Source: Brachyspira suanatina (lineage in GTDB: Bacteria; Spirochaetota; Brachyspiria; Brachyspirales; Brachyspiraceae). From it: a stretch of 64,000 nucleotides of DNA. The position numbers and the translations under genes are program-made. The stretch spans positions 558,001 through 622,000 of the forward strand of contig NZ_CVLB01000001.1 in NCBI RefSeq assembly GCF_001049755.1. Reading direction: 5' to 3'. Positions 1 to 64,000 of the stretch are shown one piece after another (positions within the stretch are counted from its first letter, which is position 1; each line of letters opens with the position of its first letter). A model generated the notes under the pieces. That model was given only the letters and a program-made list of their open reading frames with translations. It was not told where the DNA came from and ran no database searches.

Positions 1-43
1 ATTGTTTGGGAATTAATATCTGTATAATACATTTATATCCTTA

Positions 44-802
44 TTAGTTATTTGAAGGAATGCTTTGTTTATCTTTCTTAGTTGTAAGTTTTTCAAATAA
101 AACCAATATCCAAAATCTTATATAATCAATATATAAAAATACTCTAAATATATTTTTTTTAGCGTAGAATGATTCATATTTATTTTTATTTAATATTTCC
201 ATACTAGGAGGTTTTATTTTTCCTGCAAAACTATCTAATGGTTTTTTGAATGGAATAAAGAATTTCATGTCTAAATTTTGTTTATTATTATTGAACCAAT
301 ATAAAGATTTTTTAAACTCCATATACATTAAAAATACATCAGGTTCTATCTTTTTAAATCCTATGAATGCTTTATCTAATTCTTCTTTATCTTTTGTGTT
401 TTGATAATTGCCAAGCATATAAATACCTGGATAAATCTTTTTAATTTTTTCTGAGATTGTAAAGAAATATTTTTCTTCATCTCCAAACAAAAACATAGAC
501 ATCTTTTTTTGTTCTATATAATCTAGAACTTTTGAAAATAAAATAAATTCATTAATATAATTTATTTCTTCTTTATGAATAAATTTATAAGCTTTGGCTA
601 TAGATGGGTGTGCTGCAATTACCAAAGATGAATTTTTTATTATTTCTTTTAATTTTTTATTGTATCTTATTTTCAGTAATTTATGCACATCCAAAGATAT
701 TATGAGTATGTTTTTTCCATATTTAAGATAGTCAAGTATTTCTTCAAGACTAACTTGGAAACTGTCAATTCTTATTCCTAAAATGGATTTATTTTCTATC
801 AT
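44..802 (-). CDS. Divergent WecG/TagA/CpsF-family (GT26) glycosyltransferase-like protein
   Basis: A 252-residue protein resembling GT26 enzymes, which transfer N-acetylmannosaminyl-type sugars to lipid-linked carriers at the inner membrane. What supports this is the overall length, a central LFG segment near residue 103, and a C-terminal FAGKIKPP stretch followed by a basic hydrophobic tail, which matches the family's membrane-association appendage. The match is weak at the active site: the usual acidic DG-G-V motif is replaced by AAHPSIAKA near residue 65, and the PKQE-W motif is degenerate. It lies 30 bp downstream of pfkA on the same strand, so it may be co-transcribed. It could be an inactive or re-specialised relative. 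Confidence 0.6.
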   Translation of the reverse strand: MIENKSILGIRIDSFQVSLEEILDYLKYGKNILIISLDVHKLLKIRYNKKLKEIIKNSSLVIAAHPSIAKAYKFIHKEEINYINEFILFSKVLDYIEQKKMSMFLFGDEEKYFFTISEKIKKIYPGIYMLGNYQNTKDKEELDKAFIGFKKIEPDVFLMYMEFKKSLYWFNNNKQNLDMKFFIPFKKPLDSFAGKIKPPSMEILNKNKYESFYAKKNIFRVFLYIDYIRFWILVLFEKLTTKKDKQSIPSNN

Positions 803-832
803 AATAAATTATAGCCTTTATTTTTTAATTAA

Positions 833-1813
833 TTATATAGCAAGAGTTCTGCATAATGCCAAGTCTATAGGATCTACTTTAGGTACCTTTTTTACAGCAT
901 CAGTTAAAGGAGTGTAAGTATATTCTCCTTTCCAAATTCCTACAGCAACATTTTTCTTTCCTTCTAATAAAGCTTTAACAGCAATATAACCAAATCTAGC
1001 AGCCATTAAACGCTCTCTTGAAGTAGGAGATCCTCCTCTTTGCATGTGTCCTAATATAGTAACACGAGTATCGAATCCTGTTTTACCTTCTATTTGTTTG
1101 GCTACTTCCATAGCTCCGCCTGATTCATCTCCTTCTGCTACAACTATAATAGAAGATTTTTTACCTCTTTTTTTAGCAATTTGTAATTCTTCTACTATTT
1201 TATCTAGATCAGTTGTTGTTTCAGGTATTAATATATCCTCGGCTCCTGAAGCTATACCTACTTCCAAAGCGATATAACCAGCATGTCTTCCCATAACTTC
1301 TACAACAAAACATCTTCCATGGCTTGTAGCTGTATCTCTTAATTTATCTATAGCATCCATTGCCACATTAACAGCAGTGTCATAACCTATAGTATAATCT
1401 GTACCGAATATATCATTATCTATTGTTCCTGGTATTGCAACTATAGGATATTCAGGATGGTGATTATAAAAGTCTAAAGCTCCTTTATAAGTTCCATCGC
1501 CTCCTATAACAATTAAAGCATCGATGCCATGATATTTCATATTATCAGCAGCTTTTTTCATACCTTCTTCTGTTTGGAATTCAGGAGATCTTGCTGAAAA
1601 GAGTATAGTGCCTCCATGATTAATGATGCCACCTACGCTTCCGGCATTCATCTGATATACATCATTATACATAAGACCTTGATATCCTTCTTTTATGCCC
1701 ATTACTTCTAAACCGTTGGCTATTGCAGTTCTAACAACACTTCTTATAGCAGGGTTCATTCCAGAAGCATCTCCTCCGCTTGTTAATACCCCGATTCTTT
1801 TTATATCAGCCAT
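833..1813 (-). CDS. pfkA: ATP-dependent 6-phosphofructokinase
   Basis: Phosphorylates fructose 6-phosphate to fructose 1,6-bisphosphate, the committed step of cytoplasmic glycolysis. At 326 residues it has the normal bacterial PfkA length. Visible motifs are the N-terminal GVLTSGGDASGMNPAIR nucleotide loop, IGGDGTYKGA (a Gly at the position where PPi-dependent enzymes carry Asp, so ATP use is expected), PGTIDNDI with the catalytic Asp, and the MGRHAGYIA and GHMQRGG substrate sites. The start has a good Shine-Dalgarno (AAAGGAGT). The GT26-like gene follows on the same strand, and mgtE is divergent upstream. Confidence 0.97.
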   Translation of the reverse strand: MADIKRIGVLTSGGDASGMNPAIRSVVRTAIANGLEVMGIKEGYQGLMYNDVYQMNAGSVGGIINHGGTILFSARSPEFQTEEGMKKAADNMKYHGIDALIVIGGDGTYKGALDFYNHHPEYPIVAIPGTIDNDIFGTDYTIGYDTAVNVAMDAIDKLRDTATSHGRCFVVEVMGRHAGYIALEVGIASGAEDILIPETTTDLDKIVEELQIAKKRGKKSSIIVVAEGDESGGAMEVAKQIEGKTGFDTRVTILGHMQRGGSPTSRERLMAARFGYIAVKALLEGKKNVAVGIWKGEYTYTPLTDAVKKVPKVDPIDLALCRTLAI

Positions 1814-1951
1814 ATTAAAATAACTCCTTTATATTTATAATATTAAAATTACATTATTGGTTTTTTTTTATTATTAATATATAATATCTATATTATATAA
1901 TAATAATAAAAGAATTGATATACATAAATATAAAAAAAATATGATAGAAGT

Positions 1952-3316
1952 ATGGTAGAAAACAAAGAATATACTGAAATTATTAATATAATAGAAAATC
2001 AAAGATGGGATAAACTCAAATATTTACTTGCCAGCATGCATGCAGCTGAAATAGTAGATGTTATACGAATATTAGACAGCGATAAAAATAGAAGCATAGT
2101 ATTCAGACTTTTATCAAGAGAAATGTCTGCTTATGTATTTTCCGAATTAGAGCCTGAAGAGCAGGAAAAAATCATAATCTCTATGAATGAGAATGAATTA
2201 AAAGAACTTATTCATGAAATGAGTCCTGATGACAGAACATCGCTTTTTGAAGAACTTCCTTCCGACATTACAAAGAAGATTTTTTCTTTGATGGGTGAGA
2301 AAGATTTAAATATTACAAGGCAGTTATTAGGATATCCTGAAGACAGTATAGGACGTATAATGACTCCTGAATATGTTGATGTGCTTCCTGACTATACTGT
2401 TAAGCAAACTTTGGAATATATTAGAAAATACGGTAAAGATTCTGAAACATTTGAAGTTATATATGTTGTTCAGAAAGATGATACTTTAATCGGTTATATT
2501 TTGCTAAAAGATTTACTATTTGCTAATCAAGATGATAAAATAGAATATCTTATGCATACAGATATAATATATTTGTCAGTATATTCGGATCAGGAAGAAG
2601 CGGTTAGGGTAGGAAGGAAATATGATTTGCTTTATATACCTGTAGTTGATTCTAAAAATGCTTTGATAGGTATTGTTACAATAGATGATATATTCGATAT
2701 AGCTGAAGAAGAGGATACAGAAGACTTTCATAAATTAGGTGCTATTAGTATTGATGATGATTTCGACAGCAACATAAAACAAGCTAATCCTATTGTACTT
2801 TATAAAAGAAGAATATTTTGGCTTTTTGTTTTGGTATTTGTTAATATTATATCAGGATATGTTATAGGAATGTTTGAAGAGACTATAAGTAAATATGTTT
2901 CTTTGATATTTTTCTTACCATTACTTATAGATAGTGCAGGAAATGCTGGTGCTCAGTCTTCAACTCTCATAATAAGAAGTTTATCTGTGGGAGATGTTAA
3001 AAAAAGCGACTGGCTTTTTATGCTTGGAAAAGAGATATTAGTTTCTACTACTTTAGGGCTTACCATGAGTATTGCTGTATCTTTGATTGCTGTTTTTAGG
3101 GGAGGCTTAATCATAGCATTGGTTGTATCACTTTCTATGATATTGGTTGTTGTTATAGGTAGTTTGATAGGTTTATGTTTGCCGTTTTTATTTGTTAAGT
3201 TTAAAAAAGACCCTACCACAAGCAGTGTGCCTCTTGTTACTTCTATATGCGATATTAGCGGTACTGCTATATATTTACTGCTTGCCACTACAATACTCAC
3301 TAATTTTTCTAAATAG
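1952..3316 (+). CDS. mgtE: Magnesium transporter MgtE
   Basis: A 454-residue Mg2+ channel/transporter of the MgtE (SLC41-like) family in the cytoplasmic membrane. Domain order is typical: an acidic superhelical MgtE N domain (about residues 15-130, with DRTSLFEELPSD), a tandem CBS pair (about 135-255) that senses cytoplasmic Mg2+, a linker helix, and a C-terminal five-helix membrane domain beginning near residue 285. The ion-pathway segment LIDSAGNAGAQSSTL is intact. No M-box riboswitch is visible in the 138-bp gap to the divergent pfkA. The gene runs convergently into the NSS symporter, with a long shared hairpin between them. Confidence 0.95.
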   Translation: MVENKEYTEIINIIENQRWDKLKYLLASMHAAEIVDVIRILDSDKNRSIVFRLLSREMSAYVFSELEPEEQEKIIISMNENELKELIHEMSPDDRTSLFEELPSDITKKIFSLMGEKDLNITRQLLGYPEDSIGRIMTPEYVDVLPDYTVKQTLEYIRKYGKDSETFEVIYVVQKDDTLIGYILLKDLLFANQDDKIEYLMHTDIIYLSVYSDQEEAVRVGRKYDLLYIPVVDSKNALIGIVTIDDIFDIAEEEDTEDFHKLGAISIDDDFDSNIKQANPIVLYKRRIFWLFVLVFVNIISGYVIGMFEETISKYVSLIFFLPLLIDSAGNAGAQSSTLIIRSLSVGDVKKSDWLFMLGKEILVSTTLGLTMSIAVSLIAVFRGGLIIALVVSLSMILVVVIGSLIGLCLPFLFVKFKKDPTTSSVPLVTSICDISGTAIYLLLATTILTNFSK

Positions 3317-3359
3317 TTTTTATAATTAAAATAGTACAATATTTTTATAGTTAATAAAA

Positions 3360-3409
3360 ATGCATATAGTTATTAATATTTTTCTTCGTTATTAATAAAC
3401 TATATGCAT
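3360..3409. terminator. Long hairpin between convergent mgtE and NSS symporter genes
   Basis: The arms ATGCATATAGTT-ATTAATA and TATTAATAAACTATATGCAT pair over about 19 bp with one bulge and a loop containing TTCTTCG. The position between two converging genes suggests a bidirectional intrinsic terminator. No strong U tract follows on the plus strand. Confidence 0.7.
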
Positions 3410-3423
3410 GTTAATATAAAAAA

Positions 3424-4809
3424 TCATTTCAAGAAAAATCTGTTAATATATTCATATAAAAATATTGCTAATACTATAAAAGGAAGTATATAACTAATAT
3501 AGAATCTTAATTGACGAGGGAATTTTATACCTTCTCCTGTATTAGCTTCTTTTAAAAAGTTATCGAATCCCCATCCGAAATCTCTTGTACAGAAGAATAG
3601 AGTTACCAAAGCACCTAAAGGAAGTATATTATTTGATACTATAAAATCTAGTAAATCCATTATAACAGTACCTTCTCCAAGCGGATTTATATTAGATAGT
3701 ATATTAAATCCTAAAGTTGTAGGTAAGCTAAGTATGAATAACATTACAAATAATATAATAGAAGTTTTTTGTCTTGTAATTTTGAATTTATCCATAATAA
3801 ATGAATATATATTTTCTAATACACCTATTATGGTAGTAAGTGCAGCCATTGCTAGGAATAAGAAGAATAATGCTCCCCATAATCTTCCAAGAGGCATAGA
3901 ATTAAATATATTAGGTAATGTTACAAAAGCAAGTCCGGCACCTTCACCGGGATTTACACCGAAAGCAAAACATGCTGGGAATACTACAAGTCCTGCAAAT
4001 AAAGCTACCATAGTATCCAATGCTATAATTATTAATGCTTCTCCTGTAAGAGATTGTTTTTTATCTATATAGCTTCCAAATATTGCCATTCCTCCTTGAC
4101 CTACACTCAAAGAGAAAAATGCCTGACCAATAGCAGCATAGAATATTCCTATGAATCCTGTAAGTCCGTTTCCGAATAATTTATTTAAATCCGGTACTAA
4201 ATAGAATTTTAATCCTTCTATAGCACCTTTTAAAGTTAATGCTCTGATTATAAGAAGCATTAAAAGTGCGAACAATGATATCATCATGAATTTACTTGCT
4301 CTTTCTACACCTTTCTCAAGTCCGAAAGAACATATTATTATACCTATCAATAAACTTATTCCCATCCATAATGTCAATGTAGAAGCACTTCCCAAAACTC
4401 CGTTAAAAAAATTACCAACTTCATTTGCATTAAGTCCTTCAAATCGTCCTGAAAGCATAAAGTAAAAGTATGATAGACACCATCCGCATATAGTTGTATA
4501 AAACAACATAAGAAGAACATTACCAAGTATTTGAACATATCCTATTTTATGCCAATTATGTCCTTTCTTTTCGAGTTTTTGAAAAGATGTTGCTATGTCA
4601 TGTCCGCCTGCTCTTCCCACAGCGAATTCCATTACCATAGGAGCTACACCCAATATAATTATTGATATAATATATAATATTACAAAAGCACCGCCTCCGT
4701 ATTGTCCTGTTATATATGGGAATCTCCAAACATTACCCATACCAACTGCACAGCCGGCAGATACTAATATAAATCCGAATCTGCTTCCTAGTTTTTCTCT
4801 TTTTTTCAT
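3424..4809 (-). CDS. Neurotransmitter:sodium symporter (NSS/LeuT-fold) family transporter
   Basis: A 461-residue polytopic membrane protein that should couple Na+ influx to uptake of an amino acid or similar small solute. TM1 carries the family signature GCAVGMGNVWRFPY, including the unwound Na+/substrate site, and about eleven to twelve hydrophobic segments follow, the usual bacterial NSS layout. The start was placed at the ATG at 4809 rather than the upstream TTG, because GGAG sits 9 nt before this ATG and would lie inside the coding region otherwise. The substrate cannot be told from sequence. It converges on mgtE. Confidence 0.92.
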   Translation of the reverse strand: MKKREKLGSRFGFILVSAGCAVGMGNVWRFPYITGQYGGGAFVILYIISIIILGVAPMVMEFAVGRAGGHDIATSFQKLEKKGHNWHKIGYVQILGNVLLMLFYTTICGWCLSYFYFMLSGRFEGLNANEVGNFFNGVLGSASTLTLWMGISLLIGIIICSFGLEKGVERASKFMMISLFALLMLLIIRALTLKGAIEGLKFYLVPDLNKLFGNGLTGFIGIFYAAIGQAFFSLSVGQGGMAIFGSYIDKKQSLTGEALIIIALDTMVALFAGLVVFPACFAFGVNPGEGAGLAFVTLPNIFNSMPLGRLWGALFFLFLAMAALTTIIGVLENIYSFIMDKFKITRQKTSIILFVMLFILSLPTTLGFNILSNINPLGEGTVIMDLLDFIVSNNILPLGALVTLFFCTRDFGWGFDNFLKEANTGEGIKFPRQLRFYISYILPFIVLAIFLYEYINRFFLK

Positions 4810-4905
4810 CGGTATACACTCCAAATGATTATGACAATTTTTGTTTAGATTATACTATATAATATAAATTATTAAAACTTATAATAATAAAATTTTATTC
4901 ACATA

Positions 4906-5140
4906 CCCCGCCCTTTATATTTTTTAGCCTAATTTACAATTTATAATTTAAATTATATTTACTGCTTTATTATAAATTGCAGCACCCGCCCAAGTGTTAA
5001 TTAGGTTTAAAAATCTATTTAACGCACGGTTAGCTTCACTGCGAATATAATTAAATTTGTATTATTAATTTATCTTTATTTTTTTATTTTGCTTAGCGTG
5101 CGTTGAGAGAATTTTTATTTTTATAGAAAACTAGGGTGGG
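4906..5140. repeat. Dispersed intergenic repeat, family A, copy 1
   Basis: This about 235-bp element fills most of the gene-free stretch 4810-5233. It starts with CCCCGCCC, has a second CCCGCCC near 4985, contains inverted arms AACGCACG (5021-5028) and CGTGCGTT (5097-5104), and ends with CTAGGGTGGG, so its outer ends are roughly inverted (CCCGCCC / GGGTGGG). A closely similar copy is at 14716-14944. No open reading frame of note is inside. Function is unknown: it may be a mobile non-autonomous element or a structured RNA. Confidence 0.75.
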
Positions 5141-5233
5141 CTGCTATATTTTATTGATAGGCTATAAGGAAGATGAAGTTAAAATTTTATATAAAGCAAT
5201 AAAGAAAAAGGGTGGGGAGTTAGAGAAAAGCTG

Positions 5234-5830
5234 TTATTTTGATGAATATATTTCTTTTATTTTGATCTCATCATAAAAAGAAATTCTGTATGAATAATGC
5301 TTCATAACATTTTCTAAAGTATCCAAATCAGGCTTTATATATAATGATACGCTTGCAAGCTCAGATGACCACCATATTATATATTCTTCAAAAGGTTTTT
5401 TATAAAATGAATAATGCTTTACATCTGTTTTTGTTATTTGACCATATTGAAAAGTAAGTTCTTCTTTTATATTGTTAATGTCGGACATAGTTACAGGATT
5501 GTAGAATGAAGGATTATTATATATATCACCTATATGATTGCATATCTCTATTCTATAAAGTTCATTATTGTAGAAATATAGATAATATGCTAATTTTTGA
5601 GTATCATTTTTATATATATTAAGAACAGTATTATTTTTTAATTCAAATGATTCAAAAAAATCAGCATATACATTTAGATTATAATTAGTAATTTTATTAT
5701 CAGCTTCTTCAATGCTCATTCCAAATTTTAAATCTTTATAACCATTTAGGTCAAAAAGCTCTGGTAATTGAGCAAATACTATATTTATGTTGATTAATAA
5801 AATTACTATTATATATCTTATATATTTCAT
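5234..5830 (-). CDS. Hypothetical exported protein
   Basis: A 198-residue protein with a clear N-terminal signal peptide (MKYIRYIIVILLININIVFA, cleavage likely before Q21) and no further membrane segment, so it is probably periplasmic or surface-exposed. A short DLKFGMSIEEA segment after the signal resembles the N-terminal part of small bacterial lipoprotein/YjgB-like domains that begin with a GMS(x)EE helix, but this is not enough for a family assignment. Its ATG overlaps the stop of the upstream LOG-family gene by 4 nt, implying translational coupling. I do not recognise a function. Confidence 0.75.
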   Translation of the reverse strand: MKYIRYIIVILLININIVFAQLPELFDLNGYKDLKFGMSIEEADNKITNYNLNVYADFFESFELKNNTVLNIYKNDTQKLAYYLYFYNNELYRIEICNHIGDIYNNPSFYNPVTMSDINNIKEELTFQYGQITKTDVKHYSFYKKPFEEYIIWWSSELASVSLYIKPDLDTLENVMKHYSYRISFYDEIKIKEIYSSK

Positions 5831-6492
5831 TTTTGTTTATTTTGATGAAAAGAATTAATTATATCTAAAGCAGCCTGAGGAGTTTCAGCATATTTTATTA
5901 AATTTAAATCTTCAGGATCTATATAATTTTCTTTAATCATATCTTTTTTTATCCATTCTATTAAGTCAGTGTAATAACTAGAATTCATAACTATAAGAGG
6001 CATTCTGTCAAGAACCTTTGTCTGTATTAAAGTTAGAGTTTCAAACATTTCATCCATAGTACCGAATCCGCCAGGAAATATTATTACAGCTTTTGCATAT
6101 TTTAAGAACATCACTTTTCTAGCAAAGAAATATCTAAATTTCAATTCTTCTTTAACATAAGGATTAGTTTTCTGTTCAAAAGGCAGTTCTATACATAAAC
6201 CTATAGAACCAGCATTAGCATCAAAAGCACCTCTGTTACCGGCTTCCATTATACCAGGTCCTCCGCCTGTAATTATGTCATATTTATTTTCACCTAATAA
6301 TTTAGCAGTTTCATAAGCTAATTTATAATGAGGATGATCTTCTGAGGTTCTTGCACTTCCAAATATAGAAACGGCATTTTTGTAGTAGGACATAGTTTCA
6401 AATCCTTCTACAAATTCTCCCATTATTCTGAATATACGCCAAGATTCATTAGGCATATCAGAATTCTGTAATTCATAAACTTCTCTTCTCAT
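5827..6492 (-). CDS. LOG-family Rossmann-fold protein (TIGR00730, nucleoside 5'-monophosphate phosphoribohydrolase-like)
   Basis: A 221-residue cytosolic protein of the lysine-decarboxylase-like/LOG family. Members of this family hydrolyse nucleotide 5'-monophosphates (cytokinin riboside phosphates in plants and some bacteria) at the N-glycosidic bond. The two family motifs are intact: GGGPGIMEAGNRGAF near residue 77 and FPGGFGTMDEMFE near residue 138, which form the phosphate-binding and catalytic sites. The N-terminal extension before the SIFGSART strand is usual for the longer bacterial subfamily. It heads a small minus-strand group with the exported protein that overlaps its stop. The physiological substrate in this organism is unknown. 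Confidence 0.9.
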   Translation of the reverse strand: MRREVYELQNSDMPNESWRIFRIMGEFVEGFETMSYYKNAVSIFGSARTSEDHPHYKLAYETAKLLGENKYDIITGGGPGIMEAGNRGAFDANAGSIGLCIELPFEQKTNPYVKEELKFRYFFARKVMFLKYAKAVIIFPGGFGTMDEMFETLTLIQTKVLDRMPLIVMNSSYYTDLIEWIKKDMIKENYIDPEDLNLIKYAETPQAALDIINSFHQNKQK

Positions 6493-6511
6493 TAATAAAT
6501 TTTCCTTATTA

Positions 6512-6838
6512 TTATTTTATTATTACAGCAGTACCATAAGCAATAACTTCTGTAGTACCTTCCATTACAGATGATGAAGAATAATGTATTCCTATTATAG
6601 CATTAGCATTTAATTTTTTAGCTTCTTCTATCATTCTTTTAGTTGCTGTTTCTCTAGCTTCATTAATCATTTCAGTGTAGCCTTCAACTTCACCGCCTAC
6701 AATATTTTTAAGACCTGCAAGCAAATCTTTTCCTATATGTTTAGCCTGAGCTATATTTCCTTTAACCAAACCTAATAATTCATAATTATATCCGCTAGGC
6801 AAATAATCAGATGTAAATAATTTTATATCGTTATCCAT
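6512..6838 (-). CDS. UPF0145/YbjQ-family protein, paralogue 1
   Basis: A 108-residue cytosolic protein of the YbjQ/UPF0145 (heavy-metal-binding-domain-like) family, whose members form small oligomers and have no settled function. It shows the family pattern of an N-terminal beta segment, a helix with AGLKNIVGGEVEGYTEM, the long helix EAKKLNANAIIGI and a C-terminal VIAYGTAVII strand. It is a tandem duplicate of the next gene upstream (6855-7181), about 80% identical by eye, 16 bp apart. The Shine-Dalgarno is in the intergenic TGAGGAG. Confidence 0.9.
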   Translation of the reverse strand: MDNDIKLFTSDYLPSGYNYELLGLVKGNIAQAKHIGKDLLAGLKNIVGGEVEGYTEMINEARETATKRMIEEAKKLNANAIIGIHYSSSSVMEGTTEVIAYGTAVIIK

Positions 6839-6854
6839 TTTTACTCCTCATAAA

Positions 6855-7181
6855 TTATTTCAATACAATAGCAGTACCATAAGCAACAACTTCTACAGTT
6901 CCAGGAAGTACAGAAGATGAAGAAAAATTAATTCCTATTATAGCATTAGCATTTAACTTTTTTGCTTCTTCTAACATTCTTTTTGTAGCTATTTCTCTAG
7001 CTTCATTAAGCATTTCAGTGTAACTTTCAACTTCACCGCCTACAATATTTTTAAGACCTGCAAGTAAATCTTTTCCTACATGCTTAGCTAAAGATACATT
7101 TCCTTTAACTAATCCTAACATTTCATAATTATAATTGCTTGGTAAGTAATTGACAGTAAACATTTTAATATCAGCACTCAT
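6855..7181 (-). CDS. UPF0145/YbjQ-family protein, paralogue 2
   Basis: A 108-residue paralogue of the preceding protein with the same core segments (AGLKNIVGGEVESYTEM, EAKKLNANAIIGI, VVAYGTAIVL). Differences cluster in the N-terminal strand and around GINFSSSSVLPGT. It is the promoter-proximal copy of the pair, with AGGAG 10 nt before its ATG, and very likely forms a transcription unit with its duplicate. Pairs of YbjQ genes are common in bacteria and may form hetero-oligomers, but that is inference here. Confidence 0.9.
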   Translation of the reverse strand: MSADIKMFTVNYLPSNYNYEMLGLVKGNVSLAKHVGKDLLAGLKNIVGGEVESYTEMLNEAREIATKRMLEEAKKLNANAIIGINFSSSSVLPGTVEVVAYGTAIVLK

Positions 7182-7311
7182 TTGTGAATCTCCTATATGT
7201 ATTATAGTATATTATAAAATATTATGTTAATTTCTCGGAAAAGTATAAATATACTTAATGATTTTTTATAATAATGATTATGATTAAAAATTTTGATAAT
7301 GAAGACTATAA

Positions 7312-7347
7312 AAAGGGTTAATGCAGTATAAACTACAATAACCCTTT
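7312..7347 (-). terminator. Intrinsic terminator of the 7378-7899 gene
   Basis: On the minus strand AAAGGGTTA and TAACCCTTT pair perfectly (9 bp), with a further inner GTAGT/ACTGC stem, and are followed directly by TTTTTAT. It lies about 30 bp past the stop of the exported-protein gene. Confidence 0.85.
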
Positions 7348-7377
7348 CTATGTTTTATTATTCATTAATTAATATTT

Positions 7378-7899
7378 TTATTTCATTATACCCCATTCTT
7401 TCCATAATCCAACAGTGTAATTTTCTTCTTTCTGAGAAACATCAGTATTTATGAATTGACTATTAGAAGTAGAATTAAACAAAGATTCTTTACTATAGCC
7501 TGAATTGAACAAGAATTCACTTTGAGAAGGTGCATTGATGAATAGTTCTAATTTTTGATCATCTAATAAGATATTAATAAATAATTCTGGATTTTGATTA
7601 ATAATATTAAATAGCTCAGGGTTATTTTCAAGAACTGTGAACAATTGAGGGTTTTTTTCCATATTATTAAATAATATATTTGCCTCTTTTTCAGATTTAA
7701 ACAATTGACTATTATTTTCTAAAAAAGAAAATAAATATTCATTTTCATTAACTGTATTAAATGTAATAGGATGTCCTTGTTTCTTCAACCAGTCTATCAC
7801 TGAGTCAGGTATATTATTTTTAGCAACACCGCTTTGAGCATAACAGAATAATGAGAATAATAAAACAAATAAAAATAAGAAAATTATAAACTTTTTCAT
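7378..7899 (-). CDS. Small exported protein with degenerate NNPxLF repeats and C-terminal LWKEWGIMK
   Basis: A 173-residue protein with a signal peptide (MKKFIIFLFLFVLLFSLFCYA, likely cleaved before Q22). Residues about 65-130 hold degenerate 10-13-residue repeats around a [EQK]NPxLF core (KNPQLF, NNPELF, QNPELF). The last nine residues, LWKEWGIMK, are identical to those of the separate exported protein at 8305-8592, although the middles of the two proteins do not align. It has its own Shine-Dalgarno (GGAGGAAT) and terminator. I do not recognise the family. The conserved tail could be a processed peptide, a sorting signal or a binding motif. Confidence 0.75.
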   Translation of the reverse strand: MKKFIIFLFLFVLLFSLFCYAQSGVAKNNIPDSVIDWLKKQGHPITFNTVNENEYLFSFLENNSQLFKSEKEANILFNNMEKNPQLFTVLENNPELFNIINQNPELFINILLDDQKLELFINAPSQSEFLFNSGYSKESLFNSTSNSQFINTDVSQKEENYTVGLWKEWGIMK

Positions 7900-8304
7900 T
7901 GTGATTCCTCCTATATGATAAAAGTTTTAATTATATTTTATAAATATTAAATAAAAAAATCAATACCAAAATATTTTGTTTATTTAAAATATTTTGATAA
8001 CAATCTTCCTTGTTTATATAAAACAAAAATATAATACATTTGTCAAAAAAATAATAAATTTTTTGTATAAATTTAGTTTATTTAAAAAAAGATGATTGCA
8101 ATATCTACATTCTAACCATGGTAACTACAAAAAATTGATGTTAATTAGAATAGAAATAGGAATAAAAAAAATAATTTTTTCATAGCAGTTACCTCTTAAA
8201 TGAAAAATATTTTTTGTTGTTTACTAATAATAAACATAAATATTTAAATAATGTTAAATATTTCAAAAATAATAAAATAAATTTGATAATACAAATTATA
8301 TTTG
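7900..8304. other. AT-rich gene-free interval with a truncated paralogue remnant
   Basis: This 405-bp interval lies between the two LWKEWGIMK genes and is strongly AT-rich. Apart from the truncated reading frame at 8145-8183 and presumed promoter sequence for the 7378-7899 gene, I see no hairpin, repeat or gene in it. Confidence 0.5.
8145..8183 (-). pseudogene. Remnant of a third LWKEWGIMK-type exported protein gene (5' end only)
   Basis: On the minus strand an AAGAGGTAA Shine-Dalgarno precedes ATG and encodes MKKLFFLFLFLF, then a stop. This is the same lysine-plus-hydrophobic signal-peptide start as its two neighbours (MKKFIIFLFLF, MKKIIIFLFLF), at the correct distance from a ribosome-binding site, but no coding sequence continues in any frame. 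It is most simply a decayed third member of the local family, although a short translated peptide cannot be ruled out. Confidence 0.5.
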
Positions 8305-8592
8305 CTATTTCATAATTCCCCATTCTTTCCATAATTGAACCATTTCAGGATCATTTATTAAAGATTTATTTAAATTAGTATATGATATTCCTTTATATCT
8401 ATCCTGTATAATTATTTTATTTGAATTTGTATTATTTATGAATGGGAAGAAGAAGCCTAATAGTTTGTTGTTATCTTTTGAATAGTCATATTCTATATCT
8501 ATATTGTTAAATTTATATATTCTATTTTCTGCATAAGATATTAATGAAAATGAGAGAATGAATAAAAATAAGAAAATTATAATTTTTTTCAT
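8305..8592 (-). CDS. Small exported protein ending in LWKEWGIMK
   Basis: A 95-residue protein with signal peptide MKKIIIFLFLFILSFSLISYA (cleavage likely before E22), a short acidic/aromatic middle region (about residues 22-84) and the C-terminal tail MVQLWKEWGIMK. The tail's last nine residues are identical to the end of the 173-residue protein at 7378-7899, and the signal peptides are close relatives. The Shine-Dalgarno is AAGGAGAT, 9 nt from ATG. No catalytic motif, cysteine pair or membrane anchor is visible in the mature part. Function unknown. Confidence 0.7.
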   Translation of the reverse strand: MKKIIIFLFLFILSFSLISYAENRIYKFNNIDIEYDYSKDNNKLLGFFFPFINNTNSNKIIIQDRYKGISYTNLNKSLINDPEMVQLWKEWGIMK

Positions 8593-8773
8593 AATTGCAT
8601 CTCCTTATTATTAAATTCATATTTAAAAGATAACAAAAAAATATAAATCTTAGTAAAACTTTAATGATAATATATAGTATATTGTTATAGTATTGTATAA
8701 AGATAATGTATCGTATATCTAATAAAAAATATTGTGATGTATAATAGTTTATGAATTTGCAATTTTAAAAAAG

Positions 8774-8809
8774 CATCTCCTATATTTTTATAATTTTATA
8801 TAGGAGATG
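8774..8809 (-). terminator. Intrinsic terminator of the beta-propeller lipoprotein gene
   Basis: CATCTCCTATAT and ATATAGGAGATG form a perfect 12-bp stem, followed on the minus strand by CTTTTTT. It sits about 20 bp beyond the stop at 8830. Confidence 0.9.
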
Positions 8810-8829
8810 TATAGAAGAAGTAATTAATT

Positions 8830-9771
8830 TTATAGTTGTACTTTTTTTATTAAGCTAGTAGAAAGTTCAGGGATATAAATAACTTTATTAACTAAATCTA
8901 TATCAGCAACACCGCTTAAAGAACCTTCAATTTTTTCTAATTGTTCTTTAGTATTTAAATCAAATACATATATGCATGCATTATTATTAGCACCATTTTC
9001 ACCCCAATCAGAAACATATAATTTACCATTAGCTATAGCAATGCCGTCTAATGCACCAGCACCTAATCTTGAAGCTGTCCATTTATTTAAACCTGTACCG
9101 TCTGTTTTTAAAGTATAAATATCTCCTCCGTTAGCATCGCCTCCGAATGTACTTCCAGCTATATATAGAACTCCATTATCTAAGAATATGCCGTTAGCAC
9201 CAACTACTCCTGTTACAGATGAAGTTATAGATAAAGCTGAATTATTATCTACTTTAATAAAATGAACTATTGAAGCTCCTGTATCGGTTAATGCTACAGT
9301 TGCAGGATCTATTACTACAGTATCATTTAGGAATTTAGAACCTTCTATAGGAAGTTTTGTTATTATTTTATTTTCTTTAACATTAGCTAAAACTAAATTT
9401 CCTGTTATAGAGCTATCATTTACTTGATCAGGAATAATGATAATATCATCAGTTAAAAAAGAAAAACCTTTAGGGCTGTCTAATTGTCCTTCAAAAAGTT
9501 TTTGAGGATTAGAACCGTCTTCATTAGCTAAAATTATGAATCCGTCTGCTGGAGCATTAGGATCTCCCAAGTTAGCTATATATAATTTTCCATTTCTGAA
9601 TTTAATGCTTTCAGGTGCAGCTAGTCCTTCAACATTAATAGCTACTGCTTCTTTTTTAGTTGGTTCTGCTTTTGCTGTATTGTCAGTTGTTGTTGTTTTG
9701 TCTGCATTATTTGAACATGATACAGCAAATAAAAAAGCTGATAAAAGTATAGTACTCAAAAATTTACTCAT
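8830..9771 (-). CDS. Beta-propeller (SMP-30/gluconolactonase-like) lipoprotein
   Basis: A 313-residue predicted lipoprotein: a hydrophobic signal ends in a FAVSC lipobox (Cys19), followed by a Thr/Lys-rich linker (about residues 20-45). The rest is made of repeated strand units such as GKLYIANLGDP, GVLYIAGSTFGGD and GKLYVSDWGENG, each about 45 residues apart, the spacing of a six-bladed SMP-30/NHL-type beta-propeller. Family members are lactonases or sugar-binding scaffolds, but no clear metal-binding triad can be assigned by eye, so the activity is unknown. The gene has its own promoter region and a strong terminator. Confidence 0.75.
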   Translation of the reverse strand: MSKFLSTILLSAFLFAVSCSNNADKTTTTDNTAKAEPTKKEAVAINVEGLAAPESIKFRNGKLYIANLGDPNAPADGFIILANEDGSNPQKLFEGQLDSPKGFSFLTDDIIIIPDQVNDSSITGNLVLANVKENKIITKLPIEGSKFLNDTVVIDPATVALTDTGASIVHFIKVDNNSALSITSSVTGVVGANGIFLDNGVLYIAGSTFGGDANGGDIYTLKTDGTGLNKWTASRLGAGALDGIAIANGKLYVSDWGENGANNNACIYVFDLNTKEQLEKIEGSLSGVADIDLVNKVIYIPELSTSLIKKVQL

Positions 9772-9892
9772 TTGTAAATTCTCCTTATTAGTAAAAATTT
9801 TTATTAAGACTTTATAATATTTTTATAATTATATCAATGAAAAAGTGTAAAAAGATTGTTACCAAAATGATTACAATTATTTTTTATTCTAA

Positions 9893-10256
9893 TATATACC
9901 TAAACAATTATATTTTGTCAAAAACAAATTTATATTTTTGTTTTTATATCTGGGCCTTTTCTGCGAAGCAGACAGTCGTGCCAGACCCTACTTCTTTTGG
10001 ACGACATCCACCTATCGAAGCGTGCCTCCGGTAGGCGTGCCACATGCGAAGCCTTCCTACAGCGAGAAGCAGGTACAGTCTGCTATATTTAGCTTAAATT
10101 TAATAAATTATTTTATATTATATAATACAATTTTAGTATGATTTAATACTAATTTTATACTTGCACTTTCGCGAAGCGTGCCTGTGGCAGCAACTTTTTG
10201 CGGCGGGAAAAAGTTGAATAAAAAATATTGACAAACTTAAAAATTTTCAGTATATA
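9893..10256. repeat. Dispersed repeat family B, copy 1
   Basis: Begins with TATATACCTAAACAA.TATATTTTGTCAA and ends with the imperfect inverse TTGACAAACTTAAAAATTTTCAGTATATA, so the ends read as imperfect terminal inverted repeats. The interior holds a hairpin AACTTTTT/AAAAAGTT around GCGGCGGG near 10191-10215 and G+C-rich palindromic segments (GCGAAGC, CGTGCC). No transposase-like reading frame is present. Confidence 0.65.
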
Positions 10257-10440
10257 CCTAAACAACTATATTCTGTCAGAAATAATTTTTTTAAATTTTA
10301 AATATATACAGGGCTTTGCCCGCCGCTCTGCATGCTTACGAGCCCACTTCTTTTGCGACTGAAGGAAGTATCTTTAGGTAGGCGTGCGGCTGGAAAAAGA
10401 ACAAGAATAAAATAGACAAACTTAAAAAATTTTAGTATAT
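10251..10440. repeat. Dispersed repeat family B, copy 2
   Basis: It abuts copy 1, sharing the TATATA at 10251-10256. It starts with TATATACCTAAACAACTATA and a TCTGTCAG variant of the end motif, includes GGGCTTTGCCCG, and ends with GACAAACTTAAAAAATTTTAGTATAT. Both ends and the internal GGGC hairpin match the other family B copies. Confidence 0.6.
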
Positions 10441-10480
10441 TTATTGATTATTATGATTTTTTGATTATATTTATAATACT

Positions 10481-10921
10481 ATGAAAATTAATACTAAATT
10501 ATCAGTTGCAGCACATATAGTTTTGTGTATAGCATTTTTTGAAAATGAAGGCACTACATCTCATTTGCTTGCCAAAAGTGTAAAAACTAATCCTTCTATA
10601 ATAAGGAAGATTTTATTAAAACTTCAAGATGCAGGAATGGTTGAAACTAATAAAAAAGGCAGCAGACTCATAAAAGATGAAAAAGATATAACGCTTCTTT
10701 CTATATATGAAGCCATATTTACAGAGGATGAGAGGGGGCTTTTTAATTTTCATGAACCTAATCATGTTTGTCCTGTAGGATGTGCAATGTTTGATGTTTT
10801 GGGTGAAGAGTTTAATAATGTAAGGCTTGATTTTGAAAAGTCTATGTCTAAAATAACTATTAAACAAATAGCTGATGAAGTGAGAAAAAGAAAAAAGCAT
10901 TTGGATTTTATGAATAAATAA
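10481..10921 (+). CDS. Rrf2-family transcriptional regulator
   Basis: A 146-residue Rrf2-type repressor. The winged helix-turn-helix occupies residues about 5-65 (SHLLAKSVKTNPSIIRKILLKLQDAGMVE), followed by the wing and the dimerisation helix. Two cysteines in NHVCPVGC (about residues 94-101) sit where IscR/NsrR-like members bind an Fe-S cluster, though only two rather than three are present, so a cluster or thiol redox sensor is possible but not certain. The gene stands alone after a repeat-filled gap and converges on a Crp/Fnr-type gene. Confidence 0.9.
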   Translation: MKINTKLSVAAHIVLCIAFFENEGTTSHLLAKSVKTNPSIIRKILLKLQDAGMVETNKKGSRLIKDEKDITLLSIYEAIFTEDERGLFNFHEPNHVCPVGCAMFDVLGEEFNNVRLDFEKSMSKITIKQIADEVRKRKKHLDFMNK

Positions 10922-10934
10922 TTTTAATATTAAA

Positions 10935-11666
10935 TTAATTTTTTATATTGATAATGCTTATTCTGTTGCCGTCTAATTCTATAATATTTTCTTTTGATAA
11001 TCTGTTTAATTCTCTTGATAATGCACTTCTGTCTGCTGATATAAACTCTGCTAATTTATCTCTATTGAATGGTATAATTATATTTTGAGATTTCTGAATA
11101 TTCGACATATATTTAAGGTATATTATTATTTTGCTTCTTAAACTTTTCTGACTTAGAATATCATTTTTGAAAGCTAGGAATTTATTTTTATCAGATATTA
11201 CTCTTAATAAATTATGCAGAAATATATTTTTAATATTATTATCATTTGCTTTAAATATATTTTGTATATTTATTTTAATTAATTCTGTATTTTCTAATGC
11301 TAAAGCCTGTATAGATGATACTTTATTTGTAGAAAAAGCAAATGCTTCTGCAAATATATCGCCTTGATTTAGTATATTTACAATATTTTTTCTAGCATCA
11401 TCATATTCTTTTGAAATTTCTATTTTTCCTTTCAATATAATGTATATATTTTCTACTATATCCCCAGTATCTATTATTATATTTGATTTTTTAAAATATT
11501 TTTTTTGTATTTTAAAATCATCTAAAATATTAATGATTTCATCTTTACTTATATTGTTAAATACTTCTGATTTTATTAAAATATCTATATAGTCATTCAT
11601 CATATGTTCAATTAAAATATTAATATTATTGTTAGTTAATGCTAACATTTTTTTATAAAAAATCAA
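10935..11666 (-). CDS. Crp/Fnr-family transcriptional regulator
   Basis: A cAMP-receptor-like protein: cyclic-nucleotide-binding beta-barrel at about residues 45-140 (IIIDTGDIVENIYIILKGKI, LNQGDIFAEAFAF), a long dimer helix, then a winged HTH at about 185-235 (DKLAEFISADRSALSRELNRL). The usual cAMP-contact PFGE segment reads DIFAEAF and the Arg that binds phosphate is absent, and no cysteine cluster is present, so the ligand is not predictable. The start is uncertain: no good Shine-Dalgarno precedes 11666, and an internal Met at MNDYIDILIKS (about residue 24) fits the family length better. Confidence 0.85.
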   Translation of the reverse strand: MIFYKKMLALTNNNINILIEHMMNDYIDILIKSEVFNNISKDEIINILDDFKIQKKYFKKSNIIIDTGDIVENIYIILKGKIEISKEYDDARKNIVNILNQGDIFAEAFAFSTNKVSSIQALALENTELIKINIQNIFKANDNNIKNIFLHNLLRVISDKNKFLAFKNDILSQKSLRSKIIIYLKYMSNIQKSQNIIIPFNRDKLAEFISADRSALSRELNRLSKENIIELDGNRISIINIKN

Positions 11667-11816
11667 TATATTTATTGTTTAATTCTAATTTTTTATATTA
11701 TTATAATAATTTTTGCAACTTTAAGTAATAATAAGTAATAAATAAATGATTTTTAGTACGTTTTTTGTATAATTCTAATTTTTTTATTATAAAATTTAAT
11801 TTATTTTAATATTTTA

Positions 11817-11845
11817 TTGACAATGCAAATTTATTTGACTATACT
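11817..11845 (+). promoter_or_regulatory. Sigma-70-type promoter of the symporter/epimerase operon
   Basis: TTGACA (11817-11822), a 17-bp spacer, and TATACT (11840-11845), a near-consensus promoter. Transcription would start inside the palindrome that follows. Confidence 0.85.
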
Positions 11846-11848
11846 ATA

Positions 11849-11866
11849 ATTGTTCACGTGAACAAT
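11849..11866. promoter_or_regulatory. 18-bp perfect palindrome, probable repressor operator
   Basis: ATTGTTCACGTGAACAAT is a perfect inverted repeat starting 3 bp after the -10 box, covering the expected transcription start. This position fits a repressor (LacI, GntR or similar). No obvious cognate regulator gene is adjacent, since the neighbouring Crp-like gene would be expected to use a different half-site arrangement. Confidence 0.75.
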
Positions 11867-11888
11867 ATTATTTATAGGAGAACTAAAT

Positions 11889-13422
11889 ATGGCTTGGCAT
11901 TGGTTTGACTGGGTAGTCATCGGACTATATTTCATCGTAATGTTTTTAATTGGTATGTTCTTTGCTAGAAGAACAAAATCTACAGATGATTATTTCAAAG
12001 CTGGTGGAAGAGTTCCTGCTTTGGTAACAGCTATGAGTATTTATGCTAACAGCGTTATCATCTATTTCATTTATTGCTATACCTGCTTCTGTTTATAATA
12101 ATAGCTGGCTTCTTGGTATGGCTCCTCTAGGAATTATTTTAATGGTATTATGGGCTGCTTATACTTTTGTACCATTCTTTAGAAGAGTTAATGTTACTAC
12201 TGCTTATGAATATTTAGGAAGAAGATTTGATAATTCTTTCAGACTTGTCGGCAGTTTAACATTCATACTTTTCCACGTTGTAAGAATGGCAATAGTTATT
12301 TATCTTCCTACTTTAGCAATACAGCAGGTACTTCCTACTCTTAACCCTGTTTTAATAACAGTTATAGTATCAATATTCTGTGTTGCTTATACATCTATGG
12401 GAGGTATAGAAGCAGTACTATGGTCTGATGCTATACAAACAGTTGTACTTCTTTTAGGTGCTTTCTTAGTAATTATAGTAGGTTTTTCATCTGCACCTGA
12501 AGGAATAGGCCAAGGCTTCAAACTTTTAGCTGATGATGGAAAAATCATAAGCCCTGATTTCTTCTCATTAGACTTAGCTAAATCAAGTATTTGGGTTATG
12601 ATAGTTGGAGGATTTGTTAACTCTATTTACTCTTATGTAGGCAGCCAAGATATAGTTCAAAGATACGCTACAAACAAAGATGAAAACGAATCTAAAAAAA
12701 GTTTGTTTATGAACGTTCCTTTACTTTGTACTAGTGTAATAATATTCATAGGTATGGGTTCTGCTTTATACATATATTTCCATTTCAAAACTACATTACC
12801 AGAAAATGTTAATGGTAACGCTATACTTCCTTATTTCGTTGTAAATGCTTTACCAGTTGGTATATCCGGACTTGTAATAGCTGCTATATTTGCTGCTGCT
12901 CAATCTACAGTATCATCTAGTTTGAACTCTGTTTCTACTTGTATGACTGCTGATATATTAGAATATCTTAAACCTGGAATGGAAGATGCTTCAAAACTAA
13001 AATTTGCTAGATTATCAAGCTGGATAGTTGGTATATTCAGTACATTACTTGCTATTTACTTTATATTTAATGGTCAAGGTGATATGTTCTTGTACTTCCA
13101 AGCCATAACAGGTCTTTTAGGCGGTCCTATAGCTGCTGTATTCTTGGTAGGTATATTCTTTGATAAAGTTGAAAGTAAAGCTGTATGGGTTGGATTTGCT
13201 CTTTCTGTTATAGTGGCATTCTATGTTAGCGATCCTGCTGGTATGCTTACTAAATTTATACCTGGTTATGCTAAACCAAAAATCTTTGAATTTATGATTT
13301 CATTCATAATCATAGGTGTTGGTGTAGTGGCTTCTTTATTAGCTTCTTTTGCTTTTGGAAAACCATCTGCAGAAAAAATAAAAGGTTTAACTTATTCTAC
13401 TACTATTAAAAATAAAAAATAA
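11889..13422 (+). pseudogene. Sodium:solute symporter (SSS family, sialic-acid-type), frameshifted
   Basis: The protein is a 13-14-helix SSS transporter, in two frames. The first frame (11889-12098) encodes the N-terminus through TM1 and the STDDYFKAGGRVPA loop to SIYAN, then reads out of frame. The second (from about 12045) continues as TALSSISFIAIPASVY to the end at 13422. Removing one A from GCTAACAGC at 12044-12046 restores one reading frame of about 510 residues with the expected TM2 sequence. The next gene is a NanM-like sialic acid epimerase, so sialic acid is the likely substrate. The Shine-Dalgarno (AGGAG) and promoter are intact. The lesion may be a real mutation or a sequencing error. 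Confidence 0.85.
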
Positions 13423-13453
13423 TATAAAGTAGAATTATTATAAGGAAATAGAA

Positions 13454-14611
13454 ATGAAAAAAATTGCTTTAATATTTATATTTACTATATTTGCTTTAAG
13501 CTGTTCAACTAATACATCATCTTCTTCATCTAATAGTAATGTATTAGATTCAAAAGTTGATAAAAAAATAGTTTGGGAAATGGGCGGACATTTGCCTGCT
13601 CAGACAGGAATGGAAAAAAACATTGGTACTGCCGGAGTTTTATATGGTTCTTTAGGCGGTAAATATATAGTTGTTGGCGGCGGTGCTAACTTCCCTGAAG
13701 AGTCTGTACTTAATGGCGGAGCTAAAAAAACTTATTCTGATATTTATATGCTTGAAGATAAAAACGGTGTATTGGAAGTTGTTGAGCATATTAATTGGGA
13801 AAACGAATTAGGATATGGTGCTTCTGTAACTGTTACAAATGGAATATACTATATCGGAGGTTCTTCTAATCCTGAAGCTGATGATGATATATTATTCATT
13901 ACTTTAAAAGATAATAAATTGAATGTTGAGAAGATAGGAGATTTACCTTTCACATTACAAAATGGTGTTGCTGTTTATAAAGATAATAAATTATATGTTA
14001 TTACTGGTAAACAAGCAGGTAAAGGAAGCAATAAAGTTTGCGAGTATGATTTGACTACTAAAGAAGCTAAAGAATTAGCTCCTGTACCTGGTGAGGCAAG
14101 CAGAACTCAGGCTGTTGCTCAGTTATTAAATGGAAACATATATGTATTCAGCGGCGGTGATGCTACTGCTTATACTGACGGTTACAAATATGATTTTGAA
14201 AAAAATACTTGGGAAAAAGTTGCTGATGTAGCTTTGAATAATGAAGGTATATCTTTACTTGGTGCTGTATCTGTTAAGCTTAATGAAACAGAAATGCTTG
14301 TTATAGGCGGTTTTAATAAAGCTGTTTATGATGATGCTGTTTATAATTTAGGAAATCTTAAAGATGCAGCATTAGCTGATTTCAGAGCTAAATATTTCGG
14401 TGCTGATCCTTATGAATTTAATTGGAACAGCAATATATTAATTTATAACTGTGAATCTAATACTTGGAAAACAATAGGGGAAGTTCCTTTCGATGCTCCT
14501 TGCGGAGAAGGTTTAATATTGATAGGAAACAAAATATATTCTATAAATGGTGAAATCAAACCTGGTATTAGAACTGACAAAATGTATGTTGGTACAATTA
14601 TGGCTAAATAA
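13454..14611 (+). CDS. Kelch-repeat mutarotase, N-acetylneuraminate epimerase (NanM)-like lipoprotein
   Basis: A 385-residue lipoprotein (FALSC lipobox, Cys17) with a six-bladed Kelch beta-propeller. It matches the cyclically permuted mutarotase/NanM group: LPAQTGMEKNIGTAGVLYG, then GGKYIVVGGGANFPE near residue 72, repeated GG-containing blades and the C-terminal GEVPFDAPCGEGLI, IYSINGEIKPGIRT. NanM converts alpha- to beta-N-acetylneuraminate outside the cytoplasm and thereby speeds sialic acid uptake. It follows the SSS symporter by 31 bp with an intact Shine-Dalgarno, so the two form an operon. Being a lipoprotein, it would act at the periplasmic face of a membrane. Confidence 0.85.
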   Translation: MKKIALIFIFTIFALSCSTNTSSSSSNSNVLDSKVDKKIVWEMGGHLPAQTGMEKNIGTAGVLYGSLGGKYIVVGGGANFPEESVLNGGAKKTYSDIYMLEDKNGVLEVVEHINWENELGYGASVTVTNGIYYIGGSSNPEADDDILFITLKDNKLNVEKIGDLPFTLQNGVAVYKDNKLYVITGKQAGKGSNKVCEYDLTTKEAKELAPVPGEASRTQAVAQLLNGNIYVFSGGDATAYTDGYKYDFEKNTWEKVADVALNNEGISLLGAVSVKLNETEMLVIGGFNKAVYDDAVYNLGNLKDAALADFRAKYFGADPYEFNWNSNILIYNCESNTWKTIGEVPFDAPCGEGLILIGNKIYSINGEIKPGIRTDKMYVGTIMAK

Positions 14612-14645
14612 AGACACTATCTATTATTAAAAGTTTTCCATAAAT

Positions 14646-14675
14646 AAGGGCTTACTTAATAAAAAGTAAGCTCTT
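14646..14675 (+). terminator. Intrinsic terminator of the symporter/epimerase operon
   Basis: AAGGGCTTACTT and AAGTAAGCTCTT form a 12-bp stem (one G-U) with a 6-nt loop, followed by TATTTTTTTATT. It lies about 35 bp after the NanM-like stop. Confidence 0.9.
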
Positions 14676-14715
14676 TATTTTTTTATTATTAATAATAAAA
14701 ATTTATATTTTAAAT

Positions 14716-14944
14716 CCCGCCCTCTATGCTTTTTATATTATATGCAATATAAAATTTTTATATATTTTTTGCTTAATTCATAAAAGCATGCCCGCCCAAG
14801 TTTTATTAGATTTTTTTATTTCATTTAACGCACGGTAAACTTCACTATAAATATAATTAAATTTGCATTATTAATTTATCTTTATTTTTTATTTCGTTTA
14901 ACGTGCGTTGAGTAGATATTAATTCTAATCAAAACTAGGGTGGG
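14716..14944. repeat. Dispersed intergenic repeat, family A, copy 2
   Basis: About 229 bp, aligning along its whole length with 4906-5140: CCCGCCCTCTAT start, second CCCGCCC near 14791, AACGCACG at 14827-14834, CGTGCGTT at 14902-14909, and ACTAGGGTGGG end. The inner stretch ATATAATTAAATTTG is identical in both. It fills the gene-free interval 14612-15072 together with two hairpins. Confidence 0.75.
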
Positions 14945-15015
14945 AGTAAAAATAAAAGATGAAAGTTTTAAAATAAATATGAAACAAAAATGACATAATT
15001 GATAGAAAACCTAAA

Positions 15016-15038
15016 GGGTTGGATTATAAGTATAACCC
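15016..15038 (-). terminator. Possible terminator of the yedF/desulfurase/DUF3343 operon
   Basis: GGGTT and AACCC (with a partly paired interior) lie about 35 bp past the stop of the DUF3343 gene; on the minus strand TTTAGGTTTTC follows. The stem is short, so the call is tentative. Confidence 0.4.
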
Positions 15039-15072
15039 AATAATGTTATTATAATTTTAAAATGTTTAAAAA

Positions 15073-15291
15073 TTATTCCATATCTTTAATAGTTACAACT
15101 AATCCAGCAGCTTCAAGTAATGATATAATATATAATTTATCTTTATCTTCTATGTCTATAGCCATATTGCATACGCCAAATACAGGTTCAGGAGCAGGGC
15201 GAACAACAACTTCTATTCCTGCATCTAGTAAAATTTTTTCAGCCTTAATCAAATCTCTTGGTGTCTGTAAATAACAAAAACTTTTTACCAT
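15073..15291 (-). CDS. DUF3343 protein, putative Se/S carrier-like
   Basis: A 72-residue cytosolic protein of the DUF3343 family (also described as putative Se/S carrier protein-like). It shows the family's FCYLQTPRDLIKAEKILLDAGI start, a VRPAPEPVFGVCNMAI centre and an EAAGL C-terminus. Cysteines at positions 6 and 48 could carry sulfur or selenium. It follows the class V aminotransferase by only 2 bp and is the last gene of the yedF-desulfurase-DUF3343 operon, an arrangement well known from genomes with selenium-labile enzymes. Confidence 0.85.
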   Translation of the reverse strand: MVKSFCYLQTPRDLIKAEKILLDAGIEVVVRPAPEPVFGVCNMAIDIEDKDKLYIISLLEAAGLVVTIKDME

Positions 15292-15293
15292 AA

Positions 15294-16409
15294 TTATTTT
15301 CCTAATACATTTATTAAATATTCTAAATCTTCTTTCGTTGTATAAGGTGAAAAAGAAAATCGTAAAGCACCGTTATCATTTTTATAAAAGTTATGGGCTA
15401 AAAATGAACAATGAAAACCATATCGGCATTCTATATTATAATCTTCATATAACATATGAGCAAAATTAGCCATATTTACATTGTTATCAATAATTGCTAT
15501 AGAAAATAAAAATCCTTGAGTATCTTTATTTTTAGACCATATAATTTTATATTTATTCATAACCTCTATTTTTTTTATTGTGTTTATTATATCATCTATA
15601 TTTATATTCCAATTTGGTCTGTTTTTTAAAGCTGTTAAAAGACCTATTATTCCAACAGTATTTGGAGTACCAGATTCATATATTTCCGGTATACTGTAAG
15701 GTGTTTCATAACCGTCACCAAAACCGCCTCCGAAATATGCCGGATTTAACTTTTCAGGATTTTTAACATAAAATCCTCCAGTTCCTGTAGGTCCTAAAAG
15801 TCCTTTATGTCCTGTAAATGCTATAAAATCTATATCCCACTCATCTGCTTTTATATCATGTATGCCTACAGATTGAGTGGCATCTATAAGCAAAGGTATA
15901 TATCCTATAGTTTCTTTGATTTTTTTTATAGGCTGTATAACCCCGCTTATATTACTTTCCATATTAATAATAACTAATGATATTTTTTCTTTTTTTATTA
16001 TTTCATCAAGAGCATCTATATCTATTATTCCTCCGTCTAAAGAGGGTATTATTTTGTACTCTACATTTTTGTTTTTGTTCAATTTATATATGGGTCTTAC
16101 TACGGCATTATGCTCCAAAGCAGATATTAATACTTTACAGTTATTCAAATCAAGACCTATAAGTATATCATTTATTGATCTTGTAGCCCCTGGTGTAAAT
16201 ACTATATTTGAGGCATTTTTTACTCCCAAAAATTTTTCAGCTAATAATTCTCGGCATTCTTCTATTTTTTGAGTGGTTTCTTTTCCTCTTTTAGTATTAA
16301 CCCTTCCATATGTTCCACCTATGTTCATTAAGAAATTATACATTTCTTCTGCAACTTCTTTAGGCTTTGGAAAACTAGTGGTAGAGTTATCAAAATAATA
16401 ATTTTTCAT
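15294..16409 (-). CDS. Cysteine desulfurase-like class V aminotransferase (EF2568 subfamily)
   Basis: A 371-residue PLP enzyme of fold type I. Cysteine desulfurases and selenocysteine lyases of this class release sulfur or selenium as an enzyme-bound persulfide/selenide. Key sites are visible: FTPGATRSINDI for phosphate binding, DATQSVGIHDI with the PLP Asp, and FTGHKGLLGPTGTGGFYV, in which the Lys binds PLP. A C-terminal CRYGFHCS segment holds the expected active-site cysteine. Its place between yedF and DUF3343 points to selenium or sulfur mobilisation for a labile cofactor rather than general Fe-S assembly. Confidence 0.88.
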   Translation of the reverse strand: MKNYYFDNSTTSFPKPKEVAEEMYNFLMNIGGTYGRVNTKRGKETTQKIEECRELLAEKFLGVKNASNIVFTPGATRSINDILIGLDLNNCKVLISALEHNAVVRPIYKLNKNKNVEYKIIPSLDGGIIDIDALDEIIKKEKISLVIINMESNISGVIQPIKKIKETIGYIPLLIDATQSVGIHDIKADEWDIDFIAFTGHKGLLGPTGTGGFYVKNPEKLNPAYFGGGFGDGYETPYSIPEIYESGTPNTVGIIGLLTALKNRPNWNINIDDIINTIKKIEVMNKYKIIWSKNKDTQGFLFSIAIIDNNVNMANFAHMLYEDYNIECRYGFHCSFLAHNFYKNDNGALRFSFSPYTTKEDLEYLINVLGK

Positions 16410-16422
16410 AATAATATTTTTG

Positions 16423-16995
16423 TTATGCTCTTATAACAGCAGAAGCATTAGCCATAGCTTCTATAATACCAAGCATATTAGTTTGTTCTTCAACTTTTAT
16501 TTCATTTAATTCATAAAATTTAACACAAGTACCGCAGAAAAATATTTTTATTCCTGCATCTCTTAATTCTTGTAATAAAGTTTTATAAGGCTCTTCAACA
16601 CCTAAATAAACCCCTCCATTATAGCAATATAATGCTTCTGGTTTTGGGTTAGCATCTTTTAATGCTCCTAAAAATGCTTTTAATAATAATTCGCCAAGTT
16701 CATCATTTCCCTGTCCCATAACCTTTTTATCTACAACAGCTATAACAGGACCTGAAGATTTTTCTTTATTAGTATCATTAGAAGATAAATCTTTATTTTT
16801 AATAATTTTGAAATTTTTACCTTCGTTTGTATATGTTATGCCGTTATTTTTTAAAAAGTCTGTAATATTGTGAAATGCCACTTCATCATCTATCAATACT
16901 TCTATTTCTTCATTTAATGCGGCATTTGTTATTGCAGTTTTTGTTAAAATTAATGGTTTTGGGCAAGGTATGCCTCTAGCGTCTACTGTTTTCAT
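16423..16995 (-). CDS. yedF: YedF-like sulfurtransferase (TusA domain plus DsrE-like domain, TIGR03527 type)
   Basis: A 190-residue protein with an N-terminal TusA domain (DARGIPCPKPLILT, persulfide Cys11 in the CPKP motif) and a C-terminal DsrE-like domain (about residues 80-190; FFCGTCVKFYEL contains two cysteines). This fusion is the selenium-metabolism subtype called YedF in TIGR03527, known to occur with selD and selenium-dependent molybdenum hydroxylase genes. It is the first gene of the three-gene operon and probably delivers S or Se from the adjacent desulfurase. No selD, selA, or hydroxylase gene is inside this window. Confidence 0.9.
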   Translation of the reverse strand: MKTVDARGIPCPKPLILTKTAITNAALNEEIEVLIDDEVAFHNITDFLKNNGITYTNEGKNFKIIKNKDLSSNDTNKEKSSGPVIAVVDKKVMGQGNDELGELLLKAFLGALKDANPKPEALYCYNGGVYLGVEEPYKTLLQELRDAGIKIFFCGTCVKFYELNEIKVEEQTNMLGIIEAMANASAVIRA

Positions 16996-17102
16996 ATATT
17001 TACTTCCTTATAAAAAATTTGTAATAATAGAATATATGATATATTAAAAAAAATTTATTGTCAATTATATGTACTTAAATAAGATTTAATAAACACTTTT
17101 TA

Positions 17103-17597
17103 TTATGAAATAAAGTTAAATGTGAAATATACCATATAATGATCTTTTTCAAATGATAAAAATACATTGTGAAATAAAGCAAATATATAATTAATTACAA
17201 TTGATTTTGAAAATATTTGTGTATTTTCAGGAGATAAAGTTATAATTATACCTACTATAATATAGATTATAGCAGTTGATATAAATAATAGTGCTGCTGC
17301 TCCGATTATTCTATCTACCCAAGATAGATATATTATTTTTAAAATATCTTTTATACTTTTTTCTACTTTAGAAAGTATTATTCTTATTATAGAGTAGGTA
17401 GCTATCAATGATATTATTTTTAATATTAAAGAATGATCAAAATATTTAGACATGTGATTATATATTAAAGGAGCTATTATAAATGTTATTATTATTGCTA
17501 TAACAGGTATTATAATTGATATTAATCCTTTATATAATCCGTATACTAAGACAAATACTAATATAGTAATTAATAATATATCAATATTACTAAACAT
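17103..17597 (-). CDS. CvpA-family inner-membrane protein
   Basis: A 164-residue protein with four predicted membrane segments and the CvpA/colicin-V-production family pattern: an N-terminal ILVFVLVYGLYKGLISIIIP and a central SWVDRIIGAAALLF (compare the family's D-R-GA loop). CvpA homologues are involved in envelope homeostasis in other bacteria, but the biochemical role is unknown. The start overlaps the stop of the upstream MCP-like gene by 8 nt, so it is translationally coupled to the two sensory genes above it. Confidence 0.8.
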   Translation of the reverse strand: MFSNIDILLITILVFVLVYGLYKGLISIIIPVIAIIITFIIAPLIYNHMSKYFDHSLILKIISLIATYSIIRIILSKVEKSIKDILKIIYLSWVDRIIGAAALLFISTAIIYIIVGIIITLSPENTQIFSKSIVINYIFALFHNVFLSFEKDHYMVYFTFNFIS

Positions 17598-19566
17598 TTG
17601 ATGATTTCTTCAATAAAGCTATTATAGGAGCAAATGTAAAGCTGCTTTTCTTCCTATGTGTATTAATAATATTTGATAATGCTTCTATATCAGTATGAGA
17701 GAATGAAGAATAATTTCCTATTTTTTTAGTTATTTCATTAAGATCATCTTTAGATTTTATTACATTATTAAAATTATTAAATATTTTGTATACATCTTGA
17801 TTCTGATATTCTATTTTAGAGTTTAGATTATTTTGAACCTCAAGCATAGCGGATATATTTTCTTTTATTGATAATACTATTAAATTCTGATTTACTAATA
17901 TATTTGACATTACATCATTATACTGCTCTAAAGATTTAAAGTGACTTAATTTTTTTGAGTCAGTATTTATATTATTTTCCATTTCTTCAATGAATTTATC
18001 TATAGTATCTGATATTCTATTTATTTCTTTTGCTATTATATTGCATCTGTCTTTTATATAGAATGAAGAATTTTCTATCATAACTAATCCGGCAAATATA
18101 TCAGTAAGCATTTTTTCTATAGAATCAGTGCCTTTAGATATTTCAAATGATAAAGCACCTATTTCTTTAGCTACTACGGAGAAACTTTTACCATAAAATC
18201 CTGCTTTAGATGCTTGAATTCCAGCATTGATAGATAAAAGATTTGTTTTATTAGTAATAGCTTTAATATATTCTATTGTATTATATATAGATTCTGTAAT
18301 GCTATTTACATCTTTAAATTGATTTGCAGATTCTATTATTGCATTTAAAAATTTATTACAAGTTTCTTTAAAACTTTCTTTTATAAGTCTTAATTCATTT
18401 TTCAATGACATTATTTGTTCATTAGAGAAATCAGATTCTTTCATATTGGAAATGGTTTGATTCAATACTCTAAAATGTTCCTGCATTTGTGATTTATATT
18501 TATCAAAGAATGTAAATATAGTATTTGTATATTTTAATCCGTCTTTTATAATATTCTTTTTGCTATTTTTTGCCTCTATTAATTTATCATTAGCTTCTAA
18601 TATAGAATCTATTTTAGAACTTATTATATTATATGCATCTTTTGCTTCTTTATCTATTTCAAAAACGAACATAGATGTATCCATTAGATTTTTATCTATA
18701 ATGTTTAATTGTTCAGATATTTTATCTATATTATTCAAAGTTTTAAGATTTAGATGTAATTTATTATTCAATACACTTTCTTTCTTTATTGATTCTAAAG
18801 CATTTTTAGCAAAAGATGAGAATATTGATATAGATCTAAATGATGATGATATTACTATAGCAAAACCTATTCTATCAAAACCAATGTTATCCATAGTTTT
18901 TTCTAAATATAAATATCTTACTATTAGTATTAATGCTATAACTATTGATATAATCATAAGTATATTAGATTTATAATCATAATTCATTATCATATCTGTT
19001 AAAGTAGATATAAACATAATTAAGAATACTAATAATATGATATAATTTTTAAATAAATAAAATATTCCGACTGCTTTTATATAATATGAAGTTGTGTTTG
19101 TATCTGGTTCATAGTAGTTAATTGTAGCTGTTAAAAATCTTCTCGGATATAGTATACTAGCTATTATTAGGGCAACAGATAACATAAGAACAATTACAAA
19201 GATGGCATTATTTAAAGTTATTAAATTTTTGTTTTTTGATATAAAACTTTTAGAGTTGATAGGCATTAGTACTATTGCTATCAGTATTATTATATTATTT
19301 GCTAAATATAATACTATTGCTAAATTTGGATTGGTTTTATTTGATCCATAAGTTCCCAAAAATATTATGATAAGAGATATAATATTATATATAAGTATAA
19401 ATGATAAAGTAACTGAAATAGTGATATATGTAACTTTTTTAGTTTTTATAGATAATAATAAATATATCATAATAAAAACTGACATTAAAGAAATACCAAT
19501 AATAGGTGCTAATAATTGTATTACTGTTATATTATATCCATATATTAAATTTGAAAATATATTCAT
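17590..19566 (-). CDS. Seven-TM MCP-like signalling protein, paralogue 1
   Basis: A 658-residue membrane protein. About seven hydrophobic helices (residues 12-245) form the N-terminal sensory part; the rest is a long cytoplasmic coiled coil ending in an MCP signalling domain. The hairpin tip reads KTNLLSINAGIQASKAGFYGKSFSVVAKEIG (split over about residues 455-490), recognisably the MCP tip but with E and R of the canonical AARAGE exchanged for SKAGF, so coupling to CheA/CheW may be altered. There is no HAMP and no extracellular ligand domain. It lies 11 bp after its paralogue, with Shine-Dalgarno AAGGAAT. Confidence 0.8.
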   Translation of the reverse strand: MNIFSNLIYGYNITVIQLLAPIIGISLMSVFIMIYLLLSIKTKKVTYITISVTLSFILIYNIISLIIIFLGTYGSNKTNPNLAIVLYLANNIIILIAIVLMPINSKSFISKNKNLITLNNAIFVIVLMLSVALIIASILYPRRFLTATINYYEPDTNTTSYYIKAVGIFYLFKNYIILLVFLIMFISTLTDMIMNYDYKSNILMIISIVIALILIVRYLYLEKTMDNIGFDRIGFAIVISSSFRSISIFSSFAKNALESIKKESVLNNKLHLNLKTLNNIDKISEQLNIIDKNLMDTSMFVFEIDKEAKDAYNIISSKIDSILEANDKLIEAKNSKKNIIKDGLKYTNTIFTFFDKYKSQMQEHFRVLNQTISNMKESDFSNEQIMSLKNELRLIKESFKETCNKFLNAIIESANQFKDVNSITESIYNTIEYIKAITNKTNLLSINAGIQASKAGFYGKSFSVVAKEIGALSFEISKGTDSIEKMLTDIFAGLVMIENSSFYIKDRCNIIAKEINRISDTIDKFIEEMENNINTDSKKLSHFKSLEQYNDVMSNILVNQNLIVLSIKENISAMLEVQNNLNSKIEYQNQDVYKIFNNFNNVIKSKDDLNEITKKIGNYSSFSHTDIEALSNIINTHRKKSSFTFAPIIALLKKSSNV

Positions 19567-19577
19567 AGCTATTCCTT

Positions 19578-21512
19578 TTACATAACTTTAGAATATTCAT
19601 CTACTTTAGTTTCTAAATCATCTGTATATTCTAAGAATTTCTTCATTTCCTCATTAAGTTTATTAGTTATAGATTCTAAATCATCAGAGGTTGCCAAAAG
19701 CTTGTTCATATCTCTCATAAGGTTTTTTAGCTCAGTGTTTTCTATAGATGCTTTTTCTGATATATCAACTACATAGTCATTAATTTCTTCTATTCTAGTT
19801 TTAATATTTAAGAAGTCATTTTCTTCATTAATAATAATATTTGTCATATTTGATATAGAATTATGCATTTTATCAGTATTTTTTATGATATTCATATTAT
19901 AATCATTTTGTCTTTCCATATTAAGATTAAATTTATTTATTCTTTCATAATGCGTAACAATTTCTTGTGATAATAAAGCTACATTATTATTAATGTTATT
20001 ACTAGAATATGTATATTTTTTAAATATATCTTCTATTTGAAATAATAAATCCTGCATTCTATTGGTTGCCTGAGATGTTTCGCTAACTAGCTCTGTAACT
20101 TCTTTGGATACTACAGAGAAGTTAGTATACCATTCTCCTGCTTTTGAAGCTTGTATACTTGAATTAATTGCAAGTGTTTTAGTTTTATCAGACATGTTTG
20201 TCATAAATGATATAATTCTATTGATCTGGAAATTTAATTGTCCAAAAGTTTCTGATTTTGTAAACTCTTTAGTAAAATTACTTTTTTCCATTTCTAATTT
20301 ATTTTGTAAATCTTCAAACATAGTTACTATGTATCTGCTTTGAGCTTGCAAAGCATATATTTTTTCTACAGAATCATGTAATTTTGAATTTGATTCCTCA
20401 AGTGTTTTTTTCTGTAATTCTACAGAAGCTTGTAAATTTGGGTATGTTTCTATTAATTCATTTATTTTTGTTATATTAATTTTCCCATCATTTATTTGGA
20501 AATTTTCTATAGTAATAAATTCATTAGTGTATTCTATGACTTTATTGATATCATTTTTTAAATTGTTAATAGTAGAGTATGTATTTTCTACTTTACTTAC
20601 TAAATTATTAACAGATTCAGAAAAATTTAGTTTTAATTCAGATAATTTTTCAGCTGTATTTATAGCAGTGTTAATTATTATGGAATCTTGGGCTTTTATG
20701 CTTTCTAAATCATAATATTGTGTAGTTTTCTTATATATCGCTGAAATAAATCTGCTTACTGATAAATATATCATTATAATATTAAATATAGCATATACTA
20801 AAGTAATTCTACTAAATGTAGAATTATTAAAGATTAAGAAATTACTTGAATATTTTGTATATATTGATATTCCATTAAAATCATCAAAAAATGCTAATGA
20901 TATTAATCCAATTAATATCAATAAAAGAATATTTTCCTTAAATTTTTTATTTACAGTCATTTCATATATAAATGAACATATAATTACAAAATAGTATATT
21001 GTAAATACAAAATCTCTTAATATATATACAGTTCCCAATTCTCCTCTGCTTTTTATACTGTATTTCATAGTTTCATTTAATGAACTTATAGGTTGCTCTG
21101 TTGATATGAAAAGCTGAGGGTATAAAAGGGCAATAGCAAATAAAAGTATTAATATAAATATAATAGCTATATATAGTTTATTTAAAATAGAATGGAAATA
21201 TTCGCTTAAAGTCAGTTTATTTCGTATATACATCATCCATGGTATTATAGTTAAAGATAAAGCTAACTGTTCAAATTTATACATATTAAGTGCTAAATTA
21301 TTATGAGGACTGTGTAAAGATGTTATTATATTTGCTGCTTCTAATCCTGAAAATAAAAAAGATAAAAAACCTACAAGTAATATAATAGCTTGTGATTCTT
21401 CGTATAGCTGAAAATATATGTAAGCATATAATATTATACCAACTATTGATATAATAGTTGCTATAACGGGAATTCCTAATTCTAATGTTATAAGAGAAAA
21501 ATCGTAATTCAT
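19578..21512 (-). CDS. Seven-TM MCP-like signalling protein, paralogue 2
   Basis: A 644-residue paralogue of the following gene, with the same plan: seven N-terminal membrane helices (about residues 10-265), then a long coiled coil and an MCP hairpin (KTKTLAINSSIQASKAGEWY, then NFSVVSKEVTEL). The ATG at 21512 was chosen because AGAGG lies 5 nt upstream, and the upstream in-frame TTG has no ribosome-binding site. First gene of a likely three-gene unit with its duplicate and cvpA. The sensed signal is unknown; the lack of a periplasmic domain suggests sensing within the membrane. Confidence 0.8.
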   Translation of the reverse strand: MNYDFSLITLELGIPVIATIISIVGIILYAYIYFQLYEESQAIILLVGFLSFLFSGLEAANIITSLHSPHNNLALNMYKFEQLALSLTIIPWMMYIRNKLTLSEYFHSILNKLYIAIIFILILLFAIALLYPQLFISTEQPISSLNETMKYSIKSRGELGTVYILRDFVFTIYYFVIICSFIYEMTVNKKFKENILLLILIGLISLAFFDDFNGISIYTKYSSNFLIFNNSTFSRITLVYAIFNIIMIYLSVSRFISAIYKKTTQYYDLESIKAQDSIIINTAINTAEKLSELKLNFSESVNNLVSKVENTYSTINNLKNDINKVIEYTNEFITIENFQINDGKINITKINELIETYPNLQASVELQKKTLEESNSKLHDSVEKIYALQAQSRYIVTMFEDLQNKLEMEKSNFTKEFTKSETFGQLNFQINRIISFMTNMSDKTKTLAINSSIQASKAGEWYTNFSVVSKEVTELVSETSQATNRMQDLLFQIEDIFKKYTYSSNNINNNVALLSQEIVTHYERINKFNLNMERQNDYNMNIIKNTDKMHNSISNMTNIIINEENDFLNIKTRIEEINDYVVDISEKASIENTELKNLMRDMNKLLATSDDLESITNKLNEEMKKFLEYTDDLETKVDEYSKVM

Positions 21513-21699
21513 AAATCCTCTGCAATTAATCAAATATAATACTATTATAAGTTAATTTTAATATATTAAAAGTAGAAAAATAAAATTAACAAAAAATAAA
21601 ATACCGTTTATATAATCGGAATTAGTTTATTAAGTATTTACTTACTTATAAGATTTTTTATATGTTCATAATTATCTTACATATAAAAACAAAACAGCA

Positions 21700-23100
21700 T
21701 TATTCTGTAAGTTTTCTTACCCATCTTTCTTTTTTTAGCATTATAACACCAACTGCTATTTTAGCAAAATCGCTTAATTTAGCTATACCAAACATAGCAA
21801 CAGGGCCTACAGTAGTAAATTTTGCTAAAATTAAAGCTAAAGGAGCAAATATTAATAATGATACAGGCACATCTACTGCAAATCCAAATACTGTATCTCC
21901 TCCAGCTCTTGAAACTGCAAATTGCGCATTAATATAAGTCCATATAGGCATATAACAGGCTACAAGTATTACTAAATTTCTTGTTATTGCCTGGGCATCT
22001 ATAGTAAGTTTTGAGAATATAAAAGGTATTAGTAGGGTAGATGACATTTGCACTAATCCGACTACTAAACCTGCTATAACAGATCCATTCAATATCCATC
22101 TGGCTTTATTTTTTGCATCTTCTAATTCTCCGCGTCCTAGTGTACCTCCAACAACTACCATAGTAGATACAAATATTCCCTGAAAAACCAAATAAAATAT
22201 ATTGGCTATGGTAAATCCTGAAGCCATACCTGCTACTGTTTCAGCTCCACCTCGGCTATTATATAAAGCTGTCATAAACATTTCGCTTAGTCCCCAGCTT
22301 ATTTCACTTAAAAATATTAAACTTGATTTTTTTAGCATAGAATAAAATACATTTAATTTTACTTTGAGTATTTCTCTAGTTCTTACATAAAATTTCTCTT
22401 TATGTATTTTTATATATACTATAAATAAAATCATTTCTATTATTCTAGCTATCAATGTTGCAATGGCAGCGCCTGTTTCTTCAAGTCTAGGAGCTCCAAA
22501 ATTTCCATATATAAGTATATAATTTCCAAGAGTATTACAAAATGTAGCTATAACAGATATTATAAGAGGTATATGAGGTTTTCCTATTTCTCTGTATGAA
22601 GTACCTATAGCACCGGATATTGATATAGGTATAAAAGTAAATGCTATTATACTCATATATTTTGTACTTGATAATAGTATTTCTTCCTGAGAAGCATTTC
22701 CTCTTGTCATTAATCTTATAAATATTTCAGGATTAACAAGCATTAATATCATATATGAAATAGAAATAATAAGAGGAAGTATCACTTTAAATCTGAATGC
22801 CTGCTGCATACCTTCTTTATTATCAGCTCCATTATTTTGAGCCATATATATTCCGCCGGCACCATAACAGGTGTTAAGAAGAACTAGATATATAAAATTT
22901 AATTGATTAGATACATTTACAGCAGCCATTTTTATATCGCCAAGTTCTGCAACCATAAAGTTATCTATTAATGATACCATACCCATTATAAGCTGCTGTA
23001 GCATTACAGGTACTGCAATGGATATGCATAATTTGTAAAAATCAAAATTTCCAAAAAGAGTTTTTTTACCGCCATTAAATTTCATTGAATTGGTATTCAT
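21700..23100 (-). CDS. MATE-family efflux transporter
   Basis: A 466-residue polytopic protein with twelve hydrophobic segments in two homologous halves, the MATE (MOP superfamily) arrangement. The N-terminal half starts LCISIAVPVMLQQLIMGMVSLIDNFMVAELGDIKMAAVNV, split at the usual first-helix and VD-FM motif; the second half has the matching SSLIFLSEISWGLSEMFM. Such proteins exchange Na+ or H+ for toxic organic cations or other solutes. It is a single gene; the substrate is unknown. A C-terminal basic tail (KKERWVRKLTE) is normal. Confidence 0.92.
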   Translation of the reverse strand: MNTNSMKFNGGKKTLFGNFDFYKLCISIAVPVMLQQLIMGMVSLIDNFMVAELGDIKMAAVNVSNQLNFIYLVLLNTCYGAGGIYMAQNNGADNKEGMQQAFRFKVILPLIISISYMILMLVNPEIFIRLMTRGNASQEEILLSSTKYMSIIAFTFIPISISGAIGTSYREIGKPHIPLIISVIATFCNTLGNYILIYGNFGAPRLEETGAAIATLIARIIEMILFIVYIKIHKEKFYVRTREILKVKLNVFYSMLKKSSLIFLSEISWGLSEMFMTALYNSRGGAETVAGMASGFTIANIFYLVFQGIFVSTMVVVGGTLGRGELEDAKNKARWILNGSVIAGLVVGLVQMSSTLLIPFIFSKLTIDAQAITRNLVILVACYMPIWTYINAQFAVSRAGGDTVFGFAVDVPVSLLIFAPLALILAKFTTVGPVAMFGIAKLSDFAKIAVGVIMLKKERWVRKLTE

Positions 23101-23258
23101 AGTATAATCTCTGTTATATTAATAAAATTAAAGTATAAATTCGGTCTAATGAATAAAAACGAGATGTAATATATAGCTATTTTTATATTTGTCAATATGA
23201 TTTATATAATTTTTTAGTGTTTTTATAAAAATAATTATATTGAATATATTCTACATTA

Positions 23259-23804
23259 TTATTGATTTTTTGATAATAAAGCCTGCATTTCATTATAAAG
23301 TCTAATCAAATCATTTGCGGCATTTTTTTTTACTTTCAAATTTTTGAATCCATCAGCAGTTTCTACTCTTATATCAGTTAAAACTTTCATTTCTTTTATA
23401 GTGTTTTCAGCATTTATACTGTAGCTTCTATCTACATAAGATGTATCCATAAAATATATAGAAGTTCCGTATATTATTTCGCTTTCTGTTTTAGGCATAA
23501 GAGATGTATAATGAAGAATCAAGTAAGTATTATCTTCAAATTTCAATACTATTTTACTAGTTTCTGCTATATTAAATGAACTGTCTGCTATGTACTGAAC
23601 TTCTAATATTATGTTATTAGGGTCGTTTGCACTTTTAAGTCTGAATTTAATAGTTTCTGACCAATAACTCATAGAAATATAATCTGTTTGATACATTTTC
23701 TGTCCATAAAAAGTATCATTTATTAAATGTACTTTGGCAGCACATGACGATAATGTTATGATAAGTGTAAATAACAATAATATTTTTTTCAATATTATCT
23801 CCAT
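23259..23804 (-). CDS. Hypothetical lipoprotein
   Basis: A 181-residue predicted lipoprotein with a basic N-terminus, a short hydrophobic core and an LSSCAA lipobox (Cys21). The mature protein alternates beta strands (IILEVQYIADSSFNI, SKIVLKFEDNTYLILHY) and ends in a helical segment. No cysteine other than the lipidated one, no catalytic motif, and no family that I can name. It stands alone between the MATE gene and lepB. It was called because of the convincing export signal, proper Shine-Dalgarno (GGAGAT) and normal codon use. Confidence 0.7.
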   Translation of the reverse strand: MEIILKKILLLFTLIITLSSCAAKVHLINDTFYGQKMYQTDYISMSYWSETIKFRLKSANDPNNIILEVQYIADSSFNIAETSKIVLKFEDNTYLILHYTSLMPKTESEIIYGTSIYFMDTSYVDRSYSINAENTIKEMKVLTDIRVETADGFKNLKVKKNAANDLIRLYNEMQALLSKNQ

Positions 23805-23985
23805 AAGATAATCATTTTGTTCTATATTATATAACCTATTTATTTTTTGTAAATAAAAGATTAATGGTTATTAAATATTATCAATTAAATAATTTATACA
23901 ATATAGTTGTAAATTATAATTGCTATTTTAATAGTTTTATTATATACTTTTACATCAATATTTATTATTGGAAGGGGTTAAATTG

Positions 23986-25035
23986 ATGGAGAATCCTATA
24001 AAAAATATTACTGAAACAATAATAGGCGAATGCCGTAATTTTAAACATACATTAAAAGAAATATTATACGCTATAGTAATAGTGCTTCTTATAAATACAT
24101 TTTTAATACAGAATTATCAAATTCCTACAGGTTCTATGATACCTATAATAATGCCTGGAGATAGGCTTTTTGCTAATAGATTTGTATACGGAGTAAAACT
24201 TCCATTTACAGATGGGCTTTTAGGTTACAGGCTTCCAAAAATAAAATCACCTCAAAGGGGAGATTTAGTGGTATTCAGAGCACCTCCTTCTGCTTCTTTC
24301 GGATGTGAATCTGCTATGCCTTATTATGAGCCTTCGCCTTTAGTGCAGATGCTCAAACTTCCTGTTATGATATTTGCTCTTACTCCTTTTACTTGGGATC
24401 CTAGATTTCTTTTTGCTGATTTTTTAGGAGAGAAACTTACAGGAGGAACTCATTTGGCTCCGGCTCCTTTATTCTTCGGACTTAAAACTGTAGATTTAGA
24501 CCCTAGAAAAGAATTTGTAAAGCGTGTTATTGCTACTGCCGGTGAAACTGTAGAGATTAGAAATAAGAAAATAATTATAAATGGAAATGAAATAGAAGAT
24601 AAATGGGGATATTTCTTCTATGGTGATGACAGAGAATTTGTACCTATTATAGATATTTACGGCCCTATATATGTACCTAAAAAAGGCGATGTTATAATAT
24701 TTAAAAAGCTAGTTGACAGAGCTGACTATTATAATGATCTTAGTTCTTTTGAAGTGTATATTAATGATAAAGTGGTAAGCGATGATATTAAATTATGGTA
24801 TTGGATGAATATATATGTTCCTAATACAAAAGATAGACCAGATGAATATATATACAATGTTCCTGAGGATTATTTCTTTGTTATGGGAGATAACAGAGAT
24901 CAAAGTTGCGACAGCAGAATGTGGGGACTAGTTCCTTACAGACATATAAAAGGTCAGCCTATGATTGCTTGGATACAATCAAAAAGACCTGATGATGTGG
25001 AACAAGGCTTCTTCAAATATTTTATAATTAAATAA
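23986..25035 (+). CDS. lepB: Signal peptidase I
   Basis: The membrane-bound serine protease (S26) that removes signal peptides from exported preproteins. A single N-terminal membrane helix (about residues 22-40) precedes the catalytic PTGSMIPIIMPGDRLF, in which Ser is the nucleophile; the general-base Lys is in EFVKRVIATAGETVEI near residue 185; MGDNRDQSCDSRMWGLV is the conserved box D/E. At 349 residues it is longer than Gram-positive forms because of an insert at about 95-170. The ATG at 23986 is preferred over an upstream TTG because AAGGGG sits 8 nt before it. First gene of a lepB-25052-queA unit. Confidence 0.95.
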   Translation: MENPIKNITETIIGECRNFKHTLKEILYAIVIVLLINTFLIQNYQIPTGSMIPIIMPGDRLFANRFVYGVKLPFTDGLLGYRLPKIKSPQRGDLVVFRAPPSASFGCESAMPYYEPSPLVQMLKLPVMIFALTPFTWDPRFLFADFLGEKLTGGTHLAPAPLFFGLKTVDLDPRKEFVKRVIATAGETVEIRNKKIIINGNEIEDKWGYFFYGDDREFVPIIDIYGPIYVPKKGDVIIFKKLVDRADYYNDLSSFEVYINDKVVSDDIKLWYWMNIYVPNTKDRPDEYIYNVPEDYFFVMGDNRDQSCDSRMWGLVPYRHIKGQPMIAWIQSKRPDDVEQGFFKYFIIK

Positions 25036-25051
25036 AAGTAAAGATAAAAAT

Positions 25052-26698
25052 ATGTATGATCAAATTTCTAAAGATACTTTAAAAGAATTATTCAAAATTT
25101 GGAAAGCTAAAAATATAGAAGATTTAGATATTAAGTCTTCAAATGTTTCATTAGTCTCTTTTAAATTTTATTCTTTATCCAAAGAAGCAAAAGATATAGT
25201 TCTTTATGTACTTAAAAATGAAAGCAAAGAATTGAACTCTATAGATATAGCATATTCACTTAAGTATAGTCAGAAGCAAGTACCTGCATTTTTTGATTAT
25301 ATAAATGAAATAAAAAAATCAGGGCTTTTATACTTAAAAATAAAAAGAAGAAGATTAAATTCTCATGACGATACTTTGTATTTTTTGCCGAATGTAAAAT
25401 CAATAATAGAAAGTATAATTTTAAAAGATGATATTAAAATTCCTTATTATGTAGATGCTGCATATACTGCTAATGCTTATAAAAAATATCTTCACAAAAT
25501 TATTCATATATATGAAAATGGTAATATTGTAGAATATAGTAAGGCAAAAATAGATGATGATGAATTATTCACTTTATGCAAATCTAATATTCTTTCTGTT
25601 TATTTTCATCAAAATGATCTCAAAGTTTATGTAGCTGTAAATAATAAAAATGTTGTAGAGAATTTAGAGAAGAGCTTGAAAGAGAATATTGAAAGTTCAG
25701 TTTTTATTTATAATCATTTTAATATATTGAATGATATTGAAACTTTTATATATGAATGCGATGTTCAGAAATTATCTACTGATGATATTAATATAAATTT
25801 TTTAACTAATAATTTAGAGCCTTCTGCTATAATAAATATATGTTTAAAATTAGATTTAATAAAATTGGATAATAAAAATTTTATATCATTAGAATATGAT
25901 AATATAAAAAAATATCTTTCATCTTCTATAGAAGAGAGAATGGATTCTATAACAAAGATTGTTTATAAAAAGTATTCGGATTATTATAAGCATATTTTTT
26001 CTATTATAGAAAAAGAAAGCATATCAAAATCAGTATTATTTATGAAATTAAAAGAAAAGTATAATCTTTCTATAACAGCTGAAACATATAATAATGTTAT
26101 TTATTCTATGTTTATTTTAGGAATTGCTGAAGTTTCTTTTTATGAGAATGCTGTACTTGCAATCAGAAATATAAATACTTATACAGAAGAAAATAATTTT
26201 AGAAAGTCATTCATTAATGGAAATTTTGAGCTCACATTGATAAATCATTATTTGTTTTCTAATAATTTTATTTATATGTGCAATTTATATTTTGAACTTG
26301 ATAAGCAGGAAACAGTTTATACTTATACTATGACTGAAGAAAGCGTATTAAAGGGAAAAACAATTATAAGCGATGAAGGGTCAGAATATTGTTTTGATAA
26401 ATTTTTGGTAGTATTAAAAAATATATTATTAGATAATAATGTAGAGATTCCAAAGCATATAGAAACTAGCATAAAGAGATGGTATGAAAGAGGAATTATT
26501 TCTTATGTATATGATAATGTTACTCTTGTTATAATAAAAGATGCAAATAAATTAGAAGAAATAATTTATGAGGCTAAAAGAAAAGGTATTATTATAACAA
26601 AGATTAATGATGAATACGCTATAGTAAAATCTAGTTCTTCAACTAAAAAAAGTCTTACTAAATTTTTAAGACAGAGAAAGATAATAGTAACATTCTAA
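25052..26698 (+). CDS. Stand-alone Helicase_C_3 (XPB/Ssl2 N-terminal-like) domain protein, divergent
   Basis: A 548-residue cytosolic protein. The N-terminal half looks like winged-helix units (for example IVLYVLKNESKELNSIDIA), and residues about 385-500 resemble the helicase-associated XPB/Ssl2 (Helicase_C_3) domain: an FELDKQETVYTYTMTEESV strand-helix unit, then PKHIETSIKRWYERG, then a strand followed by a GIIITKINDEYAIVKS segment. The match is by pattern only. No Walker motifs or DEAD box are present, so it is not a helicase by itself. It is 16 bp after lepB and 23 bp before queA, so it is co-transcribed with both. Alternative: an unknown spirochaete-specific protein. Confidence 0.5.
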   Translation: MYDQISKDTLKELFKIWKAKNIEDLDIKSSNVSLVSFKFYSLSKEAKDIVLYVLKNESKELNSIDIAYSLKYSQKQVPAFFDYINEIKKSGLLYLKIKRRRLNSHDDTLYFLPNVKSIIESIILKDDIKIPYYVDAAYTANAYKKYLHKIIHIYENGNIVEYSKAKIDDDELFTLCKSNILSVYFHQNDLKVYVAVNNKNVVENLEKSLKENIESSVFIYNHFNILNDIETFIYECDVQKLSTDDININFLTNNLEPSAIINICLKLDLIKLDNKNFISLEYDNIKKYLSSSIEERMDSITKIVYKKYSDYYKHIFSIIEKESISKSVLFMKLKEKYNLSITAETYNNVIYSMFILGIAEVSFYENAVLAIRNINTYTEENNFRKSFINGNFELTLINHYLFSNNFIYMCNLYFELDKQETVYTYTMTEESVLKGKTIISDEGSEYCFDKFLVVLKNILLDNNVEIPKHIETSIKRWYERGIISYVYDNVTLVIIKDANKLEEIIYEAKRKGIIITKINDEYAIVKSSSSTKKSLTKFLRQRKIIVTF

Positions 26699-26721
26699 AT
26701 TTTAAAAAGTGATAAAAAGTT

Positions 26722-27798
26722 ATGATAGATTATTTAAATAAAGAAACCTATAATTTTTATTTACCTGAAAATTTAATAGCTACAACTCCTAATTATGAAA
26801 GGGATCATTGTAAGTTAATGATATTAAATAAATTTACAGGAGAAATTGAGCATAAAATTTTTTCTGATATAATTAATTATCTTAATAAAGATGATATTTT
26901 GGTATTAAATGACAGTAAGGTAATACCTGCTAGAATATATGCTAAAAAAAATACAGGCGGTAATGTAGAAATATTGCTTCTTAATAAATTCAATAATGAT
27001 GAAACTACTTGGGAATGTTTAATAAAAGGTAAGAATATAAAAGAAAAAGATATATTATATTTGAATTATTCTCATTTAGAAAATGTTGGAGATATTGAGG
27101 CATTAATAGAAAAGGATAATATATCAACTAAAATAATAAAATTTTCAAAACCATTAACAAGTGAAATTTTAGATGCTATAGGTAAAGTTCCACTTCCTCC
27201 ATATATTATTCAAAGCAGAAAAAAGAAAGGCGAAGAAGAATACAATGATAAAGACAAAGAATTTTATCAGAATGTATATGCCAAAAATGAGGGAAGTATT
27301 GCTTCTCCTACATCAGGACTTCATTTTACTAAAGAACTTTTAGAGAAAATAAAGTCTATGGGAATTACTGTTTGTTATGTTACATTGCATGTAGGCTTTT
27401 CAACTTTTAATCCTTTAAAAGAAGATGATTTACGTAATCATGTTATGCATGAAGAGAAATTTATAATACCAAAAGAAAGTTATGATATAATAATCAATGC
27501 CAAGAAAGATGGTAGGAGAGTTGTGTCATGCGGAACTACTGTTGCAAGAGTTTTAGAAAGCGAATACGATAATTATTATTTTAAAAGAATGGAAGGCTCT
27601 ACTGATATATTTATTTATCCGCCTTATAAGTTTAAATGCGTTGATGCTTTGATTACTAATTTTCACACACCTCATTCTACATTGCTTGCTATGGTAAGTG
27701 CTTTTGCAGGTTATGACAATATAATGAATGCCTATAAAACAGCGGTAGAAAATAATTACAGATTTTTTTCTTACGGCGACGCTATGTTTATGTATTAA
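26722..27798 (+). CDS. queA: tRNA preQ1(34) S-adenosylmethionine ribosyltransferase-isomerase
   Basis: Transfers and rearranges the ribose of S-adenosylmethionine onto preQ1 at position 34 of tRNAs with GUN anticodons, giving epoxyqueuosine. At 358 residues it is near the usual length. Diagnostic blocks are visible: LPENLIATTP and the MILN region at the N-terminus, LNDSKVIPARIYA, EGSIASPTSGLHFT near residue 195, VTLHVGFSTFNPL, and TNFHTPHSTLLAMVSAFAG near the C-terminus. Third gene of the lepB operon. No tgt or queG is in this window. Confidence 0.96.
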   Translation: MIDYLNKETYNFYLPENLIATTPNYERDHCKLMILNKFTGEIEHKIFSDIINYLNKDDILVLNDSKVIPARIYAKKNTGGNVEILLLNKFNNDETTWECLIKGKNIKEKDILYLNYSHLENVGDIEALIEKDNISTKIIKFSKPLTSEILDAIGKVPLPPYIIQSRKKKGEEEYNDKDKEFYQNVYAKNEGSIASPTSGLHFTKELLEKIKSMGITVCYVTLHVGFSTFNPLKEDDLRNHVMHEEKFIIPKESYDIIINAKKDGRRVVSCGTTVARVLESEYDNYYFKRMEGSTDIFIYPPYKFKCVDALITNFHTPHSTLLAMVSAFAGYDNIMNAYKTAVENNYRFFSYGDAMFMY

Positions 27799-27871
27799 TA
27801 ATATTAATTTTTTATTCTTTGATAATAATAAAAATAATAATTTAAGAAGTAAAAAAATATAATTGTTTAAA

Positions 27872-28145
27872 TATACTGAAAATTTTTAAGTTTGTCAACT
27901 TATGCACTTTATATAGATATTATCAACTTTTTTGCCGCACAAAAAAGTTGCAAAAACGCAATTGCTAGAACTTTATATTGAAAATATATGTATTAAATGT
28001 AGTGTATATCCTAGATTTAGACTAAAAATGCAGTTTTTTTGGTTCTTTTATACCAATAAAAGAACTGGGGTGCAGGGCAAAGCCCTGCAAATATTTCAAT
28101 TTATAAAATTCATTTTTGACAAAATATAGTTGTTTAGGTATATAT
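27872..28145. repeat. Dispersed repeat family B, copy 3
   Basis: A full-length-looking copy occupying most of the gene-free interval 27799-28214. One end is TATACTGAAAATTTTTAAG then TTTGTCAA; the other is TTTTGACAAAATATAG then TTGTTTAGGTATA, imperfect inverses of each other. Inside are two strong hairpins: AACTTTTTTG/CAAAAAAGTT around CCGCA at 27929, and GCAGGGC/GCCCTGC around AAA at 28073-28089. No supportable gene lies within. Confidence 0.7.
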
Positions 28146-28214
28146 TAATTTTTTTATAATAATTACGGCAGGCATTTTATATACCCGCCGCATTCATTTG
28201 AAAAAAAGATGTGA

Positions 28215-30098
28215 TTAAGGTGTAACTATGTTAAACCAATATTGGAAAGTGTCAAAGTAGGATAAAAACTCGTTAAATGCATCTTTATTGTTAATATTTA
28301 AATCATCAGCATTCTTAGTAAATAATGCCTTTTTAAAATCTGCCATGTTAATATCTATTGTATAGTCAGTATTTTCATTATTATATTTTTTATATTTTAA
28401 TACAGAGTTTTCTATTTTTACAAGATATTTATTATCATCTGTGATATTGAAAAGTATTGAAATATTTTTATCTTTTACTTTATCAGGATTCAAAGCAACT
28501 GATATATATTCAAACATGTTTTCAGCAGATAATGCATTTATCATATCTAATGATGTAGTTTGAGGAGCTTTCATATTTGGATCTATTTCATTTCTAAGTT
28601 CATAAGCACCAGTAAGTAAATAAGCCCTCCAAACAGCAGATTCACTTTGATATCCTAATTGTTCCATAGCATCTGCATTGAGTTTTCTTGCATTTTCATT
28701 ATTAGGATTAGCAAAGATTACATTATTGAGTACTTCAAGAACCCATCTGTAATCGCCTTCATCATAAGATTTTTTAGCCATTTTTATTATATTATCTTCT
28801 CCGCCCATAAACTCAACATATCTTTTTGCTGATTCTTCAGGAGGAAGTTTATATAAATTAACAGGATTTCCGTCCCACCAAGCACCGAAATAAAAATCAT
28901 AAACAGCTTTTACATCATGATTTATAGAACCATAATAACCTCTGTTATAGAATTCTTTTGCTAAATTGTCCGGTATCTGTATTTTTTCTGCTATCTCTAT
29001 AGGAGTGTATCCCATATTGGCATATCTTAAAGTTTGATCATGAATATATTTATATAAATCTCCATGTTTATTTAGAAAATCATCTATATTGCTTTGTTCC
29101 CATATAGGCCAGTGATGCGAACCGAATAATACATCAGTTCTGTTTTTTAAGAATTCTTTTGATTTCTCTATAGCTTTAGACCATACAATAGAATCTCTTG
29201 TCTTTGCTCCTCTTAATGTTGATAAATTATGAAGTGTATGATTCATTACTTCAGCACTTGATGCAGCTCTGTATTTTGGTATATAAATCATAAACTCTGC
29301 AGGTGCTTCTGTATTTTGTGCCATTAAAAATTGAAACTCTATTCCGTCAATTGTGAATGATTCATAATCTTTAGATATTATTTTATTTGGTTTTATAATA
29401 CCGGGAGTTCCAGTTGCAACTAATTTACCAAGTCCTGCATCAACTGTACCTTTTTCATCTTTTGGTAAAAGTCCTCCGTACATATAAGAAGAACGTCTGA
29501 TCATAGCATTGCCTGCTAAAAGATTTTCTGATACAGCTTCTTCAAAAAATCCCTCAGGTGCCACAATAGGTATATTACTGTTTTCAATGACTCCTCTTAT
29601 TCCTCCAAAATGATCAACATGAGAATGTGTAAATATTACTCCTGTTATTGGATCATTTCCTTTATACTTTCTAAATAATTCTATTGCTTTAGATGCTGAT
29701 TCTTTTGTTGTCAGTACATCTATTACAATCCAACCAGTATCTCCTCTTACAAAAGTTATATTAGCTAAATCAAAACCTCTTACCTGATATATATCTGGTG
29801 TTACTTCAAATAAACCTGATATATTATTTAATTGTGCCTGCCTCCATAGGGAAGGATTAACTGTATCTGGGGCAGGCTGATTTGATATGAAGGGGAAGGA
29901 TACATTACCGTCAGAAGTTTCAATGAAGCCTCTTTTAGCGTTTTCAAAATCTGTATTGTCATCAAACGGCAAATAGTTTTTTAATTTTTCATTTTCTTTT
30001 TTGGTATATTCTGTTGCATCTTTTCTTTCGGAATTGAAATTATTAGAAGAACAGGATATTAAAAAAATACAAAGTATTGAAATTAATATTTTATTCAT
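28215..30098 (-). CDS. Alkyl/linear sulfatase-like metallo-beta-lactamase-fold lipoprotein
   Basis: A 627-residue member of the BDS1/SdsA1-type alkylsulfatase group. After an FLISCSSN lipobox (Cys16) come the metallo-beta-lactamase domain with the metal motif THSHVDHFGG near residue 155 and the second site SSAEVMNHTLHNLSTLRGAKTRD, then the alpha-helical dimerisation domain and a C-terminal SCP2-like domain that holds the alkyl chain. Known relatives cleave primary or secondary alkyl sulfates to alcohol and sulfate. Here it would act outside the cytoplasm. The Shine-Dalgarno is a strong AAGGAGG. It is divergent from a TetR gene with a shared operator. Confidence 0.9.
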   Translation of the reverse strand: MNKILISILCIFLISCSSNNFNSERKDATEYTKKENEKLKNYLPFDDNTDFENAKRGFIETSDGNVSFPFISNQPAPDTVNPSLWRQAQLNNISGLFEVTPDIYQVRGFDLANITFVRGDTGWIVIDVLTTKESASKAIELFRKYKGNDPITGVIFTHSHVDHFGGIRGVIENSNIPIVAPEGFFEEAVSENLLAGNAMIRRSSYMYGGLLPKDEKGTVDAGLGKLVATGTPGIIKPNKIISKDYESFTIDGIEFQFLMAQNTEAPAEFMIYIPKYRAASSAEVMNHTLHNLSTLRGAKTRDSIVWSKAIEKSKEFLKNRTDVLFGSHHWPIWEQSNIDDFLNKHGDLYKYIHDQTLRYANMGYTPIEIAEKIQIPDNLAKEFYNRGYYGSINHDVKAVYDFYFGAWWDGNPVNLYKLPPEESAKRYVEFMGGEDNIIKMAKKSYDEGDYRWVLEVLNNVIFANPNNENARKLNADAMEQLGYQSESAVWRAYLLTGAYELRNEIDPNMKAPQTTSLDMINALSAENMFEYISVALNPDKVKDKNISILFNITDDNKYLVKIENSVLKYKKYNNENTDYTIDINMADFKKALFTKNADDLNINNKDAFNEFLSYFDTFQYWFNIVTP

Positions 30099-30115
30099 TA
30101 GCTGCCTCCTTATTT

Positions 30116-30161
30116 TTATAGAATTAATTCGACGAATAAATTCAATGAATTAATTCTATAA
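30116..30161. promoter_or_regulatory. Operator between alkylsulfatase and TetR genes, with two nested half-palindromes
   Basis: Perfect 15-bp arms TTATAGAATTAATTC (30116-30130) and GAATTAATTCTATAA (30147-30161) flank a centre holding two more short palindromes, ATTCGACGAAT and ATTCAATGAAT. The minus-strand promoter of the sulfatase gene, TTGACA (30175-30180)-N16-TAGAAT (30153-30158), has its -10 box in the right arm, so a bound TetR protein would block it. Confidence 0.8.
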
Positions 30162-30166
30162 TATAA

Positions 30167-30204
30167 TTGCAATTTGTCAAGTTATTTGTTATAATTCTTT
30201 TATG
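30167..30204 (+). promoter_or_regulatory. TetR gene promoter giving a leaderless transcript
   Basis: TTGCAA (30167-30172), 17-bp spacer, TATAAT (30190-30195). The ATG starts only 7 nt after the -10 box, which is where transcription should begin, and no Shine-Dalgarno is present. The mRNA is therefore probably leaderless. Confidence 0.65.
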
Positions 30205-30807
30205 AAAAAGATGAAAAAAGTAACAAGAAAAGAACAAGCAGAGCAAACAAAGAAAAAAATAGTAGATACCACAATGAATTTATTGAAAGAACATTCATTA
30301 AATGATCTTCAAATTAAAGATATTTGTACTAATGCTGATATATCTATAGGAAATTTTTATCATTATTTCACTAATAAGCAGGAAATAATATTTTATATTT
30401 TCAATACTAATGCTGAACTATATAAAGAAAAAATATTATCAAAGGATAAAACTAATTCTTATAAAGATATATTATATGCTTTTAAAGAATTTTCTAAATT
30501 GGTTGCAGAGTTAGGCGGAGATTTAATACTTGAAATATTTAATTATAGCATTATGAATAGGAATAATGCTTTATTATCAAAAGATGCTTTTTTTTATAAT
30601 CATATTTTATCTTTGGTTGATTCATTAAAAAAATCTAATTTAGTTATATATGATGATAGTGCAGAGGCTATAACTAAAAGGCTTATAGTGTTTTTTAGGG
30701 GATTTTTTTATGAATGGGCTTTATCGAATAGTAATTTTAATCTTGTTAAAGAAACTGAAAAAGAAATGAAATTATATTTATCTTTGTTTATAAAAATAGA
30801 TGATTAA
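30202..30807 (+). CDS. TetR-family transcriptional regulator
   Basis: A 201-residue TetR-type repressor. The N-terminal HTH spans residues about 12-60 (TKKKIVDTTMNLLKEHSLNDLQIKDICTNADISIGNFYHYF, broken at the turn), with the typical GNFYHYFTNKQEI recognition helix end. The C-terminal half is an all-helical ligand domain without a recognisable subfamily. It is divergent from the alkylsulfatase-like gene and the shared operator overlaps the sulfatase promoter, so it probably represses that gene and responds to its substrate. It also seems to be translated from a leaderless mRNA. Confidence 0.9.
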   Translation: MKKMKKVTRKEQAEQTKKKIVDTTMNLLKEHSLNDLQIKDICTNADISIGNFYHYFTNKQEIIFYIFNTNAELYKEKILSKDKTNSYKDILYAFKEFSKLVAELGGDLILEIFNYSIMNRNNALLSKDAFFYNHILSLVDSLKKSNLVIYDDSAEAITKRLIVFFRGFFYEWALSNSNFNLVKETEKEMKLYLSLFIKIDD

Positions 30808-30845
30808 TATTTTATTTTAAATTTTTATCTTTTGTTTCTTTATAG

Positions 30846-31078
30846 TATATACTAAAAATTTTTAAGTTTCTCAACTGATACACTTTATATAAAATTATCA
30901 ACTTTTTTGCCGCACAAAAAAGTTGCAAAAAACGCATATGCTACAGCTTAATATTTTGAGAATATATGTTAAATGTAATATAATACCATTATTTTATATC
31001 AAAAATGTAGCCTTCGCTGTAGGTGTACGACTGAAAAGAACGACAAAAAATTGACAAACTTAAAAAATTCACTATATA
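30846..31078. repeat. Dispersed repeat family B, copy 4
   Basis: Begins with TATATACTAAAAATTTTTAAG and ends with TTGACAAACTTAAAAAATTC then ACTATATA, so here both ends are the same end type in inverted orientation. The AACTTTTTTG/CAAAAAAGTT hairpin around CCGCA is identical to copy 3 (about 30899-30924). It is the first part of the gene-free interval 30808-31320. Confidence 0.65.
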
Positions 31079-31310
31079 CTAAAAATTTTAGAGTTTGTCA
31101 AAAAACACAATTTTAAATTTAGTTTTTTGTGGGGACTAGCCCTGTAAAGCACACAGTCGTGCCGTAACACCAACAGTTCTTTTTGTGAGCAAAAGAATCA
31201 AAAAGACTACATTTTTAATCTAAAACTAAGTATTATACAATATTTAATACATAATTAATAAAATTTGCTCACCGTGCGTTTAGTGAATTTTGTATAGAAA
31301 AAGAATTTTA
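31073..31310. repeat. Broken family B end joined to a family A fragment
   Basis: A new TATATACTAAAAATTTTAGAG end starts at 31073, overlapping the end of copy 4, but no matching second end is found. At 31267-31305 the sequence GCTCACCGTGCGTTTAGTGA and the following TATAGAAA match the right half of family A (compare GCTTAGCGTGCGTTGAGAGA at 5091). The interval looks like a pile-up of repeat debris. Confidence 0.5.
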
Positions 31311-31320
31311 TTTATATGTT

Positions 31321-32037
31321 TTAAATCTCATAAGTAATTTTTGGAAAATCTTTTTCACTTATTAAACCGTCTCTTATTAAAATAGCTCTTAGTACATCTA
31401 TATCACTGTAAATATCAATCAAAGAATCAGTATTAAATTCATTAATCATTTTTTGAAATCCTAAATTTATAATGCATATAGAATTTTTTATATCTCTTTT
31501 TATTTTTTGCTTTTTGCTATTTTCCATATATGCTTCATCTAATTCTATATATCTGTTTATAAATTTTTCTATTGTTGGTATGTAATAGTCAATTATAGAG
31601 TTGTATGTTCTTTTATATGATTTATTATTACATGTTTTTTCTAAAATAAAATTAAGTTTAAATAGTACATCATTTATAATGAGTGCTAAATCAGAATCAT
31701 CTATTTGGGATATTTTATTTTGAATATTTTTATCAAAGCTGTTTGTTTCATTATTGTCAGCATTTGTTTTATTATTATCAGTGTCGGTTTTATTATTTAA
31801 AGGTTCTTTTTTTTCATTTACTTCTTTTTTATTAGCTTTATTAATTTTTATGTTTTTGATATAGCTTTCTAATTTGTCTTGTACAGTATAAAATAAAACT
31901 AATAATAAAAATATAAATATTATAATAGATATTAATTTAAAAGATATCATCCAAAATATTAAGCTTGAAAATCCTAATAATGATATTGATATAATAAAAT
32001 TAATATTATTTGAAAATAAGTTTTGATATTTTTTCAT
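31321..32037 (-). CDS. XpaC-like (5-bromo-4-chloroindolyl phosphate hydrolysis family) membrane protein
   Basis: A 238-residue protein with two N-terminal membrane helices (about residues 12-55), a low-complexity Asn/Asp/Lys linker with NNKT(D/N)A(D)NN repeats (about 78-105), and a helical C-terminal domain. The latter has YIPTIEKFINRYIELDE, a central FQKMINEF and a DIDVLRAILIRDGL end, the pattern of the XpaC family (PF10112), whose role is unclear. The start was set at the ATG at 32037 because a GGA lies 9 nt upstream and the longer reading frame begins inside a repeat-like AT stretch. It follows the dipeptidase gene. Confidence 0.6.
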   Translation of the reverse strand: MKKYQNLFSNNINFIISISLLGFSSLIFWMISFKLISIIIFIFLLLVLFYTVQDKLESYIKNIKINKANKKEVNEKKEPLNNKTDTDNNKTNADNNETNSFDKNIQNKISQIDDSDLALIINDVLFKLNFILEKTCNNKSYKRTYNSIIDYYIPTIEKFINRYIELDEAYMENSKKQKIKRDIKNSICIINLGFQKMINEFNTDSLIDIYSDIDVLRAILIRDGLISEKDFPKITYEI

Positions 32038-32114
32038 AATATATCCGTATAAATGTAAAAAATATTTACTTTTATATGATACAATAAAAATGAAAAATAT
32101 CAATTATTAAATAA

Positions 32115-33065
32115 TTATTTTACTATTTCTTTTATGATTCTATGGAAATTTTTATATTCTATCTTTTCTATTTCATCATCATTGAAACCAGCTTCTTTTA
32201 ATTTGATTATAATATCATAAGATTTTGAGGCATTTTCTAAGCCTTTTATATAAGGAGCATCCTCATCTTCAAAATATTCATTATAATCAAAACCAATTCC
32301 TATATGATCTATGCCTATTTTATCGGCTATATATTTTATATGGTCTATACCTCTGTTTATATTCTGTTTTTCTTTGTTTTCATCGATGAAGCCTTTGTAA
32401 GAATTAAACCCTATAACACCATTTACATCTCTTATAGCTTTTAACTGCTCATCTGTAAGATTTCTCATGCTATTGCATAATACTCTGGAATTAGAATGAG
32501 ATGCTATAATAGGCGAGGATGTAATATCTATAACATCAAAGAAAGATTTATCATTTAAGTGAGATACATCAACTATCATGCCTTTATCCTGCATTTTTTT
32601 TACAGCTTTTTTTCCTAATTGAGTTAATCCTCTTGAAGAATCTCCTCTAACTCCTGTAGCTAATTTATTTTCTTCATTCCAAGTAAGACTAGCATGTCTT
32701 GCTCCATAATTATAATATTCATCTATCAAATCAATATTATCATCTATAGATATAAGACCTTCAAATCCTATGAATATATATAATTTATTTTCTTTCTGTG
32801 CTTTTATAATATCATCATAGTTTTTTGCTATTAATATAATATCATTAATATACTCAAGTTCTTTATTTATTGAGTTTTGAATTTCTCTTACTCTTTCCAA
32901 TGCTCTGTTATAATGTTTAGGTTCAGTCCATATTACAAATATAGACCCTCCTATTTTACCTTTTATCATATTATTATAATGATACTTTTTTATAATATTA
33001 TTTTCACCTTTGAAAGTTTTTACAGCGACATCAGTCCATATATCAGAATGAGCATCGAAAATCAT
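32115..33065 (-). CDS. Membrane dipeptidase (peptidase family M19)
   Basis: A 316-residue zinc dipeptidase of the renal-dipeptidase family, which cleaves dipeptides including D-residue types. Metal and active-site blocks are present: DAHSDIW at the N-terminus, FIGFEGLISIDDN with the bridging Glu, IVDVSHLND, and PIIASHSNSRVLCNSMRNLTDEQL. GIGFDYNEYFED near the end carries the conserved Asp. There is no signal peptide, so it is likely cytoplasmic here. It is clustered with two ECF-type membrane proteins upstream and the XpaC-like gene downstream on the same strand. Confidence 0.92.
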   Translation of the reverse strand: MIFDAHSDIWTDVAVKTFKGENNIIKKYHYNNMIKGKIGGSIFVIWTEPKHYNRALERVREIQNSINKELEYINDIILIAKNYDDIIKAQKENKLYIFIGFEGLISIDDNIDLIDEYYNYGARHASLTWNEENKLATGVRGDSSRGLTQLGKKAVKKMQDKGMIVDVSHLNDKSFFDVIDITSSPIIASHSNSRVLCNSMRNLTDEQLKAIRDVNGVIGFNSYKGFIDENKEKQNINRGIDHIKYIADKIGIDHIGIGFDYNEYFEDEDAPYIKGLENASKSYDIIIKLKEAGFNDDEIEKIEYKNFHRIIKEIVK

Positions 33066-33089
33066 ATTTATTAGCCTTTGTTATGTTAA

Positions 33090-33671
33090 TTAATTTTCAT
33101 TATTAGTATTTAATTCATTTATAGATTCATTTTTTTGAAAGAGAATAATCTTTTTTATTGCTACATATACAATAAAACATGATAATACTTTATCGATTAT
33201 ATTTGTTAATAATCTCATTAAGAAAGATGCCTGAAAGAACCCAAATCCATTTTCATTTAATAGTTTTATAAAACTGTCTATTGTTGTACCTGTGAATCCG
33301 TCAGATAAAATTATAGATATTGGAGTTCCTATTAAAGGCGATATTATTCCAATTATAATTCCTGATATAATAGCTGATATAATACCAAACTTAAATTTTT
33401 TTGCCGAAATACCAATTATAATTCCAATCAATGCATTTACTATTGCAAAATTTAAATGTGAATAACTTATAAATACTGATATTATGAGATTTGTTAATAT
33501 ACCTACAATAGCACCATAAATAGGTCCTAGTATAACTGCGGATAAAATAGTACCAACAGAATCTAAAAATAAAAATGGTATTTTTAGTATTAATACTATA
33601 AATGTTAAAGCAAAATTTATTACTATTCCTATAAATGCTATCAAAATATTGTATTTTAAATCATTATTCAT
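33090..33671 (-). CDS. ECF-transporter S-component-like membrane protein, paralogue 1
   Basis: A 193-residue integral membrane protein of six hydrophobic helices. It has the features of an energy-coupling-factor substrate-binding (S) component: FLDSVGTILSAVILGPIYGAIVGILTNLI in helices 2-3 (split at GP), an alanine-rich HLNFAIVNALIGI, and a C-terminal LLTNIIDK. S components bind a vitamin or similar molecule and pair with a shared EcfA-EcfA'-EcfT module, not encoded in this window. It is 25 bp upstream of the dipeptidase start, so co-expression is likely. Its ligand is unknown. Confidence 0.75.
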   Translation of the reverse strand: MNNDLKYNILIAFIGIVINFALTFIVLILKIPFLFLDSVGTILSAVILGPIYGAIVGILTNLIISVFISYSHLNFAIVNALIGIIIGISAKKFKFGIISAIISGIIIGIISPLIGTPISIILSDGFTGTTIDSFIKLLNENGFGFFQASFLMRLLTNIIDKVLSCFIVYVAIKKIILFQKNESINELNTNNEN

Positions 33672-33814
33672 AATACTAACCGAAAATATAATTAAGTTAC
33701 TTTAATATACAATGATAAACTTTATTTTTCAATAGCTTTATTTGATATAATCATTTATTTTTATTGAATCATATGTAGTTTTCATAGTTTTGTTGAATTA
33801 TAAAGCTGATTATT

Positions 33815-34387
33815 TTATTTATAATGATAATGATGATTATTTTCCTTGCTTAAAAAAGGTATTGATTTAATGGATGTTGTTACTAATATGGAAGATAATA
33901 TCTTATCTATCATAGAGCTTGATATTGTAGTTATAGTTACAGATATAATAAAACTTTTTCCACTATTATGAATAACTTGGATAAAGTTATCTATTGGCTT
34001 ATTGGTAACTCCTTTAGCGGCAATTATCACTATAGGTAATGATACAATAGCTGAAACTATTCCTATTATTATTCCTGATATAATTGCAACTTTTATTTTT
34101 GAAAAATCATATTTTCTTGCTATTACTCCAGCTGTTAAGCCTATAACAACGTTTACTATCGCAAAATGCAAATTAACATAGTCTATTGTCATGGAAATAA
34201 TGAAATTTGTGGCAATACCTACAACAGCACTGTATATAGGTCCAAGCATAACAGCAGTCAATATTGTACCGGCAGAATCCATAAATAAAAATGGTATTTT
34301 TAGTATTATTATTAAATGTCCCATTATAATATTCGCTGCAATACCAATTACCATTATAGTAATATCATATGTAATCTTTTTTCTCAT
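33815..34387 (-). CDS. ECF-transporter S-component-like membrane protein, paralogue 2
   Basis: A 190-residue paralogue of the preceding protein with the same landmarks (LKIPFLFMDSAGTILTAVMLGP, then YVNLHFAIVNVVIGLTAG, and a SMIDKILS C-terminus). Identity is around half by eye. A 143-bp AT-rich gap separates the two, so they may have separate promoters. Paired S components commonly differ in ligand while sharing the same energising module. Nothing in this neighbourhood names the vitamin. Confidence 0.75.
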   Translation of the reverse strand: MRKKITYDITIMVIGIAANIIMGHLIIILKIPFLFMDSAGTILTAVMLGPIYSAVVGIATNFIISMTIDYVNLHFAIVNVVIGLTAGVIARKYDFSKIKVAIISGIIIGIVSAIVSLPIVIIAAKGVTNKPIDNFIQVIHNSGKSFIISVTITTISSSMIDKILSSILVTTSIKSIPFLSKENNHHYHYK

Positions 34388-34483
34388 AAACGATCCAATA
34401 TATTGTTTTTATATTATAATTTTCGTTTTTAAACTTTATAAATTTATATATATAATATGAAAAATATTTATTAGTTATAAAAA

Positions 34484-34513
34484 ACCCTCTAATAAAATTA
34501 CTTATTAGAGGGT
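34484..34513 (-). terminator. Intrinsic terminator of nox
   Basis: ACCCTCTAATAA and TTATTAGAGGGT form a perfect 12-bp stem with a 6-nt loop, followed on the minus strand by TTTTTTATAA. It lies 37 bp beyond the nox stop. Confidence 0.93.
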
Positions 34514-34549
34514 ATAATATTTTTAAACTAAATTATATTTTTGTTATAA

Positions 34550-35908
34550 TTATTTAGCAGTATAAGCAACCATAGTCATCCAAGATAATGGTTTGTTGTA
34601 GTGAGGTAGGAAGAAGAAATCTGATAATGCAAATTGATCAACAGTCATACCATTTTGTATAGCAAGAGAGAATGCATGAATAGCTTCAGCATGATTATGT
34701 TTAGAAGCTATTTGAGCACCTAATAAACGTCTGCTGTCTTCTTCATAAATGATTTTTACTAAAACATCTTCATAAGTAGGCATGAATTCTGGTCTTTCAG
34801 CATCTTTGAAGAAATTAGATTTTACTTTTAATCCTTTTTTCTTAGCAGTTTCTTCAGACCAACCAGTAGAAGCCATATTGTATCCAAATACGCAAATAGC
34901 ATTAGAACCTTGAGTACCGCAATATTCAACATGTTTTCCTAAAGCGTTATTAGCAGCAACAATACCCATTCTTACAGCATTAGTAGCTAAAGCAATATAT
35001 TCTTGTTTTTCAGAAGCTCTTGAATATACAGTAGCGCAGTCACCGATAGCATAAACATCAGGATCTTTAGTAGTTTTCATAGTAGTATCTACTACTATAG
35101 CGCCATTAGGTAAAGTTTCTAAATAATCTTTATAAAGTTCATTATTAGGTCTGAAACCAACAGACATAACAACCATATCTACCTCGTAAGAACCTTTGTC
35201 AGTAACAACTTTTTTAACTCTGTCATCACCTTCAAATTTCTTAACAGTTTCACCTAAATGCATTTCTATGCCAGCTTCTTTGATTCTTTTTTCAGCTTCA
35301 TCAGTGATTTCTTTATCAAAGTAATTACCCATAACTCTAGGTAAAGCTTCCATTAAGATAACTTCTTTACCATGATTTTTGAATGCTTCTATAAGTTCAA
35401 CGCCTATATATCCAGCACCAACTACCATAACTTTTTTAACTTCTGGTTTAGCTATTTCATCGATAATATCTTGTCCTTGCTGGTAAAGTTTAGAGAAGAA
35501 AATACCTTTTTTAAGACCATAAGTAGTTCCTTCTTGTTTTAATCCTTCAATAGGAGGAGTTACAGGCCAAGAACCAGTAGCAAGAATAAGTTTATCGTAA
35601 GTGTCTTCAAACTCTTTTCCTGTTTTTAGCTCTTTTACGTATAATTTCTTGTTAGCCCAATCTATTTTAGTAACATCATGTCCCATATGAACCTCAATGC
35701 CTTCAGATTTCAAGCTTTCAGGACTAGCATAGAATAAACCTTTAGGATCTTTAACTACTCCTCCAACCCAAAGTGCAATACCGCAGGCTAAGAAAGATAT
35801 ATTATCGTTTCTATCATAAGTAACTACTTGACAATTAGGATCTGTAGCTTTTAAAGTTTTTACTGCCCATGTACCAGCATGGTTACAGCCTATTACAATA
35901 ACTTTCAT
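34550..35908 (-). CDS. nox: NADH oxidase (FAD-dependent, water-forming type)
   Basis: A 452-residue flavoenzyme of the NADH oxidase/peroxidase/CoA-disulfide reductase group, which reduces O2 with NADH and protects an anaerobe from oxygen. Visible: the N-terminal FAD motif VIGCNHAG, the redox-active Cys42 in SFLACGIALW, the NADH-binding VMVVGAGYIGVELIEAF, and the second FAD site PDVYAIGDCATV. It matches the Brachyspira nox protein, the genus's standard typing marker, as I recall it. Strong promoter, Shine-Dalgarno (AAGGGG) and terminator fit a highly expressed single gene. Confidence 0.97.
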   Translation of the reverse strand: MKVIVIGCNHAGTWAVKTLKATDPNCQVVTYDRNDNISFLACGIALWVGGVVKDPKGLFYASPESLKSEGIEVHMGHDVTKIDWANKKLYVKELKTGKEFEDTYDKLILATGSWPVTPPIEGLKQEGTTYGLKKGIFFSKLYQQGQDIIDEIAKPEVKKVMVVGAGYIGVELIEAFKNHGKEVILMEALPRVMGNYFDKEITDEAEKRIKEAGIEMHLGETVKKFEGDDRVKKVVTDKGSYEVDMVVMSVGFRPNNELYKDYLETLPNGAIVVDTTMKTTKDPDVYAIGDCATVYSRASEKQEYIALATNAVRMGIVAANNALGKHVEYCGTQGSNAICVFGYNMASTGWSEETAKKKGLKVKSNFFKDAERPEFMPTYEDVLVKIIYEEDSRRLLGAQIASKHNHAEAIHAFSLAIQNGMTVDQFALSDFFFLPHYNKPLSWMTMVAYTAK

Positions 35909-36373
35909 AATAATTTAACCCCTTACTAAAAAATTTAAAATAAAATTGGTGTTTATTATAGTACAAAAAAAATACTTAGTCAAGTTATATTATATGATTA
36001 TTAGTAATTTTTAATTGTTTCAATACTCTTTTTATATAGTGCTTTCACTAATTATTGTAAAATTATAATGATTAAGATATAGATTATATTTTTATTATAC
36101 TTATGTATAAAAGTTATATTTCTTTTTTTTACAATAAGATCTAATAAGGATGTTTAAATATTGTAAAAAATATTTAAATTATAATATATAAGCGTTTATA
36201 TAAAAAAATATCTTGAATATATGCATTATAGTTGTGTAAACAGTGTTTATAATATAAAAATATTATGTGATATAGTAATGTTATATAATAAAAATATTAT
36301 AATTATAATGTATTGATATTTATACTTTTTATGCTATATTATAAAAAATTGAAATTTATTATGGGTTTAATTT
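35909..36373. other. AT-rich intergenic interval between divergent nox and mtnK
   Basis: It holds the nox promoter, a 13-bp palindrome TAAACAGTGTTTA at 36237-36249 that might be an operator, and a plausible plus-strand promoter for mtnK, TTGATA (36313-36318)-N16-TATATT (36335-36340). No gene or repeat-family element is seen in it. Confidence 0.5.
35955..35983 (-). promoter_or_regulatory. Near-consensus nox promoter
   Basis: On the minus strand TTGACT (35983-35978), 17-bp spacer, TATAAT (35960-35955), about 47 nt upstream of the nox ATG. Confidence 0.85.
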
Positions 36374-37588
36374 ATGACAAATTTTAATGAATACTTTTTG
36401 ATGGAAGAGAAGGATGTTTTACTTTATGTAAAAAATAAATTAAAATACTTTTCTCAAAATGATAATATAACTTGTAAAGAAATAGGCGATGGAAATATAA
36501 ATTATGTATATAGAATAAGTAATGGTCAAGATTCCATAATACTTAAACAAGCAGGAGTACATACCAGAAGCAATTCATCAGGAAGAATACTAGATATTAA
36601 CAGAAATGCAAGAGAGGCTGAGATTTTATCATTTTACGGCAGTATACTCCCTGATTTAGCTCCAAAAGTAATTTTTATAGATAAAGTTATGAATTTATTC
36701 GTAATGGAAGATTTGAAATCATTTCTAGTACTTAGAGATGCTTTGATGAAAGGGCAGATATATCATCATTTACAGGAACAGATAACAGACTTTTTAGTTG
36801 AAACTACATTATCAACAGCAGATTTTTTTATGGATCCTTTTACTAAGAAAGAAAATGTTGTAAAGTATACTAATAAAGAACTTTGTAAGATAAGTGAAGA
36901 ACTTGTATTTAGAGAACCATTTTTTAATGTACTTAAAGAAAATGTTTTTTCTGAATCATTAAATAAATTTGTTGAGGATAATTTATATAATAATAAGCAG
37001 CTGCAATTAGAAGCGGCAAAATTAAAGTATGAATTTATGAATAATCCTCAGGCTTTAATACATGGAGATTTGCATACAGGTTCTATTTTTGTTGATGATA
37101 ATTATATTAAAGTCATGGACTGTGAATTTGCCTTTTATGGACCTATAGGATATGACTTAGGTACTATTATGGCTAATTTTATATTTTCTTATGTTTATCA
37201 TTTATATGTTACTAAAGATAGAAATTATACATCATTCCTTTTTAAAGTTATTGATGATATTTTAAGGCTCTTTAAAAATAAATTTATTGCTAAATTTTTA
37301 AATGAAAGTAATGATATCTCAGTACAAAATGATTATTTTATAGAATATTATTTACTTGAGGTACTTAAAACAGGATTTGGTATATGCGGTCTTGAATTAT
37401 TGAGAAGAACTACAGGATGTGCAAGGGTAAAAGAAATAGAGTCTGTTTCTGATACTGATATAAGAGGTAAAATTGAATATACACTTTTGAATATAGGTAT
37501 TGAATGTTTAGCTTATAGAGACAGACTTTCTGAAGAAGAAAAGTTTATGAAATTTGTGGATAATATAATTGATAATATTGATTTATAA
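36374..37588 (+). CDS. mtnK: S-methyl-5-thioribose kinase
   Basis: A 404-residue kinase of the APH/choline-kinase fold that phosphorylates methylthioribose during methionine salvage. Visible motifs are the glycine-containing loop EIGDGNINYVYRI near residue 38, the MtnK-typical LKQAGVHTRS strand, the catalytic ALIHGDLHTGSIFVDD near residue 230, and KVMDCEFAFYGPIGYDLG with the metal-binding Asp. It is followed 85 bp later by mtnA, the next enzyme of the pathway, so the function is well supported by context. Confidence 0.93.
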   Translation: MTNFNEYFLMEEKDVLLYVKNKLKYFSQNDNITCKEIGDGNINYVYRISNGQDSIILKQAGVHTRSNSSGRILDINRNAREAEILSFYGSILPDLAPKVIFIDKVMNLFVMEDLKSFLVLRDALMKGQIYHHLQEQITDFLVETTLSTADFFMDPFTKKENVVKYTNKELCKISEELVFREPFFNVLKENVFSESLNKFVEDNLYNNKQLQLEAAKLKYEFMNNPQALIHGDLHTGSIFVDDNYIKVMDCEFAFYGPIGYDLGTIMANFIFSYVYHLYVTKDRNYTSFLFKVIDDILRLFKNKFIAKFLNESNDISVQNDYFIEYYLLEVLKTGFGICGLELLRRTTGCARVKEIESVSDTDIRGKIEYTLLNIGIECLAYRDRLSEEEKFMKFVDNIIDNIDL

Positions 37589-37673
37589 ATTATTATTAAT
37601 TTTAAGTTATGAATGAATTGTTCATTTTGTTTATTGCTAGTAATATGAATAAATAATTATTTTGGAGTTTTTT

Positions 37674-38729
37674 ATGATTAATAGGGTAGATAAAGAGTTA
37701 GCTTTTATGCTTCAATTTGAAAATGTAGCTTGGTATGATGAAGGATGCGTTAAAATATTAGATAGAAGAGTCTACCCTAATAAAGTTAATTTTGTAGAAT
37801 GCAAAACCCATAAAGAAGTTTCAAAAGCCATAGCAGATATGGTAACTCAAAGTGCCGGCCCTTATTTAGCAGTTGCTATGGGTATGGCATTAGCTGGATA
37901 TGAATCAAAGCATTTAGAAGGAAATGACAGAATAGATTATTTAACTCATGCTTGTAATACTTTGGCTAACTCCAGACCTACTACAAGCGGAAGAATGATG
38001 CTTATAACTAAATCATGTTTAGAGGCAGGTACTGATGCAATAAAATCAGGTAAAGATCCTATAGAAGCTATGTTTAACAGAGGTATAGAACTTTCTACTA
38101 AAAGATATTCAAAAATAAAAAAAATAGCAGAAAATTTAGTATCTATGTATCCTGACAAAGGAACTATACTTACTCAATGTTTCGGTGAGTCTATAGTAGG
38201 TTTTATGATACAGGAATTCCAAAAAAAGAATAAAGATATAAAGGTTGTATGTGCTGAAACAAGACCTTATTTTCAAGGTGCAAGGCTTACAGCTACAGTT
38301 GCCTATGATCAAGGGGCTGATGTTACAGTTATTACAGATAATATGGTGGCATATACTATGCAGGAAAAAAAAATAGATGTGTTTACTTCTGCTGCTGATT
38401 TAATATGTTTGAACGGTGCTGTAGTTAATAAAATAGGTACTTTCCAAATAGCAATAGTAGCAAAATATTTAGGCATACCATATTTCGTAACAGGAGCGCC
38501 AGATAAAGGCTATAATGGACTTGAAGATGTACATTTTGAATTTAGAGATGAAAAACTTGTTACTGAGGCTATGGGAGTAAAAACATCTAAGGAAGGTGTA
38601 AAAGGTTTTTATCCGGCATTTGATTATACTCCTCCTCATTTAGTTAGTGCTGTTGTAACAGATTTAGGTATTTATTCGCCTTATGATGTGTTTAAATATT
38701 ATGTAGGTAATGATGAGGGAGAATATTAA
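37674..38729 (+). CDS. mtnA: S-methyl-5-thioribose-1-phosphate isomerase (eIF2B-alpha-like fold)
   Basis: A 351-residue isomerase that converts methylthioribose 1-phosphate to methylthioribulose 1-phosphate. The Rossmann-like C-terminal half contains the catalytic Cys in GTILTQCFGESIVG, the AETRPYFQGARLTA motif, the catalytic Asp in VITDNMVAY, and GAVVNKIGTFQIA, all in family order. ITQ-type changes (LTQCFGES for LTHCN) make it a divergent member. The start is the ATG at 37674, with GGAG 6 nt upstream. It ends 4 bp from the convergent HD-GYP-like gene. With mtnK this would feed methionine salvage or a DHAP-shunt type pathway. No later-step gene is nearby. Confidence 0.9.
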   Translation: MINRVDKELAFMLQFENVAWYDEGCVKILDRRVYPNKVNFVECKTHKEVSKAIADMVTQSAGPYLAVAMGMALAGYESKHLEGNDRIDYLTHACNTLANSRPTTSGRMMLITKSCLEAGTDAIKSGKDPIEAMFNRGIELSTKRYSKIKKIAENLVSMYPDKGTILTQCFGESIVGFMIQEFQKKNKDIKVVCAETRPYFQGARLTATVAYDQGADVTVITDNMVAYTMQEKKIDVFTSAADLICLNGAVVNKIGTFQIAIVAKYLGIPYFVTGAPDKGYNGLEDVHFEFRDEKLVTEAMGVKTSKEGVKGFYPAFDYTPPHLVSAVVTDLGIYSPYDVFKYYVGNDEGEY

Positions 38730-38733
38730 TAAA

Positions 38734-40185
38734 TTAGTCTTTTAATGGGTTTTTTATATCTTCTTTTTTGATGTCTATTAAAAAATCTACAAATAATTCA
38801 AATAATATAGGGTCTAATTGAGTTTCTTTAACTATATAATTATCATATATTAATTTTATAGCATCGGCTGTATTCATATCTTTTCTGCTGTAGCTTTTTT
38901 GCGGCATTACAGTTGTATCAAATAAATCTATTATTTCTAATACTTTAGCAGGGAAAAATGCTAAGCTTTGAAGCGTTTGAATATCATCTGGAATATCTGA
39001 TACAAGATATGAAGGATTTAACTCTTTATTTTCATTGAATTGTCTATTTATTATTTCTATTACACCATTTCCATAACCATAATATTCATGATGCATTCCT
39101 ACAATTAATGATATATTATCATTATAATTTCTGAAAAGTTTTAAAAATTGATAACCTTTTATAGCATGAGATGTTGATTCTTTAGCATATTCTTTTGATT
39201 TATTTATATTAAGATAGTCTAATTCTTTTACTTTAACTACATCATGCCAAAATGCTCCAGCTGCAAAAGATGCTATATTTTCTATTGATATTTTTTTAAG
39301 TCCATTTTTGAAAATGTCATTAAATTTAATGTTTGATTTGTTTATTTTGTATTTTTCAAAAACATTTTCATAAAAATTTTTATATTTTTTATTGAAATTA
39401 ATAATAGTTTTTAAATTTAAGTGATTATCTATTTGTTCATTATAGTAAAGCATGAATTCTATAAAAATTATAAATACTCTGTTTCCATGTCCTATAACAT
39501 TTCTGCAGTTAAAATTATCAAATCCATAAAATAAACTTATATTAGGATATATTTTATCTACAAGTTTTGTTATTGATAGTATTAAATCATTTGATACTAT
39601 CTGAGTGTCATAATATTCTAAATTATCAAAATATACCTGATTCATTTTATCTCTTGAGGCATTTACCAAATGAATCAAATTTATTCTTTCTATGAAAGCA
39701 AGCTGGGTTATTATATCTAATATATATTGTATAGCATCAGCATATAACTGATCATTATAATATTGATTTAATATATCAATGTAATTTTTTATAGATATAA
39801 ATCTTTCTTTAGGTGTTTCTTCTAGAATTATTTCTAGTATTTTATATTCAAATATTTTTGTATTTTCAGAATCAGGCATACAATCTTTATATACTTTTAA
39901 GAATTGATTTATATTTTCAATTTGCCTGTATTGATCTTTATCATTTTTTTCTAATACTAAATCTATAATTGATTTTGAATTTTTAGTTATATAAAAATTA
40001 TTGAATATGTCGTTATTTATAGAATTTTTATCAAAAAGAATATCTATTTTATAATTAGGTATAGACAAATATAAATTATCATTACTTGTACATATAATTT
40101 CCGGAGAATTAAATTTAATAATATCCAGATTATCTTTTATGAAATTTAAATCTATTGGGGTATATTTATCTAAATCAATATCCAT
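38734..40185 (-). CDS. Divergent HD-GYP-type (HD-domain phosphodiesterase-like) protein
   Basis: A 483-residue cytosolic protein. The N-terminal 210 residues have no recognisable domain. The C-terminal half has HD-domain landmarks: GHGNRVFIIF near residue 235, GAFWHDVVK (the HD pair) near 316, HAIKGYQFLK, and MHHEYYGYGNG near 372, where canonical HD-GYP proteins have HHExxDGxGYP. The GYP triplet is missing, so c-di-GMP hydrolysis is doubtful; the metal ligands seem kept. The gene is monocistronic and converges on mtnA with a 4-bp gap. It could be a c-di-GMP sensor or a phosphohydrolase with another substrate. Confidence 0.7.
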   Translation of the reverse strand: MDIDLDKYTPIDLNFIKDNLDIIKFNSPEIICTSNDNLYLSIPNYKIDILFDKNSINNDIFNNFYITKNSKSIIDLVLEKNDKDQYRQIENINQFLKVYKDCMPDSENTKIFEYKILEIILEETPKERFISIKNYIDILNQYYNDQLYADAIQYILDIITQLAFIERINLIHLVNASRDKMNQVYFDNLEYYDTQIVSNDLILSITKLVDKIYPNISLFYGFDNFNCRNVIGHGNRVFIIFIEFMLYYNEQIDNHLNLKTIINFNKKYKNFYENVFEKYKINKSNIKFNDIFKNGLKKISIENIASFAAGAFWHDVVKVKELDYLNINKSKEYAKESTSHAIKGYQFLKLFRNYNDNISLIVGMHHEYYGYGNGVIEIINRQFNENKELNPSYLVSDIPDDIQTLQSLAFFPAKVLEIIDLFDTTVMPQKSYSRKDMNTADAIKLIYDNYIVKETQLDPILFELFVDFLIDIKKEDIKNPLKD

Positions 40186-40328
40186 ATTCAGCCTTTAAAA
40201 TTATACCAATATTAAGTATAATAATATACTTTTTTTATTTTTTATCAATAATTTTATATTATTAAATTAATTTTTTTGTTTTATAAATTAAAATTGAATA
40301 ATAAAATTTAAAAAATCATATAAAGGTA

Positions 40329-40356
40329 TTGACAAATTTTTTTTATATAGTAGAAT
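40329..40356 (+). promoter_or_regulatory. Promoter of tRNA-Gln (and probably prs)
   Basis: TTGACA (40329-40334), 16-bp spacer, TAGAAT (40351-40356), about 38 nt before the tRNA 5' end. Confidence 0.75.
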
Positions 40357-40393
40357 ATGAAACTCATAGAACTTAAAGTTCATTTGTTAATAC

Positions 40394-40465
40394 TGGGGTG
40401 TCGTCAAGCGGTAAGACAATTGGTTTTGGTCCAATTATTCGAGGGTTCGAATCCTTCCACCCCAA
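40394..40465 (+). tRNA. tRNA-Gln (anticodon UUG)
   Basis: A complete cloverleaf: acceptor TGGGGTG pairs with CACCCCA, the D arm is GTC-AAGCGGTAA-GAC, the anticodon stem ATTGG/CCAAT holds a TTTTGGT loop giving anticodon TTG, and the T arm is GAGGG-TTCGAAT-CCTTC. The discriminator is A and CCA is not encoded. It is 23 bp upstream of prs without a clear terminator between, so they may share a transcript. Confidence 0.97.
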
Positions 40466-40488
40466 CTTTTCTCTTATATGGTACTTAA

Positions 40489-41442
40489 ATGGGAATAACA
40501 GACGAAATATTAATTTTAAGCGGTACAGCAAATCCTCAATTGGCAGAAGATGTTGTTAAGAATCTTGGGCTTAAATTAGGTAATATGGAAATACGTAAGT
40601 TTGCTGACGGTGAAACTTTTGTTAGAGTAGAAGAAACAGTCAGAAATAAAGATACTTATGTAATACAGCCTACCGGACGTCCTTCTAGTAGTGAAAATTG
40701 GATGGAGCTTTACTGTATTATAGATGCTTTAAAAAGAGCTAGTGCTAAAAGAATTACAGCTGTTATTCCGTATTATGGTTATTCTAGACAAGATAGAAAG
40801 AATGAACCTAGGGTGCCTATAACTGCTAAATTAGTTGCTAATCTTTTATCGGAGGCTGGAGCTCATAGAGTTTTGGCTTTAGATTTGCATGCAGCACAAA
40901 TACAAGGTTTTTTTGATATCCCTGTAGATCATATGCTTTCAAAACATGTTTTCTTGGATAAAATAAAAAAAGATCTTGATATGTCTAACTCTATTATTGT
41001 TTCTCCAGATATAGGAGGAGTAGGAAGAGCTAGAGCTATAGCTAAACAATTAAATCTTGATATAGCTATTATAGATAAAAGAAGAGACAGAGCTAATGAA
41101 TGCGAAGTAATGAATATTATAGGCGACGTTAATGGCAAAGATGCTATTATTATAGACGATATAATAGATACAGGCGGTACTCTTATAAAAAGTATGCAGG
41201 CTTTGAAAAAAGCTGGTATGAGAAGAATATATGTGTTTATAACTCATGCCGTATGTTCTGGTGACGTTTATGAGAGAATTAATGCCAGTGATATAGAAAA
41301 GCTTTATATAACAGATAGTTTGAAAGTTATGAAAGACAGATTAGGCAGCAAAATAGAAGTTCTTTCAGTTGCTCCTGTTATTGCTGATGCTATCAGGCAT
41401 ATACATATGGAGCTTTCTATAAGTGTTCTATTTGATAAGTAA
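40489..41442 (+). CDS. prs: Ribose-phosphate pyrophosphokinase
   Basis: Makes PRPP from ribose 5-phosphate and ATP for nucleotide, histidine and tryptophan synthesis. It is 317 residues, the standard class I length. Landmarks: IRKFADGETFVRVEETVRN near the N-terminus, YYGYSRQDRK, ALDLHAAQIQGFFD, SPDIGGVGRARAIA and the PRPP loop IIIDDIIDTGGTL near residue 222. No convincing Shine-Dalgarno precedes the ATG, which may be read in the context of the preceding tRNA transcript. It heads the group prs-rplY-pth-pth. Confidence 0.97.
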   Translation: MGITDEILILSGTANPQLAEDVVKNLGLKLGNMEIRKFADGETFVRVEETVRNKDTYVIQPTGRPSSSENWMELYCIIDALKRASAKRITAVIPYYGYSRQDRKNEPRVPITAKLVANLLSEAGAHRVLALDLHAAQIQGFFDIPVDHMLSKHVFLDKIKKDLDMSNSIIVSPDIGGVGRARAIAKQLNLDIAIIDKRRDRANECEVMNIIGDVNGKDAIIIDDIIDTGGTLIKSMQALKKAGMRRIYVFITHAVCSGDVYERINASDIEKLYITDSLKVMKDRLGSKIEVLSVAPVIADAIRHIHMELSISVLFDK

Positions 41443-41459
41443 AATTAAAGGAAAGAAAA

Positions 41460-42050
41460 ATGAGTGAGAATTATACTATTAAAGCTTTGCAAAGAGATAC
41501 TAAATTTAAAAGTGTTGGTCGTAAATTGAGAAATGAAGGTTATGCTTTAGCTACTCTTTACGGCAGAGAAAATCAATACTCTATTGCTGTAGAGTTAAAA
41601 GAATTTGTTAAAGTTTTTTCTTTGGCAGGTCAGCATGATATAATCACTTTAGATATACAAAATGATAAAACAAGAGAAGTATTGGTTAAAGATTATCAAA
41701 TAGACGGTATCAAAAGAAGTATAAGACATATAGATTTTTATGAAATAGATAGAAATAAAAAGATCAAAACTTATGTTCCTATTCACATTGAAGGTACTCC
41801 TGAAGGTGTTCGCTTAGGCGGAGGTACTTTAGAGCAGGTTGAATACGGTTTGAATATCAAAGCTTTCCCAGGTTCTATACCTAGAGAATTGGTTGTTGAT
41901 GTTAGCGAATTAAAAGTAGGTGATAGTTTGCATATTAGTGATATAAAATTCCCAGAAGGTGTTGACCCTGTTGGTGATGCTTCTAAAGCTATTGTTACTG
42001 TTGTTACTACTCAAGATGATGACGCTAACAAAGGTGCAGTAGAAGTATAA
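41460..42050 (+). CDS. rplY: 50S ribosomal protein L25 (general stress protein Ctc type)
   Basis: A 196-residue 5S-rRNA-binding ribosomal protein of the longer Ctc form: an N-terminal L25 domain (about residues 5-92, with KSVGRKLRNEGYALATLYGREN and DGIKRSIRHIDFYEI) and a C-terminal beta domain of the TL5/Ctc type (about 95-185; LGGGTLEQVEYGLNIKAFPG, IKFPEGVDPVGD). An AAGGAAAG Shine-Dalgarno precedes it. The order prs-rplY-pth is conserved in many bacteria, and it holds here. Confidence 0.95.
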   Translation: MSENYTIKALQRDTKFKSVGRKLRNEGYALATLYGRENQYSIAVELKEFVKVFSLAGQHDIITLDIQNDKTREVLVKDYQIDGIKRSIRHIDFYEIDRNKKIKTYVPIHIEGTPEGVRLGGGTLEQVEYGLNIKAFPGSIPRELVVDVSELKVGDSLHISDIKFPEGVDPVGDASKAIVTVVTTQDDDANKGAVEV

Positions 42051-42075
42051 AATATAGTTCTAGGATTACTACTAT

Positions 42076-42666
42076 ATGATGAAATTAGTAATGGGACTAG
42101 GCAACCCAGGAGAACAATATAAAAATCATAGACATAATGTAGGATATATGATTTTAGATAGAGTTGCTAAGAAACTTAACGTAGAACTTGACATCAAAAA
42201 GAAAAAGACAGTTTTTGGAAAAGGTAAGTCTGGAAAAATGGAGTATTTGCTCCTTAAACCTCAAACTTTTATGAATCTTTCTGGTGAAGCCGCTCTTTAT
42301 ATGGCAAGTTTTATGAAAATCACTGTTGAAAACATTATAGTTATATATGATGATATGGATATACCTATAGGTGAATTTAGAGTGATACCTTCAAAAAATG
42401 ATGATTCTGAAGCTGAAGTTGATGATATTGAAATAGATCATAATGGTATAAAAAGCATAAGAGATTCTTTAAAAAGCTATAATTTTACTAAAATAGGTGT
42501 TGGTATAGGGGCATGTCCTGAAGATGAAGAAAAGGCTGATTTTCTTTTAGCTCCTTTCACTAAAGATGAGAGAAAAAAAATCAGAGATATATCTGATAAT
42601 GTTGTAGATGCTGCTTGTATAGCTTTATTTGAATCTCCTCAGGCTGCTAAAAAGAAATATCCATGA
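42076..42666 (+). CDS. Peptidyl-tRNA hydrolase-like protein with altered glycine loop
   Basis: A 196-residue Pth-family protein. The catalytic residues of Pth appear kept: GLGNPG (Asn), RHNVGY (His), TFMNLSG (Asn), IYDDMDIP (Asp) and DHNGIKS (Asn). However, the conserved K-GGSSGGHNG loop is replaced by an acidic segment (about residues 112-124, DDSEAEVDDIEIDHNG), and the C-terminal half differs from the second copy. It overlaps the next pth by 4 nt (ATGA), so both are made together. The altered loop may change tRNA contacts or activity; the second copy is probably the housekeeping enzyme. Confidence 0.85.
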   Translation: MMKLVMGLGNPGEQYKNHRHNVGYMILDRVAKKLNVELDIKKKKTVFGKGKSGKMEYLLLKPQTFMNLSGEAALYMASFMKITVENIIVIYDDMDIPIGEFRVIPSKNDDSEAEVDDIEIDHNGIKSIRDSLKSYNFTKIGVGIGACPEDEEKADFLLAPFTKDERKKIRDISDNVVDAACIALFESPQAAKKKYP

Positions 42667-43559
42667 TAACTAAATTAATTATTGGTCTAGGCAATCCTGG
42701 AGATGAGTATAAGAATAACAGACATAATGTAGGCTTTATACTCATAGATAAAATAGCTGAAAATTTTAATATCAATTTTGATAATAATAAAAAGAAATCT
42801 TTATATGCAAGATCAAAAGAAAGGGATATAGAATATATACTTCTAAAGCCTCAAACTTTTATGAATCTTTCCGGAGAATCTGCAATTTATATATCCAAAT
42901 TCTTTAATATAAAACCTGAAGATATAATAGTTATATATGATGATATGGATATACCTTTTGGTACTTTTAAAATAAAAAAAGGCGGAAGTTCCGGCGGTCA
43001 TAATGGAATAAAAAGTCTTATTTCTCATTTACAGAGTGATGATTTTACAAGAATTAGAATAGGTATAGGCAGACCTAGTGCCGGTAAAAAAGTTAATGAT
43101 TATGTGCTTTCAAATTTCAGTAAGAAAGAAAGAGAAGATTTAGATACTGTAATAGCAAATGATATAATAGATGCAGTTAAAATAGCTTTATTTGAATCTC
43201 CTGTAATAGCTCAAAATAAATACAATAAAAAAATAGGTAAAGAAAATTCTGATAAAAGCAAAGGTAATAAAAATATGATTAAAATAGTAGCTAGAAATCC
43301 TGTAAGTAGCGAAAATAAATCAAAATTCATTGAAACATCTAAAGAACTTATTGAAAAAAGCAGAAAAGAAAAAGGTTGTATTTCTTATAATTTATATGAA
43401 AGTATAGACGGAAAATATCTTACTTTTATAGAAGAATGGAAAGATGAAAAAGCTATAGAAAGTCATAATAATTCAGAACATTTCAAAGCAATAGTTCCTA
43501 AATTGGGAGAATTAACTTCCGGCGATAAAGATGTCATTTTATACAAAGAAGTAAAATAA
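42663..43559 (+). CDS. pth: Peptidyl-tRNA hydrolase fused to an antibiotic-biosynthesis-monooxygenase-like (ABM) domain
   Basis: A 298-residue protein. Residues 1 to about 188 are a canonical Pth: GLGNPGDEYKNNRHNVGF, TFMNLSG, IYDDMDIPFG, and the intact KKGGSSGGHNGIKS loop. After a Lys/Asn-rich linker (about 188-205) residues about 206-298 form an ABM (Dabb-like ferredoxin-fold) domain: MIKIVARNPVSSENKSKF, SRKEKGCISYNLYES, FIEEWKDEKAIESHNNSEHF. An internal ATG at 43275, with AAAGG about 11 nt before, could also produce the ABM part alone. Pth recycles peptidyl-tRNA; a link to ABM is unusual. Confidence 0.9.
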   Translation: MITKLIIGLGNPGDEYKNNRHNVGFILIDKIAENFNINFDNNKKKSLYARSKERDIEYILLKPQTFMNLSGESAIYISKFFNIKPEDIIVIYDDMDIPFGTFKIKKGGSSGGHNGIKSLISHLQSDDFTRIRIGIGRPSAGKKVNDYVLSNFSKKEREDLDTVIANDIIDAVKIALFESPVIAQNKYNKKIGKENSDKSKGNKNMIKIVARNPVSSENKSKFIETSKELIEKSRKEKGCISYNLYESIDGKYLTFIEEWKDEKAIESHNNSEHFKAIVPKLGELTSGDKDVILYKEVK

Positions 43560-43572
43560 ATATTTAAATTTT

Positions 43573-44661
43573 TTATTTTATCTTAAATGCTGCAATAGTA
43601 AAATCATCATCAGGCGACATATATGAAAGATAATCATAAAAATCTTTTTCTATATTGCTTATAATATTTTCAGCTTTATTGTTTCTATTATTAAATAAAA
43701 CCTTTTTAAATCTATCTATACCATAAAAATCATATTTATTCTTTGATCTTGATGCTTCTGTTACTCCGTCAGTATAAAATATTAATATATCATCTTTTTT
43801 TATATTTACAGTTTCTTCTTCATAATATGCCTGAGGAAAAAGTCCAACTATAGTTCCGCCTTTATTGTGTTCTTTTATTTGAGAATTTTGTATTATTAAT
43901 ATAGGAGTATGAGAGGCATTGGAATATTTTACTACTTTATTTTTTAAATCTATTTCTGCTACTGTCATAGTAAGATAATAATTTATAGGAATAATCTTAA
44001 TTATATAATTATTAATATCATATATAAAAGAAGCAGGTGATTTGAATGATGCAGCAAAATTTCTAAAAACAGTTTTAAACATAGCTGTTATTATTGCAGC
44101 CTCAATACCATGTCCACTAATATCTGAAATTATGAAAAGTATTCTGTCATCATCAAGATATATGTAATCAAAAAAATCTCCTCCTATTGTTTCAAGAGGT
44201 TTATATAATGACGCTGAATTTATTTTTTTATTATTAGGCATTTTTTTGGGCATCATATTTTCTTGCAGTTTTCTAGCTTTTTTCATATCTTTTTTATATT
44301 GTTTTTTGATACTATCTAAAACATCATATCTACCTAATATATAACTATTTTTTTCTTTCAAATCTTTTATTGCTATTTGATAATCATTTATTATTGTACT
44401 GTTTATTTTTGAAAATCTATATATTTTTCCATCCGATGATTTTTCTTCTATTTGTTTGTAATCTTTTATTAAATAGAGATTTATTAAATTTTTATATAAT
44501 ATAATACCAGGAATAAAAAATAACATAAATAATATGAATATAAGTATAAAAGTAAATTTATTCTCATAATATGAGATACATGCTATATTTAGAAGTACAA
44601 ATAGTATGAGAAATACTATAGAAATAAATTTAAAAAGAATTAAAACACGTTCGTTTTTCAT
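43573..44661 (-). CDS. SpoIIE/RsbU-type protein serine phosphatase with two N-terminal TM helices
   Basis: A 362-residue membrane-bound PP2C-like phosphatase. Two hydrophobic helices (about residues 10-28 and 33-55) precede a coiled-coil linker and the SpoIIE domain (about 150-360). Metal-binding motifs are visible: ETIGGDFFDYI, IISDISGHGIEAAIITAM and ILIFYTDGVTEA, each with its conserved Asp. Such enzymes dephosphorylate anti-anti-sigma (STAS) proteins or other partners in response to a signal. No STAS, anti-sigma or response-regulator gene is adjacent, so the partner is unknown. Convergent with pth (13-bp gap). Confidence 0.88.
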   Translation of the reverse strand: MKNERVLILFKFISIVFLILFVLLNIACISYYENKFTFILIFILFMLFFIPGIILYKNLINLYLIKDYKQIEEKSSDGKIYRFSKINSTIINDYQIAIKDLKEKNSYILGRYDVLDSIKKQYKKDMKKARKLQENMMPKKMPNNKKINSASLYKPLETIGGDFFDYIYLDDDRILFIISDISGHGIEAAIITAMFKTVFRNFAASFKSPASFIYDINNYIIKIIPINYYLTMTVAEIDLKNKVVKYSNASHTPILIIQNSQIKEHNKGGTIVGLFPQAYYEEETVNIKKDDILIFYTDGVTEASRSKNKYDFYGIDRFKKVLFNNRNNKAENIISNIEKDFYDYLSYMSPDDDFTIAAFKIK

Positions 44662-44852
44662 ATTAATTGTATTTTTTGTATAAAAATAGATTTACGATAT
44701 AGATTATAACAAAAAGATTATAGTTTGCAAATATTTTTTATAAAATAATAATTATAGATATTGCAAAAATTACACATACTTTATACAATATCTTTATATC
44801 AGTAATAGTTAAAATGATTTTGTTATTACTTTAATATTTATACTTGTTCTCG

Positions 44853-44868
44853 AGTGCATAGCAGCACT
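44853..44868. promoter_or_regulatory. Short inverted repeat in the yhcH-like leader
   Basis: AGTGC (44853-44857) and GCACT (44864-44868) with a 6-nt centre, just after a TATACT (44839-44844) and about 30 bp before the gene. It may be an operator or a small hairpin. Weak evidence. Confidence 0.35.
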
Positions 44869-44898
44869 TAATTATATATTAAAAACGGAGGAGTTATT

Positions 44899-45363
44899 AT
44901 GATATTAAAACCAATAAAAAGCGAATTCAATCAGGATTTTCATGATTCTATTTGGAAGGCAAAAAATTATATAAGAGATCATTATGATGAATTGAAAAAA
45001 CTTCCTAATGGTAAGCATTTATTAGACAAAGAAATTTGCGAAGGTGCTTTTATCAATGTTACAGAATATGATAATAAAGATAATCCGCCTTGGGAATCAC
45101 ATTTAAAATATGTTGATGTTCAGATAATATTTGAGGGAGCTGAAGATTTTATAATAGCAAATACTTCTACATTGAAACCTAAAAGTTATGATGAAGCAAG
45201 CGATTATCATGACTGGGAAGGAGAGGGAACTGTTCGCTTAACTTTATCACAAGGAGAAATTTTAATACTTCTTCCTTATGATGCTCATAGAGTAGGACTT
45301 CCTCCAAAATCAGGTAAAAACCATGTTAAAAAAGCTATAGTTAAAGTTCCTTATAAAGGTTAA
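44899..45363 (+). CDS. YhcH/YjgK/YiaL (DUF386) family protein
   Basis: A 154-residue cupin-like beta-sandwich protein of the YhcH/YiaL (EbgC/NanQ-related) family. Recognisable are the conserved WESHLKYVDVQIIFEGAE block near residue 67 and LLPYDAHRVGLPP near 130, which carry the family's metal-coordinating His and Glu residues. In E. coli relatives occur in the sialic acid operon (NanQ, an anomerase) and in sugar-degradation loci. Here it is a stand-alone gene with a GGAGGAG Shine-Dalgarno and its own terminator, and it may connect functionally with the sialic-acid-type genes at 11.9-14.6 kb. Confidence 0.88.
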   Translation: MILKPIKSEFNQDFHDSIWKAKNYIRDHYDELKKLPNGKHLLDKEICEGAFINVTEYDNKDNPPWESHLKYVDVQIIFEGAEDFIIANTSTLKPKSYDEASDYHDWEGEGTVRLTLSQGEILILLPYDAHRVGLPPKSGKNHVKKAIVKVPYKG

Positions 45364-45390
45364 TAATCAATAATCAATAATTGAAATATT

Positions 45391-45423
45391 AAAGACTGAT
45401 GCTTATTTTAAGTGTCAGTCTTT
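45391..45423 (+). terminator. Intrinsic terminator of the yhcH-like gene
   Basis: AAAGACTGATGCTT and AAGTGTCAGTCTTT pair over 14 bp (two G-U) with a 5-nt loop, ending in TCTTTT. It lies 28 bp after the stop. Confidence 0.9.
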
Positions 45424-45572
45424 TATAATATTTACTGAAACAAATATAGTTTGTAAATTTTGAGTTATTTATAAATCTAATTTTAATTTATTAATAATAT
45501 AAAATATAACTTAATATTAACAAAATACGTTTTATAAGTAATATAAACTATCTTTTTTGTGTATAATAAATA

Positions 45573-45715
45573 ATCAGCCGCATACTTTACAGTACTTCCT
45601 TCAGTTGCGTATAGTTGTCTATCCATAATGATTTGCAATACCGTGCGGAAAGCCTCCGTGAAGCGTACCCAAGGGGTATAGGCGAATAGTTGACAAACTT
45701 AAAAATTTTAATCAT
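45573..45715. repeat. Truncated family B repeat
   Basis: A G+C-richer piece ending with GTTGACAAACTTAAAAATTTT, the family B end motif, and starting with CCGCATACTTTACAGTACTTCC similar in style to the inner part of copy 2 (CCTTCAGTTGCG against CGACTGAAGGAAG). The opposite end is missing. Together with the leader at 45775-45881 it accounts for the gene-free stretch 45364-45881. Confidence 0.5.
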
Positions 45716-45774
45716 ATCTTGACAATAATTAAAATATATTGTATGCTATATATTAATAATAAGGTAGGGCTTGT

Positions 45775-45881
45775 ATTAGTTCGCTGATATGAGATTTCCG
45801 ATAAACTTCGATGATACCATAAATACGAAGACTGGTAGCCTATCCAGTAATTATATTTCAATAAAAGGGGAATTATATTCT
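45775..45881 (+). promoter_or_regulatory. Possible structured 5' leader of the flavin reductase gene
   Basis: Higher G+C than its surroundings, with two small hairpins: CTTCG/CGAAG around positions 45806-45830, and ACTGG-TAGCCTAT-CCAGT at 45831-45850. Sequence between them is non-coding in style even though one frame stays open. This may be a riboswitch-like element, but I could not match it to a known class. Confidence 0.4.
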
Positions 45882-46832
45882 ATGAAAGTTATGGGAATAG
45901 TTGCTGGAAGACATAATGGAAACAGCGAAATTTTAGTGAAGCAAGCTTTAACTGCAGTAAAAGATGCAGGGGGAGAGGCTATACTTATTAATCTATTTGA
46001 TTATAATATAAAACCTTGTTCCGGATGTGAATCTTGTACTATAGCTATGGGAAAGATATTTAAAGAAGGCGGAGAGTACAAAGGATGCATTTACAAAGAA
46101 AAAGATGATATGGATAAGATAGTAAATGTAATGAATCAATGTCAGGGAATAATAGTTGGATGTCCCACTTATGATTTACTTCCTTCTTCTTTATATTTAT
46201 CATTTGCTCAGAGATTTTTAGCTTATGAATTATCATTTAGAATACAAATAGGGCAGGTTAAAGAAGATCCGCACACTGTAGCAGGACTTATAGGAGTAGG
46301 CGGTTCTAAACATGATTGGCAGACTATGAGTTTGGAGGGACTTGCTGCTACAATGTTTACTCAATCTATGACTGTTGTTGATATGTATTTAGCTGAAAGT
46401 GTTGGAAGACCTGGAAATGTTCTTATACATAAAGATTATTTGGACAGAGCTTATCAAATGGGTAAGAATATAGTTGAAGCAATAAATACTCCAGTCGAAG
46501 AAAGAAAATGGCTTGGAGATCCTAATTTAGGATTATGTCCTAGATGTCATTCTTCTTTAATATATCCAGGCGAGGAGCATTGGGACGGAGTGAAGTTTAA
46601 TTTTGAATGTGCTGTTTGCGGGGCAGGCGGAGATTTAATTAAAGATGAAAATGGAAAATATAAATTCGTACTTGCAGAAAATGGACTTATAAGAGATAGA
46701 AATATTAATGAATCAAGAGCAGTACATTTGCAGGAGATAATACATACAAGGGATAATTTCATGTCAAGAAAATCTGAAATAGAAGAAGAATATAAAAGAT
46801 TTAGAGAAATGAAATTTGAAACCATAAAATAG
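45882..46832 (+). CDS. NADPH-dependent FMN reductase/iron-sulfur-flavoprotein-like protein with C-terminal zinc ribbon
   Basis: A 316-residue flavodoxin-fold protein. The N-terminal part begins VMGIVAGRHNGNSEILV (the FMN phosphate loop), continues IKPCSGCESCT with three cysteines near residue 55, and GIIVGCPTYDLLPSS (the FMN isoalloxazine loop). Near residue 225 LCPRCHSSLIYPG and FECAVCGAGG form a four-cysteine zinc ribbon or rubredoxin-like site. Such proteins are redox enzymes of anaerobes. The ATG at 45882 was chosen over an upstream ATG at 45789 because it opens exactly at the flavodoxin start and has AAAGGGG upstream. Partner and substrate unknown. Confidence 0.8.
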   Translation: MKVMGIVAGRHNGNSEILVKQALTAVKDAGGEAILINLFDYNIKPCSGCESCTIAMGKIFKEGGEYKGCIYKEKDDMDKIVNVMNQCQGIIVGCPTYDLLPSSLYLSFAQRFLAYELSFRIQIGQVKEDPHTVAGLIGVGGSKHDWQTMSLEGLAATMFTQSMTVVDMYLAESVGRPGNVLIHKDYLDRAYQMGKNIVEAINTPVEERKWLGDPNLGLCPRCHSSLIYPGEEHWDGVKFNFECAVCGAGGDLIKDENGKYKFVLAENGLIRDRNINESRAVHLQEIIHTRDNFMSRKSEIEEEYKRFREMKFETIK

Positions 46833-46865
46833 CCGTTAATAAAACTTTTTCTTTAAATAAAAACA

Positions 46866-46898
46866 GCACTATGATTAAAATTAATAATCATAGTGCTT
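46866..46898. terminator. Bidirectional terminator between the flavin reductase and hydA
   Basis: AGCACTATGATT and AATCATAGTGCT form a perfect 12-bp stem with a 9-nt AT loop between convergent genes, flanked by A/T tracts on both sides. Confidence 0.85.
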
Positions 46899-46920
46899 AC
46901 TACTTTTAAATATTTAGTAA

Positions 46921-48669
46921 TTATTTATTATATTTTTCATCAGCTTTGTACGTAGTATGTAAGAAGTGATGAGATCTTTCTCCAAGAGGTTTTCCTAAGA
47001 ACTCATCATAAAGTTTTTTAATATTTTCATTTTCATGAGAACATCTATGTTTTACAGTGTTTTTATCTTCATTGTATAAACCGCCTGCTCTTTGAAGTCT
47101 TACTTCGTTAGTAGGGCCATAAGGCTGACCGCCTCCTCCTACACATCCGCCTGGGCAAGCCATAACTTCTACAAAGTGATAAGGAGGATTTTCTCCTTTT
47201 TCTTTAGCGGCTCTTATTTCCTGCATTACAGGATCAACATTATGAAGTCCATTTACAACTGCCACTCTAACTTCTTTATCTAGTATTTTTATTGTTGCTT
47301 TTTTTACTCCGTCTAATCCTCTTACATCTTCAAAATCAAGATTACTCATATTAGAACCGGCTATTATATTATAAGCAGTTCTTAAAGCAGCTTCCATAAC
47401 ACCGCCTGTAGTACCGAATATAGTACCAGCTCCGGAATATTCTCCTAATATACTGTCTGCTTCTTCAGGTTCTATTCCGGCAACATCTATACCATAGTGC
47501 TTAATCATTCTAGCAAATTCTCTTGTAGTAAGAACAACATCAACATCTTTATATCCGCTTGAATACATAGTTTCATTTTTTCTAATCTCATTTTTCTTAG
47601 CAGTACAAGGCATTATAGATACATTGAATATATTAAAAGGATCAACATGAGCTTTATCAGAATAATAAGTTTTAGCCATAGGAGCTAGCATCATATGAGG
47701 AGATTTAGAAGTTGATATATTATCTAGTAAATCAGGATAATATTCCTCTGCATATTTTACCCAAGCAGGACAGCATGATGTAGTCATAACAGCAGTTCCA
47801 TTGCTTTCAGTAAATCTTTTAACGAATTCATTTGCCTCTTCCATAATAGTTAAATCAGCACCGAAATTAGTATCGAATATAGCATTGAATCCCATCAAAC
47901 GCATAGCCGCATAAATTTTGCCTGTAATATTATCGCCTGGCTTAAGTCCGAAATATTCTCCCAAAGCAACCCTTACAGCAGGAGCCATTTGAACAGCAAC
48001 ATAAGTATCAGCATTATCTATAGCATCTTCAACTTCTCTAGTTTGGTCTTTTTCATATATAGCTGCAACTGGGCAGTGAGCAGCACATTGTCCGCAGTCT
48101 ACACAAGGAGAATCCTTTAATGAAACAGCACCTGGGGCAAAATAAGTATCAAATCCTCTATTAACAAATCCTAAAGCATGTACTTTCTGCATTTCCTGAC
48201 AAACAACTACGCATCTTCCGCATTTTATACATTTTTCAGGATTAAGTACTATACTTCCGGCAGATTCATCTCTAGGGTGATTTTGTTTTATATTGTCATA
48301 TTTTGAGTTTCTAACACCGAAATCAGCAGCAGCAGTTTGAAGTTCACATTCTCCGTTTCTTATACAGTTCAAACAATCATTTGGGTGTGCTGATAATACT
48401 AATTCCAAAACCCCTTTTCTTACTGTATTAATCTCAGAATCATGAGTGATAATATCCATTCCTTCTTCAACAACCATAGAACATGATCTTACATATTTAT
48501 TTCCTTGATTAGCTAACTTTACTACACATATTCCGCATGCTGAAGTAGGCGGTATATCAGGGTGATAGCATAAAGATGGAATTTTTATTCCTAATTTTTT
48601 AGCAGCTTTTAAAATTGTAAGACCTTCTTCAACCTCAATTTGTTTACCATTTATTTTTATTTTAACCAT
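46921..48669 (-). CDS. hydA: Electron-bifurcating [FeFe] hydrogenase catalytic subunit (HydA/HndD)
   Basis: A 582-residue cytosolic hydrogenase that makes or oxidises H2 together with HydB and HydC, using NADH plus ferredoxin. Domains in order: an N-terminal [2Fe-2S] plant-ferredoxin-type domain (residues 1-78, CYHPDIPPTSACGIC), a His-Cys3 [4Fe-4S] site (HPNDCLNCIRNGEC), two [4Fe-4S] sites (CIKCGRCVVVC, CVDCGQCAAHC), then the H-cluster domain with all three signatures, TSCCPAW, MPCTAKKNE and ACPGGCVGGGGQP, and a fused small-subunit tail. Last gene of the hydC-hydB-hydA operon (14-bp spacing). Confidence 0.96.
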   Translation of the reverse strand: MVKIKINGKQIEVEEGLTILKAAKKLGIKIPSLCYHPDIPPTSACGICVVKLANQGNKYVRSCSMVVEEGMDIITHDSEINTVRKGVLELVLSAHPNDCLNCIRNGECELQTAAADFGVRNSKYDNIKQNHPRDESAGSIVLNPEKCIKCGRCVVVCQEMQKVHALGFVNRGFDTYFAPGAVSLKDSPCVDCGQCAAHCPVAAIYEKDQTREVEDAIDNADTYVAVQMAPAVRVALGEYFGLKPGDNITGKIYAAMRLMGFNAIFDTNFGADLTIMEEANEFVKRFTESNGTAVMTTSCCPAWVKYAEEYYPDLLDNISTSKSPHMMLAPMAKTYYSDKAHVDPFNIFNVSIMPCTAKKNEIRKNETMYSSGYKDVDVVLTTREFARMIKHYGIDVAGIEPEEADSILGEYSGAGTIFGTTGGVMEAALRTAYNIIAGSNMSNLDFEDVRGLDGVKKATIKILDKEVRVAVVNGLHNVDPVMQEIRAAKEKGENPPYHFVEVMACPGGCVGGGGQPYGPTNEVRLQRAGGLYNEDKNTVKHRCSHENENIKKLYDEFLGKPLGERSHHFLHTTYKADEKYNK

Positions 48670-48683
48670 TATCTATACTCCTT

Positions 48684-50372
48684 TTAATTTTTCTTTGGAA
48701 CAGGAGGAGTAAATATTCCAGCTTTGTACTCTTCCTCAAAATGCTTTAATGTAGACATTACAGGGTTAGCAGCTGTAGAACCTAAAGCACATAATGAAGC
48801 ATTTTTCATAGTTAAAGCAATATCTTTTAATTTTTGTATATCATCTTCTTTGGCTCTTCTCTTAGTGAATTTTTCTAATATTTTAAGCATTTGCATTCCG
48901 CCGACTCTGCAAGGTACGCATTTACCGCAGCTTTCATCAACGCAGAAACCAAGATAGAATTTAGCAAAATCAACCATATTGCTGTCTTCATCAATGACAA
49001 TCATACCGCCTGAACCCATCATAGAACCTAATTGAACTAAATTATCAAAATCTATATGAGTACCAAATAGAGATTCAGGTAATATACCTCCTGAAGGTCC
49101 GCCTGTTTGAACGCCTTTTGCGAATTTATCATTAGGTACGCCGCCGCCAATATCAAATACTATTTCTCTAATTGTTGTTCCCATAGGTACTTCTACAAGT
49201 CCTGATACATTTACATTACCTGTCAAAGCGAATACCTTAGTACCTTTTGAATTTTCTGTACCAATAGAAGCAAACCAATCGCCTCCATTATTTATGATAG
49301 CAGTTACATTTGCAAATGTTTCAACATTATTAATAACTGTAGGATGTTCAAATAAACCTTTTATTGCTGGGAAAGGAGGTCTAGGTCTTGGAGTTCCTCT
49401 GTTTCCTTCTATTGAAGCTAAAAGGGCAGTTTCTTCGCCGCATACAAATGCACCGGCACCAAGTCTTATATCCAAATCAAATGAGAAATTACTTCCTAAT
49501 ATGTTATTTCCTAATAGTCCGTATTCATAAGCCTGTTTCAAAGCTATTTTTACTCTGTCAACAGCAAGACCATATTCAGCTCTTATGTATAGATATCCTT
49601 TATTTGCTCCTACAGTATATCCTGCTATAGTCATAGCTTCTATTACAGAATGAGGATCTCCCTCTAGTATACTTCTGTCCATATAAGCTCCTGGATCTCC
49701 TTCATCGGCATTGCATACTATGTATTTTTGATCATCTTTTACTGCTTTTGTGAAGCTCCATTTCTTCCAAGTAGGGAATCCTGCACCACCTCTTCCTCTA
49801 AGTTCTGAAGTTTGCATTTCTTTAATAACATCATCAGGAGTCATTTCAAATAATACTTTAGATAGAGCTTTATAACCGTCATTTCCTATATATTCATCTA
49901 TATTTTCAGGGTCTATAACTCCGCAGTTTTTTAATACTATTCTTCTTTGCTTTTGATAGAAGTTAATTTCTTTAGAGAAATCTCTATGTTCTCTTTGTTC
50001 TTTATATAGTATTCTTAATAATAATTCGCCTTTCATTATATGCTTTTCTATGATATCCTGAGCATGTTCAGGTCCTACATGAGTGTAAAAAACTCTTCCA
50101 GGCATAATCTTAACTACAGGCCCCTGACTGCAGAAACCAAAACAGCCTGTTTTTACTACTAATACATCATCAGAAATACCATTTTTTTCTGCATATTCTC
50201 TTAATAATTTTACAATCTCATCACTTTTACCTGATTCACATGCTGTTCCTCCGCATACAAGTATATGAAATTTATGAGATGTAGATGATTCTCTGCCTTT
50301 CCTTAAACCTATCTCTTTTTCTTTATTAAGTCTATATTCTTCTAGTTTTTTTCTATCTAATTTTTCTGCCAT
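48684..50372 (-). CDS. hydB: Bifurcating hydrogenase NADH/FMN subunit (HydB/HndC, NuoF-like)
   Basis: A 562-residue NuoF-like flavoprotein that oxidises NADH for the hydrogenase. N-terminal thioredoxin-like [2Fe-2S] domain (CGGTACESGKSDE and KTGCFGFC, four Cys), then the FMN- and NADH-binding 51-kDa domain (RGRGGAGFPTWKKW, GAGAFVCGEETALL), and the [4Fe-4S] site SCGKCVPCRVGG near residue 485. The protein ends soon afterwards with PPVPKKN, so it lacks the extra C-terminal two-[4Fe-4S] ferredoxin domain found in Thermotoga-type HydB. It starts 12 bp after hydC. Confidence 0.95.
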   Translation of the reverse strand: MAEKLDRKKLEEYRLNKEKEIGLRKGRESSTSHKFHILVCGGTACESGKSDEIVKLLREYAEKNGISDDVLVVKTGCFGFCSQGPVVKIMPGRVFYTHVGPEHAQDIIEKHIMKGELLLRILYKEQREHRDFSKEINFYQKQRRIVLKNCGVIDPENIDEYIGNDGYKALSKVLFEMTPDDVIKEMQTSELRGRGGAGFPTWKKWSFTKAVKDDQKYIVCNADEGDPGAYMDRSILEGDPHSVIEAMTIAGYTVGANKGYLYIRAEYGLAVDRVKIALKQAYEYGLLGNNILGSNFSFDLDIRLGAGAFVCGEETALLASIEGNRGTPRPRPPFPAIKGLFEHPTVINNVETFANVTAIINNGGDWFASIGTENSKGTKVFALTGNVNVSGLVEVPMGTTIREIVFDIGGGVPNDKFAKGVQTGGPSGGILPESLFGTHIDFDNLVQLGSMMGSGGMIVIDEDSNMVDFAKFYLGFCVDESCGKCVPCRVGGMQMLKILEKFTKRRAKEDDIQKLKDIALTMKNASLCALGSTAANPVMSTLKHFEEEYKAGIFTPPVPKKN

Positions 50373-50384
50373 TTTTATACTCCA

Positions 50385-50885
50385 TTACTCTTTTTTAGCT
50401 TCTTCATCTTTGATAAATTTTGCTATATCATCAACTACTACTCTTCCTGAAACTTCATCATTAAAAGTTATTACAGGTGCTAAGCCGCAGCAGCCTATAC
50501 ATCTTACCTCTTCCAACTTATATTTTCTATCAGCCGAATATTTTTGATCGCCTTTTAGATTTAATTTTCTTTTTATTTCTTCTACTAATTGTCCGCCGCC
50601 TTTTAAATAGCAGGCAGTGCCCATACAAACGCCTATATTATTTTCAGCAGGCGGTTCCAATGTGAAATAGTTATAAAATGTAAGAATTTCATAAATTCTA
50701 GCAAGCGGTATATTGATCTCTTCTGATACGTATTTTGCAACATTTCTAGGAACATAACCATAATGTTTTTGAATTCCATGACAAATCATAATAAGATTTC
50801 CTTCAGAATCTTTCCACTTCTCAACTAGTGATTTAATTTCATCAGCAATCTCCTCCTGTGTTAATAGAGAAACATCTTCACTCAT
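50385..50885 (-). CDS. hydC: Bifurcating hydrogenase [2Fe-2S] subunit (HydC/HndA, NuoE-like)
   Basis: A 166-residue NuoE-like subunit with a thioredoxin-fold [2Fe-2S] centre. The four ligands are seen in GVCMGTACYLKGGGQLV and RCIGCCGLAPV. The N-terminal helical part is typical (HGIQKHYGYVPRNVAKYVSEEINIP split over the helix pair). The start at 50885 was chosen because GGAGGTATATA directly precedes this ATG; an upstream in-frame codon would include the Shine-Dalgarno. First gene of the operon, transcribed from a promoter at 50931-50959 with an inverted repeat just upstream. Confidence 0.95.
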   Translation of the reverse strand: MSEDVSLLTQEEIADEIKSLVEKWKDSEGNLIMICHGIQKHYGYVPRNVAKYVSEEINIPLARIYEILTFYNYFTLEPPAENNIGVCMGTACYLKGGGQLVEEIKRKLNLKGDQKYSADRKYKLEEVRCIGCCGLAPVITFNDEVSGRVVVDDIAKFIKDEEAKKE

Positions 50886-50930
50886 TATATACCTCCATTG
50901 ATACAATAAAATTAAAATTACACTTATTAT

Positions 50931-50959
50931 AGTATAGGAAAAAATATATTTGAATTCAA
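50931..50959 (-). promoter_or_regulatory. Promoter of the hydCBA operon
   Basis: Minus strand TTGAAT (50959-50954), 17-bp spacer, TATACT (50936-50931). The start of transcription would be near 50924, about 40 nt before the hydC ATG. Confidence 0.7.
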
Positions 50960-50966
50960 TAAAAAT

Positions 50967-50982
50967 ATCACATTTATGTGAT
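50967..50982. promoter_or_regulatory. Inverted repeat upstream of the hyd promoter
   Basis: ATCACAT-TT-ATGTGAT, perfect 7-bp arms, centred near -50 from the predicted start, directly upstream of the -35 box. This is a usual place for an activator. It is not the classical CRP site (TGTGA-N6-TCACA), because the arms are in the opposite order. Confidence 0.55.
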
Positions 50983-51107
50983 TTTTTATATACATATTTT
51001 TAGTGCACCTATTTCATAATACTACTATTAGGTATTTTATTAGTTTTATATATCGTAAATTTGTTCTTATTTAGAGCAATAAGTATTGTGTTTTTTATGT
51101 ATTTTTA

Positions 51108-51992
51108 TTAATTTTGTCTTTTTCCGGATGCATATTCAAGCATATTAATATCTAAAATTTCTCTATGAGGCTTTAGAAGAGATTTTTCATACTGACATTT
51201 CCACTGTACATTTTCAAATATGCTTTGTATGGTATCACCACTTTTTATAATATCGCCTTTATCAAATATATAAGCTGCTATATTTAGAGCATGAGATATA
51301 ACATCATTAGCATTTAAATCATGGAAATGGTATTGTATATCTGGTAAACCTATAGCGTACATTCCCAAAGTATCTACTATAATATCATTAGAATCTTGAA
51401 CATTAAAGAGTCTTATATTTACTCCTGAAAACATAAATCTGAAATCTTTAGGGTAGGCATTATTTAGAATTTGCTCAGGCAAAAGAAGTTTTCCACTTTG
51501 TTCATTATATACTGCTATGCAATTATCAAAAAGCTGTAATGCCGTATAAAGCCAATTGTTAAGCAGAGCTGTTCTGTCTTTATAATCAAGTCCTGCTGCC
51601 AAAAAATCACTAAGCATTATTTCATAATTACAGTTTTTTATCACTTCCTTAGGATCTTTTATATCCCACATCTGACTGTAATAATAATCACTTATTGAAG
51701 TATAATCAAATTCCATAGCATTAGGCATTAAAATTTGTGCTGGTACTTCCTTATCATCTTGATATTTAACTTTTAAATCATTTATTGCAATACTATAAAT
51801 ACCATTATCTGATGATATAACTTCTATATCATTATAATATTTTTTTATTTTCTGTTTAATTAACTCTATATTAGGTAGCTGCGGTTTTTCTTCAAATAAA
51901 AGTTTATAGAAATATACATGTGAGAAATTAGCCTCATCATGATTTACTATTTTATGATTAGTATTTGGATTAACTTCTTTTTTATCTTTCAT
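51108..51992 (-). CDS. DUF4261-domain protein
   Basis: A 294-residue cytosolic protein with no signal or membrane segment. The C-terminal part (about residues 210-285; DTLGMYAIGLPDIQYHFHDLNANDVISHALNIAAYI, split at FHD, then DKGDIIKSGDTI) fits the DUF4261 pattern. The N-terminal part has a strand-rich region with EVPAQILMPNA. DUF4261 proteins are widely distributed and uncharacterised. It stands alone between hydC and the outer-membrane barrel gene, with Shine-Dalgarno TAGGAG. Function unknown. Confidence 0.65.
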   Translation of the reverse strand: MKDKKEVNPNTNHKIVNHDEANFSHVYFYKLLFEEKPQLPNIELIKQKIKKYYNDIEVISSDNGIYSIAINDLKVKYQDDKEVPAQILMPNAMEFDYTSISDYYYSQMWDIKDPKEVIKNCNYEIMLSDFLAAGLDYKDRTALLNNWLYTALQLFDNCIAVYNEQSGKLLLPEQILNNAYPKDFRFMFSGVNIRLFNVQDSNDIIVDTLGMYAIGLPDIQYHFHDLNANDVISHALNIAAYIFDKGDIIKSGDTIQSIFENVQWKCQYEKSLLKPHREILDINMLEYASGKRQN

Positions 51993-52109
51993 ATTTAAAA
52001 AACTCCTATAGATATAAATATTACTATATTTTTTAATAAAAGCAATTTATATTATATAAGTTTTTATTTTTTAATACCGTAAAATATCAAAATTAAAAAT
52101 TATAAAATA

Positions 52110-52149
52110 ATAGCGATAATCTAGATAATATATTCTAGTTTATCGCTAT
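52110..52149 (-). terminator. Intrinsic terminator of the outer-membrane protein gene
   Basis: ATAGCGATAATCTAGA and TCTAGTTTATCGCTAT pair over 16 positions with one mismatch, 22 bp past the stop at 52171, followed on the minus strand by AT-rich sequence with T runs. Confidence 0.75.
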
Positions 52150-52170
52150 TGATAATAAAAAACAGATTAA

Positions 52171-53274
52171 TTACTGTTTTATTGGTACTAGATATGTAAA
52201 GTCAAATTGTAAAGTTTGATCGTATCTTATTCCTATTTCATTTTTTTCATTTAAGAATAAGCCATTAACTAGAGCAATTCCCAATACTATACCATTATCG
52301 AATACAAAATCTTTCTTTAAGTTAAGTCCGAAATAGAAAGGTACTCTATAGAAAGGATCTCCTTCAACGCTTATGAATTTATGCTTTTTATCTATATACC
52401 AACCTGAAACAAATATTATAGGCTCTATTTCAAACCAAGTCATAACAGGTATTGTACCTCTTAAGAAAAGTCCATGTCCAAATACTCCAGGCTCATTATC
52501 TCTATCGGCAAGATTATAAGAAGCCATATAAAGTATAGACAGATAATAACTATTAATACCTATAGCACCTACATAGTTTTCCGTAATTGCAGGACTTCCA
52601 GGAACAAATGCATATTCATGTCCTCCATTATGCCAATAGTGTATGGCAGCATAAGGTGTTGCCATATCATGTACAAAATCCATAGCATAAGTAATACCTA
52701 CATCGAATCTTTCTCTATGTTTAGCATTATGCTGTATTTGCCAATTCATATATACTTCTCCTTTTCCGCCTTTAAACCATTCAAAAGAAGCTCCGTATTC
52801 ATAGTAGCCATGTGTGAAAGGTTCATTATATTTATATTCTTCAGGACCTTTTGCTATTAATGTATTATCAGGTGTTGATCTTACAACTGGAGTCATATCC
52901 ATTAAAGGATCTCTTATAGGAGAAGGTAAATTATGTCCGCCTGTCATAGTACCTATTCTAAGAGAAATATATTCATTTGATAATTGTGTTGTAACTACAG
53001 GGAATACTCTTATACCTTGAGGAAATTCAAATGTGAAAGGAAAAAATATAGAAGCTCCGACTCTCAAAGTAATAAGGTTATTGAATTTTATATCAAAAGC
53101 TCCCTCTGTGAAATTTTCAAAATATGTTAATGTTGTTCTTGTATCCTGCCATAAAGTGTTTTCAGCATTATATGCATAAGAACTTGAAAACAATCTAAAA
53201 TCTACTTTTACATCAGCATATATATTTGATATGAATACTATAAAGATAAAACAAAAAGAAAAGAAATGTTTCAT
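52171..53274 (-). CDS. Putative outer-membrane beta-barrel protein
   Basis: A 367-residue protein with a signal peptide (MKHFFSFCFIFIVFISNIYA, cleaved before D21). The mature part is rich in aromatic and glycine residues in alternating-pattern strands (KVDFRLFSSSYAYN, FDVGITYAMDFV, SLRIGTMTGGHNL), as in outer-membrane barrels, and the final segment LQFDFTYLVPIKQ has the alternation of a closing strand. Several His/Trp-rich loops (AIHYWHNGGHEYA) are notable. I cannot place it in a named porin family with confidence; a Brachyspira surface protein is likely. Single gene with its own terminator. Confidence 0.65.
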   Translation of the reverse strand: MKHFFSFCFIFIVFISNIYADVKVDFRLFSSSYAYNAENTLWQDTRTTLTYFENFTEGAFDIKFNNLITLRVGASIFFPFTFEFPQGIRVFPVVTTQLSNEYISLRIGTMTGGHNLPSPIRDPLMDMTPVVRSTPDNTLIAKGPEEYKYNEPFTHGYYEYGASFEWFKGGKGEVYMNWQIQHNAKHRERFDVGITYAMDFVHDMATPYAAIHYWHNGGHEYAFVPGSPAITENYVGAIGINSYYLSILYMASYNLADRDNEPGVFGHGLFLRGTIPVMTWFEIEPIIFVSGWYIDKKHKFISVEGDPFYRVPFYFGLNLKKDFVFDNGIVLGIALVNGLFLNEKNEIGIRYDQTLQFDFTYLVPIKQ

Positions 53275-53362
53275 AAACTAACCCTTATTTTTAATGAAAT
53301 ATTATATTTAAATGAATTATATAATATGAAAGTTCATTATAACATAGTTAACATAAAATTAC

Positions 53363-53426
53363 AATTATGATAACTTTATAAAAACAATTACTTGTTTAAA
53401 TAAACTTGTGTAAAGTTATCATAGTT
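53363..53426. terminator. Large inverted repeat after the AAA/TOPRIM-like pair
   Basis: ATGATAACTTTA (53367-53378) and TAAAGTTATCAT (53411-53422) pair perfectly, extended by further pairs, enclosing a smaller GTTTA/TAAAC palindrome. It probably ends the minus-strand AAA/TOPRIM transcript, or is a two-way terminator. With the frameshifted tail at 53467-53628 it accounts for the stretch 53275-53593. Confidence 0.5.
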
Positions 53427-53466
53427 TTAACATTTTTTACTTTTAATAGTTTTCAGTAAATTTTTG

Positions 53467-53628
53467 TTATTTAATAACATACCTATTATCTAAACAAAAT
53501 TTAATAAATTTATGCATATTTGAAATATTTTTTACTTTTAAAAGTTTTTTATAAAATTCTTCTATTTGCTTAATATCACTTTCTATATCTTGTTTAGTAA
53601 TTGGAAATATTTTTATATAATTTTTTTT
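53467..53628 (-). other. Continuation of the TOPRIM-like protein in the -1/+1 frame after an A9 tract
   Basis: The TOPRIM-like frame runs through GAT-A9-TTAT at 53621-53629 (minus strand) and then stops at 53594. If the tract has 8 A instead, the reading frame continues without stops for 53 more codons (NYIKIFPITKQDIE, then FYKKLLKVKNISN, to RYVIK) to a TAA at 53467. The continued frame has normal amphipathic helices and codon use. The full protein would be about 205 residues. Confidence 0.65.
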
Positions 53629-54085
53629 TATCTTTTTTGTTTTTTATAGTATTTTTATCAATAATTTCAGCCTTAATCAATACATCTTCTAAATTTGTAA
53701 TATTATATATTGGTACTATATAATCATAAGCCCAATAATTTTTAAACATATTTTTATTTATAAAGTTATTTTTTTCTTCATCATTATTACAGTCATCTGT
53801 ATCCATTATTATAAAAATTTTAAAATCTTTGTCTATTATTGTTTTATGATTTTTTATTTCTAAATAGTCATTATATGTATTCTTAAAATTATCCAATGTA
53901 TTAATATCTTTACCGTTTAATCTTTTCATTATGCTAGATATTTGTATAGAATGTTTTCCATTATCTTTTGATATTATATGAATATTATTTAATCTTAATT
54001 TATTTTTTATAAAATTACACATTTGTAATTCAGATTTTCCATGAACAATAACTATAGCTTTAAGATAATTTCCTATATATGACAT
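53594..54085 (-). CDS. TOPRIM-like partner protein of an AAA ATPase (frameshifted at the 3' end)
   Basis: The in-frame part is 163 residues. It starts KAIVIVHGKSELQMCNFI, the glutamate strand of a TOPRIM-like fold, and has FKIFIIMDTDDCNNDEE near residue 92, the matching DxD motif, then IVPIYNITNLEDVLIKA. Such small TOPRIM-type proteins accompany AAA/SMC-like ATPases in phage-defence pairs (compare RloB/AbiL, PARIS AriB, OLD-type). It is translationally coupled to the ATPase: its ribosome-binding GGAGG overlaps the ATPase stop, 4 bp apart. The C-terminal end is disrupted by an A9 tract. Confidence 0.7.
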   Translation of the reverse strand: MSYIGNYLKAIVIVHGKSELQMCNFIKNKLRLNNIHIISKDNGKHSIQISSIMKRLNGKDINTLDNFKNTYNDYLEIKNHKTIIDKDFKIFIIMDTDDCNNDEEKNNFINKNMFKNYWAYDYIVPIYNITNLEDVLIKAEIIDKNTIKNKKDKKKLYKNISNY

Positions 54086-54089
54086 ATAG

Positions 54090-55430
54090 TTATTCCTCCA
54101 ATATATCTTTAAAATCTATATCAGAAACAATTGGAATACCATAATATATTCCTTTCAAATATCTTTTTCTAAAATTTATATTTGGATGTTCATTTTCATA
54201 ATCTGTTATAGGAACTAATATTTTTTTTCCTTCGCTGTCTATATTAAATATATATATACATTCTTTTTTTATATCTGACTCTAAAATAGTTGTATTATGA
54301 GTTGTTAATATAAATTGTCCCTTAATATCAGCAAATAATGATTTTAGTATTGATGCTGTTAAAATATCATGTATACCGCTGTCTAATTCATCTATTGCTA
54401 CTACATTATTTTTTTTCGTAGATGATATTATTAATTGGAATAAATCAAGCAGTTTTTGTGTACCTCTTGATTCTAATTTAAAGTCTATATCTATAATTTT
54501 TCCGTATATTTGTTTTTTTATAAATAAATTATAATGAAGTTTATTATCTTTTATTTCTTTTTTATAATATACTTCCTTTATATCACTGTAAATAGCCGTA
54601 AAAAAATTATTTAATATTTTTTCTGTATGATTAAGCTTTTTTTCCTCATTTATTTTTATAGAACCATTATACATTCTAGGAATAAATTTTTTATCTATAC
54701 TTATTTTTCCTTTTTCTATATTACTGCTATTTTTCATATAAATAGACATTGATAAAAAATATTTAATAACATCAAAAATATTTTTATTTATATTTTTTGA
54801 TATATATTGTTTATTTTTCTCTTTTTTTTCAAATAAGAGAATAGATAAAAAAGAATGTTTACCCCAAAACTTATCCACTAAATCTTTTATTTCATTTAAA
54901 TATTTATCAGATTTAAATAATGATGGATTTATATAATTCTCTTTATTATTATTAGATAATTCAAAATATTTTGTTTTATTTTTATCTAATACATACTCTA
55001 ATTTTTCTTTTACAATACCTTTATGATCAGTTTCAATATGATATAGTCCATTTTTACCATCTAATTTAAACCCAAATTCCAAAATCATATTATCTTTAGA
55101 ACCAATAGTTTTGGTTTCTTCTATTATATCAGTTATATTATCCAATATTTTTAAATTTTCTTTTAGCATTTTATTAATTAATAATTCCAATTCTTTTTCA
55201 TCATCTTTATTTTTCATTTTTTCTAGCATAAACTTATCTAAGACGGTTTTGTATATTTTAGTATTTAATGTGTCAAATAAAGTAAAAAATGCATTTATAA
55301 AATTAGTCTTACCAGCACCATTTTCCCCATAAATTATAATCATTTTTTTTGGATTATTTTTTGATGATGTTAAATCTACTTCAAAATCAACTAATGATTT
55401 ATAATTTTTAAGTTTTACATAAGTAAACAT
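54090..55430 (-). CDS. AAA_21-type (OLD/RloA-like) ATPase
   Basis: A 446-residue SMC/ABC-like ATPase. Walker A is IYGENGAGKTNFINAF near residue 33; an ABC-type signature region LESRGTQKLLDLFQLI lies near 325, Walker B VVAIDELDSGIH near 348, and the H-loop FILTTHNTTIL near 378. The C-terminal LKGIYYGIPIVSDIDF resembles the ending of ATPases paired with RloB/TOPRIM proteins. The middle (about 100-300) is a lysine/asparagine-rich coiled-coil insertion. Together with the next gene it forms a compact two-gene operon. By family it is a candidate phage-defence ATPase. Confidence 0.85.
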   Translation of the reverse strand: MFTYVKLKNYKSLVDFEVDLTSSKNNPKKMIIIYGENGAGKTNFINAFFTLFDTLNTKIYKTVLDKFMLEKMKNKDDEKELELLINKMLKENLKILDNITDIIEETKTIGSKDNMILEFGFKLDGKNGLYHIETDHKGIVKEKLEYVLDKNKTKYFELSNNNKENYINPSLFKSDKYLNEIKDLVDKFWGKHSFLSILLFEKKEKNKQYISKNINKNIFDVIKYFLSMSIYMKNSSNIEKGKISIDKKFIPRMYNGSIKINEEKKLNHTEKILNNFFTAIYSDIKEVYYKKEIKDNKLHYNLFIKKQIYGKIIDIDFKLESRGTQKLLDLFQLIISSTKKNNVVAIDELDSGIHDILTASILKSLFADIKGQFILTTHNTTILESDIKKECIYIFNIDSEGKKILVPITDYENEHPNINFRKRYLKGIYYGIPIVSDIDFKDILEE

Positions 55431-55579
55431 TGTATTTTAACCTTTATTTTATCGATTTTTATTACATTTTATCATAAAATCAACAAAAATCAACCATAAA
55501 CAATAATTACTCTTTACAATAACAAGTTTTATATTATAATTGTTTCATTATTATAAAAACTATTACTAGGAGTTGTGCA

Positions 55580-57109
55580 ATGATTAAAAGAGCATTGATA
55601 TCTGTATTTTATAAAGACGGAATATTAGACTTTGCCAAGTTTTTAACTTCAAAAAATGTGGAAATAGTTTCTACAGGCGGAACTTATAAATATTTGAAAG
55701 AAAATAATATACCAGTTATAGAGGTTGCTGAAGTTACAGGAGCTAAAGAAATGCTTGACGGCAGAGTAAAAACTTTAGACCCAAAAATACATGGAGCAAT
55801 ACTTGCTATAAGAGATAACCCTACTCATATGGAAACTATTAAGGAAAGAGGTATAACTCCTATTGATATGGTTATAGTTAATCTTTATCCTTTCTTTGAA
55901 AAAGTACAAGATGATAATTTGAAATTTGAAGAAAAGATTGAATTTATTGATATAGGCGGCCCTACTATGCTTCGTTCTGCTGCTAAGTCTTTCAAAGATG
56001 TTGTTGTTATAAGCGATGTTAAAGATTATGATTTAGTAAAAAGTGAAATGGAAAAAGGCGAAGTTAGTTTTGAAACAAAAAAATATTTAGCTTCTAAAGT
56101 ATTTAATTTGACTTCTGCTTATGATGCTGCAGTGTCAGAGTTTATGTTTAATTCATTAGAAAATAAAGAAAGCAAACAACTTAATTATTTAAATATGTCT
56201 TATGCATTAAAAGAAGAATTAAGATACGGAGAAAATCCTCATCAAGGAGCAAGCTATTATGTATCAACTACAGATAAAGGCTCTATGAAAGATTTTGAAC
56301 AATTAAACGGAAAAGAACTTTCATTTAATAATATCAGAGATATGGATATAGCTTTAAAAATAGTATTAGAATTTGATGAATCTAAAAAAGAGTATGCTTG
56401 TTCTGCTATAAAACACTCTACTCCTTGCGGTGCTGCTTTGGGTTCTAATGTATTAGAGGCTTATAATAGAACTTATGAATGCGATCCTACTTCTATATTC
56501 GGCGGAATAGTAGCTTTCAATAGCACAGTAGATGAGGCAACTGCAAAAGAACTTATTAAAATATTTTTAGAAATTGTTATTGCTAAAGACTTTACTCCTG
56601 AAGCTTTGGAAGTATTAAAAAGCAAAAAGAATTTAAGAGTTATAAAATATAAAACTAATACTAATGATAAGATCAATCTTGTTAAAGTTGACGGCGGATT
56701 ACTTGTTCAAGATGAAGATACTACTTTGATAGAAGATTATAAAGTTGTAACAGAGAAAAAGCCTACTGAAGAAGAAATGAAGAATTTAATATTTGGAATG
56801 AAAGTTGTAAAATATGCTAAATCAAATGCCATAGTAGTAATAAAAGACTTTATGGCTAAAGGTATAGGAAGCGGACAAACTAACAGAATTTGGGCTTGCG
56901 AAGATGCTTTAGAGAGAGCAGGAGATGGAGTTGTAATGGCATCTGATGCTTTCTTCCCATTCAGAGATGTAGTGGACGCTTGTGCCAAATACAATATTAA
57001 AGCTATAATTCAGCCAGGAGGATCTATGAGAGATCAGGAATCAATAGATGCTTGTAATGAACATGGTATAGCTATGATATTTACTGGAATAAGACATTTT
57101 AAACATTAA
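55580..57109 (+). CDS. purH: Bifunctional AICAR transformylase/IMP cyclohydrolase
   Basis: Catalyses the last two steps of IMP synthesis. The N-terminal MGS-like IMP cyclohydrolase domain (about residues 1-195) has [22 protein letters not shown] and [19 protein letters not shown]; the AICAR transformylase domain follows with [27 protein letters not shown] (catalytic Lys-His), [16 protein letters not shown] and [14 protein letters not shown]. At 509 residues it has the usual length. Single gene with its own strong terminator. No purine riboswitch is visible in the 149-bp upstream gap. Confidence 0.96.
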
Positions 57110-57131
57110 TAAGTTATTGATTGTAATTTCA

Positions 57132-57161
57132 AAGCGAAGTTAATTTTCATTAGCTTCGCTT
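57132..57161 (+). terminator. Intrinsic terminator of purH
   Basis: AAGCGAAG and CTTCGCTT (8 bp, with further A-T pairs inside), followed by TTTTTT, 23 bp past the stop. Confidence 0.93.
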
Positions 57162-57207
57162 TTTTATAGATTAAAATTTTTAATAAAGGGAAAAAGATAT
57201 TTTTTAA

Positions 57208-57618
57208 TTATTTTAAACTTGATGAAAGCTGAAAATATCCAGCATGAGTAAGATTATTGATATTAGTAAATCCCAATTTATACATACGCATACAAGCTGC
57301 ACCTGAACGGCTTCCGCTTGCACAATAAACTATATACTCTTTATTTTTATCTAATTTTGACATTTTTTCATTGAATTTAGAATCGTCTAAAGGAATATTT
57401 ATACTGTTTTTTATGTATCCGCTTTGCTGAACTTCCATATAGCTTCTTACATCTATTAAACCTATATCTTTATTGTTTTTATAAATTGAGACAGCATCAT
57501 TTAGATTTATGTTTTTAAATTTTCCTTTACTTCTTATATTGAATATAATTTTTCTTGCTGCGCTTAATATTATAAAAGTTAATATAAGACCAATTATTAA
57601 AGTTAATGTATTACTCAT
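57208..57618 (-). CDS. Membrane-anchored rhodanese-like protein
   Basis: A 136-residue protein with one N-terminal membrane helix (about residues 5-22) followed by a single rhodanese domain. The active-site loop is YCASGSRSGAACMRM near residue 99, with the catalytic Cys in CASGSRS, and IGLIDVRSYMEVQQSGYI is the first conserved box. Rhodaneses carry persulfide sulfur; membrane-anchored forms are common in anaerobes. Substrate unknown. It is downstream of tenA on the same strand, 78 bp away, with a hairpin in between. Confidence 0.88.
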   Translation of the reverse strand: MSNTLTLIIGLILTFIILSAARKIIFNIRSKGKFKNINLNDAVSIYKNNKDIGLIDVRSYMEVQQSGYIKNSINIPLDDSKFNEKMSKLDKNKEYIVYCASGSRSGAACMRMYKLGFTNINNLTHAGYFQLSSSLK

Positions 57619-57630
57619 TTTGTAAATACT

Positions 57631-57664
57631 CCCTGTATGTATATTAATATTATAACATACAGGG
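57631..57664 (-). terminator. Hairpin between tenA and the rhodanese gene
   Basis: CCCTGTATGT and ACATACAGGG form a perfect 10-bp stem with a 14-nt AT-rich loop that can pair further. It lies 32 bp past the tenA stop. No U run follows on the minus strand, so it may be a weak terminator or an RNA-stability element for the rhodanese transcript. Confidence 0.55.
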
Positions 57665-57695
57665 AAGTAAATTTCAATTAATTTATTTAAAAGTT

Positions 57696-58355
57696 TTATA
57701 CATTATGGAAATCATCTAAATCATAAGCATCATTCCAAAATTTATATTCCCAAATAAATGCTATATCAAAAACAGCTATCATTTTTTCTTTTACAGCTAA
57801 AGAAGCATTATCGTATAAATTATCTAGAATTTTAATCATATATTCTGTTGCCTTAGAGAATTCCTCATCAGCATAAGTATCAATCCATTTTCTATACGGA
57901 TTATTTTCAACTTCTGCATTCGCTTTTATGTATTTGCCCAATTCATTATATATCCAAAAACAAGGCAGTATAGATGAAGCGGCAGTTTCAAAAGCTTCAG
58001 TATGAGCAGTATTAATAAGAAAACTTGTATACCCTAAATTAGCAGTTGTAATTTTATTTGTATTTTCAAATTTAAAAGTATCTCTAAAGTATTTATGCAC
58101 AATTTCTTCTTCTACTATATAAGAGTTGATAGATGATTTCAAAAAAACTAATGCATAATCCACATTATGTATTTTTGAAGAAATTATAGCTAAAGCTTTA
58201 GAATAGTATTTCAAATATAAACTGTCTTGTTCTATATAGTATGAAAATTTATTTTTATCTAAACTTCCATCCATAAGCTCTTTATTGAAATTTGTATTAA
58301 TTATTTTATTATATAGATCTTCATTTCTTTTCCACACTATTTCTGAAAATTTCAT
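57696..58355 (-). CDS. tenA: TenA-family aminopyrimidine aminohydrolase (thiaminase II type)
   Basis: A 219-residue all-helical enzyme that salvages the pyrimidine of thiamine from breakdown products. Family features: YYIEQDSLYLKYYSKALA near residue 40, VEEEIVHKYF, the GYTSFLINTAHTEAF block and SSILPCFWIYNELG with the nucleophilic Cys near 132, and FIWEYKFWNDAY at the end with the conserved Glu. The next gene upstream on the same strand is an oligopeptide-binding lipoprotein with a TPP riboswitch, so the pair suggests thiamine-related salvage. Confidence 0.92.
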   Translation of the reverse strand: MKFSEIVWKRNEDLYNKIINTNFNKELMDGSLDKNKFSYYIEQDSLYLKYYSKALAIISSKIHNVDYALVFLKSSINSYIVEEEIVHKYFRDTFKFENTNKITTANLGYTSFLINTAHTEAFETAASSILPCFWIYNELGKYIKANAEVENNPYRKWIDTYADEEFSKATEYMIKILDNLYDNASLAVKEKMIAVFDIAFIWEYKFWNDAYDLDDFHNV

Positions 58356-58434
58356 TTTTATTTCCTCTCATTCATTATAAAAGTATTATTTTTAAATATT
58401 ATCATTTTATCATTTAAATATTATTTTTTAAATA

Positions 58435-60042
58435 TCATTCTTCTAAATAAGCATAGTTGAATTTATATCTTCCCAAAGGCTCATCAACATAATTTTTAAG
58501 TTTAGGATTAACTATCAAAAAATCAGTTCTATATATAAATGGTATAATAGGAACTTCATCAAAAAGAATTGATTCAGCTTCTTTCAAAGCTTCCATTCTT
58601 TTTTGTGCATTTGTGGCAGTAGTGGCAAACTCTATCAAAGAATCATATCTTGCATTTGAAAATCCTCCGTAATTTATATCACTATAGCTAGTCATAATTT
58701 GAAGCATTGTAATAGGATCATTATAATCACCAGTCCAGCTTGTTCTAGCCATTTGATAATTTCCGGATTCTCTGAAAGGCAAAGTAATTTTTGATTCTTC
58801 TGTTCTAACCATTACATCTATATTAAGAGTATTTTTCCACATTTGCTGAATTGCTTCCAAAACAGTAGTATAAAATCCAGATGATACTTTTACTTCTAAA
58901 ATTGGAAAATTTTCTCCATTAGGATATCCTGCTTCGGCTAATAATTTTTTTGCTTCTTCTACATTATTACTATAATTGTTTGCTATGATATAATTACTGC
59001 TTTCCTCTCTGAAGGATTTTTCAAGTCCTTTTACAACAGGAGGGACAAATGCTTCTGCTGGTATTAATTTACCGTATCCTATATTTGATACTATGTAGTT
59101 TCTATCTATTGCAAGAGATAATGCTTTTCTTACTCTTTTATCAGACAATGTTTTATCTTTATTATTTAAATCCAAATAATAAACTCCTATAATATCACTT
59201 ACAGCCATTAAATTATCATTTATTAAATTTTCTATTTCACCAATAGGAGGGGCATTTATAGAAAAATCAACATCTCCTGTTCTTACGGCATTAAGTGAAA
59301 TATATTCATCAGCTATCAAAACAAAATTAATTTTTTTAGCTACTTGATTAGTATAATTCCAATAATTAGTATTTATTTCAAAAGCAAGCAGTTCATCAGG
59401 TTTTCTTTCTACCATTTTGTATGCTCCGTTTCCTATATAAGTTTCAGGATTCCAAGTCCAATCATCACCGTATTTTTCTATTATATCCTTTCTTACAGGC
59501 ATATAAACTCCTCCGGAAGCTAGTATATCTGTAAAGTATAGTGTAGGTGCTTCAAGTTCTATTGTAAGAGTATTTTCATCTATTGCATTTACTCCTAGAT
59601 TTTCTACGGACTGTTTCCCTCTTATTATATCTTTTGCATTTTTTATATATTCCATTAAATAACTTATAGGTGATGCAGTTTTCGGATCAACAGCTCTTCT
59701 ATAGGAATATACAAAATCATCGGCTGTAACTTTTTTACCGTCGCTCCATTTGGCATCATCTCTTAAATGAAATGTATATGTAAGGCTGTCATCGCTTATC
59801 TCCCATTTGTCAGAAACGCCTCCTACAATATTTCCGTTTATATCCTTATTAAGAAGTCCTTCAAATGCATGATTAATATAAATATATCCGTAAGTTTCAT
59901 CATTCAAAGCCGGGTCTATAGTATTAAGTTCATAGCCGAGATTTACATTGATTTCGTCTTTGATATTTTTTGTTTGTTTTTTGCAAGATATAAAAAATGC
60001 AAATAAAATTAATAGAATAATAAATGTTTGTTTTGAAGTCAT
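58435..60042 (-). CDS. OppA-like (family 5) ABC-transporter substrate-binding lipoprotein
   Basis: A 535-residue extracytoplasmic solute-binding protein with an FFISCKKQ lipobox (Cys20). The SBP_bac_5 signature is present: HAFEGLLNKDINGNIVGG then YTFHLRDDAKWSDGKKVTADDFVYSYRR (split), and RVRKALSLAIDRNYIV, all typical for oligopeptide (OppA/DppA) binding proteins. Permease and ATPase genes are not adjacent. A TPP riboswitch and a terminator-like hairpin lie in its 5' leader. Members of this family bind peptides, but the context suggests a thiamine-related ligand. Shine-Dalgarno AAAGGAG. Confidence 0.92.
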   Translation of the reverse strand: MTSKQTFIILLILFAFFISCKKQTKNIKDEINVNLGYELNTIDPALNDETYGYIYINHAFEGLLNKDINGNIVGGVSDKWEISDDSLTYTFHLRDDAKWSDGKKVTADDFVYSYRRAVDPKTASPISYLMEYIKNAKDIIRGKQSVENLGVNAIDENTLTIELEAPTLYFTDILASGGVYMPVRKDIIEKYGDDWTWNPETYIGNGAYKMVERKPDELLAFEINTNYWNYTNQVAKKINFVLIADEYISLNAVRTGDVDFSINAPPIGEIENLINDNLMAVSDIIGVYYLDLNNKDKTLSDKRVRKALSLAIDRNYIVSNIGYGKLIPAEAFVPPVVKGLEKSFREESSNYIIANNYSNNVEEAKKLLAEAGYPNGENFPILEVKVSSGFYTTVLEAIQQMWKNTLNIDVMVRTEESKITLPFRESGNYQMARTSWTGDYNDPITMLQIMTSYSDINYGGFSNARYDSLIEFATTATNAQKRMEALKEAESILFDEVPIIPFIYRTDFLIVNPKLKNYVDEPLGRYKFNYAYLEE

Positions 60043-60117
60043 AAAAAGCTCCTTTAAATTAAAATAGAAAATAGAGATTTTTATAACACCGTTTGTCTTG
60101 TTTATTTTAGATAATTT

Positions 60118-60157
60118 AATAAAACAAGACCAACTTTAGAAAAGGTCTCATTTTATT
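60118..60157 (-). terminator. Expression-platform hairpin of the TPP riboswitch
   Basis: On the minus strand AATAAAATGAGACC and GGTCTTGTTTTATT pair over 14 bp (two G-U), and the 3' arm ends in a U-rich TTTTATT. It lies between the aptamer and the lipoprotein gene, as expected for a transcription-attenuating platform. Confidence 0.7.
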
Positions 60158-60187
60158 AAAAGTATAAAGAAAATAATAAAAGAGATA

Positions 60188-60290
60188 ATTCCCTACGCTG
60201 GCATTACCCAAACAGGTTATAAGGGTCGAAGTTTTTATAAAAAATAATTATGTAAACTTCCTCTCAGCCTTTTCAAGCTCCCCAAGTTGA
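60188..60290 (-). promoter_or_regulatory. TPP (thiamine pyrophosphate) riboswitch
   Basis: The minus strand shows the THI-element core in order: GGGGAGC, then GGCTGAGAGGAAG (the CUGAGA motif), CTTCGACCC, AACCTGTTTGGGTAATGCC, and AGCGTAGGGA. All highly conserved aptamer parts (P2 to P5 junctions) are present. It directly precedes the OppA-like lipoprotein gene. TPP would normally switch off expression. Confidence 0.95.
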
Positions 60291-60353
60291 AAAAATGATA
60301 TAATATATTTTATTTTTTTCAATAACAAATTATTATTTTTTATTATTGCTAAT

Positions 60354-60410
60354 AAAAATTGTTCGCTCTAAGGCTCTGTCAAGTAAACTTGCCAGAGGTT
60401 CACAATTTTT
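60354..60410. other. Nested inverted repeat (possible structured RNA)
   Basis: Outer arms AAAAATTGT and ACAATTTTT enclose CTCTG-T-CAAG-taaa-CTTG-C-CAGAG, giving a strong two-part hairpin. The inner part is G+C-richer than the surroundings. It could be a terminator, a leader RNA or a small RNA; it lies just upstream of the riboswitch promoter region. Confidence 0.45.
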
Positions 60411-60574
60411 ATAATTGGCTTTACAATATTTAAAAATTATTATTATTTATTATTGTTATGCTTATCTACGAAGTCTGCTTTTCTATGTTGCCTAAATAAT
60501 ATTATCAATAAAATTTATATAATGATATTGTTAAGTTTTAAAGCGATAATAAAAATTATTTGCTCTATATCGTG

Positions 60575-60861
60575 TATATACTAAAAATTTTAGAGTTTGT
60601 TAATTTTTTTGTTGTTCTTTTTCCCGCCGTAAAAAGAACCAAAAAGTGCAAGGATAAAATTAGTACTAAATCATACTAAAAATTGTTTTACATGTAATAT
60701 AAATTATCAATTTAAGCTAAAATATAGCCCTTCGCCGCAGGCGGGCTGTGCCTGCTTCTTTGTGGCAACAAAAGAAGTGGGATATGGGGCAAAGCCCCAT
60801 ATATTAAAAAGAAAATATAATTTTAATTTTGACAAAATATAGTTGTAGTTGTTTAGGTATA
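60575..60861. repeat. Dispersed repeat family B, copy 5
   Basis: Starts TATATACTAAAAATTTTAGAG and ends with TTTTGACAAAATATAG then TTGTAGTTGTTTAGGTATA, with a 6-bp duplication (AGTTGT) at the far end compared with copy 3. Inside are GTTCTTTTT/AAAAAGAAC around CCCGCCGT (60611-60650) and ATGGGGC/GCCCCAT around AAA (60785-60801). Confidence 0.7.
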
Positions 60862-60923
60862 ACTTAAAAGGCTATGCCAAATAAACTTTTAAACGTTGAT
60901 GATTTTATGACTAGCTTTCTACT

Positions 60924-62615
60924 TTATTTATCAAAATGGTATTTAAACTCTATAGTATATGATTCTACTGGTTCATCAGGCAATAAATATGTTTCAGGAT
61001 TTTTCATCATCATTTGAAGCATATCAGCTTGTGCCTTATAATACATAGATTCATAATAATTACCATTACGATAGTAATTACGATAATACATCATTAATTC
61101 GTTTATTACTTGATAATATATAGTATAATTTTGTATTCTTGATTTAATTGCAGTATAATCAACTAATTGTATTATTTTATTATTAATATTAAAGAGCATA
61201 GTATCTTTTCCAGAATGCCATATTATAGATTTTTCATCATAATTTATAGGTGTTAATAGACTCCAATCACTTTCTTTAGCATATCTAGGATCAACATCTG
61301 TAACCATAAATAGATTTTTACCAGCATTTTTTACATGTTCAGGCTTTATTACAAAGTCGGTTTCTCCTCTATTTAAAGCTGCCTTTATTTCATTTATAGG
61401 CGGGATAGGCAGAAAGTATCTATTAAAATCATATGTTACCATATAAGTATTATAAGTTTGATAATATACCTTATTATAATATTCTACCCAGTTAGGAGGT
61501 GTAGGAGTTTTATCTCTTTTTTTAACTATTCCTAAATCTCCATGGAAATCATCTACATATGAGTCAATGTCTTTAGGAGTCTCTCCATTGAATTTTTGCC
61601 AATCTATAAAATTTTCTGTGACCCATTTATCATTATTTTTTATTGGTGTTAAAGTCCATACATTATTAATCTTTTTATACATACATTGCTTTCCATTTTC
61701 CAAATAAAATTTTCCATCATTATATTTAGCCTCAAAATCAGAAACATTTCCCCAAGGAGTTTTTCCTACTTCCTCCCAATTATTTGGATCAGACATATCT
61801 TTATCTCTATGTATTCTATAATATTTATCTTTGCTTACAGTATAATCAGGTAAAATTCTTGATCCATCTGGGTTTTCTTCATAAAATGTTTCTCTAAGAT
61901 CATATAAATAAATATAATCACCTACTAATGCCATTTTTAAATTTGCTAATCCAAATCTTCCTTGCCAGCTTTTTGGTTTAGAACTGTCTAATTGTGTAGG
62001 TGAAGGAAGATTCATATATGTATGATATTGACCATATTTTTGCCAATTTAATAAGTCAGTAGATCTATAATAAATATCTGGATATATTAACTCCTTATAA
62101 TATTCTATATTTACATCTTTATTTAAAGCTTTATCAAAATATTTATATGTTTCTTTAGAACACTTTAATTCTCCATAATTATAAGGCTCAAATATAATTT
62201 CATCATCATTTATAACATTTGCTTGATATAAATAATTCCAAGGACTAGTTTCTACAGTTCCTAAATTTTTTGCTACAATGTTTATTTTACCGTCATTATC
62301 TAATTCTAAAATTAATGTATGATCTTTATAATTAAATTGTTTCATGTTTTTATCATAGGTATATGAATATTGAGCTAATATATACCATTTTCCTCTAAAA
62401 AAGAATTTCTTTTGAAATCCTCCAAATACTAGAGACTCATCATTATTATTTTCAGATACTGTTATGCTTACAGGCTTTAATTTATCAGGTATTCTAAAAT
62501 CAGTAGGCGGAGGAATTTTGTTAGGTGAAAGTATATTTATTTTTTTACATGAAATAAGAGATATTATTATAAATATTATAATAAAGATATATTTTTTATC
62601 TTTTAAATTAAACAT
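60924..62615 (-). CDS. Large hypothetical lipoprotein
   Basis: A 563-residue predicted lipoprotein: a basic N-terminus, hydrophobic core and LISCKK lipobox (Cys23). The mature part is rich in aromatic residues and short beta units (GKWYILAQYSYTYD, GDYIYLYDLRETF, GKFYLENGKQCMYKK) suggestive of a beta-propeller-like fold, with DLLNWQKYGQYHT and NNWEEVGKTPWGN motifs at regular spacing, resembling sialidase/glycoside-hydrolase blade motifs. The family is not recognised. It stands between a repeat-filled gap and the divergent MBOAT gene. Confidence 0.6.
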   Translation of the reverse strand: MFNLKDKKYIFIIIFIIISLISCKKINILSPNKIPPPTDFRIPDKLKPVSITVSENNNDESLVFGGFQKKFFFRGKWYILAQYSYTYDKNMKQFNYKDHTLILELDNDGKINIVAKNLGTVETSPWNYLYQANVINDDEIIFEPYNYGELKCSKETYKYFDKALNKDVNIEYYKELIYPDIYYRSTDLLNWQKYGQYHTYMNLPSPTQLDSSKPKSWQGRFGLANLKMALVGDYIYLYDLRETFYEENPDGSRILPDYTVSKDKYYRIHRDKDMSDPNNWEEVGKTPWGNVSDFEAKYNDGKFYLENGKQCMYKKINNVWTLTPIKNNDKWVTENFIDWQKFNGETPKDIDSYVDDFHGDLGIVKKRDKTPTPPNWVEYYNKVYYQTYNTYMVTYDFNRYFLPIPPINEIKAALNRGETDFVIKPEHVKNAGKNLFMVTDVDPRYAKESDWSLLTPINYDEKSIIWHSGKDTMLFNINNKIIQLVDYTAIKSRIQNYTIYYQVINELMMYYRNYYRNGNYYESMYYKAQADMLQMMMKNPETYLLPDEPVESYTIEFKYHFDK

Positions 62616-62984
62616 AATTTATTTTTTTATCATACCTTTAAACAAATACAATTTATTAATTTTTTAGATTATATCTAAATAGTATTATTAAAGATATTAT
62701 ATTTAGAATGTTTTCTTAAAAATTAATATATATTAATGATACTAATTTTATTCTATATGTGTTGTATAAATATTTAAATTTTACTTAGATTATATTATAT
62801 AAAATAAAAAAATCAAATTATGTTTTACATGTTTTAAAATTGTTTATTTTGGTATATTATTAGTCAATTATTTTTACTAAAATACTTTAAACTACCGATT
62901 AAAATTAATAAAGTTTTCTTAATTTATATTACAATTAACTGTTTTATAAGTTATAAATGTATATTTTATTATGAGTTATGTTAA
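62616..62984. other. AT-rich intergenic region between divergent lipoprotein and MBOAT genes
   Basis: About 370 bp of strongly AT-rich sequence (probable promoters in both directions), including the all-A/T palindrome ATTAATATATATTAAT. No gene, hairpin with a U tract or repeat-family element is recognised. Confidence 0.5.
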
Positions 62985-64000
62985 ATGTTATTTAATTCCA
63001 GAGATTTTTTAATATTTTTTCCTATAACATTGATTTTGTATTGGATATTTCCAAAAAAATTAAGATATATTTGTCTATTTATAGCAAGTTATATATTTTA
63101 TATGTTTTGGAATCCTAAATATGCATTATTAATGGGTACTTCTACCATTGTAACTTTTTTAAGCGGCATATTAATAGAAAAATTAAAATATAAAAGAATA
63201 GTAGTGGCATTTAGTTTTATAATTAATATTGCTATACTTGTATTTTTTAAATATTTTGATTTTCTTCTATTAAATATAAATATGCTTTTATCAGCATTAA
63301 ATATACAATTAATAGAGAAGCCTTTTGATATTATTTTGCCTGTAGGAATATCATTTTATACATTTCAGGCATTAAGCTATACTATAGATGTTTACAGAGG
63401 TGAAATAAAGTCAGAAAAAAACATTATTAAGTATGCTTTATTTGTGTCATTCTTTCCTCAGTTAGTGGCAGGTCCAATAGAACGTTCAAAACATTTGCTA
63501 GGTCAAATACAGAACATGGATAAAATAAAAAGATTCGATTATCATAGAATAACGGAAGGTCTTATTTTAATGCTTTTCGGTTATTTTCAGAAAATGGTAA
63601 TAGCGGATAGGGCTTCTATATTGGTAGATACTGTATTTAATAGATATTATATTTATAACACTACTGAATTAGCATTGTCGGCGATTCTTTTTGCAGTACA
63701 GATATACTGTGATTTTGCAAGCTATTCTCTTATAGCAATAGGAACGGCAAAAGTTATGGGTATAGATTTAATGGAAAACTTTAATACTCCATATTTTGCA
63801 AGAAGCATAAAAGAGTTTTGGGGAAGATGGCATATATCATTATCTACTTGGTTTAGAGATTATCTTTATATACCTTTGGGAGGAAATAGATGTTCAAAGA
63901 TTAGAAGAAGTTTTAACATATTAGTAACATTTTTAGTAAGCGGACTTTGGCATGGAGCTAATTTTACTTTTATAGCTTGGGGTGCTATTCATGGTGTATG
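62985..64000 (+). CDS. MBOAT-family membrane O-acyltransferase (AlgI/DltB-like), partial
   Basis: The frame opens at the ATG at 62985 and runs to the window end (338 codons), so the C-terminus is missing. It begins MLFNSRDFLIFFPITLILYW, a characteristic AlgI-like start, and includes PVGISFYTFQALSYTIDVYRG (split at the loop), SFFPQLVAGPIERSK, the re-entrant loop FWGRWHISLSTWFRDYLYIPLGG and the catalytic-His block SGLWHGANFTF. Such enzymes attach acetyl or other acyl groups to exported polysaccharides or lipids, working with a partner acetyl-transfer protein that is probably encoded beyond the window. Confidence 0.93.
   Translation, partial: MLFNSRDFLIFFPITLILYWIFPKKLRYICLFIASYIFYMFWNPKYALLMGTSTIVTFLSGILIEKLKYKRIVVAFSFIINIAILVFFKYFDFLLLNINMLLSALNIQLIEKPFDIILPVGISFYTFQALSYTIDVYRGEIKSEKNIIKYALFVSFFPQLVAGPIERSKHLLGQIQNMDKIKRFDYHRITEGLILMLFGYFQKMVIADRASILVDTVFNRYYIYNTTELALSAILFAVQIYCDFASYSLIAIGTAKVMGIDLMENFNTPYFARSIKEFWGRWHISLSTWFRDYLYIPLGGNRCSKIRRSFNILVTFLVSGLWHGANFTFIAWGAIHGV

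Follow-up and report, generated by a model that had tools for sequence, protein, structure and literature searches.

In the PARIS defence system, a hexamer of AriA sequesters the tRNase AriB until a phage protein frees it (PMC12409363). Pairs of an AAA ATPase and a TOPRIM_OLD protein have been reported as toxin-antitoxin pairs (PMC10440598), and a homologue of AbiLii proved toxic to E. coli; in that study AbiLi failed to neutralise the toxicity (PMC3985639). The metal ligands of Bp OLD are E400, E404, D455, D457, T506 and E508, and the single substitution E400A did not abolish cleavage by this enzyme (PMC6755086); cleavage by GajA depends on E379 (PMC8136825). Here we analyse a two-gene module of Brachyspira suanatina that lies in a 64,000-nucleotide stretch of contig NZ_CVLB01000001.1 (hereafter the window). 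It is likely to be a split ATPase-TOPRIM module of the abortive-infection type, similar to AbiL and PARIS, with an effector of a new family that carries an invariant histidine; in this genome the effector has recently been frameshifted. By analogy, toxin-antitoxin could serve as an alternative label.

Both open reading frames lie on the minus strand at the positions given in a preliminary description of the window. The upstream gene (54090–55430) encodes an ABC/AAA_21-type, AbiLi-like ATPase of 446 aa, the predicted sensor or inhibitor, with the Walker A (GENGAGKT), Walker B (VVAIDELDSG) and H-loop (TTHNTT) motifs that had been recognized earlier. Pfam confirmed its class (AAA_21, 4.5e-15; AAA_15 also matched) and PADLOC assigned it to the AbiLi profile (E 1.5e-42), while its structure was predicted poorly (pLDDT 43). 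The partner gene begins after a gap of 4 nt (coding-strand junction ATATTGGAGGAATAACTATATG). As assembled (53594–54085, minus strand), it encodes a frameshift-truncated, TOPRIM-like protein of 163 aa without the conserved Y-x3-F-P...C C-terminus. That C-terminus is found out of frame in the remainder of the gene (53467–53620, minus strand), where approximately 45 residues are protein-identical to the orthologue in genome G012. The GGAGG ribosome-binding site of the partner (54095–54099, minus strand) lies within the last codons of the ATPase gene, directly before its TAA, and the ATG of the partner follows 9 nt further on. Translational coupling, as first proposed, is therefore plausible, although GGAGG abuts the ATPase stop codon and does not overlap it. 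A promoter scan yielded no more sites than were found in shuffles. The GC content of the module is 17% and 20%, compared with 31% in the two flanking genes. In Brachyspira it is flanked by housekeeping genes, purH and a gene for an outer-membrane protein (OMP), and not by a defence island.

In the reading frame of its family, the partner is 205 aa long, and intact Brachyspira partners range from 196 to 211 aa. It contains the HGKSE and MDTDD motifs reported earlier; across 14 aligned homologues, with identities down to 36%, HG-SE and D-D do not vary. Together with a dN/dS of approximately 0.1–0.3 for both the ATPase and the partner gene, this conservation places the observation beyond chance. 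The alignment of homologues revealed invariant residues V12, I13, H15, G16, S18, E19, G43, S46, I47, I93, D95, D97, F114, Y122, P125, Y156, F160, N189 and C197, of which the frameshift takes away everything from Y156 onward. Searches of the partner against Pfam, NCBIfam, PHROGs and PADLOC gave no match beyond noise, and the intact partner matched neither the AbiLii and RloB models nor, in Pfam or PADLOC, AriB (DUF4435). The AbiLii model did recognize a Lactococcus prophage protein used as a positive control (4.7e-18). Solved structures searched by sequence with the partner profile yielded nothing meaningful, comparing the profile with individual RloB proteins or an alignment of RNase M5 gave scores below significance, and the six genomes searched for RloB (PF13707) contained none. 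The small protein thus still falls outside described families, as had been suspected. The truncated partner gave a weak match to the mad4 model (E 0.014), and this identity was rejected when intact orthologues gave no mad4 match; because the model also recognizes RNase M5-like TOPRIM proteins, the match is at best a hint of a TOPRIM fold.

Structural prediction was more informative. The AlphaFold2 model of the G012 partner (pLDDT 82, pTM 0.82) yielded OLD TOPRIM domains as ranks 1–4 in Foldseek (E 8e-3 to 1.1e-2), and OLD, GajA and TsOLD took ranks 1–13 in VIA-align 2 (Z 6.1–7.2), with an rmsd of 4.0–5.3 over 130–147 residues for the top matches and Z 5.7 for the best unrelated row. The match is moderate, with Foldseek E never below 8e-3 and Z never reaching 8. 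Nevertheless, these individually moderate figures agree with one another, with the ATPase neighbour and with the order of the motifs, so the partner is likely to adopt a TOPRIM fold, in line with the TOPRIM-like pattern first proposed from its motifs. Given an ungapped first strand, H15 aligns with GajA E379 and Bp OLD E400, and E19 with E404; the same register for H15 recurs in the below-significance profile comparison. On that alignment the partner would be a TOPRIM protein with histidine in place of glutamate: the invariant TOPRIM glutamate is lacking and all 14 homologues have histidine there, while the DxD motif and the second glutamate are kept (D95, D97 and E19 are invariant) and an acidic residue is conserved at position 133.

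The pair extends well beyond Brachyspira. Full-length pairs with the same partner occur in one Lachnospiraceae and one Oscillospiraceae MAG (Clostridia) and on two E. faecalis conjugative plasmids, and Oenococcus phage phi9805 has a pair whose partner is frame-disrupted. Intact pairs include those of an E. faecalis plasmid (NZ_CP090559) and of B. innocens (L031). Viral scans with Brachyspira-only queries gave no matches; wider alignments then found pairs on IMG/VR viral contigs and prophages, with terminase-like phage genes downstream on one contig. Searches for the partner gene by itself detected it in more genomes from G042's family and G043's order; apparent internal TAA stops in matches from the latter order proved to be normal terminal stops. 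Approximately 1% of 398 genomes in the wider phylum had a match, and within Spirochaetota matches were restricted to Brachyspira.

Among 26 Brachyspira genomes, the ATPase is present in 10 and absent from 16, and it is intact in all 10 loci. The adjoining partner is intact in five of these (G006, G007, G012, G017 and G018) and split across two contigs in G005. In the other four it is broken: by the frameshift in B. suanatina, by a nonsense mutation and a 1-nt deletion in G016, by a nonsense mutation in G019 and by an early frameshift in G022. G019 and G022 are closely related (ATPase dS 0.08, dN/dS 0.13) and their partner lesions differ. At least three sister genomes carry independent breaks in the effector gene, whereas all the ATPases stay intact. 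By gene length alone, the probability that all four first lesions would fall in the partner is (0.32)^4, or approximately 0.01. This partner-only pattern fits a costly effector, and we regard it as suggestive rather than strong.

The OMP gene and purH flank the pair in at least six genomes. A few hundred bases lie between these two genes in sister species, and the slot is empty in G008, G010, G003, G011, G015, G002 and G024. G004 and G010 retain fragments that match the 3' end of the partner or its downstream copy, and G020 keeps two short C-terminal partner remnants. In the window, a 77% copy of the partner 3' end (53420–53472, minus strand; source 53515–53567) lies downstream of the partner and appears to record a former copy or an exchange. 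Together, the fragments, the remnants and the second tail copy make loss of the pair by deletion likely in some lineages. Divergence from G012 differs sharply between the two genes (dS 0.07 for the partner versus 0.33 for the ATPase), so the module is mosaic, which indicates recombination within it.

Several other features were observed around this site. In G023 (L093), an unrelated repetitive coding fragment of coiled-coil-like character occupies the slot in place of the pair. A GC-rich element of approximately 60 nt with TGCTTACG/CGTAAGCA ends is repeated in AT-rich intergenic DNA, in the empty slots of G008, G004 and G003 and downstream of the partner in L010, L012, L016 and L017; it is possibly a dispersed mobile or REP-like repeat. 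The leader of the OMP gene upstream of purH carries C runs (8 and 9 Cs) at corresponding positions in two species, L086 and L088 (G002 and G015), a candidate tract for leader-based phase variation of that gene. In G005, a 10-G run lies next to the truncated partner, on the coding strand of L015, where it separates the fragment of the partner from a radical-SAM gene.

The frameshift itself admits several readings. The tract (53621–53629, minus strand) is exactly nine As on the coding strand, and the conserved C-terminus downstream of it sits in another frame; the earlier calculation that eight As give 205 residues and nine give 163 is correct. The further suggestion of phase variation was not supported by comparison with other Brachyspira, where the tract has eight As in three sister species and is interrupted in five; runs of at least eight As occur at only four of nine loci, and the sister genes are broken by unrelated lesions. 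The tract is thus not a conserved phase switch. It could still be a genuine on/off switch in this genome, acting by replication or transcriptional slippage to set the amount of active effector: lengthening from eight to nine As is just the kind of change reported for 'pseudo pseudogenes' that slippage rescues (PMC1088944), the codons downstream are intact and, within the 64-kb window, sense A runs of at least nine are depleted in coding sequence (3 observed versus 10 expected from synonymous shuffles). This depletion would be expected if such runs slip and agrees with slippage being costly in this genome. However, 8-A runs are ordinary here, since the ATPase gene alone has four, all in frame, and the sister partners were broken through nonsense mutations and other indels, so we consider a switch improbable. 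We rate just as low the chance that assembly or sequencing introduced the ninth A by mistake and that the gene really encodes an intact effector. Admittedly, the gene otherwise looks functional, its sole fault being one homopolymer indel, and one sequencing error at the tract is conceivable even in a sound assembly. Nevertheless, when 49 ORFs (approx. 51 kb) were aligned to G012, no other internal off-frame indel was left uncompensated: the rest were close to ORF ends or offset each other, so the assembly is not generally faulty; lesions in the sister partner genes also argue against an error. We conclude that the effector of B. suanatina was put out of frame very recently, by extension of an 8-A tract to nine.

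The loss of the catalytic glutamate could mean a different or a lost activity. The histidine might render the TOPRIM domain inactive or non-nucleolytic, so that the partner would be, for example, a regulator or nucleic-acid binder acting through the ATPase, and the residue missing from every aligned member is indeed the one required for cleavage by GajA. On the other hand, H15, E19, D95, D97 and the acidic residue at 133 are still conserved, and the retention of cleavage by Bp OLD E400A means that histidine could substitute as a metal ligand; we therefore think a non-nuclease role rather unlikely, if marginally less so than a switch or an error at the tract. Far less probable is that the chromosome has adopted the ATPase for a housekeeping task and that its partner is an accessory gene in decay. 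The shared locus in several species and the persistence of an intact ATPase under constraint beside a broken partner are consistent with this, but the absence of the gene from most of the genomes searched, the low GC and the pairs on plasmids and phages are not.

The ATPase profile, the predicted fold and the distribution on mobile elements all support the original proposal that the pair is a candidate phage-defence module. The empty slot in sister species and the low GC also count towards a defence module, while the housekeeping neighbours and the moderate fold match count against it. An abortive-infection role is likely by analogy with PARIS, with the AAA:TOPRIM_OLD toxin-antitoxin pairs and with the toxicity of AbiLii. 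TOPRIM catalysis, sensing, toxicity and phage defence itself are inferred for the pair. The ABC-type ATPase would act as the sensor and hold in check the small effector with its TOPRIM fold; once a phage infects, the ATPase would release or activate the effector, which would cut or otherwise attack nucleic acid, and growth would stop. In B. suanatina most transcripts would give a truncated, probably inactive effector, and transcriptional slippage at the nine As could leave the lesion leaky, with some full-length protein produced. A broader proposal is more tentative, and we give it slightly under even chances: that these TOPRIM effectors, coupled to an ATPase, form a new family in which an invariant histidine replaces the catalytic glutamate, implying another metal site or chemistry, and which is found on prophages, on conjugative plasmids and in gut bacteria and has been silenced repeatedly in Brachyspira by effector-only lesions with the ATPase kept. 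The histidine would then be a natural glutamate-to-histidine experiment on the TOPRIM active site, and the decay of effectors but not ATPases in sister genomes opens the cost of such defences to testing.

Among known systems, the OLD family and GajA of Gabija share with the partner its predicted TOPRIM fold, the DxD motif and the second glutamate; they differ in that the genes are split here, glutamate is replaced by histidine and there is no GajB helicase, the gene downstream of the pair encoding an outer-membrane protein rather than a UvrD-like GajB. In the NetFlax AAA (D29):TOPRIM_OLD pairs, an AAA ATPase neutralises the adjacent TOPRIM_OLD toxin (PMC10440598); S. agalactiae D60 is the toxin tested there. 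PARIS, a proposed Class 4 OLD system, likewise has its ATPase and TOPRIM in separate genes and a sensor-effector logic, whereas the present partner, at approximately 205 aa, has no AriB/DUF4435 match and is missing the catalytic glutamate. AbiL (AbiLi/AbiLii) and other RloA/RloB-type pairs are similarly bicistronic, with an AAA_21 ATPase first, a TOPRIM-like second gene of approximately 200 aa and an ATPase of the AbiLi profile, but the Brachyspira partner is unmatched by AbiLii and RloB models and has histidine in place of glutamate. The likeness to RloA/RloB, AbiL and PARIS noted at the outset therefore holds for the shared design and the AbiLi-type ATPase and not for the small partner, which belongs to neither RloB nor AriB; with it, an effector family absent from the Pfam, NCBIfam, PADLOC and PHROGs models searched would join the ATPase-TOPRIM defence systems.

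Follow-up and report, generated by a model that had tools for sequence, protein, structure and literature searches.

A TPP riboswitch is located immediately in front of a gene for an OppA-type (SBP_bac_5) lipoprotein in almost all species of the genus Brachyspira, an arrangement that was confirmed as real and conserved rather than the quirk of a single genome. We propose, at a probability of roughly 0.6, that the product of this gene serves to capture a B1 compound, thiamine being the likeliest, on behalf of a shared Opp-type permease. The locus was identified in Brachyspira suanatina within a stretch of 64,000 nucleotides, hereafter the window, on the minus strand of which the aptamer, the gene of the binding protein (SBP) and the thiamine salvage gene tenA lie in succession.

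The original prediction of a complete aptamer, comprising the elements CUGAGA, ACCC, AACCUG, GGGUAAUGCC and AGCGUAGGGA, was upheld: all of these are legible at 60173-60294(-), where RF00059 is matched over its full model (1-105) at 55.9 bits, above the gathering score of 54.3 (window E 3e-8), with a core that is invariant among 17 aligned loci and outer pairs (P1) that are weak. Directly 5' of the aptamer is a putative sigma-70-type promoter (TTGAAA, 16 nt, TATCAT; 60295-60322(-); pattern score 10/12), and across 17 leaders of the genus the TTGA block of this region is invariant and the TATATCAT block largely kept. A putative antiterminator strand, UCUCUUUUAUU (60175-60185(-)), overlaps the 3' end of the aptamer match and is complementary to AAUAAAAUGAGA; it is kept in most of the aligned loci of the genus, its fold being weak (-5.5 kcal/mol). 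The expression platform carries a terminator-like hairpin, AAUAAAAUGAGACC/GGUCUUGUUUUAUU (60118-60157(-); -14.0 kcal/mol), in which GAGACC, a loop and GGUCUU are followed by GUUUUAUU, and which was not listed by the terminator pattern scan because of the scan's loop limit of 8 nt. This hairpin recurs in 16 of the 17 leaders, where AAUAAAAUGAGA is able to pair with UCUCUUUUAUU or, alternatively, as AAUAAAAUGAGACC/GGUCUUGUUUUAUU, and a clearer version of the terminator (GAGAUCA...UGGUCUCGUUUUUUU) is present in the thiM leaders of some relatives. From the terminator-like second hairpin and the competing UCUCUUUUAUU/AAUAAAAUGAGA pairing we infer that the switch would act in the OFF direction, by transcription termination. 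The ribosome-binding site, AAAGGAGC (60048-60055(-)), is conserved among the aligned leaders of the genus.

The gene order that had been predicted behind the switch was likewise borne out. The 535-aa ORF directly downstream (58435-60042(-)), the proposed binder of vitamin B1 or a vitamer, carries a lipobox-like FISC motif and matches SBP_bac_5 (PF00496; 2.6e-86, 290.5 bits). It is followed, after a gap of 79 nt in which the pattern scan revealed no terminator-like site on the minus strand, by a 219-aa ORF (57696-58355(-)) that matches TENA_THI-4 (6e-27, 95 bits). The latter represents a thiaminase II/aminopyrimidine aminohydrolase of the TenA_C type in which the catalytic LPC cysteine is present (LPCFWIYNE aligned with LPCYWLYYE of B. 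subtilis TenA), while its score against the NCBIfam model salvage_TenA (124 bits) is just below the cut-off of 130. The rhodanese gene that comes next after tenA has its own promoter-like site (57677-57649; 11/12). As had also been noted, no permease or ATPase gene adjoins the SBP/tenA locus.

Orthologues of the SBP are present in 25 of the 26 genomes of the genus, and in each of the 24 scanned genomes having one (71-100% identity) the switch directly precedes the gene in the same orientation, usually 120-175 nt before the start codon (in G006 the reading frame is interrupted near its start). Recurrence in 24 genomes rules out a chance or one-off adjacency, and control of the SBP by the switch, as originally predicted, is well supported by this comparison. 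The genes upstream of the pair vary between species, so that the switch and the SBP gene together constitute the conserved unit. The position of tenA is less constant, this gene being located directly after the SBP gene in 15 genomes and elsewhere in seven, broken in G021 and missing in G005, with its placement being undecidable in one fragmented assembly (G020); tenA and the SBP gene are unlinked in G006, G014 and G018. Several species lack tenA or carry it at another locus, yet in them the switch and the SBP gene still occur together; the SBP is thus the constant partner of the switch. G001 is at once without the SBP, the SBP's switch and TenA, even though the genes of the two proteins are not always linked in the genus. 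Furthermore, no RF00059 match above the cut-off was obtained at 15 sampled loci of Brachyspira SBP5 paralogues or at 18 SBP5 loci from other bacteria, and close SBP orthologues outside Brachyspira were not found among GTDB species genomes, clearly other lineages being at most 42% identical.

The genome-wide RF00059 scan identified two loci only above the cut-off in the 3.26 Mb genome. The TPP regulon of this organism is the SBP locus together with exactly one other operon (L004:5923-9110; G000 C1:945923-949109), in which the switch precedes a 450-aa Gate-domain (PF07670) membrane protein, a PhzF-like gene and thiM. A third, weak match (C2:318516; 15.8 bits, E 2.6) was taken as chance. Two switches were also present in most of the 24 other genomes of the genus that were scanned, the second being located before a Gate-domain (YjiH-like) membrane protein with thiM, or before thiM directly; in G014 and G024 the membrane protein is missing and thiM stands directly after the switch. 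The Gate-domain protein is a candidate transporter of thiazole or thiamine. Separately, a decayed tenA with two stops (G021:C1:1407249-1407446 and L055) was observed in G021, a species that has TPK, as the last gene of a thiM-thiE-HAD phosphatase-thiD operon led by a switch.

The SBP orthologues form one clade (support 100/100), the stem of which (0.47) is the longest internal branch in the sampled SBP5 radiation of Brachyspira. An AlphaFold2 model of the 535-aa protein (pLDDT 92.3) has as its closest solved folds DppE (Z 45.9), MppA (Z 43.3, 34% identity) and OppA (Z 42.1), all of which are peptide binders. The cut-off of the OppA equivalog NF011684 is not reached (338.5 bits versus 947), and the ThiB models TIGR01254 and TIGR01276 are absent among the 11 NCBIfam matches of the protein. 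At what we take to be the pocket positions of OppA, Asp419, which forms a salt bridge with the amino terminus of the peptide, is kept as D439 in all orthologues aligned, as are the equivalents of R404, R413 and W416 in the clade, while W397, Y483 and H371 are replaced by S417, I503 and Y391, respectively, and position 307 (Lys in OppA, Thr in the paralogues) has become G322. Columns were defined as clade-specific if invariant in the clade, never so occupied in 13 paralogues from the same genome and different from a clear paralogue consensus; six such columns were found, and it is suggestive that three of the six fall at OppA pocket positions 307, 397 and 483 (p about 0.004). A pocket role of D419, W416, R404, R413, H371 and Y485 is supported by published work (PMC6305025). 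The changed pocket positions support a changed ligand, without naming it.

The identity of the ligand, originally envisaged as thiamine, a precursor or a degradation product, is addressed by the distribution of the thiamine pathway. ThiC was found in none of the 16 genomes of the genus that were searched, while ThiD, ThiE and ThiL are present in B. suanatina and in nearly all of the others searched. Thiamine pyrophosphokinase (TPK) is encoded in two of 26 genomes only (G005 and G021), both of which keep the switch and the SBP. TenA is intact in 23 genomes; G021 has a broken copy, and G005 and G001 have none. Among the genomes keeping the SBP, TenA and TPK are mutually exclusive (Fisher p 0.009, kinship uncorrected), an exclusion that corresponds to about one evolutionary event since the SBP tree places G005 and G021 as sisters. 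In G005 (B. catarrhinii; 88% complete, 990 contigs) no ThiE, no TenA, no strong ThiD or ThiL and no ThiM-like match was found (the ThiL search took in this genome and left out G021), and the sole switch precedes the SBP. An organism relying on TPK only would be able to use thiamine and nothing else; thus, given that the TPK species retain the switch and the SBP without an intact TenA, thiamine represents the most economical ligand. G001 survives without the SBP and TenA, indicating that another source of B1 exists. The comparisons between genomes thereby favour thiamine among the compounds first suggested and leave a smaller share of the probability to a pyrimidine piece of it. We favour a reading in which the SBP is an orphan B1 scavenger that arose from OppA inside the genus; its likeliest ligand would be thiamine, and the chief alternative a pyrimidine vitamer.

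If the SBP bound a pyrimidine vitamer of degraded thiamine (HMP, FAMP or aminomethylpyrimidine), from which TenA would make HMP while the thiM operon supplied the thiazole half, the ligand would be useless in G005, which has no ThiE, TenA or strong ThiD and yet controls the SBP by its sole switch; the SBP is also kept in G021 despite the broken tenA. Nevertheless, the commonest neighbour of the SBP gene is tenA (15 genomes), TenA_C enzymes act on aminopyrimidine, which fits such a route, the absence of ThiC implies that HMP must come from outside, and the conserved D439 could hold an aminomethyl group. A precedent is provided by the Pelagibacterales, which combine the switch, the vitamer transporter gene thiV and tenA (PMC10881298). 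We regard binding of a pyrimidine vitamer as unlikely, albeit deserving of serious consideration.

The exclusive and ancient TPP control seen in 24 genomes, the co-loss with TenA in G001, the long stem of the clade and the loss of the conserved pocket aromatics W397 and Y483 render it improbable that the SBP is an ordinary oligopeptide binder that has come under TPP control, for example one taking up a peptide or amino acid linked to B1 status. Such a function would be in keeping with the OppA fold and the retained equivalents of D419, R413, R404 and W416, which may still permit peptide-like binding, with the nearest solved structures all being peptide-binding (Z 42 to OppA and 46 to DppE), and with the other SBP5 paralogues probably being peptide binders. 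The least probable of the alternatives is that the SBP binds TMP or TPP derived from the host or diet, with TenA being bypassed: most species are without TPK and have ThiL, so that imported TMP would be usable, and ThiB-type proteins elsewhere, which take thiamine, TMP and TPP, constitute a precedent, but the tenA link would be left unexplained and G005 is without ThiL above the cut-off.

The genome of B. suanatina encodes about 17-18 SBP5 matches (one split and one with an internal stop) as against two OppC-type matches, one of the latter being held by a complete oppBCDF-oppA operon at C1:638.8-643.2 kb, about 17 kb past the end of the window. Since some 17 SBP5 proteins are present for only two OppC-type permeases, the SBP is likely to be an orphan binding protein that uses a shared Opp permease in the manner of MppA, and the sharing proposed in the original prediction is well supported by this comparison. 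In Borrelia, several binding proteins feed shared permeases, and E. coli MppA represents the orphan precedent (PMC5736914). A second OppB/OppC-type pair (G000 C1:1658.5-1661 kb; L119:3518-5976) has a remarkably long OppC-like member (472 aa) and is directly flanked by neither an SBP gene nor an ATPase gene. Additionally, two SBP5 paralogues appear broken (G000 C1:2013170-2014788 and C2:401695-403293; a split gene and an in-frame stop), which suggests turnover within the expanded family.

In the proposed mechanism with thiamine as ligand, plentiful TPP would cause the switch to turn the SBP gene off, probably by allowing the terminator hairpin to form. When TPP is scarce, the lipoprotein would be made and anchored at the periplasmic side of the inner membrane, where it would capture a vitamin B1 compound, thiamine itself being the most likely, and pass it to a general Opp-type permease whose genes lie at another locus, a handover of the kind known from E. 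coli MppA. In the majority of Brachyspira species, TenA may then split the thiamine, or free the pyrimidine from degraded thiamine, after which ThiD, ThiM, ThiE and ThiL would rebuild TMP and TPP, while the TPK species would pyrophosphorylate thiamine directly. Splitting of thiamine into HMP and THZ has been described for TenA of S. aureus (PMC2766623).

A close parallel is MppA of E. coli, which resembles the SBP in its SBP5 fold (Z 43, 34% identity) and in the borrowing of the Opp permease by an orphan (PMC5736914), a borrowing that is presumed for the SBP; however, MppA binds murein tripeptide and no TPP switch is known to control it, whereas the Brachyspira protein is a lipoprotein in which pocket positions have changed. 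OppA and DppE share with the SBP the fold, the family and the Asp that binds the peptide N-terminus, the Brachyspira protein being set apart by TPP-switch control, the tenA neighbour and the changes of W397 to Ser, Y483 to Ile, K307 to Gly and H371 to Tyr. In ThiB/TbpA systems, including those of spirochaetes, a TPP switch is also found before a B1-binding lipoprotein (G040, of the same phylum), but ThiB belongs to another SBP family (SBP_bac_1/6) and has its own permease. The combination of switch, transporter and tenA in the Pelagibacterales is similar to that of Brachyspira (PMC10881298), although ThiV is a sodium symporter and its counterpart here is a binding protein. Outside Brachyspira, TPP switches of the phylum precede a ThiB-type SBP with permease (G040), a YkoE-type ECF system (G031) or synthesis genes.

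Slightly short of even odds, in our estimate, is the wider claim that an OppA paralogue has become a high-affinity thiamine binder which brings B1 in through the peptide permease, lies outside every known thiamine transporter family and stands in for the ThiB or YkoEDC of other spirochaetes, its pairing with TenA offering an alternative to TPK. No published description of TPP control of an SBP5 protein was found in a search that left subscription journals mostly outside, and such control may be listed, for example, in automated regulon databases; nothing relevant on a Brachyspira thiamine riboswitch was found in the literature search. Were the claim correct, a family that is nearly always annotated as peptide-binding would include a vitamin B1 binder, the vitamin would enter via a peptide permease used in common, specialisation being confined to the binding protein, and B1 scavenging would be overlooked among the spirochaetes of pig, bird and human guts. 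The species that combine TenA with rebuilding and those that possess TPK would offer a clean natural comparison, as the proposed uptake protein is common to both.

Two features were observed upstream of the switch. A GC-rich hairpin, GCAGGCGGGCTGTGCCTGC (window 60736-60755(+)), is located in very AT-rich DNA and is possibly a genus-specific intergenic repeat. A 563-aa lipoprotein (window 60924-62615(-)) has no Pfam or NCBIfam match and is about 30% identical to ORFs adjoining thiM in three other genomes of the genus.
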